This document shows positions 1-32,309 of a DNA stretch of 32,309 nt, piece by piece. The position numbers and the translations under genes are program-made. Source of the DNA: Treponema sp. (GTDB lineage: Bacteria; Spirochaetota; Spirochaetia; Treponematales; Breznakiellaceae); contig JAITAI010000016.1 in NCBI GenBank assembly GCA_031284195.1, forward strand, positions 1 through 32,309, given 5' to 3'. Under the pieces are notes generated by a model. The model saw only the letters and a program-made list of their open reading frames with translations, did not search any database and had not been told where the DNA came from. Position 1 is the first letter of the stretch, and every line of letters begins with the position of its first letter.

Positions 1-158
1 CGGAAGGATCCTCTTGTACCCCGCCTCATCCCCTTCCAGGGCTGTTTAGGAGGTTCCCTGTTGCTCAGGCTGGTCCAGGGAAGGAATATCCTGCCATGTA
101 CCCCATCCCAACTCCCCGCCGTGTAAGAGGACAATCCTTTCTGCTGCCCTTTTCCCCA

Positions 159-1502
159 CTAAGAATCATGGCTTAGGAAAGATTCAAAAACGACCCTGCC
201 CTGATATATGGTTATGAGTACCCGCCCCGTACAAGGCAACCCAGGAACCGGTGAATTCTTACCCCGGGATCTGAACAGATCAGGGTTTACCTGCCAGGCC
301 GCCTCAGTATCCACCACTATGAGATCCCCCCGAAACTTCGGCGCCATGCGGCCCCGGTCAGTAAGCCCCAGGATCCGGGCTGGGGATGCGCTCATCAGAG
401 CAGAAAGCCGGGAGAGGGTGATCCGGTCCTGCAAAACCAGTTCCATCTGGCATAGGGCAAAACTGGTCTCAAGACCGGTAAAACCCGGCGCTCCCTGGAG
501 CTTGTCCGCTTCTGTATGCGGGGCATGATCCGTAGCAATGGCGTCAATGGTTCCGTCTAGGACCGCCTCGATAAGGGCTTGCCGATCCACCTCGGTTCTT
601 AAGGGAGGATTCACCCGGCCCCAGGTTGCATCCCCCAGGGCATGAGCGGTCCCGTGGGTGAGGCACAGGTGATGCGGGCTTGCCTCTGCGGTAAGGGTGA
701 AGCCTTGAGGACCGGTTTTTTCCTGCTGGGTCCCCTTGGCCTTCCTGATGAGGTCCACCGATTCCTTGGTTGATACATGGGCAATATGCACATGCCCTTG
801 GGCTTGCCGAGCTCGTTCAATCACCCGTTGGGTTGCATGGTTCTCTGCAATACGGCTCCAGAATTCCCGGGGCTTTCCTGCGGCTTTTGCCTCCTCTGCT
901 TCAGGCCCCCCTGCATCACAGTGGCAGGATACGGGGATTCCCAATCGATGGGCCTCTTGTAAGGCCCGGTACAGAAGCTCATCTGAAACCACATCTTTAC
1001 CATCTTCAGAAAGCATACGGATCCAGGGTTCTGTCTTGGACAAGGGGCCTTTAAGGAGATGTATATCCGAAAGGACCTTGCCCTCCATACCCTGGGTCAA
1101 GGCCAGCACCGGGTACAGATCCACCAAGCCCAAGGCATCAGCGCGTTTTTTGAGGGTCTTCGCTTTAGCAAGGGTATCAATGACCGGTTTGGTGTTGGCC
1201 ATGCAAACCACCGTCCCATATCCCCCGGCCACTGCCGCAAGGGATCCAGACTCTAAGGTCTCTTTTTCAGGATACCCAGGATCCCGGAAATGGGCATGGA
1301 GATCTACCAAAGCGGGCATGAGGACCAGGGTTCCCCCTCCATGGATAGTCCGATGCATCGGAAGCCGAGTTTCAGGCAAGGTCGCACCCTGAGGGAATAC
1401 ATCCTGGATAACACCCTGTTCGATCCAGACCGAACCAGGCATATCCAGGGTTTCATCAACCAGACGGAAGTCTCGAAGTAAAAGCCCGGGAGATAAGTTC
1501 AC
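159..1502 (-). CDS. pyrC: dihydroorotase
   Basis: 447 aa ORF; metal-binding motif HAHFRDPG, ATDHAPHT motif, amidohydrolase architecture. Confidence 0.93.
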   Translation of the reverse strand: MNLSPGLLLRDFRLVDETLDMPGSVWIEQGVIQDVFPQGATLPETRLPMHRTIHGGGTLVLMPALVDLHAHFRDPGYPEKETLESGSLAAVAGGYGTVVCMANTKPVIDTLAKAKTLKKRADALGLVDLYPVLALTQGMEGKVLSDIHLLKGPLSKTEPWIRMLSEDGKDVVSDELLYRALQEAHRLGIPVSCHCDAGGPEAEEAKAAGKPREFWSRIAENHATQRVIERARQAQGHVHIAHVSTKESVDLIRKAKGTQQEKTGPQGFTLTAEASPHHLCLTHGTAHALGDATWGRVNPPLRTEVDRQALIEAVLDGTIDAIATDHAPHTEADKLQGAPGFTGLETSFALCQMELVLQDRITLSRLSALMSASPARILGLTDRGRMAPKFRGDLIVVDTEAAWQVNPDLFRSRGKNSPVPGLPCTGRVLITIYQGRVVFESFLSHDS

Positions 1503-1927
1503 CGGAACTCCCCGGCGGATCGGATTTCATCGCAGTATTCACAGCGGTAGATGCGTAAATCCGGGTTTACCAAGTGAAAAACATGGGGCATGTAGGCTTC
1601 TGTGGAGGTAATACACCGGGGATTTTTACAGATCAACACATTCTCTACCCGTTCCGGGAGGGAGATTTTGATTTTTTCCCTGACTTTTTCGTTTTCGATG
1701 ATATTTACCGTAATATGAGGGTCGATGAGACCCAGAATAGCAAAGTTGATGGCAATGGTATTATCAATTTTAATGATATCCTTTTTCTCCATTTGACAGG
1801 AATTGGCATTCACCACAAAGGCCACCGTATAGGGGGTCTTATCCAAACCGAGCCAATTAAAAATCCTGATACCCTGCCCTGCCTTAATATGATCGATGAC
1901 GATCCCGTTTTTTATCTGCGCTAACAT
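1499..1927 (-). CDS. pyrI: aspartate carbamoyltransferase regulatory subunit
   Basis: 142 aa; GIVIDHIKAGQGIRIFNWLGL N-terminus and C-terminal zinc cysteines (CKNPRC...YRCEYC); 4-bp overlap with pyrC. Confidence 0.93.
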   Translation of the reverse strand: MLAQIKNGIVIDHIKAGQGIRIFNWLGLDKTPYTVAFVVNANSCQMEKKDIIKIDNTIAINFAILGLIDPHITVNIIENEKVREKIKISLPERVENVLICKNPRCITSTEAYMPHVFHLVNPDLRIYRCEYCDEIRSAGEFR

Positions 1928-1944
1928 TACTTACTCCTTCTAAG

Positions 1945-1950
1945 ATTATA
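1945..1950 (-). promoter_or_regulatory. possible -10 (TATAAT) upstream of pyrI
   Basis: ATTATA on + (TATAAT on -), about 18 bp before the pyrI ATG with AGAAGGAG between; no clean -35. Confidence 0.35.
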
Positions 1951-2010
1951 CAGCATGGTAGGTCCAGATGTCCCAAACGATGCTATACCGGTATCCTCTC
2001 TCTATACCCA

Positions 2011-2039
2011 TTGACTAAAAGTTCCATCTTTTGTATACA
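2011..2039 (+). promoter_or_regulatory. sigma70-type promoter for the rpsP operon
   Basis: TTGACT - 17 bp - TATACA, about 160 bp upstream of rpsP. Confidence 0.55.
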
Positions 2040-2199
2040 TAAAATTCACGGGTACATGCTGCGGATCGCTAAGCCGGTCAGTCTGAACCGTTGCCAGGTT
2101 ATTAAAGAAGTTTTGCTAAACTACAGTTTGCAAAGATTCTAGTATGTATACAGCTAATCGGATTCCCTTGTATAGAGGGAACCCATGAGGAGGACCTCC

Positions 2200-2448
2200 A
2201 TGAGCGCCAGAATTAGGCTCAAAAAATTCGGAACCAAGAAACGGCCCTATTACCGCATAGTGGTTATGGATAAACATGCTCCCCGGGATGGGAAAGCCAT
2301 TGAAGAACTGGGATACTACCATCCCATTGAAAAAGAAGACCAGCAGATCCGGTTTAACGAGGAACGGGTAAAACTGTGGCTTCAGCAGGGAGCCACCTTA
2401 AGCGACACGGTGCATAAAATCCTGAACAAGCAGCGGGTATCCTTATAA
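2200..2448 (+). CDS. rpsP: 30S ribosomal protein S16
   Basis: MSARIRLKKFGTKKRPYYRIVV...; AGGAGG upstream suggests start at 2200 rather than 2185. Confidence 0.95.
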   Translation: MSARIRLKKFGTKKRPYYRIVVMDKHAPRDGKAIEELGYYHPIEKEDQQIRFNEERVKLWLQQGATLSDTVHKILNKQRVSL

Positions 2449-2519
2449 TTGCGGTCGTATACTCCGCTAAGATTTATAGGGAAGCGTAAACCCTGATACA
2501 CGAAAGGGAAGGTGGAGAG

Positions 2520-2753
2520 GTGGAAAAAGATCTGGTTGAATATATCGTAAAGTCCCTGGTTGATGATCCTTCGTCAGTATCGGTCAGTGTTGTAGAGGGA
2601 GAAAAATCTACCATATTGGAACTTAAAGTTGCCCCTGATGATATTGGCAAGGTTATCGGTAAACATGGCCGTATTGCCAAGTCTATCAGGACCGTCTTGC
2701 AGGCAGCAACGGCAAAAGGAGGTAAGCACACGGTTCTTGAAATATTGGACTGA
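2520..2753 (+). CDS. khpA: KH-domain RNA-binding protein (KhpA/YlqC family)
   Basis: 77 aa; KVAPDDIGKVIGKHGRIAKSIRTVLQAA KH signature; position between rpsP and rimM. Confidence 0.9.
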   Translation: MEKDLVEYIVKSLVDDPSSVSVSVVEGEKSTILELKVAPDDIGKVIGKHGRIAKSIRTVLQAATAKGGKHTVLEILD

Positions 2754-2771
2754 TGGGAGTGTCCGGGTCCA

Positions 2772-3299
2772 ATGGTCATTGAGGGGATGAACAAGGTGAC
2801 TGAACAGTTTATAGTAGGTGTAATAGGCGCTCCCTTTGGGCTCAAAGGTTATGTCAAGGTGCGATCCTACTCCGGTGAGTATGAGCATCTCAAGCAGCTT
2901 GATACCTTGCTCCTTCGGTGTGGGAATGTTGAACGGGTCTTGAAATTAGAAGAAACCCTGCCGCTTACCCGGGGTCTGGGAATGAAATTCAAGGGGATTG
3001 ATACTCCAGAACAGGCCCAGAGCCTCAGAGGTGGAGAGTTGATAACTGACCGGTTCCATGCAGCGCCACTTAAACCGGATGAATTTTATGTAGAAGACCT
3101 TCGCGGCTTGGAAGTGTTGGGGAATGGCAGAGTCCTAGGGCATATCAGGGATGTTTTCGAAGGCGGAGGGGGTCACCTCATTGAAATCCGCCTTAGTTCC
3201 GGGGACTTAAAGCTGGTTCCCTTTAGAAAGGAATTTTTCGGGGATATATGCCTTGAAAGGGGTACAGCGGTCCTATTGGAACAGGGGATCCTGACATGA
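2772..3299 (+). CDS. rimM: ribosome maturation factor RimM
   Basis: VGVIGAPFGLKGYVKV, DEFYVEDLRGLEV; operon position. Confidence 0.93.
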   Translation: MVIEGMNKVTEQFIVGVIGAPFGLKGYVKVRSYSGEYEHLKQLDTLLLRCGNVERVLKLEETLPLTRGLGMKFKGIDTPEQAQSLRGGELITDRFHAAPLKPDEFYVEDLRGLEVLGNGRVLGHIRDVFEGGGGHLIEIRLSSGDLKLVPFRKEFFGDICLERGTAVLLEQGILT

Positions 3300-4075
3300 C
3301 GTATACGGTCCTTTCCCTTTTTCCAGAACTGATCGATGCTTTTTTCGCCCTTTCTATTCTGGGAAAGGCGGTAAATCGAGGGCTCTTGAGGTACCGTTCT
3401 GTAAATATCCGGGATTTTGCGCTGGATAAGCACAAAACTTGTGATGACGCCCCCTACGGGGGGGGGGCAGGGATGCTTATGATGGCCGAGCCGGTGGGAC
3501 GGGCATTGGCTTCTCTGGGGATACCTAATCGTTTGGATCCGCCGGTAGCAGCGGTCCCAAAGCCCAAGCCTCGGGTGATCTACCTTTCCCCTTCAGGACG
3601 GCCTTTTACCCAAGAGAAGGCAAAAGGCCTAGCCGAGGAAGCCGAACTTATCCTTCTGTGCGGACGGTATGAGGGCTTGGATCAGCGTATCATTGACGGG
3701 TATGTGGATGAGGAAATTTCCATTGGGGATTACGTGCTTTCTTCGGGGGAAGTGGCGGCTCTGGTGCTCATTGATGCCACCTACCGTTTAGTAGAAGCGG
3801 TAATCACTCCGGCATCCCTGGAAGAAGAGAGTTTTTCCGGGGGCTTATTGGAGTATCCCCAGTATACGCGGCCGGAGCAGTATGGTATGCTTAAAGTTCC
3901 AGAGGTATTACTTTCAGGGCACCATGAAAACATACGGCAGTGGCGCCTTCGGAAACGAATCGAAAAAACCCTCGCCCTGCGGCCGGATCTTATCCACCAG
4001 GGAGAGGAAGCGGGCCTGTTTGACCGGGAAACCCGTACCATTATAGTAGAACTACGGAATAGCGGTGCAGGATAA
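3296..4075 (+). CDS. trmD: tRNA (guanine-N1)-methyltransferase
   Basis: DDAPYGGGAGMLMM, LLCGRYEGLDQRI, EISIGDYVLSSGE motifs; ATGA overlap with rimM. Confidence 0.96.
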   Translation: MTYTVLSLFPELIDAFFALSILGKAVNRGLLRYRSVNIRDFALDKHKTCDDAPYGGGAGMLMMAEPVGRALASLGIPNRLDPPVAAVPKPKPRVIYLSPSGRPFTQEKAKGLAEEAELILLCGRYEGLDQRIIDGYVDEEISIGDYVLSSGEVAALVLIDATYRLVEAVITPASLEEESFSGGLLEYPQYTRPEQYGMLKVPEVLLSGHHENIRQWRLRKRIEKTLALRPDLIHQGEEAGLFDRETRTIIVELRNSGAG

Positions 4076-4099
4076 ACACTGTTATTCCAAGGGGGAGAA

Positions 4100-4501
4100 A
4101 TGAGTGAAATAAAGGCAGGTATCAAAGAAATTGTAGCCTCCCAAATGAAAAGCGAACTGGATCAATTCAAAGTAGGGGATACGGTAAAAGTCCATTTTAA
4201 AATCGTTGAAGGTAAGAACGAGCGGATTCAGGTATATGAGGGCCTGGTAATTGCCATCAAGAATGCCCAACTGAGCAAAACCTTTACGGTGCGGAAGAAT
4301 TCCTATGGGGTTGGGGTTGAACGGGTGTTCCCCCTTCATTCCCCGCGGATCGCCCAGGTTGAACTGATCCGTCCTGGCAAGGTCCGCCGGGCAAAGCTCT
4401 ATTATATCAGGAGTAAAATCGGTAAGGCCGCCAAAATCAAGGAACTTATTTCCAAAAAAAGAAAGCAGCCCCCGGTGCGTACAGAAGCCCCGCAAGGCTG
4501 A
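4100..4501 (+). CDS. rplS: 50S ribosomal protein L19
   Basis: [42 protein letters not shown]. Confidence 0.95.
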
Positions 4502-4539
4502 CGCTGGTAGCTGGGTGAGCAGGCTTCCTGAATACTCCG

Positions 4540-4917
4540 GTGCCTAGTATGGGAAGGGGTAAGGTGAACAAGTCCCAGAGAGGCCGGGAAGGTGAAGCCA
4601 GGGCAGTTGCATTTGTGGAAGCCGCAGGAATGCATATCGTCGCCCGGAATGTGCGTTCCAGGGGTGGGGAGATCGATGTGGTTGCCCTGGATGGAGAAAC
4701 CATCGTATTTATTGAGGTTAAGACTTGGTTTGTTTATCCTATTGAGGAGTTGCCCTACGGAATTGATGAGAAAAAACAGCGCCGTATCATTGAAACCGCT
4801 AAGTATTTTCTTTTTTCCCATCGAGAATATAGTGGTATGGCTGTTCGTTTTGATGTTATATTTATTGGACCGGAACTTATTACCCATCTTACATCAGCCT
4901 TTATGGAGTGTATATGA
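4540..4917 (+). CDS. YraN/UPF0102 family nuclease-fold protein
   Basis: GREGEARAVAFVEAAG...RNVRSRGGEIDVVALDGETIVFIEVKT, the UPF0102 signature. Confidence 0.9.
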   Translation: MPSMGRGKVNKSQRGREGEARAVAFVEAAGMHIVARNVRSRGGEIDVVALDGETIVFIEVKTWFVYPIEELPYGIDEKKQRRIIETAKYFLFSHREYSGMAVRFDVIFIGPELITHLTSAFMECI

Positions 4918-5126
4918 TAACGGTTCAAAGGGATCACCATCGGGAGCCTGCTGAATTAGAATCGTTGAAACTCAAAATTAACGATCAAAAGTATCTGTAT
5001 GATGCAATCAATTGTTTAGCTATGATATTGAGTGATGAGATTCTGAATATACGTCAAGGAGGAATAGACCATGAGTGGGAGAGGAGGAGCCAGGCACAGA
5101 GGGTATCGTCGCCGGGAACGGACTGA
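4914..5126 (+). CDS. small hypothetical protein, translationally coupled to the YraN-family gene
   Basis: ATGA overlap with upstream stop; MITVQRDHHREPAELESLKLKINDQKYLYDAINCLAMILSDEI; overlaps next ORF by 56 bp. Confidence 0.6.
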   Translation: MITVQRDHHREPAELESLKLKINDQKYLYDAINCLAMILSDEILNIRQGGIDHEWERRSQAQRVSSPGTD

Positions 5127-5550
5127 TACGGGGCCGGAATATACCAAACCCAGTAGAAAAACCCTAGAAAATTCCCGATCCGATCGAGGGCGGGGGAGTA
5201 TGTACGAGCGGCTTCGGTGGACTCCTCCGGTAGTGGTTACCGGGCCTCTTCCTGTGCCGGATTGTCCGTATTGCGGTAAACCCATTAAGGATTTGGCTAC
5301 AGCAGTAGCAGATAAACATTCAGATACACCGGTTCATTTTGATTGTATCATCGCCAAAATTGCCGAAAACGAAACCCTGGAAAAGGAAGATTCCATTGCC
5401 TATATTGGAGGCGGTTGTTTTGGCATCTTGAGGTTTACCGGATATCAGAATACGCCTCGGTTTACCATTAAAAAAGTAGTTGAATGGGAGAATCGGGAAC
5501 AACGGGCAGAATGGCGGAAAATTATGAGCGATAGGTATTCTACGACATAA
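5071..5550 (+). CDS. hypothetical protein with basic Arg/Gly-rich N-terminus and CPYC zinc-type motif
   Basis: 159 aa, AAGGAGGAATAGACC ATG start; CPYCGKPI...HFDC; operon position. Confidence 0.8.
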   Translation: MSGRGGARHRGYRRRERTDTGPEYTKPSRKTLENSRSDRGRGSMYERLRWTPPVVVTGPLPVPDCPYCGKPIKDLATAVADKHSDTPVHFDCIIAKIAENETLEKEDSIAYIGGGCFGILRFTGYQNTPRFTIKKVVEWENREQRAEWRKIMSDRYSTT

Positions 5551-6806
5551 TGAGCGATATAGGTAAGCATACGCTCAACAATCTCGATACTCCAAAAACA
5601 GTTCCGATAGTATCATCCTCCAGCGCAAACCCGGTGATAGTATCGGCCGGGGAGGTTCCTTCTTTGGTACCTACCCCAGAAACTTCGCTTAAAATACCGG
5701 AGGATTTCTTATCAGACCCCCGCATTCAGGAACAGTATGGGCTCCTGCAGGCCCTGGGGGTCTTCCAGTACCTCGACCGTCTGAAACGGGAACTGGATAC
5801 CTATAAAAGCCTCTTCGTCGGTGCTTTAACTGTTTTTCATCATACGTCTATAGATGCTATGTTGGACACCGCAGTTTCTCAGCTTTCCACCCGGATATTG
5901 TTATCTTTTGTGGTGTTTTTGTGGAAGCCTTTCCAGAATAAAAACGAGATCCGCATCAGGGGATATGAGGGGCTTAAACCGACGAATATAGGACCTGCTA
6001 TTGAGAGTTTGGCCCTTTTTGAGGTCTTTTTTCAACAGCATCCTGAACCCTTAACCTATACGGATCTTCTGAAACAGATGGGATATAATACCGCGACCCA
6101 TGCCTTACAAGAGATGGAACCGGAACTGATAATCCCTATTCTGGGACCCTACGGGTTTTATGGGCTGATACTGGTGGGCCCTAAACTTCAGGGGGATCGG
6201 TTCCAGCCGGAGGAACTGACCTTTATTCGGGACCTCATGTTCTTTGTCTCCCTGGCCCTCCAGAATCACCTTCATTATAATCATTCCCTGCAGGATGTAA
6301 AAACCGGCCTCTATAATTACGGTTTTTTTATGACCCGCCTTGAAGAAGAAATATCCCGGATCCGGCGTAATGATTATGTATCTTCGGTTATTGTGATTGA
6401 CGTGGATTTTTTTAAGTCCTTTAATGATACCTATGGCCATATAGCTGGAGACCGGGTGCTTGAACATATCGCCTTTCTCATTAAAGGGGGAATACGCCTT
6501 GAGGATGTAGCCTCCCGTTTTGGAGGAGAGGAATTCACCGTGCTGTTGCCAGATACCAATGCAGAATCGGCATGGTATGTGGCGGAACGACTGCGGCTTG
6601 CTATTGCGCAATTAAAGGTTCCCTGGGAAATACCCTTACCGAGAATTACCATTAGCCTTGGTATTTTCACCTTTGATAACCAGACGGATATTATGGCTAC
6701 TGAAATTCTCAACCGGGCGGATAAAGCCCTATACGCGTCAAAAAGCCGAGGTAGAAATTGTACTACCCCATGGGAACCAGGGCTTGAATTCGGCATATAC
6801 CGATAG
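5550..6806 (+). CDS. diguanylate cyclase (GGDEF domain)
   Basis: GGEEF active site with RLED five residues upstream (RxxD I-site); DVDFFKSFNDTYGHIAGDRVL. Confidence 0.93.
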   Translation: MSDIGKHTLNNLDTPKTVPIVSSSSANPVIVSAGEVPSLVPTPETSLKIPEDFLSDPRIQEQYGLLQALGVFQYLDRLKRELDTYKSLFVGALTVFHHTSIDAMLDTAVSQLSTRILLSFVVFLWKPFQNKNEIRIRGYEGLKPTNIGPAIESLALFEVFFQQHPEPLTYTDLLKQMGYNTATHALQEMEPELIIPILGPYGFYGLILVGPKLQGDRFQPEELTFIRDLMFFVSLALQNHLHYNHSLQDVKTGLYNYGFFMTRLEEEISRIRRNDYVSSVIVIDVDFFKSFNDTYGHIAGDRVLEHIAFLIKGGIRLEDVASRFGGEEFTVLLPDTNAESAWYVAERLRLAIAQLKVPWEIPLPRITISLGIFTFDNQTDIMATEILNRADKALYASKSRGRNCTTPWEPGLEFGIYR

Positions 6807-6845
6807 AACATTTCGGGGAAAATACTACTTATAGATGGAGCGAGT

Positions 6846-7556
6846 ATGATTGGAATCATTGGAGCCATGGAGGATGAAATTATGCTGCTCCGTTCGGCCT
6901 TAACAAATCAGCAGGTCAAAACCATAGGAGGTTTTAATTTTTTTGCAGGCGAACTCGAGGGAAAGCCGGTGGTTTTATTGCGATCCGGAGTGGGTAAGGT
7001 AAATGCTGCCATAGGCTGCGCGTTGCTCATTACCACCTATCAACCGGATTTAGTCATCAACACCGGTTCTGCCGGAGGTATCGATCCTATGCTCAACTTT
7101 GGGGATGCCATTATTTCCGATGGCTTGGTGTACCATGACGTGGATGTTACTGCCTTTAATTACGCCCCTGGCCAGCTTCCTGGTATGCCTGCGGTATTTC
7201 CAGTGCCTGAGGATCTTATCGATCGGGCGCAACAGGCAGTGGAAGCGTTGAAACAGGAGCATAAGCTTCCTCCGGGGTTTAACCATGTGCGGGGACTTAT
7301 TGGGTCAGGAGACGTCTTTATGCACGAACCGGATCGGATTGCTGCGGTACGTACCCTATTCCCCGATATGAAGGCTGTAGAAATGGAAGGAGCTGCGGTG
7401 GCTCACAGTTGTTTCTTGTTCAAGGTGCCTGCCCTGATCATCCGCGCTCTTTCGGACATTGCGGGAACTGAATCGCCCTTGACGTTCACGGAATTTCTCC
7501 CGGTTGCATCTAAACATTCGGCGGAGATTGTGCTTCGTATCATCCGTAATACCTGA
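6846..7556 (+). CDS. mtnN: 5'-methylthioadenosine/S-adenosylhomocysteine nucleosidase
   Basis: GIIGAMEDEI start, NTGSAGGI, AVEMEGAAVAHSC. Confidence 0.94.
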   Translation: MIGIIGAMEDEIMLLRSALTNQQVKTIGGFNFFAGELEGKPVVLLRSGVGKVNAAIGCALLITTYQPDLVINTGSAGGIDPMLNFGDAIISDGLVYHDVDVTAFNYAPGQLPGMPAVFPVPEDLIDRAQQAVEALKQEHKLPPGFNHVRGLIGSGDVFMHEPDRIAAVRTLFPDMKAVEMEGAAVAHSCFLFKVPALIIRALSDIAGTESPLTFTEFLPVASKHSAEIVLRIIRNT

Positions 7557-7662
7557 GAGGGCTATAGGGACGGTTACCCGGGTAATAGTTCCCTCTGCTG
7601 AGAAGCGCGCGGAGTTACTTTACCTGTAATGGAAGGATACACTGAGGCGTATAGGAAGAAAA

Positions 7663-7866
7663 ATGAAATGCGATGAAGTAGCCAAGTTGACGGGCTATGC
7701 GGCTATAACGATCCGCAAGTACGCCGTAGCATTAGGTATCCCCTACACGGGAGAGGACAGGAGGAAAACCTACCACTGGGAGGAGCGGGATGTAGCCCGG
7801 TTCCTAGAGGCCATAAGGGGGGCTGGTGGCCGCCACGACCGGCGGGGGAAGCCCAAAAATTCTTAA
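7663..7866 (+). CDS. small MerR/excisionase-like helix-turn-helix protein
   Basis: CDEVAKLTGYAAITIRKYAVALGIPYTGEDRRKTYHWEERDVARFLEAI winged-HTH pattern. Confidence 0.65.
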   Translation: MKCDEVAKLTGYAAITIRKYAVALGIPYTGEDRRKTYHWEERDVARFLEAIRGAGGRHDRRGKPKNS

Positions 7867-8125
7867 AAAATTGAAAAAAAGGCTCGATAAAAAGATAACC
7901 GTTATATATAGGGAGTTGCACAAACTCCCACCACCACCGGCCCTAGGAAATACCAAGCCCGCTGATAGAGTGGGCGAAAAGGGGATGGGTATTGCTCTCG
8001 ATAAAGTGAGGGGCGTATTCATCGGGGGAATGGGCGTGGCACTGCTTTTTCTATAGCAAGGGGAGGGGCCTAGTAAAACCCCTCTATCCCTTCTTCAGCA
8101 GTGCTTCATGAGTAGCGTATCTTGT

Positions 8126-8569
8126 TTAGTATCCTCTCCGGCAATGCCAGGTGGATTTTCCCCTGCGGGGAGAGGGGTAAGCAAAATCTGGTCTTACCTG
8201 GGAGAGCCGTTGTTCCGACGGAACTAAATCGTACTCTTTATTATTGAGGGTGAGTTTAGTAGCCCTCAAAAACCGAAAGTCCCCACTTGGGGATGACCGG
8301 GAATACCCCTCAATGGTTACGGTTGCCCCTTCCTTGAGGCCTTCAATAAAGCCGATAAATCGTTCAATCCCCAGGACATAGTAACTTATATCCTTATCTT
8401 GAAGGGCGATCATGCCCTCGAGGATACCGAGTTTTCCAGTAACCTTTAGCGTTTCCAGCGGGGCAGCTTGCCACCTGGGATCAGGTCCTCCCCAAGGATT
8501 CCGGTTCTGGGCAGCGAGCAGTCCTCCGACTGTAACCGCGAGCACGATAAAAAAAATGCTTTTTTTCAT
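8126..8569 (-). CDS. secreted hypothetical protein
   Basis: signal peptide MKKSIFFIVLAVTVGGLLAAQ, 147 aa. Confidence 0.7.
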   Translation of the reverse strand: MKKSIFFIVLAVTVGGLLAAQNRNPWGGPDPRWQAAPLETLKVTGKLGILEGMIALQDKDISYYVLGIERFIGFIEGLKEGATVTIEGYSRSSPSGDFRFLRATKLTLNNKEYDLVPSEQRLSQVRPDFAYPSPRRGKSTWHCRRGY

Positions 8570-8873
8570 ATAAACTCCATAAAAGCAGGTTTGTATCTAC
8601 GGAACGTGCTGCACTGGTGGAAACACGTTCTCTGGTGAGGCCAACGGCCTTATCCATATATAAGCAAAACCTATGCCAAGATAAGCCTTGGGTAAATTTG
8701 ATAGGATTTTCTTAATATAACCCAAGAATACCAAAAAAAGCAGAGGATAGTGAGGTCTTATTCCTATTTTTCCCTGATTCAGAGGCTTACAAAAGGGCAA
8801 ATTTTTCCCATCTGGGTAAAATATACCGTTTTTGCCCTTAAGCTCCACAGTGGCGGTCTTGCCCATCCGCAGC

Positions 8874-10379
8874 TTAGGGGCTTTCTGCATACCCTAACCA
8901 TGCCTCCCGGTAAGCGTCTAGCTCTGGTATGCCGATTTTCAAGACTTCCTGATAGGCTATCTCAAAATCCCCGGAAAGCTCCGGTAGTTTTTTACCGGTC
9001 AAAGCCATCTTAACGGTCATGGCTGCCCCTAAGGCAGTAGCTTCGGCAATGTCCGTGAGGAAAACCGGGTTGTTCGGAAGGGCCGCTGCAAGGAGGGTAT
9101 GGTACGCTTTATCTTTCCTAAAACCCCCTTCGGTAAAAATCCTGGTTCCTGGGACAAGTCCGGTCCGTTCCAGGGCGGTGAGGGTCTGCATAACCAGGGA
9201 TATACCTAAGAGGGCGATTCCCTGTTCGTAGCGTTTAAAAACTCGGGGGATCTGGTTCCCCTGGGCAATAGCGGTAAAGGGATACTCCTGCCCGTCCTCA
9301 ATGATCCGAGGTTTGGACCGGGGGAACTGGCCGGAACCAGGGGTAAGCTCCGGCATGAGAAAGGCTGTTTTTTCGGTAAGCAGGGAACGATACTGGGATA
9401 CCTCAAAGGGAGGCATATCCTGCCGTCCATGTATATCCATGAGCAGGCGGGACCAGGTTTCAAATTCCTGGCCTCCCAGAAAGATCGCGGTTTTCACCGG
9501 TGTTCCAAAGGCAGAAATATTGAAGAAGACCGCTTTGCCCAGCTCTTCAGGGGCGAATCCATAGACCTGTAGGGGATTCATAATAACACACCAGGTCCCG
9601 GTGGAATTAAGTACAAACCCCCTTTCTCCGTGTTTGGCAAAATGGGGGAGCAGGGAAGCATTGGAATCGTGGATACCCAGGGTGAAGATTACCTCCTCTG
9701 GAAGACCGGTTTTCCGGGCAAATGTCGGACTCAGGGTTCCCAACACATCCCAGGAGGCCTCCAGATGATTCGGCATGAGCGTCGTTACCCCCAGACCCTG
9801 GGCCACCGCGGAAAAACACCCTTGCCGTTGATCCCAGAGGTAACTATGACAGCCCATATAGGTTCCTTCAACCCCGGTTTTGCCTGAAAACCGGTACCCC
9901 CAATATTGGGGATAGAGCAGCAGTTGAACCGTCTGCTTGAAACCCTCGGGATAGTGTTCCTGGGCGAAAAAGATTCCTTTGCCAGTGTTGATCAGGGCCT
10001 TGAAAGCGGGAGTACCGGTTTCTTCCTGGAGCGCCTCTGGGGAACCAAACCGGGCATAGAAGCGCGCATGAAACCCATCTCCCGGCTCATGGGTATAGTA
10101 CACGCAGGGCATCGAAGGGGTCCCGTCTTTTCCCACTCCTACAAAAGTAGCTCCGTGGGTACTCAAGGCTATACCTTTAATCGGATAGAGCCGGGCATAC
10201 TGGGCGACTTGTTCGGTGAACCAGTCCTCCATAGCCGCCAGATCATGGGTTTCCAATCCATCCATACGGAGAGACGGAAAATTCCGGTACCGGGCATCCA
10301 CCGGTGTCAGGGTATCATCATAGATCGCCACTTTCTTATTGGTCATCCCGATATCGATCACCGCAATAGCATATTTCAC
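8874..10379 (-). CDS. FGGY-family carbohydrate kinase (fuculo-/rhamnulokinase-like)
   Basis: AVIDIGMTNKKVAIYD phosphate motif, TEGGFRKDKAYHTLLAAALP and ALGAAM motifs. Confidence 0.87.
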   Translation of the reverse strand: MKYAIAVIDIGMTNKKVAIYDDTLTPVDARYRNFPSLRMDGLETHDLAAMEDWFTEQVAQYARLYPIKGIALSTHGATFVGVGKDGTPSMPCVYYTHEPGDGFHARFYARFGSPEALQEETGTPAFKALINTGKGIFFAQEHYPEGFKQTVQLLLYPQYWGYRFSGKTGVEGTYMGCHSYLWDQRQGCFSAVAQGLGVTTLMPNHLEASWDVLGTLSPTFARKTGLPEEVIFTLGIHDSNASLLPHFAKHGERGFVLNSTGTWCVIMNPLQVYGFAPEELGKAVFFNISAFGTPVKTAIFLGGQEFETWSRLLMDIHGRQDMPPFEVSQYRSLLTEKTAFLMPELTPGSGQFPRSKPRIIEDGQEYPFTAIAQGNQIPRVFKRYEQGIALLGISLVMQTLTALERTGLVPGTRIFTEGGFRKDKAYHTLLAAALPNNPVFLTDIAEATALGAAMTVKMALTGKKLPELSGDFEIAYQEVLKIGIPELDAYREAWLGYAESP

Positions 10380-10396
10380 CCTCCCCCTCCCAAGCC

Positions 10397-11683
10397 CTAG
10401 TGTAACATCACCTGACCACCGGTAACCGGGACCGCCTGACCGGTTTCATACTCCTGTTCTATAATATAGTAGACGGCTCGCATCACATCCGGGCCGGTAC
10501 AGCCCCGTTTCATCGGGACCTTGGCTTCATAATAGGCCTTTACATCCGCGATATGCTTGGCTCCCGGCACTTTGCCGGCTCTCAGATATTGGACGAAAAG
10601 GCCCTTTTCCGGGTCAGACCAGAGGGACCCGTCAAAGAAATTGCCAGGACAGATGGCATTTACCTTGATGTTATAGTCCACCAGTTCCAGGGCAAAGCTC
10701 TGGGTCAATCCGATACCGCCGAATTTTCCCCCTGCATAGGCGCTGTTTTTATTTGACCCTTCAAGACCGGACTTGGAATTGATCTGGATGATGTCGGTTT
10801 TCCAGTGCGGAGCGGTCCAGTGCTGCTCCCTAAACAATAAACCTGCGTATTTCGCTATGAGAAAGAACCCGGTATAATTAATATCCGTAACCAAAGAAAA
10901 GTCTTGCAAGCTCTGTTCCAGAACGCTTCCGGCTTTGAGTACTCCTGCATTGCTGATACAGATATCCAATCCTCCGGCGTTTTGTATCAGGGTCGTAAAC
11001 AGGGCCTTCACCGAGGCTTCATCCGCTACATTCACCGCCACGGGGATTGCCGCAGTCCGTCTTTCCTTGGCATTGATCTGTACCGCTAGGGTTTCCGCTC
11101 CTTCCCAGTTGCAATCCGCAATAAACACCAGGGCCCCTGAAGCAGCGAGGCTTTGAACGATGATTGCTCCAATACCTTGAGCCCCCCCTGTTACCAGGGC
11201 AATCTTGTTCTTCACTACCTCAGATCGATGAGCAGCGTTGAAACCAGGAAGGGGCAGCGGTACTTTTTCTATTAAAAGAGCATCGTTTTTTGTCTCCATC
11301 CGTTCTTTAACCGCATCAAAGTCCCGGTCGATCCAATAAATCCCCTGGACCGTATCGGCATTTTTTACCACCACACAAGAAGGCGCCTTTTTACCCGCCT
11401 CAGTCCGTGCCATGGCTTCTGCCCCTGCCGGGGCCCGGTCGAATTCCCAGGCCGTATAGGCATCCTGCAGGATCTTGGCAGCATACTCGATATCCAAGAA
11501 TTGTTGATCGTATAGTGCCGGGGTGATATCAATGATCAATGCCTCTTGGGGGATTTCGGTTTCTCCCGGTGGGCTCTGCATAAGCACCCAGGGGTATCTA
11601 CCGGTATTGAGATAAAGCCCCCGGATAAGCAGCGCCACCACAGCGGGATCCGCCAGTTTTCGTTCAGCCCTTTCCATATACAA
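10397..11683 (-). CDS. short-chain dehydrogenase/reductase with ~140-aa N-terminal extension
   Basis: IALVTGGAQGIG Rossmann motif, ISNAG, SAYAGGKFGG catalytic YxxxK; extension precedes the SDR core. Confidence 0.87.
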   Translation of the reverse strand: MYMERAERKLADPAVVALLIRGLYLNTGRYPWVLMQSPPGETEIPQEALIIDITPALYDQQFLDIEYAAKILQDAYTAWEFDRAPAGAEAMARTEAGKKAPSCVVVKNADTVQGIYWIDRDFDAVKERMETKNDALLIEKVPLPLPGFNAAHRSEVVKNKIALVTGGAQGIGAIIVQSLAASGALVFIADCNWEGAETLAVQINAKERRTAAIPVAVNVADEASVKALFTTLIQNAGGLDICISNAGVLKAGSVLEQSLQDFSLVTDINYTGFFLIAKYAGLLFREQHWTAPHWKTDIIQINSKSGLEGSNKNSAYAGGKFGGIGLTQSFALELVDYNIKVNAICPGNFFDGSLWSDPEKGLFVQYLRAGKVPGAKHIADVKAYYEAKVPMKRGCTGPDVMRAVYYIIEQEYETGQAVPVTGGQVMLH

Positions 11684-13025
11684 ACCTCCCTTGTCGTAAG
11701 TTCTCTACTATGTTTATTGCCGCTGCTTCAGGGTGATGGCGATCCAGCGCTCTTCCTGCAGCCGCGTAGATTTCAAGCCGCGATGCCAAGGACTCCCCTG
11801 CAAGGGGATTTTCTGAAGAAAAGAGGCCCCACCGGGGATCCACTGAACCGAGCCGTTCATGGGCGATGAGGGCCCAGGTGGTATCCACGAGGTGCCGGAA
11901 GGGGGGGCTCACTACTTCGGGACAGGTAAAGGATTGACGGGAACTGTTGATATCCACCCCTGAAATTTCCATGAAACCCCAGGCAGTACATAAAGCCCTG
12001 ACCCGCTGGAGCTGTTCCGGGGTATTCCGGGGAGGCATATAGGTAATTCCCTGATAACCGATACGGGCTAATGCCTCAAAAAGGGCTTCCAGATAGGAAT
12101 CTTCGAATCGTTCTGCTTGTTTGTCTCCTGTAGGCGATTCTCCTACATCCCCCAGGTAGGCGTAAGCCGGAATCGCCCCAATAGAACGGGCAAAGTCCAC
12201 CACGGTTTGAGCAGGGATACATTCTTTTTCCTGGGGCTGGATAAATATTCGGGGGAGCAAGGCTGATTTCAGAACCCCCAGGAGATCATAGGGGTAATGG
12301 GGATTTTCCGGATCCGCAAGCGATGCCCCGATTTTGGGTCCTGGCGCTATCCCCAGCGTGGTGTTAAGTCCCTGCACTAAAGGAGAGCCTTTCCCGTATC
12401 GTTGGAGGATCTTACCGGCAACTGCGGCCAAAAGATGCCGTTCGGTGATTGCTCCTCCCTCGGCATATTGGGACGCATCCCGCACCTCGTGGCCAAAATC
12501 AATTTCATCAAAACCCTTTTCGATGAGCAGGGCATTGGCTGCTTCGGTCATGGCTTGGATCCGGAGGACCCGTTCCGCCCGGATAGGCAAGAGGAATTCT
12601 TGCACTGCGGCAAAGCACGGCCGGGGTATCCCTTGGACGGTCATGTAGAGGATCCCCGCAGAATCAGGGTTGTTGATCTTGCGTTGGGTAAACGGGCTAG
12701 GCCCGTCAGGGCCCTGGGTAAAACTGACCCGGACCTCGAAGCCCACACATGCCCCGATACCCAGGCTTGCACCGGCGCTGAGCATCTCTTCTGCTGCTGC
12801 AAGGGAATCATGATCCACCGAACCTGCTGCTTCAAGCCCCGCGTCCCGAGCCTTTAAGGCCGCCATACTCGGAGTATAGGGGCTGAAACTATAGATAGTA
12901 TGGATATGATTATTGATTTCTCCGGTGGTTTTCACAAGACCCGGCTTTTCCGTTGCCTCCGCTTTGAGTGCTGAAAGCCGCTCTTCTCTTGAAACCTTGG
13001 GGTTGTTGATTGCCTGGTAATGCAT
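11664..13025 (-). CDS. PHP-domain metal-dependent phosphoesterase-like protein
   Basis: NNHIHTIYSFSPYTPS and SVDHDS PHP motifs; overlaps the SDR start. Confidence 0.78.
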   Translation of the reverse strand: MHYQAINNPKVSREERLSALKAEATEKPGLVKTTGEINNHIHTIYSFSPYTPSMAALKARDAGLEAAGSVDHDSLAAAEEMLSAGASLGIGACVGFEVRVSFTQGPDGPSPFTQRKINNPDSAGILYMTVQGIPRPCFAAVQEFLLPIRAERVLRIQAMTEAANALLIEKGFDEIDFGHEVRDASQYAEGGAITERHLLAAVAGKILQRYGKGSPLVQGLNTTLGIAPGPKIGASLADPENPHYPYDLLGVLKSALLPRIFIQPQEKECIPAQTVVDFARSIGAIPAYAYLGDVGESPTGDKQAERFEDSYLEALFEALARIGYQGITYMPPRNTPEQLQRVRALCTAWGFMEISGVDINSSRQSFTCPEVVSPPFRHLVDTTWALIAHERLGSVDPRWGLFSSENPLAGESLASRLEIYAAAGRALDRHHPEAAAINIVENLRQGRFVYGKG

Positions 13026-13296
13026 GTGATTTTAATTATATACTATTCAAACTTTTGTGTCAGCAGAAAGCGTGTAGGTACAGCGTAAAAGCCTTTACTT
13101 CGGTATCTTTGAGAAAAGTCCAGGAATTGTACGGATTTCCGTTCTCAAGCCTTAGTACAACCGTACAATAGTAAAAAACCCACGGATTTTCCCGTAGCCT
13201 TGGTGAAGACCTGCACTCATTAACGCGGCGGGTTGTTACCCTGCATGGTTTAATCCGCAGACAAATTTTTAAATGCAAAAGCCCTGCGTGTAGGTG

Positions 13297-13561
13297 CAGG
13301 ATACACCCATAGAAAAAACTTCCAGGGTCTTGGGGCCTCTCAGGCCCCCATAGAGGAGCGGTAAGTGGCCGGGTGCAAAGGCCCGGCCTGTTCTGCAGGA
13401 AGGGTCTCCTGACTAGAGGCGCTTTAAGTCCGATACAGCCAACAGGGCATGCTACTCCGGGGAATAAGCCTCAAGTTCTGCGAGACTTCAGCGCTCTTTT
13501 AAGGAACAAGATGATGATCGGTCCTCGCTGCCATCGCAAAGGTTTCTATGGGCTTATCCTG
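13297..13561. repeat. structured intergenic element 1 with inverted-repeat ends
   Basis: CAGGATACACCCATAGAAA / TTTCTATGGGCTTATCCTG (17/19) ends; internal hairpins GGGGCC-tctca-GGCCCC and GGCCGGG-tgcaaagg-CCCGGCC; right half resembles 23347-23422. Confidence 0.55.
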
Positions 13562-13685
13562 AGTGCACGGATCAAGACGCATGAGCATGTCCTCCACGGT
13601 GAAGGCAAGTACCTTTTTAATTCTTTGTGACATAAAAAAAATCTTTCCAGTGCTTCACGGTAGGTCAAAGGATACATCCTTATTA

Positions 13686-13714
13686 TAATAGGTCTTACAG
13701 CTTCACTTCCCAAA
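13686..13714 (-). promoter_or_regulatory. possible minus-strand promoter upstream of the PHP operon leader
   Basis: TTGGGA - 17 bp - TATTAT on minus strand. Confidence 0.35.
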
Positions 13715-13791
13715 ACGTATGCGCCTCCAATAAACACTCGGGAATGGTTCATAAAAAGCGGGAAATGAGCTGTCTAAACCAAGGAGGTTTT

Positions 13792-14264
13792 ATGCCTTTC
13801 AGCTTCTAGATGAACATAGGGGGAAGAAGCCTGTGGTCAACAGATTAAGAATTGCTTGTCCCCTGATTACGCTCATTTTCGCAGATTTACTAAGAATAGC
13901 GGCACGAAAAACCCGGGTAATCCGCTTAATCGGTGGGCCGCTTTGTCTTCATCTGCTTAAGCTGTTGACTGGGAAAAGAAGTCCCCTTAGCGCTTCAAAG
14001 GGGATTCCTGCAGAGGGTAGGCTCTTCAGGTTATACAACCTTACCGGTAGATGAAGGCTTCTTGGGGGCCCCTCATCTGGACATCGGTAAATTAAGGATC
14101 CTTCATATTCAGACGGTGTACCGCCCACACGTTACGAAAAGGGTCGCTGGGGAAATCCCCGGGATCTGGCAGGAGCAGCGGTGTTCCTCGCATCCTCTGC
14201 GTTGGATTACGTGAACGGTTTTACCCTTGCCGCGGACGGAGGCTGGCTTGCCCGCTCAGTTTAA
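13792..14264 (+). pseudogene. decayed SDR (KduD / gluconate 5-dehydrogenase type)
   Basis: AAGGAGG + ATG (MPFSF*) start remnant; 14145-14264 reads [39 protein letters not shown], a typical SDR C-terminus; centre missing or disrupted. Confidence 0.6.
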
Positions 14265-14305
14265 GAAAAGCTGCGGTATCTTCTCGCTTACCCCTCAGTG
14301 GTTCT

Positions 14306-15958
14306 TTATGTCCCCAATCTCAAAAAGGCGTCGTGGTATCCAATACCCCTGAAACGCTGCAAAAGGGCGCCGCTCTCTCCCAGGTTCATGGGACCCAGCA
14401 GAATCCGATAAAGAGGCCCCTCAGGGCTCTCTGAATTTTGAATGGTTAAGGGATAGACGGTTCCTATTTTAGATAATTCCGGCTCTACCAGTTCGGCTTT
14501 ATGGTACGCTCCTAATTGGAGATAATACTTACCCTTTTCCAAACGGCTGATCACTGGAACTGAAAACTTCAGAGGAAACCCAGCGTTTTTAGAGGGTTCC
14601 GGGACAGGTGGTATGAGGGGTGCTAATTCCCGGTTTGCTTGAAAATCCGCCACAGGATACGAGATTGAATCAATGATAAAGTTTGGGTCGATACTTTGGG
14701 CATTCTGAACTGGATTAGCAAGAGGGGCTATTTCTGCTTCCGTTGGAAGCCCGGTAGTCTCCCGTTCCAGAGGAGGCCGCTCTTCTGCAGGAGTCAGCCT
14801 AAGATTGTATGCATCCGCAGGGTATCGGGGCCCTTCAGAAACCTCAATCCCCTCTGGATTTGCTTCTTCGGTGCTCGGCTTCTCTTGTATCTTAAGGACC
14901 TCCTTGGCAACAGGGGGAATTTGGAGGGGCAAATGGGTTTCCGGCGTCACAAGACCTTCTTCCAAGATGGGTTTCTCATGTATCGTGAGGGACTCTTTAT
15001 CGGAACTGCTGAGCGGGGAGGCTTCTGGAGGATTAACATCGGGCATTTCCGTTCCTGTGTTGGATGCTCCGGTTTTTTCGGCAAGACCTCCCCCTTCTTG
15101 AGGAGAAAGGTTTACCGGCATTCCTTCTCCTATGCCGCTGCCTGATGCTTCCCCTCTACCGGTCTGTGGTTCAGGCTCCTTGGTACTTACGGTTCCTGCC
15201 AAATAGGTTTCCGGCTGTTCCAGCCGTTCTTCTGGTTTCTCATTGATGGTGACCCTGGGCTCTTCAGCGGTTTCAGGAAAGGGGGTAACATCAGGGTGAT
15301 TCGTTCCTGGGGATACTGGTTCTGCTGCAGAGAGGACCAGCAACTCTGGATTCGGATTCTCATCTATCCTTACTTCTGAAGGGGTACCGGGTTTATAGGC
15401 ATCCGGAATCTCTATAGCATCCTTGCTGGAGGTATCTTCTGGAGGTACTGAATCTGGACTTGCAGACCCGATGGTAGTTGGACTCTCAGGACCTAGGGAG
15501 GGTTTTTCAGGAAGCGTGCTCTCAGAAATCCCCTCTTCCCTATCATTCCTTTCAAGGGCTTCACCAGAGGGTATACTGCCTTTATTTTGAGCAAAGTATT
15601 TAGAAAAGGCTTCTGGATCTGCAGGCTGTATCATCTTGATTCTACCCAGCGATCCTATGGGCATCCCTATAGCCTCAGCAGCTTCCCTCGTAAGGGTGAT
15701 CAAGAGCCCTGGATTGTCTAAGCTGGCGGCAACGATAACCGGAACGGTCTTTTCTGTTTCAAGATTGGTAATATACACCACCGTATTCCGGGGAAATACA
15801 TTGGTAGCCACGTAGAGTCCGTCTGCAGGAAGTTCCCCATGAGCAGCAACCACCGCATTTCCTTCCCAGATGCTTCCTTCCCATTCGGATCCGTTAAGTA
15901 ATAGGATACACGCGGTTACAATAGATCCCACAAACTGCTTTTTTTTCATATATTTCAT
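14306..15958 (-). CDS. secreted RlpA-like (DPBB) protein with repeat-rich Pro/Glu linker and C-terminal SPOR domain
   Basis: signal peptide; VYITNLETEKTVPVIV...LITLTREAAEAIGMPIGSLGRIKM; C-terminal KYYLQLGAYHKAELVEPELSKIG. Confidence 0.75.
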   Translation of the reverse strand: MKYMKKKQFVGSIVTACILLLNGSEWEGSIWEGNAVVAAHGELPADGLYVATNVFPRNTVVYITNLETEKTVPVIVAASLDNPGLLITLTREAAEAIGMPIGSLGRIKMIQPADPEAFSKYFAQNKGSIPSGEALERNDREEGISESTLPEKPSLGPESPTTIGSASPDSVPPEDTSSKDAIEIPDAYKPGTPSEVRIDENPNPELLVLSAAEPVSPGTNHPDVTPFPETAEEPRVTINEKPEERLEQPETYLAGTVSTKEPEPQTGRGEASGSGIGEGMPVNLSPQEGGGLAEKTGASNTGTEMPDVNPPEASPLSSSDKESLTIHEKPILEEGLVTPETHLPLQIPPVAKEVLKIQEKPSTEEANPEGIEVSEGPRYPADAYNLRLTPAEERPPLERETTGLPTEAEIAPLANPVQNAQSIDPNFIIDSISYPVADFQANRELAPLIPPVPEPSKNAGFPLKFSVPVISRLEKGKYYLQLGAYHKAELVEPELSKIGTVYPLTIQNSESPEGPLYRILLGPMNLGESGALLQRFRGIGYHDAFLRLGT

Positions 15959-16050
15959 ACGTATACCCGTCCTTACAAGGTATTTTTACTTAATCCTGCA
16001 CAGAGAGCATACCCTGGCCTTCAAAAAGGTACGCCCAAGCTATGCGCTGG

Positions 16051-16548
16051 TCATCTTCCGAGATGAACAAGGAGGGTCCGGGCTGCTTTTTTGACCTCCA
16101 GGAGTTCTTCAGCCGGGGATAGGCTTCTGGTCTTTGGGTATTGTTGTTCCACCACACAACGATATGGCTTGGTGCTAAAAAGCTTCAGAGAAATCGTTTG
16201 GGGTCTTTGGGGAGCGCCTTCGATCATACCCTGATACTCCAGCAGGGCTAAGATAAAAAAATCAGCGCCCCCTGCAATGGCCTCCTTTAACTCTCCTTGG
16301 GCTTCATCGGGAAATTCTCCTGCTGATTTAACCTGAAGCTGCATAATAGGAGCATTACTTACGATATGACCTGCATCAAAAAATACATCCATCAAACTAC
16401 TTTCCCAGAGTCTTGAAAATTCAAGTACCGGCCTGTCCTGCGGGAGTCCTGTCTCTATAACCAGAAAGGTTATCGTTGCACCGGAAAGGGGAAACGTAAA
16501 ATAACTATGCAAGAATAAAATCACACTCAATGGTTTTACAAAACCCAT
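16051..16548 (-). CDS. secreted hypothetical protein
   Basis: 165 aa with N-terminal signal-like segment; upstream of the SPOR gene on the same strand. Confidence 0.65.
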   Translation of the reverse strand: MGFVKPLSVILFLHSYFTFPLSGATITFLVIETGLPQDRPVLEFSRLWESSLMDVFFDAGHIVSNAPIMQLQVKSAGEFPDEAQGELKEAIAGGADFFILALLEYQGMIEGAPQRPQTISLKLFSTKPYRCVVEQQYPKTRSLSPAEELLEVKKAARTLLVHLGR

Positions 16549-16894
16549 CTTTCTTAACCATTCTCCTGTATTTTTATCGGTACAATGATGGAGGTTCTGT
16601 AGGGGGTCTTAAAACGACAAGGTGTCATCCTGTACCGGATAGAACTAAGGGACTTCTGGAGACTTAGAAAAAAACCTCGATTTCCCTCTCTAATGAGTAT
16701 TTCATGGAGAACAGCAAACCCGCATTAAAGACGGTATGACTTCAATATAATGCTGTTACCCTGAATGTATACACGGTATCTCCTTCAGCAGTAGAAGCGT
16801 ATTGACGACCGGTAAAGGGGTATCTATTTCTATCCGGGACGTATACGGTTTGGAGATACCGGTTCAGTAGGCTAAAAATACCCTCATCTGGTAG

Positions 16895-17113
16895 TTTGAA
16901 CCTTTTGAAGCCTGGACCGCGGTTCAGGGTATTCCTCGAAACCGGATCGTAGTAGCTGCATTTGGCTGTATGCAGGTGAATCCTGGAGCAGCAGTCTATC
17001 TGGAGGACTTGGTTGCATTGTTTAAGACCAGAGCTTACCATTGGGCCTTTTATTCCCTTCCAGGAAATATGGATAATTGGCTATTATCAAAAATCCTTCA
17101 TCTTCAGATCTAG
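16895..17113 (+). pseudogene. C-terminal remnant of a GH5-like glycoside hydrolase (cellulase family)
   Basis: start-less frame reads FEPFEAWTAVQGIPRNRIVVAAFGCMQVNPGAAVYLEDLVALFKTRAYHWAFYS..., close to GH5 C-termini; in-frame TAG just upstream. Confidence 0.5.
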
Positions 17114-17159
17114 CCTGCATCCCGTCAGGAAAAAACTACTTTGTTTAGTCGTGAGCGGT

Positions 17160-17471
17160 TTAGAATTGGATTGAAAAATTCGAGTATTTCCCGGTGGGCC
17201 TGCGGGGTTCATAACGGAGGGAGTCCACCCGGGCGCTTGGAGGTCCTCGGTGAAGCCATTTAAGAAAAGAGGTCTGTTTTTCTGGAGGCCCTTCGGACCA
17301 GACCTCCACGGCCCCATCGCTTCTATTCCGTACCCATCCTGAAAGGCCAAGACGGCGGGCCTCATGGATGGCGGAATACCGAAATCCGACTCCCTGCACC
17401 CGGCCCCGAATAAGGGCCGAGAACGCAAACCCAACCACTTCTTTGGTTTCATCCACCGGCTTCATATTCAT
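17160..17471 (-). CDS. acyP: acylphosphatase
   Basis: IRGRVQGVGFRYSAIHEARRLGLSGWVRNRSDGAVEV signature. Confidence 0.92.
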   Translation of the reverse strand: MNMKPVDETKEVVGFAFSALIRGRVQGVGFRYSAIHEARRLGLSGWVRNRSDGAVEVWSEGPPEKQTSFLKWLHRGPPSARVDSLRYEPRRPTGKYSNFSIQF

Positions 17472-17540
17472 AGTTTTTCAGTCCTTTTTCTTATACTGCC
17501 ACAGGTCCGGCATAGCGAGCAAGATACCCATACCTTGTTA

Positions 17541-17680
17541 TAAAAAATAAAACCCCCCGGGAAAAGGAGGTGAGGAAACCCGGGAGGCAAACTGATAATA
17601 CGGTTATTATTTAACTCAGATGCTAACAGCAAAACACTTTATGTCGGTGATGAAAAGGCACGTAATACCGTATCATCAGT
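17541..17680 (-). ncRNA. candidate small RNA (~140 nt) between luxS and acyP
   Basis: minus-strand TTGACC-N17-TAACTT (17715-17687), internal 11-bp stem and terminal CCTCCCGGG/CCCGGGGGG hairpin followed by T-rich tract. Confidence 0.45.
17542..17587 (-). terminator. rho-independent terminator
   Basis: CCTCCCGGG...CCCGGGGGG then TTTTATTTTTT on minus strand. Confidence 0.7.
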
Positions 17681-17686
17681 ACTTTT

Positions 17687-17715
17687 AAGTTACCCAAATT
17701 TCTCCATAGGGTCAA
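17687..17715 (-). promoter_or_regulatory. sigma70-type promoter
   Basis: TTGACC - 17 bp - TAACTT on minus strand. Confidence 0.45.
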
Positions 17716-17802
17716 GGGTTTAGGGTTAAATATTACTATTTTTGTAATAAATTAACCGTCTACAACATCCCCTGATTTTGAAGGATCCGCATGGTCAAAC
17801 CC

Positions 17803-18279
17803 TTATTCTGGATAATTGAGGTTTTCCGTGGCCGGATGCTGCACAAGTTCCGCATACCGCCGGACTTCCCATTGGGCCATATCCAGGTTCTGTTCCCGCC
17901 AGTTTCCACATTCTGCAGGGGCGGCTCCGGGGATGGCCCCCTCAAACTTGAGGATCCAGTCCATCATTTCTCGCAGCAAGGGAAGTATCTCTGGAGAACT
18001 CCGGTCACCTTCCAGAATGAGGTAAAAACCAGTTCGGCATCCCATGGGGCCGAAGTATACCACCCGGTTCCCCCACTCCTTATGGGAGCGGAGAAAGGTG
18101 GCTCCTAGGTGTTCAATGGTATGCAAGGCAGGCATATCCATCACCGGCTCTTTATTCGGCTCTTTAAAACGGAGATCAAAGGTAGTGAGTACCAGAACCC
18201 CGAACCGATCCTTGCGAGAAACAAACACTCCCGGTTTTAAGCGGAGATGATCCACTTGAAAACTGGCAATTTTTTCCAT
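17803..18279 (-). CDS. luxS: S-ribosylhomocysteine lyase (AI-2 synthesis)
   Basis: HTIEHLGATFLRSH metal motif, GPMGCRTGFYLI; RBS GGAGAGG favours MEKIASF start at 18279 (ORF track extends to 18297). Confidence 0.95.
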   Translation of the reverse strand: MEKIASFQVDHLRLKPGVFVSRKDRFGVLVLTTFDLRFKEPNKEPVMDMPALHTIEHLGATFLRSHKEWGNRVVYFGPMGCRTGFYLILEGDRSSPEILPLLREMMDWILKFEGAIPGAAPAECGNWREQNLDMAQWEVRRYAELVQHPATENLNYPE

Positions 18280-18347
18280 ACTAACCTCTCCTATCACTTA
18301 TAAAAAGTACGAACTGAACCTAGTTTCTACAGTAACCTGTATCTGCT

Positions 18348-18386
18348 GAGGCGTTTCTAAAACTAATCGAGTTTTGGAAACGGCTC
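18348..18386. repeat. 17-bp imperfect palindrome, GTTTC(T/C)AAAAC family
   Basis: GAGGCGTTTCTAAAACT-aatcg-AGTTTTGGAAACGGCTC, 15/17 paired. Confidence 0.7.
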
Positions 18387-18731
18387 TAATGCTTGCAACT
18401 ATAGGATTAGGGGGTCTTTTTAGTCAAGGTAGCCTGGGTGTTTTCAAGATAAACCTATCGAAAAAACTTTTGGGGAGGTTGGGAGACTTGTTTCTGGGGC
18501 CCTGCATTTTTTTCTTTAAGATACGAAAGGAAGTCCTGCAAAATACAGCTCAGGCCTTACAGGGGAATAGGCGACTGATTCTGTCAAAGTGAAACGTCCA
18601 TATCCGCAGGTCCTTTGGACTTTAGGCTGCTAGAGGGACTGTACTTTGGCGGCCTGGAGCCACTTTTATAGCAGAATAAGGAGCTGAAAATCACCTAGCA
18701 GGACCTTGATCCCTGCTCCGAGAAGTTACGT

Positions 18732-20234
18732 TTATCCTGAGGGTTTATAAAACCTGGACCCACGCCTCCCTGTCCAATCATGCCTATAATCCCGGGAGAA
18801 ACATCCTAAAACGGTCCAGAGCTCAAGCCGTCCGGTGATCATCATAAAGGAAAGGAACCATTTGATATAAGCCGGTAAGCCATACAAACTCGTCGCCCCG
18901 CTTTCATCCCCGATGCTCAGGCCGATATTCCCTAGGATCATGAGGCTCATATTAAGCGCAGGAAACAAATCCATACCACTCGAACTCACCCAAAGCGTAG
19001 TGAGCAATACCAAGACCATATAACAAAAGACGAATCCTGCAACCCCATGAGCCACCTCATGAGGACCAGCTTTATGGTTAAAGGTAATGAGGAAAACCCC
19101 TTGAGGATAGATGAGTCTTCTTAGTTCATTGACCATTTGTTTAAAGAGCACTACATGACGAATCACCTTGATCCCCCCTGATGTTGACCCTGAACAGGCC
19201 CCTATGAACATGAGACAGAACAGGACCCCTTGGGCAAGAGGCGGCCAGCGGCTGTGGTCGGTAATGCTTAAGCCGGTGCTGGTTACTATGGATACTCCCT
19301 GGAAAAGGGCGTAACGTAGGCTTTGTTCAAAGGAAGAACCTCCCAGGGAGTTGTCGCTAGAAAACATGGATAAGATGATGAGCCCCGTAGAAACCAGGAT
19401 GATCCCCCCGTAGACCTTGGCTTCGGTGTTGCTAAGCATATCCCGGTACTTCCCCTGGAGGAGCCGGTAGAAGAGGGTAAAATTGAACCCTGCGAGGATC
19501 ATGAAGATGATACAGACCCAATGGATCCAGGGAGAAGGGTACGTAGCTAGACCCCCATTCCGAGAACTAAAACCTCCGGTAGCCACGGTGGAAAAAGCAT
19601 GGATCACTGCATCAAACCAGTTCATACCCCCTAAACATAAGAGTAGGCTTTGAAGGACGGTGAGCAGGGTATATATAAGCCACAGGATTTTAGCGGTGCT
19701 GGTGATCTTGGGGAGGATCTTGTTAGACTCAGGCCCAGAGGTTTCAGCCTTTACGAGCAGAAACCCTTCAATCCCAAGCAAGGGGAACAGCGCCACGGTG
19801 AGGACCACGATGCCCATACCTCCGAGCCAATGGGTCATGGCCCGCCAGAAAAGCAGAGACCGGGGTAGGGCTTCTACGTCTATGATGACGCTTGCCCCGG
19901 TAGTTGTGAATCCTGAAACGCTTTCAAAGACCGCATCAGAGAAACGGAGTATATACCCAGAGATATAGTAGGGTACGGCCCCTACAAGACAGGTAAAAAC
20001 CCAGGCCACAAAAACCAGTACTAAACCGTCACCAGCGCTGAGGGTGATTTTTTGTTTCCGGGTAACAAAGATCACCGGCAGGGCAATGATCAAGGTGGTT
20101 CCCATGCAAACCAGGAAGGTTTTCACCATGACGCCTTCTCCATAAGCAAGCCCCAGCAAGAGCGGTATCAACATGGTCAGCGCGATAAGACCCAAAAGGA
20201 ACATGAGGGGTCTAAGCAACGTTCCCAGGTTCAT
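18732..20234 (-). CDS. trkH: potassium uptake membrane protein TrkH
   Basis: SGFTTTGASVI, MIFAGACSGSTSGGIKVIRH-type pore segments; ATGA overlap with trkA. Confidence 0.92.
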   Translation of the reverse strand: MNLGTLLRPLMFLLGLIALTMLIPLLLGLAYGEGVMVKTFLVCMGTTLIIALPVIFVTRKQKITLSAGDGLVLVFVAWVFTCLVGAVPYYISGYILRFSDAVFESVSGFTTTGASVIIDVEALPRSLLFWRAMTHWLGGMGIVVLTVALFPLLGIEGFLLVKAETSGPESNKILPKITSTAKILWLIYTLLTVLQSLLLCLGGMNWFDAVIHAFSTVATGGFSSRNGGLATYPSPWIHWVCIIFMILAGFNFTLFYRLLQGKYRDMLSNTEAKVYGGIILVSTGLIILSMFSSDNSLGGSSFEQSLRYALFQGVSIVTSTGLSITDHSRWPPLAQGVLFCLMFIGACSGSTSGGIKVIRHVVLFKQMVNELRRLIYPQGVFLITFNHKAGPHEVAHGVAGFVFCYMVLVLLTTLWVSSSGMDLFPALNMSLMILGNIGLSIGDESGATSLYGLPAYIKWFLSFMMITGRLELWTVLGCFSRDYRHDWTGRRGSRFYKPSG

Positions 20235-21697
20235 AGAGGCGTACCAAACAACTTTTCGATTTCCTTTTCACTGCCGTTTTTAGCGATCAGGATGATGTGG
20301 TCCCCAACTTTAAAGCAATAATCCCCCTTGGGGATAAAAGAATCCCCTCCCCGGTTGACCAGCAGCAGAAGCCCCCCTGCAGAGAGCCGGAACACGGTGA
20401 TGGGTTTATCCGCCACAGGCGCGCCCTTTTCGATTTCAAGTTCAATGACGCCAATGTTACCGTCTCCGATGCGATGAATCCCCTTCACCCCACTCCTCAT
20501 GAGATGGGAAAGGATGGAATCCACCACAACGGATTTCATGGGGATCACTACGTCAACCCCAAGCTGCCGGGCTATGGTCCCATAGCCGGATCCCGTAACC
20601 AGGGCAACTGCCCGGCGAACTCCCCGGGATTTGAGGTAGATCGCGGTGATTATGTTGAGTTCCTGATGCCCTGTAGCAGTTACAATGAGGTCCAGGTCAG
20701 TGATCCGCTCTTCTGCAACAAAACTTTCATCGGAAATGTCCTCATTGAGGATGAGGGCCTCAGGGAAGCGGGCAGCCAGGTCCTTGCATAACTCATAATC
20801 CTGTTCGATGATGATCACCCGCCGCATAGTTTTGGGGAGTAACCGTTTAAGAAAAGAAAAAATGGAAGATCTTTTTTTGGATGCTCCCGGAACCGTAGGG
20901 CTGATTTCAGCAGTAAGGCGCGCTTTCCGGTTCCGATCCTGATCCGGGTACAGCAATCCTTCGGCGATGAGGGTTCCCACCCGTCCGCCACCAACGATGC
21001 CTATTTTTCGCAGACTCTGTTCAGATCGCCCGGCGTATTTAAAAACCTCATTCAGCTCTTTTTCTTTGGCTAACACATGGATTCGGTCTCCCTTGGTAAG
21101 GACCGTTATACCGCTGGGAAGGATGCTCTCTCCTTGCCGTTCCAGGAGGGTTACGAGGCTTTCGCCCTTTATGAGGGAACGGAAATTCTTGAGGGAGAAA
21201 CCGTCAAAGGCGCTGCCCGGGGCGACGTCGATGGAACCCAGCTGGTATGAGGTGTTGGCAAAGGCGAGAATATCCCCTATGGCGCCGTGTTCAATGGCGT
21301 TTAAAGCATATCGAGCAGCTTCCACATCAGGGTGCACGAAACGGTCGATACCCAAGATCCGCTCACCCGAGCGGTTCAGCCGGATATACTCGTCGTTTCT
21401 CACTCGGGCTATCTTGAGCAGATCCGGATACCGGGAAGCGGCGAGGCCGCAGATGAGCATGTTTACCTCATCAGAACCGGTAACACAGACCAGGGCATCG
21501 GCTTTGGCAATTCCCGCGTCTCCCAAGGCGCTGAGGCTGTTTCCTTCATCGTGGATTACCAGGCAATCCAAACGATTTGAGGCATGGCGAGCCCGCTCTT
21601 CATGAGACTCGATAAGGGAAACGTCGTGTTTTTCCTGAATGAGGCTGCGGCTTAACTGAGTTCCTACCAGACCTGCACCGACTATGATAATACGCAT
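20231..21697 (-). CDS. trkA: potassium uptake regulatory protein TrkA (duplicated RCK_N/RCK_C)
   Basis: two Rossmann motifs (IIIVGAGLVGTQLSR; IGIVGGGRVGTLIAE). Confidence 0.92.
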   Translation of the reverse strand: MRIIIVGAGLVGTQLSRSLIQEKHDVSLIESHEERARHASNRLDCLVIHDEGNSLSALGDAGIAKADALVCVTGSDEVNMLICGLAASRYPDLLKIARVRNDEYIRLNRSGERILGIDRFVHPDVEAARYALNAIEHGAIGDILAFANTSYQLGSIDVAPGSAFDGFSLKNFRSLIKGESLVTLLERQGESILPSGITVLTKGDRIHVLAKEKELNEVFKYAGRSEQSLRKIGIVGGGRVGTLIAEGLLYPDQDRNRKARLTAEISPTVPGASKKRSSIFSFLKRLLPKTMRRVIIIEQDYELCKDLAARFPEALILNEDISDESFVAEERITDLDLIVTATGHQELNIITAIYLKSRGVRRAVALVTGSGYGTIARQLGVDVVIPMKSVVVDSILSHLMRSGVKGIHRIGDGNIGVIELEIEKGAPVADKPITVFRLSAGGLLLLVNRGGDSFIPKGDYCFKVGDHIILIAKNGSEKEIEKLFGTPL

Positions 21698-21731
21698 GAC
21701 TTTAGTTTATGCTATCTTTCTTTTCCCTTTT

Positions 21732-23105
21732 CTATGCTCGAGGAGTATCTTCTAAAAGGGCCCAAAAACCTGGATAGGTTACGTCCGCAGCCTCGACACC
21801 ACGGATCTCTACCGGAGCTTCAGCACCCAGAGCTGCAACTGCCAGAGCCATCACTACCCGGTGATCCCCATGACCGTCTACCCTACCCCCGCGCAGTACC
21901 GGAAGGTTTGTTGCTGAAACAGCACCTCCACGGATAAGGAGCCCATCAGGACGTTCTTCAGTCCATACCCCGAGCTTCCGAAGTTCCAGGGCCATCACGG
22001 CGATCCGGTCAGTTTCCTTGATCCGGGCATGGGCCACATTGAGCAAGGCGGTTTCCCCTGCAGCATAGGCAGCGATGACCGCCATGATGGGTAAGAGATC
22101 CGGGGTAGCATTTAAGTCAAAACTCCCTGCCCGGAGGGGACCTTTCCGTGAAACCCAGACAGCCCAGGTATCGTGTTGTTTTTCCCAGTACACCTCTGCG
22201 CCTAGGTCTTTGAGCATGGTGAAAAAGGCCTTATCCCCTTGCTTATCTTCTGGATCAAGACCAAGAAGCCGCACCGGTCCACCGGTAATCGCCCCCGCGC
22301 AAGCAGGAAAGGCAGCAGAGGAAAAATCCCCCGGTACCGGGCCGTTCATGGGCCGGTAGGAAGCGCCGCCTCTGATACGGAACCAAGAACAATCCCCTGC
22401 CGCTTCATAGGCTACGTGCTGAGCATCGAGATAAGAAAGGGTCATCTCAATATAGGGTTTTTCGTTGAGAAGGGGCACCTCAATCTCAGTACAGGTTCCT
22501 CCTGGAGCCAGGGGAGCAGCTAAAAGCAGCGCAGAAAGGTACTGGCTTGTGGGACAGGGAAGACTCACCCTGCCTCCTTTCCAAGGACCTTGTACGGTGA
22601 TAGGGGCGCAGCCCTCAGGGGCAGATGCCACTCGAATACCTAAGCCCGAGAGGGCCTGCAATAGCGGCGTCCCACTGCGGCAACGGATCTGTGCATCCCC
22701 GGTAAAGGTTATGGGTTCCTTTCCCAGAGCAGCCGCAGCGAGGGCTAAAAAAAGGGTGGTTCCAGAATTACCTACATCCAGCGGTTTATCAGGGGTCTTG
22801 CAGGTTCCACCGGCTGCTCCAGCTCCAATTCCCCGCACCAACCACCGAAGCGCCCTTCCACCCTGGCGGTCTGCCTGAAGGACAGAGGATTCTTCGATGA
22901 CCGCACCAAGGGCACGGCACACCTCAAGACAAGAACGGGCGTCCAAGGAATCCAAGGGATCCTCGATTTCAGAAACCCCCTCTCCTAATGCCGCCATAAG
23001 GAGCCGCCGGATGGTGTGGGACTTAGAAGCGGGGATCCGAATCGTCCCGGTAATCTTATGGGGTTTAATAATACCGTACATACGGATACGATAACACTTC
23101 GCCAT
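21732..23105 (-). CDS. aroA: 3-phosphoshikimate 1-carboxyvinyltransferase (EPSP synthase)
   Basis: PASKSHTIRRLL, DVGNSGTTLFL, RIKETDRI, DGHGDHRVVMALAVA; start may be internal (MYGIIKPHKI). Confidence 0.94.
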   Translation of the reverse strand: MAKCYRIRMYGIIKPHKITGTIRIPASKSHTIRRLLMAALGEGVSEIEDPLDSLDARSCLEVCRALGAVIEESSVLQADRQGGRALRWLVRGIGAGAAGGTCKTPDKPLDVGNSGTTLFLALAAAALGKEPITFTGDAQIRCRSGTPLLQALSGLGIRVASAPEGCAPITVQGPWKGGRVSLPCPTSQYLSALLLAAPLAPGGTCTEIEVPLLNEKPYIEMTLSYLDAQHVAYEAAGDCSWFRIRGGASYRPMNGPVPGDFSSAAFPACAGAITGGPVRLLGLDPEDKQGDKAFFTMLKDLGAEVYWEKQHDTWAVWVSRKGPLRAGSFDLNATPDLLPIMAVIAAYAAGETALLNVAHARIKETDRIAVMALELRKLGVWTEERPDGLLIRGGAVSATNLPVLRGGRVDGHGDHRVVMALAVAALGAEAPVEIRGVEAADVTYPGFWALLEDTPRA

Positions 23106-23122
23106 CGTTGAGGCAAGGTAAG

Positions 23123-23422
23123 CAGGATAAACCCCAGGGTGAATAGGTTAAGCATCGGAAAAGGGCCCACCGATTACCCTGATTTTTCGTTCTAAACCCG
23201 CTTAATCGGCGTCGAACGTTAGTTCGCAATCTGGGTAATCTCGAGCTCAGGGTAAACGCATAGCAACCTTCCGGGGGTATAGGGCACCCTGCAAAGGTCA
23301 GACATAGCCTTAGTCAGGCAAAGGGCCCCATAGCTCGCGGCTCGTAAGTCCAATACACGCAACCGGTCATTTCGCTCCGGGGACCAATCCCCAGTGCCAC
23401 GGTTTTCTATAGGTTTATACTG
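23123..23422. repeat. structured intergenic element 2, diverged relative of 13297-13561
   Basis: CAGGATAAACCC at left, TTTTCTATAGGTTTATACTG at right; shared TAAGTCC(G/A)ATACA...CTCCGGGGA and GGTTT(T)CTAT(A/G)GG(T/C)TTAT(A/C)CTG blocks. Confidence 0.5.
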
Positions 23423-24498
23423 GTAGTCTCTTGGTATACAATCCCGGCAAACTCAGGGATCGTAACAAGAAAGACCGCTGCAATGGCCGGATCAAAATGC
23501 CCGGTGCTCTTATGCTCAATAATCTGCACCGCTTCTTGCTGGGTCAAGGCCTTTTTATAGGACCGTACTGAAAGCAGCGCATCGTATACATCCACAATCG
23601 CCATGAGCCGTCCTTGCAAGGGAATGGCCGTCCCTCTAAGCCCCTGGGGATACCCGGAACCATCCCATTTTTCATGATGGGTTCCGGCCAATATCTTGGC
23701 ATGTTCAAGAAAAGCCTTTTCCGAAGTGCTCTCCCCTATCTTTTCAATAACCTGAACCCCAAAGGTGGTATGCTTTTTCATCTCGGTGAACTCTTCATCG
23801 GTAAGCTTTCCCTGCTTAAAGAGAATACTGTCTCTAATGGCGATTTTGCCCACATCGTGGAGTTGGGAAGACTGTAAAAAAATATCCTCATCCCAGGCGC
23901 TGATTTCATCCTGATACACCCCATGACGTTTCATGGCCCGGATCAATATCTTGAGATAGGCACGGGTCCGTTCAATATGGCCGCCGGTAATCGAATCCCG
24001 GGATTCAACCAACTCTGCCACGGTCTGGAGAATGGCGTTTTGCAACCCTACCACTTCCTGAGTCTTGTCTCTTACCATCTGCTGAAGATTGGTATTGTAT
24101 GCTTCCAGTTCCTTTCTTTGGGATTCCACCAACAGATGGACCTCGATACGTTTTACTAAAAGAGAGGGAACAAAGGGTTTAGTGATATAATCAATGGCCC
24201 CTAGGGACAAGCCTTGCAGCTCACTGCCGTCGTCACTTTTGGCGGTCAAAAAAATAACCGGAATATGGGCGAGTTTTTCCTGTTTCTTGAGGACTTTGAT
24301 CACCTCATAACCGTTCATCTCCGGCATCTCCACATCCAAGAGAATCATATCTGGGATCACTTTTTCCAGCAGCTTGAACAGCTTTTCCCCTGAAGGAAGG
24401 GTAAACACATCGTATTTGTCGATTAAGGCGGTTTTTCCTACCGTCAAATTGGTGATGTTATCATCTACCAGCATGATTTTTTTGCGTCCAGTTTCCAT
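23407..24498 (-). CDS. response regulator with HD-GYP domain (c-di-GMP phosphodiesterase type)
   Basis: REC: MLVDDN...DMILLDVEMPEMNG; HD-GYP: LHDVGKIAI ... HHEKWDGSGYPQGL. Confidence 0.92.
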   Translation of the reverse strand: METGRKKIMLVDDNITNLTVGKTALIDKYDVFTLPSGEKLFKLLEKVIPDMILLDVEMPEMNGYEVIKVLKKQEKLAHIPVIFLTAKSDDGSELQGLSLGAIDYITKPFVPSLLVKRIEVHLLVESQRKELEAYNTNLQQMVRDKTQEVVGLQNAILQTVAELVESRDSITGGHIERTRAYLKILIRAMKRHGVYQDEISAWDEDIFLQSSQLHDVGKIAIRDSILFKQGKLTDEEFTEMKKHTTFGVQVIEKIGESTSEKAFLEHAKILAGTHHEKWDGSGYPQGLRGTAIPLQGRLMAIVDVYDALLSVRSYKKALTQQEAVQIIEHKSTGHFDPAIAAVFLVTIPEFAGIVYQETTSINL

Positions 24499-24594
24499 AC
24501 CTCGATACTCCTTACTTAGAGAACCAGTTTCAAAACCGAGGTTAGAGCGGACTTAAGGTCCGATGAAACTAGTTCCCCAAAAAGCAGCCTAAAA

Positions 24595-24634
24595 AAGGTT
24601 GCTGTTTCAAAAGATCAGCTTTTGAAACAACCTC
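24595..24634 (-). terminator. rho-independent terminator after the hybrid kinase
   Basis: GAGGTTGTTTCAAAAG-ctgat-CTTTTGAAACagcAACCTTTTTT on minus strand. Confidence 0.7.
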
Positions 24635-24663
24635 AATAAGAAAAAAGATAAAAGCCCATGAGA

Positions 24664-27600
24664 TCAGCGCCGTTCATCAGATAAGAGCGTTTCAATAGAA
24701 GCAATCGCTTCATCATAATCGGATAACAGAATAAGCCTACTTATCTCAGCAATACCGCGATTGACCGGCTCACCCCAATTTCCCTTTTGCAGTCTGCTGA
24801 CACTTTCGTCTGCCTTGCCTACATCCATCATATCCAGGGCTGCTTTCAATTCTTCCAGTTCCTGCTGCAATACTCGCCTATCCCCGGTATCCCCTTCCAT
24901 ACCGTCCCTCAGAGACTTTTGCTGAGATGCATAGGCTTGTAAGGCATGATTGATACGTTCCAACAGTTTAGTAAAGTCTTCCAGGAAAGGGCCATGGTAT
25001 TGCTCAATATAGGTCCGATCTTCGATTCTCCCCGCGACTTCCAGAGCCTTTGCCTGTTCAGATAGCGCTTCTGCCCCAATAGTAGCTGCGGTACTTTTAA
25101 CCGCGTGGACGTAGATGGTATACAAACCCATATCCCCTGCGGCTAAGCACGCGTTTAACTGACCGAGCTTTTCCATGCTCTCTGTCCAAAAGATTCCCAA
25201 GATATCCATATACGTATCCAAGGATCCCCCGGTCATTTCTATACCACGGTTCACTGCTACACCGTCAATGACCGGCAGCCCACAGTCCTGAGATTCCTTA
25301 GATACGACCGTATCCAGAGTATCCGTAGAAGGAACCATATCCCCCTGATCCATAGAAAAATCTTCTTTTTTATGGTCTTGGTATTTTTCTCGCTTCGATT
25401 CAGGGATCCATTTTTGTAATATGCTATTTAAACGGGACATCTCAATAGGTTTGGAAAGGAAATCATCCATACCGTTCTGTAAAAACATTTCCTTAACCCC
25501 GGATACGGCATTAGCGGTCAAGGCGATAATGGGGAGTTCTTTATAGTAATTTGTCTTGCCTTCTAGGTTCCGTATGATACTAGTGGCTTCAATACCGTCC
25601 ATTTCAGGCATCATGTGATCCATAAAGACTATATCGTAGGTTTTCGCTTGTACCAGTTTAATCGCCTCGGCGCCGCTTTCACAGTTATCCACCTGCATCT
25701 TATAGGGCGCCATAAGTCCTTCGGCAACTTTCAGGTTAGTGATGATATCATCAACCAGAAGAATACGGGCAGTAGGGGCGATAAACCGTACCCCGCTTTC
25801 CCGAGGATCCCTATAAGTGCTCTGGTTACTGGTCTCATTGTTCAGAACCGCTGCGATTGAAATGGCATGAGCCGGCATGGTTAGGGTACAGACGTCAATA
25901 CCGTTAAGGTCTGCACCGTATTCTATCATCACCACCAACTTGGATGGTATGTTCATCCGCTTAAGGATATCCTTGGCCCCCTCATATAAGACCTGAGAAA
26001 CAAAGATAAAGGGATAGGTATGTTCCTTGAGGGCATCATGGAAATCGGATTGGATCTGCACCAAGGCGGTCTGTACCCCCAGATTTTCAAGCGTGCTGAT
26101 AATGGAACCGACATAGGGATGGTTGAACCCATAGATCAGGACCTGCTTTTCTCCGGGGTCTTCCACCACCGCGAGTTGTTCAGGCTCCTCTATGATCTGC
26201 GGTATAAGGATGGTAAAGGTACTCCCTTTGCCGTATTCACTGGTAAAAGAAATCTCCCCTCCCAAGGCTTCGCATAGGTTCTTCGTGATGGCCAAACCCA
26301 AGCCGGTTCCCTCGATTTTTCGGTTTTTTTCCTTGTCAAACTGAATAAAATCACCAAAAATTTGGTCGAAATTTTCTTTTTTGATACCCATACCGGTATC
26401 TTCAACCCTGATGGTCAGCAGTACATACTCGGTATCATGGATTTCTCCAGTAATAGACAAGGTAATCGACCCTTTTTCCGTGTATTTCACCGCATTATTC
26501 AAAACATTCAAGATGATCTGCCGGATCCGCACTTCATCGCCTCTGAGCTTGTTTGGCAGCTTGGCATCAATCGAGACCAGCAGCACTACAGGCTTTTCAG
26601 TGAGCCGCATCTGGATAATCGTTACAATATCATTAATCACCGAGGATAGAAGGTAGGGGCTCTCACTTATCTCCATCTTACCGGATTCTATCTTTGAAAA
26701 GTCGAGAATGTCGTTTATGATGGAAAGCAGATTCGCACTAGCCTGCTTGATGCTCATGGCATAGTCGTATACCTCATGGGTAATCGGTTCCCGCAGGATA
26801 AGTTCCGCCATACCCACAATCGCATTCATAGGAGTGCGTATTTCATGGCTCATCTTGGCGAGGAAATTCGATTTACTCTTGTTTTTCTCGTCGGCGATGA
26901 CTTTCTCGGTATACAAGCGCAGAAGAAAATAACATAAAATAGACACCAGCGCCATACCCAGGACCGAGAGCAAAATCGCCATCTGGTATACAGCCCGGTA
27001 ATAACTGCTGCTGGAAGTTACCAAGCCAATATGCCAGTTATTAAAGAGTGTTCTAAAAAACACAATACTCTTTACCCCATCCCGATTGGTAAATTCCATC
27101 CCCGAAATCGTATCGTTTTCAACAAGAACCTGAGTGAGCCGTGCATATTCAGAGCCTATAGAGGGAAAGGAGCGCCCCTGCCATTGGGGGGCTCGTCCGT
27201 GAAGCACGATCGTATAGGCATTATCAAGAATAATACCGTACCCTTCACCCCCAAGATTCAATTCTCCAATAAAGCCCAACATTTCGGAAATATTGATATC
27301 AATAACCATGATTCCCAAAAACTCTCCGGCGGTATTCATAATTTTCTCAGATACTGAAACAATGGAATCCCCGCTCATGATATCAATATACGGATCGCTA
27401 TAGAAAAGCTTTCCGTTTGCATCATCTGCACCAGTGTACCAAGGTCTGGTAACAGGATCATAGGCATCCGGGGGCGTCCAATCGTTACCGAGCAAAAAAG
27501 ACCCCTGAATCAAGCCATAAATTGCCCCAAAACCCTTGATAACCGGAGTGCCCTGCGTATTATTCCTATTCCACTGGGTGAGTTGTTTAAGGGTCTGCTC

Positions 27601-27858
27601 GATGGCATCTTTGGTTTTTTCCTCTTGGATCATCCTTTCAACGAAGAAACCGGTGCTTTTCAAGAACACTCCCGCCTGGTTTAATTCCGCCTGGATCCGA
27701 ATTTGGGCGGATTCTATGGCTGCTTCCCCATTACTGAACAACTGGGCCCGGACTATACTGCTGGCATACAAATAACTCACCACTACCATAATTGCAAAGG
27801 CCAAAATAACAAACAACAACTGCTGATAATTGAGTTTAATAATATCCCGTAATTTCAT
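24664..27858 (-). CDS. hybrid sensor histidine kinase (dCache sensor, HisKA, HATPase, receiver, HPt)
   Basis: FLAKMSHEIRTPMNAIVGM; GTGLGLAITKNL; ILLVDD...DIVFMDHMMPEMDG; HAVKSTAATIGA. Confidence 0.92.
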   Translation of the reverse strand: MKLRDIIKLNYQQLLFVILAFAIMVVVSYLYASSIVRAQLFSNGEAAIESAQIRIQAELNQAGVFLKSTGFFVERMIQEEKTKDAIEQTLKQLTQWNRNNTQGTPVIKGFGAIYGLIQGSFLLGNDWTPPDAYDPVTRPWYTGADDANGKLFYSDPYIDIMSGDSIVSVSEKIMNTAGEFLGIMVIDINISEMLGFIGELNLGGEGYGIILDNAYTIVLHGRAPQWQGRSFPSIGSEYARLTQVLVENDTISGMEFTNRDGVKSIVFFRTLFNNWHIGLVTSSSSYYRAVYQMAILLSVLGMALVSILCYFLLRLYTEKVIADEKNKSKSNFLAKMSHEIRTPMNAIVGMAELILREPITHEVYDYAMSIKQASANLLSIINDILDFSKIESGKMEISESPYLLSSVINDIVTIIQMRLTEKPVVLLVSIDAKLPNKLRGDEVRIRQIILNVLNNAVKYTEKGSITLSITGEIHDTEYVLLTIRVEDTGMGIKKENFDQIFGDFIQFDKEKNRKIEGTGLGLAITKNLCEALGGEISFTSEYGKGSTFTILIPQIIEEPEQLAVVEDPGEKQVLIYGFNHPYVGSIISTLENLGVQTALVQIQSDFHDALKEHTYPFIFVSQVLYEGAKDILKRMNIPSKLVVMIEYGADLNGIDVCTLTMPAHAISIAAVLNNETSNQSTYRDPRESGVRFIAPTARILLVDDIITNLKVAEGLMAPYKMQVDNCESGAEAIKLVQAKTYDIVFMDHMMPEMDGIEATSIIRNLEGKTNYYKELPIIALTANAVSGVKEMFLQNGMDDFLSKPIEMSRLNSILQKWIPESKREKYQDHKKEDFSMDQGDMVPSTDTLDTVVSKESQDCGLPVIDGVAVNRGIEMTGGSLDTYMDILGIFWTESMEKLGQLNACLAAGDMGLYTIYVHAVKSTAATIGAEALSEQAKALEVAGRIEDRTYIEQYHGPFLEDFTKLLERINHALQAYASQQKSLRDGMEGDTGDRRVLQQELEELKAALDMMDVGKADESVSRLQKGNWGEPVNRGIAEISRLILLSDYDEAIASIETLLSDERR

Positions 27859-27940
27859 CCTGAGTGCACTCCTCTACTGATGCCAAGGCTCCCTACTGTC
27901 CACCACCCCCATAACTAACGCTTATATTCCCAATTCAGTA

Positions 27941-29812
27941 TTAGGTCTTGAAATGTTTTACCACACTCTCCATACCGTGAATGTTCTTGACGGTCTTTTC
28001 CGCTACTTCTGAGACACTTTTTGAGCTGCTTTCTATCTCATCAAACCCCGATGCTATTTGTTCAATATTTTGCTGAATCTGCCGGGAAGAATCCCTGAGG
28101 AGACTGATGGTGGTAATCATGGTGTTATTACCGGTACTCATTTCCTTGGAGCCTTTCCGTACCGTAGAGGTAACGTCATTGACCACTTGTAAGGTCTTAA
28201 GGATCTGGGAAGACCCTTCTTTTTGTTCGTTCATAGCCTGTCTGACTTCCCGTACAATGGCATCGGTTTTCCCAATCCGTTCTGAAACCCGGGTAAAGGC
28301 ACTTTCCGAATCCTTGGAAGTGGTAACCACTTCCGCGATGGCCTGCTGTACCAGGTTGATTTCTTCCCGGATATTCTTTGATTGTCCTGCAGAGGTCTCG
28401 GCGAGCTTGCGTATTTCATCTGCCACTACCGCAAAGCCTTTACCGGTATCTCCCGCGTGGGCCGCCTCAATTGCGGCATTCATGGCTAGGAGGTTGGTCT
28501 GGCTGGCAATGGTGGATATAACCTTGTTTGCTTCCAGCAACGCCGCAGAACGCTCTGCGATAAGTTCGATTTTCTTCATAGACTCGATCTGCGCCCCTTT
28601 GCCTTTTTCCGCTAGGGCGATGAGTTCAATAAACTGATCCGCCATTACATTGATGGACGTACTGACCGATGCAATATTACTCACCATTTCTTCTATTGAA
28701 GAAGAGGCAGTGGATATACTGTCCGCCTGCTCATCGATCATCTTCTCCATGCTCTTGATATTAGCGGCAACTTTTTCTACGGCCTCTGTGGAATCCCCTA
28801 CGGTGTTTACCTGGGCGTCGGCTTTATTCTTGACCGTATCGACACTGGAAGCAATCCGGGATAAGGCCCCTACAGAAGTCTGGGCATTCTGTTGCAGTTC
28901 CTTTCCTAATTCGAGAAAATTCCGCTGAAACTTCTTGATTGCATTGATATTCTCAGAAAGACCATGACAAAGATAATTGATGAGTCCTGCAATAGCCCCC
29001 AGTTCGTCCACCGAAGCAATGGTAATCCGCTGTTTCAAATCCTTTTCTTCTACGGTAATCCGCTCAAGCTCCTTGCTGATCAAGTCATAGATAGTGGACG
29101 TCCCTTTACCCTGTTCCAAGGCACACACCAAAGCCGCTACCAGAAATACAAGAGCGCTGACGATGCTTATCATCAAGGTTTTGGACAACAGGGCCCGCTC
29201 CCCTCCGGTAGCGGCTCCATACACCAATAGAGAACATCCGATACTCAAGAGTATGCTTCCCAGGATCATACCTCCGGGAACGATAATCAACTTATGGTAT
29301 TGCCCCTGTCTCCGTAAATCAGAAGGATACCGGATAACTGCTTGGGAAATCAAAAAGAGGCCTGTCTGCTTATCACTCGTAATAAAAACGAAGATTCCCC
29401 ATACCAGAACAAAGGCCAGATGGCACAGAAAAACCGCCCCTTTCTGATTATCAGGTATCCCCAGGGCTGAAGCAAAAGGAACAAGAACCGCCCCGTAAAG
29501 CCCGCCACCCAAAACATAGATACCAAATCCCTTCAATCCAAGCTCACCGATGTTTTGCAAGTTGGAACTATGCTTGCCTATGTCTTGCCACTGGGTTTTC
29601 TGAAACTCTTCCCCCATGGCGCTTCCCAGCTTAAGGAAAAGAGCGGCAACAAGGACAAGAAAAACCAAGCCCAGTCCGACCAAGACAGCCAAAGACCAAC
29701 CCTGAGCGTTCCCTGCATTCCTTATCATAAGAACAGACCCCAAGACTACCGCAACCTGGGCTAGTGCACTACCGATTGCGAGGGTAATATATGACCGCTG
29801 TGCTTCATTCAT
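27941..29812 (-). CDS. methyl-accepting chemotaxis protein with multi-pass membrane N-terminus
   Basis: signalling hairpin [54 protein letters not shown]; several TM helices before it. Confidence 0.92.
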
Positions 29813-30300
29813 CGAAAACCTCCGTTTGTTTAGTTTGACGTATCTCCATTATTCCCTATATTAACGACCCTACTCTCCTCCCTACTTATAAAGAGGAAAC
29901 AATACTCGATTAATACAAGGAATTACGGATTTTCATAAAATACCTGATAAACCATTTTTTCTACAATCACCAGTCGCCCTGCTGAACACGGCAGAAACAA
30001 CCCTTTAAGACTTCCGTTGAGTCTAGTGTGGCCCATGAAAAATGTCAAGGGGCTGTATTGCCTCATAAGTAATCCAAGCCCCATATACCTTACAGACGGA
30101 GGGATCCTAGGGTCCTGGGGTTCAGGGTGAAAGCTGGGTCAGTGCACGGGCCTCTCACCCTTACGGGTTCCATCAGTACAGAACCGGCTCAGTCCCTCAA
30201 AAATCCCCTCTCTCTCAGAACCGATTACCCCTGCGAATGGGCCATCCCCAGGTTTTGCGGGATCTGTTAAAAGCAATAACATAACTCGAATCCCTACCTT

Positions 30301-30322
30301 AAATATACGATAAATATACGAT
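30301..30322. repeat. perfect tandem 11-bp repeat AAATATACGAT x2
   Basis: direct reading; ~170 bp upstream of recQ start. Confidence 0.85.
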
Positions 30323-30492
30323 GAAATAGCGCCTCATTCCCGAACTGAGTCTTGGCTCTGACTAAAGCTTAGTCTGGACGCTGAAAATATTCCTAGAACC
30401 AGTTTCACCATTTACCTTGATGAAACAGCCTCGCTATTGAAGCAATACCGCTCTTGAGCGCCTTTTATCACGTACCTAGGTTAAGGAGGTTT

Positions 30493-32094
30493 ATGGTGGA
30501 AAATCCTTTAGAAGAAAATTACGCTCTTACAGAACCGGATCCCCTGGATGCGGCAGCGAAAGGGTTTTTCGGTGTGCCTTACCTGTTCCCTTACCAACGA
30601 CTGGTGGTATCCAATATCCTGGAAGCAGCAGAAGCTCGAGGGATCCCTATCCACTGGCCTGGGACTGGCCCTGCATCTGCTCCGGGGCTTAATACCCTTA
30701 AAACCCCAGGTTCCTGTGAAGAATCAGATCTCCTAGACGAAGAAGACCGGGAAAACCGAAGCAGACAGATCGTCATCCTCCCTACTGGCGCGGGGAAGTC
30801 CCTCTGTTTCCAGCTTCCCGCCATGTTGCTTGCAGGATCGACTCTGGTAATTTATCCTATTCTGTCTTTAATGGCAGACCAAGAACGGCGCTTACGAGAA
30901 CAGGGAATTGCTCCGGTTATACTCCGAGGGGGTCAAAGTCCAGAGGAACGGCAGGCCCTTTGGAATCGGCTCCATTCCGGGCAAAGCCGCTTCATCATCG
31001 CCAATCCAGAGGTGCTTCTGACCGCTTCGGTGTTGGGAAACCTAAAAGGACTCGGCATTGTCCACGTAGTGATTGATGAGGCCCATTGTGTCAGCGCATG
31101 GGGGGAACAGTTCAGGCCTAGCTATTTGGAAATTGCCAGAATACTCAATGCTATCAGGGGATCGCCGGGTCCTGTGGTAACTGCGTTTACTGCCACTGCT
31201 TCGGCATCGGTCCTAGAGAAAATAGAACAGAGCCTTTTCGGTAACCTCGGGGCTCACCGGATCATCGGTAACCCGGACCGAAGCAATATCCGCTATGCTA
31301 GCCAGGGTTGCATACTCCGGGATGTAGCGGTCCGAGACCTGCTCATCAAACATCCCAAGCCTGCCCTGGTATTCTGCTCTTCCAGGCTAGGAACCCAACA
31401 ACTGGCCCGTTACCTCAGAAACGAATGGGGGAACCAAGGATCAGCAGCCCAAGATATTCGGTTTTACCATGCAGGTTTAAGCCGGGAAGAAAAAAACGCC
31501 GGGGAAGGCTGGTTTTTTACCCATCCTCAAGGGATATTAATTGCCACCTGCGCCTATGGTATGGGAGTGGACAAGGGGGATATACGCACGGTGATACATC
31601 GAGATTGCCCGCCTTCGGTGGAAGCCTATCTCCAGGAATCAGGCCGGGCCGGGCGGGACAGAGGACCTGCCCAGGCGATACTCCTTTGGGGGCCTGATGA
31701 TGAAAGGGCCCTTAAACGGGCGTCCTCTGAGGCGAGCAGGAATCGCATTGCACTGCTCCTCTCCTATGCCCGGAATACCAAAGCATGTCGTCGTGCGGCT
31801 TTGCTTCGACTCCTCAATTATGAGGGGGCAAAGCAAAGCCTCCAATCAGACTGTTGCGATGTATGTGCAGGCCGGGCCTTAAACACCTTGCGCGAGGAGA
31901 CGAGTCTGATCGGATTTTTCAAGAACAACCGCCGCCGGTATACCCTTACCGAAGCAGCCCAGGTCTTATCCCAGGCTGCGCCCCTCAGATGGTCCCCGGA
32001 AGAGGCAAAACAAGCGATAACCCATCTTATCACCCATCATACCCTTCGGCAAATCACGCACCCTTTATGGAAGCACAAAATCGATTTTTTGTAA
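30493..32094 (+). CDS. recQ: RecQ-family ATP-dependent DNA helicase
   Basis: LPTGAGKSLCFQLPA, VIDEAHCVSAWGEQFRPSY, ESGRAGRDRGPA, CDVC zinc region; AAGGAGG supports start at 30493. Confidence 0.9.
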   Translation: MVENPLEENYALTEPDPLDAAAKGFFGVPYLFPYQRLVVSNILEAAEARGIPIHWPGTGPASAPGLNTLKTPGSCEESDLLDEEDRENRSRQIVILPTGAGKSLCFQLPAMLLAGSTLVIYPILSLMADQERRLREQGIAPVILRGGQSPEERQALWNRLHSGQSRFIIANPEVLLTASVLGNLKGLGIVHVVIDEAHCVSAWGEQFRPSYLEIARILNAIRGSPGPVVTAFTATASASVLEKIEQSLFGNLGAHRIIGNPDRSNIRYASQGCILRDVAVRDLLIKHPKPALVFCSSRLGTQQLARYLRNEWGNQGSAAQDIRFYHAGLSREEKNAGEGWFFTHPQGILIATCAYGMGVDKGDIRTVIHRDCPPSVEAYLQESGRAGRDRGPAQAILLWGPDDERALKRASSEASRNRIALLLSYARNTKACRRAALLRLLNYEGAKQSLQSDCCDVCAGRALNTLREETSLIGFFKNNRRRYTLTEAAQVLSQAAPLRWSPEEAKQAITHLITHHTLRQITHPLWKHKIDFL

Positions 32095-32309
32095 TTTTTT
32101 GCCTTCAAGGGTTGGTAAACCATGCTTGGCACTCATTCCCTCTATTTGGGTATTCTCGAACCAAACATCCAGCCATAGGAACGTCTATCTCTGGGCAACT
32201 TAGGGCCTCTGTTAAAGAAAAACCTCCAGAACCTTCCCCCTAACCTGTTTTTTACAAGTAGGATGAACCGGTCGTTTTTCCCAAAAGCTACAGCCCCCTA
32301 ATGCTCTAC

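Follow-up and report, generated by a model that had tools for sequence, protein, structure and literature searches.

The use of unpaired, pyrimidine-rich loops to target translation starts is an established principle among bacterial small RNAs. In the alpha-r14 or cuckoo RNAs, which include NfeR1 of Sinorhizobium meliloti, highly variable stems carry an ultraconserved anti-Shine-Dalgarno (anti-SD) motif in unpaired loops; these RNAs act in trans, and the NfeR1 seeds pair at translation starts, thereby repressing the mRNAs (PMC10746234, PMC7143759). The sibling RNAs SisA-D of Caulobacter crescentus share a 10-mer with an anti-SD signature and repress many targets (PMC12559287). The seed of RepG in Helicobacter pylori is the C/U-rich loop of its terminator hairpin, which is sufficient for repression (PMC8295292), and sX13 of Xanthomonas pairs its C-rich loops with G-rich motifs near starts independently of Hfq (PMC3771888).

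The element described here, found in a termite-gut-type Treponema, resembles NfeR1 and the other alpha-r14 RNAs in joining a variable stem to a constant anti-SD loop. However, those RNAs belong to alpha-proteobacteria and have three hairpins, each with CCUCCUCCC, whereas this spirochaete element has one anti-SD terminator loop with UUUCNUCACCUCCUUUU; with a single such loop (UCACCUCCUUUU) and no Rfam match, it was not assigned to the cuckoo family. Its putative seed lies in the terminator loop like that of RepG, and its position and fixed sequence are consistent with such a role, but RepG targets the variable G-repeat of one leader and its loop is no copy of the 16S anti-SD. An anti-SD signature is shared with SisA-D, but these have been studied as Hfq-associated RNAs, whereas Hfq went undetected in 40 relatives of the genome considered here. 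The 4C/5C loops of sX13 sit in three stems, include no anti-SD copy and come from an unrelated lineage.

No match was returned by Rfam 15 at the gathering threshold in the window (the whole 32,309-nucleotide stretch analysed), nor in the 16 related loci tested, and weak scores for LhrC, the shuA thermometer and the His-leader were judged to be chance. LhrC of Listeria (RF00616) also has CU-rich loops directed at SD regions; it is not the same family, the best score being 17.1 bits against a gathering cut-off of 110. A search for Hfq (PF17209) was negative in all 40 Treponema relatives, own genome included, a result that covers this order only and includes some incomplete MAGs; the complete genomes were also negative and the control genomes positive. 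An Hfq-dependent sRNA was therefore set aside. By analogy, the element would work like NfeR1/alpha-r14, SisA-D, sX13 and RepG, and it has no sequence kinship to any of them as far as tested. What is apparently undescribed is the RNA family itself, its near-invariant terminator loop, a copy from 16S rRNA, and its presence in spirochaetes that have no detectable Hfq. Neither Rfam nor the papers searched held an earlier description, most subscription papers lying outside that search, so that a prior report is possible.

The element lies between luxS (PF02664) and the acylphosphatase gene acyP (PF00708), on the same strand as both, and ends approximately 70 nt before acyP; a TrkH/TrkA pair is found on the far side of luxS. 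A sequence-only reading of this region had proposed a small RNA here, and its promoter, TTGACC-N17-TAACTT, is indeed present on the minus strand (17687..17715). This is a sigma-70-type promoter with the −35 TTGACC at 17715-17710, a 17-nt spacer and the −10 TAACTT at 17692-17687, which places the predicted start near 17680 and the predicted RNA of approximately 140 nt at 17541..17680 (minus strand). The perfect AAAAGGAGGTGA reported on the plus strand is there too, and the open reading frame list has no annotatable gene that begins at a distance from which it could be used. Since the element occurs once in its own genome and strong matches elsewhere are mostly single-copy, a mobile or repeat element was rejected. 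Beyond acyP, a stretch of approximately 460 bases reaching from its 3' side to the next gene (16655-17110) is absent in one close relative (L003) and partly present in another (L004, 82%); an open reading frame within it had no Pfam match.

Folding of the predicted RNA, a check proposed with the sequence-only reading, gave a minimum free energy of −42.4 kcal/mol against −26.55 ± 3.13 kcal/mol for 200 dinucleotide shuffles (z = −5.06), none of which reached the native value. The RNA is predicted to fold into two domains on the minus strand. In the first, the 5' arm ACUGAUGAUACGGUAUUA (17663..17680; genus column identity 97.8%) pairs with a 3' arm at 17591..17609, which also belongs to the consensus stem of relatives. 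The pairing and its one bulge had been foreseen at about 11 bp, which proved too short, as the stem has 18 bp. The region that it encloses (17610..17662; genus column identity 91.9%) is weakly structured and contains CAUCACCGACAUA, which is almost constant in the genus and recurs in a locus of another genus (L014), where CATCACCGACATACAAA is retained; this inner region is possibly a second pairing region. The second domain is the strong 3' hairpin that had been expected, with its 17-nt loop and T tract. This terminator (17552..17588) consists of a 10-bp GC stem (arms 17588-17579 and 17561-17552) and the anti-SD loop UUUCCUCACCUCCUUUU (17562..17578), followed by a U tract (17541..17551) whose T-rich run is kept in all family loci. 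The loop had been described as identical to the anti-SD tail of 16S rRNA. This holds for the 11 nt of UCACCUCCUUU, but not for all 12, since the 16S tail in two other family members reads GGCTGGATCACCTCCTTTCA.

Within the genus, no part of the region is better conserved than the RNA gene. When 40 relatives were searched at the DNA level, the full-length element was recovered in nine of the ten congeners at 87-97% identity, and only its terminator part in about a dozen other genera. Mean column identity across 10 same-genus loci reached 99.7% in the hairpin, 94% in the 5' domain and 90% in the promoter, with divergence on either side (67% immediately upstream, 51% immediately downstream, 72% at the luxS end and 61% at the acyP start). 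Divergence of promoter, stem and loop between well-kept flanking genes would have spoken against a small RNA; the opposite was seen.

A covariance model built on the terminator hairpin was searched in 150 genomes of the family and found it in 137 at E <= 0.1. The scores were bimodal, with about 106 of the 150 genomes at E < 1e-11 (a manual count of the table), mostly with one copy each. A pattern scan of named genomes yielded 67 true hairpins, all of them in records labelled Treponema, Spirochaetaceae, Spirochaetia, or as the species Breznakiella homolactica and Gracilinema caldarium; the remaining matches were missing either the stem or the terminator and were taken as chance. One MAG (L102) is labelled Treponema denticola, a label that may be misassigned. 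As the pattern scan demanded the loop core, loop invariance in those 67 loci is partly circular, and the unbiased support for loop constancy comes from the covariance-model matches. Among these, 20 of the weakest members were chosen without a loop pattern, and 19 had ACCUCCUUUU intact; a TTGAC/TANNNT promoter with a 17-nt spacer was likewise present in 19 of the 20. The pattern goes far beyond chance, because it is conserved across both genus and family.

Covariation in relatives, the other check proposed at the outset, supports the terminator stem. The 75 distinct rows obtained from 81 loci had standard pairing in 99.6% of pair cells, and five pairs showed double-sided changes in 44 cells, a number reached by none of 500 shuffles (2.1 ± 3.3); slid controls collapsed in the same test. 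By contrast with the stem, the loop is fixed, the family form being UUU[CU]NUCACCUCCUUUU with rare exceptions. In 75 of 80 family loci, a promoter of the form TTG[AC]C-N16-18-TANNNT was found no more than 180 nt upstream, and in 73 of these its spacer was 17 nt long; the frequency in control windows was 2.1%. The predicted RNAs of relatives are 60-190 nt long (63-189), with peaks near 84-92 and 137-153 nt. Their 5' domain is a hairpin of genus-variable sequence, the outer stem of which (CUGAUGAUACGG...CCGUAUUAUCAG) is kept in the Treponema genus of the window and in two neighbour genera. Covariation neither proves nor disproves this 5' stem, as the 12 pairs of its consensus show only one-sided changes (G-C/G-U, A-U/G-U).

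Gene context changes across the family. Both luxS and acyP stand beside the element throughout the genus and nowhere beyond it; luxS alone does so in two nearby genera (L012 and L014), and the other loci have neither. The element is thus a free-standing gene, and its own promoter, its own terminator and its changing context together argue for a trans-acting RNA. The features generally expected of an sRNA gene were found: a promoter of its own, an intrinsic terminator, a lack of coding capacity and conservation independent of neighbouring genes. Comparison of sequences thereby establishes the gene, its promoter, its structure, its fixed loop and its mobile context. The original small-RNA reading is supported, at the level of sequence, by persistence in the family without luxS and acyP, the dedicated promoter, stem covariation and the fixed anti-SD loop.

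We consider it probable that the element encodes an sRNA that acts in trans and, independently of Hfq, keeps ribosomes off its target mRNAs by pairing of the terminator loop with strong SD sequences; transcription, pairing, repression and the target set are what we infer from the comparison. A housekeeping-type promoter would give rise to an RNA of approximately 140 nt (60-190 nt in relatives), which would fold into two hairpins, one at the 5' end that varies between lineages and one that is the intrinsic terminator. In the large loop of the latter, UUUCNUCACCUCCUUUU would be exposed without a pairing partner, so that this copy of the 16S rRNA anti-SD could serve as the seed; Hfq would not be needed, since the stable loop would keep the seed accessible. 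This seed would pair in trans with mRNAs that have an unusually long SD (AAGGAGGU or longer), and covering of the SD would block 30S binding and lower translation. The 5' hairpin would protect the RNA and may contribute to target choice.

The use of SD sequences in these genomes bears on how selective such pairing could be. AGGAG was found at 18-22% of gene starts compared to 1-4% at control positions, AAGGAGG at 2-3% and AAAGGAGG at <0.5%, percentages that are lower bounds because gene starts were set by a simple longest-ORF rule. Since only a minority of starts have a long SD, a full anti-SD loop would favour few mRNAs and could discriminate by SD strength. The computed pairing with a strong SD is −14.1 kcal/mol for the loop and −13.8 kcal/mol for the 16S tail, and with the full complement it is −27.9 and −18.1 kcal/mol, respectively. 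Long perfect SD complements were rejected as targets: the full complement AAAGGAGGTGA occurs four times in the genome, the same as a reversed-pattern control, with one of the four being the element itself and the other three heading no obvious gene. In the genome of the element, 17 gene starts follow AAGGAGGT (G000 contigs, loci L291-L316), and these are candidate targets only. Judged by eye, they presumably include ketol-acid reductoisomerase-, glucose-1-phosphate adenylyltransferase-, aspartate decarboxylase-, carbamoyltransferase- and sulfhydrylase-like proteins and ABC transport proteins. The 17 genes have no single theme, forming a mixed metabolic and transport set that would be expected equally without an sRNA.

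That full SD complements are no commoner than the control would also fit a different role for a real RNA, in which the loop binds a protein or acts as a decoy for one, such as a ribosomal protein or a translation factor specific for the 16S 3' tail, and regulates by titrating it instead of by pairing with mRNAs. All but one or two of the 17 loop positions are constrained, including U-rich edges that are superfluous for SD pairing. We nevertheless regard a protein decoy as unlikely: no known protein of such a kind was identified, the known RNAs with such loops act by pairing with mRNAs, and sister RNAs have extra anti-SD stretches outside hairpins, which would suit base pairing better than a single shaped site. 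Within the trans-acting sRNA reading, the loop is constant beyond the needs of SD pairing (UUUC at the 5' side), and this extra conservation might reflect protein binding.

The identity of the seed with the 16S anti-SD over 11 nt, and a pairing with typical strong SDs that is as stable as that of 16S rRNA, could alternatively suggest an RNA that binds every SD-bearing mRNA in competition with 16S tails and tunes overall SD-dependent initiation, with no defined regulon. Such a global brake seems very improbable, as it would require ribosome-like abundance, whereas the gene is single-copy and its promoter is non-consensus. The position of the element between luxS and acyP, on their strand, approximately 70 nt before acyP and maintained genus-wide, could also point to a cis element, either a luxS terminator or an acyP leader or attenuator. 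This explanation has little left in its favour and is largely refuted, since beyond the genus the promoter and hairpin are kept without either neighbour (luxS being present in only two other loci), a strong terminator closes the element, and the stretch from there to acyP is the least conserved at 51%. Finally, a small protein such as MIRYY.PFHHRH..., starting near the RNA 5' end, is scarcely credible, for although several congeners have a frame of 17-23 codons that begins with an ATG four bases from the predicted start, this frame has no SD and is disrupted by indels not divisible by three between close relatives, and none like it exists in L011, L013 and others of further genera.

The trans-acting sRNA proposed here has possible counterparts elsewhere in the class. 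In other families, both of the order and of the class, the same search revealed additional terminators whose loops carry an anti-SD. A second RNA type combines a single-stranded AUUCCUCCUU with a terminator loop containing ...CUCCUUU..., and thus has two anti-SD stretches; it is preceded by a common upstream block, GTNAC(C)...TTGTT, and was seen at loci L204-L209, L213, L220, L223, L185, L189, L190, L196, L200, L324, L337 and L340. These include members of the Treponema genus of the window (L324, L337 and L340) and T. denticola-like genomes; no copy of the second type was detected in the incomplete genome to which the window belongs. The consensus structure of a second covariance model, R2, was poor, and this model served solely to locate members of the two-motif class. 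Three loci of the class Spirochaetia (L227, L228 and L229) have two successive hairpins, both with a ACCUCCUUU loop, and are very like the cuckoo RNAs of alpha-proteobacteria. It is possible, though rather doubtful at present, that RNAs mimicking the 16S tail, whether by one anti-SD terminator loop, two stretches or two hairpins, make up a network that controls translation globally and without Hfq throughout the Spirochaetia and sorts mRNAs by SD strength.

Riboregulation has hardly been studied in Treponema and its relatives, and this family-wide RNA offers a concrete handle on it: both the gene and the seed are defined, and two of the carriers, Breznakiella homolactica and Gracilinema caldarium, can be cultured. 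If the proposed mechanism is true, regulators with anti-SD loops, known so far in proteobacteria and Firmicutes, would also occur in a separate phylum without detected Hfq, and target selection by SD strength would become testable.
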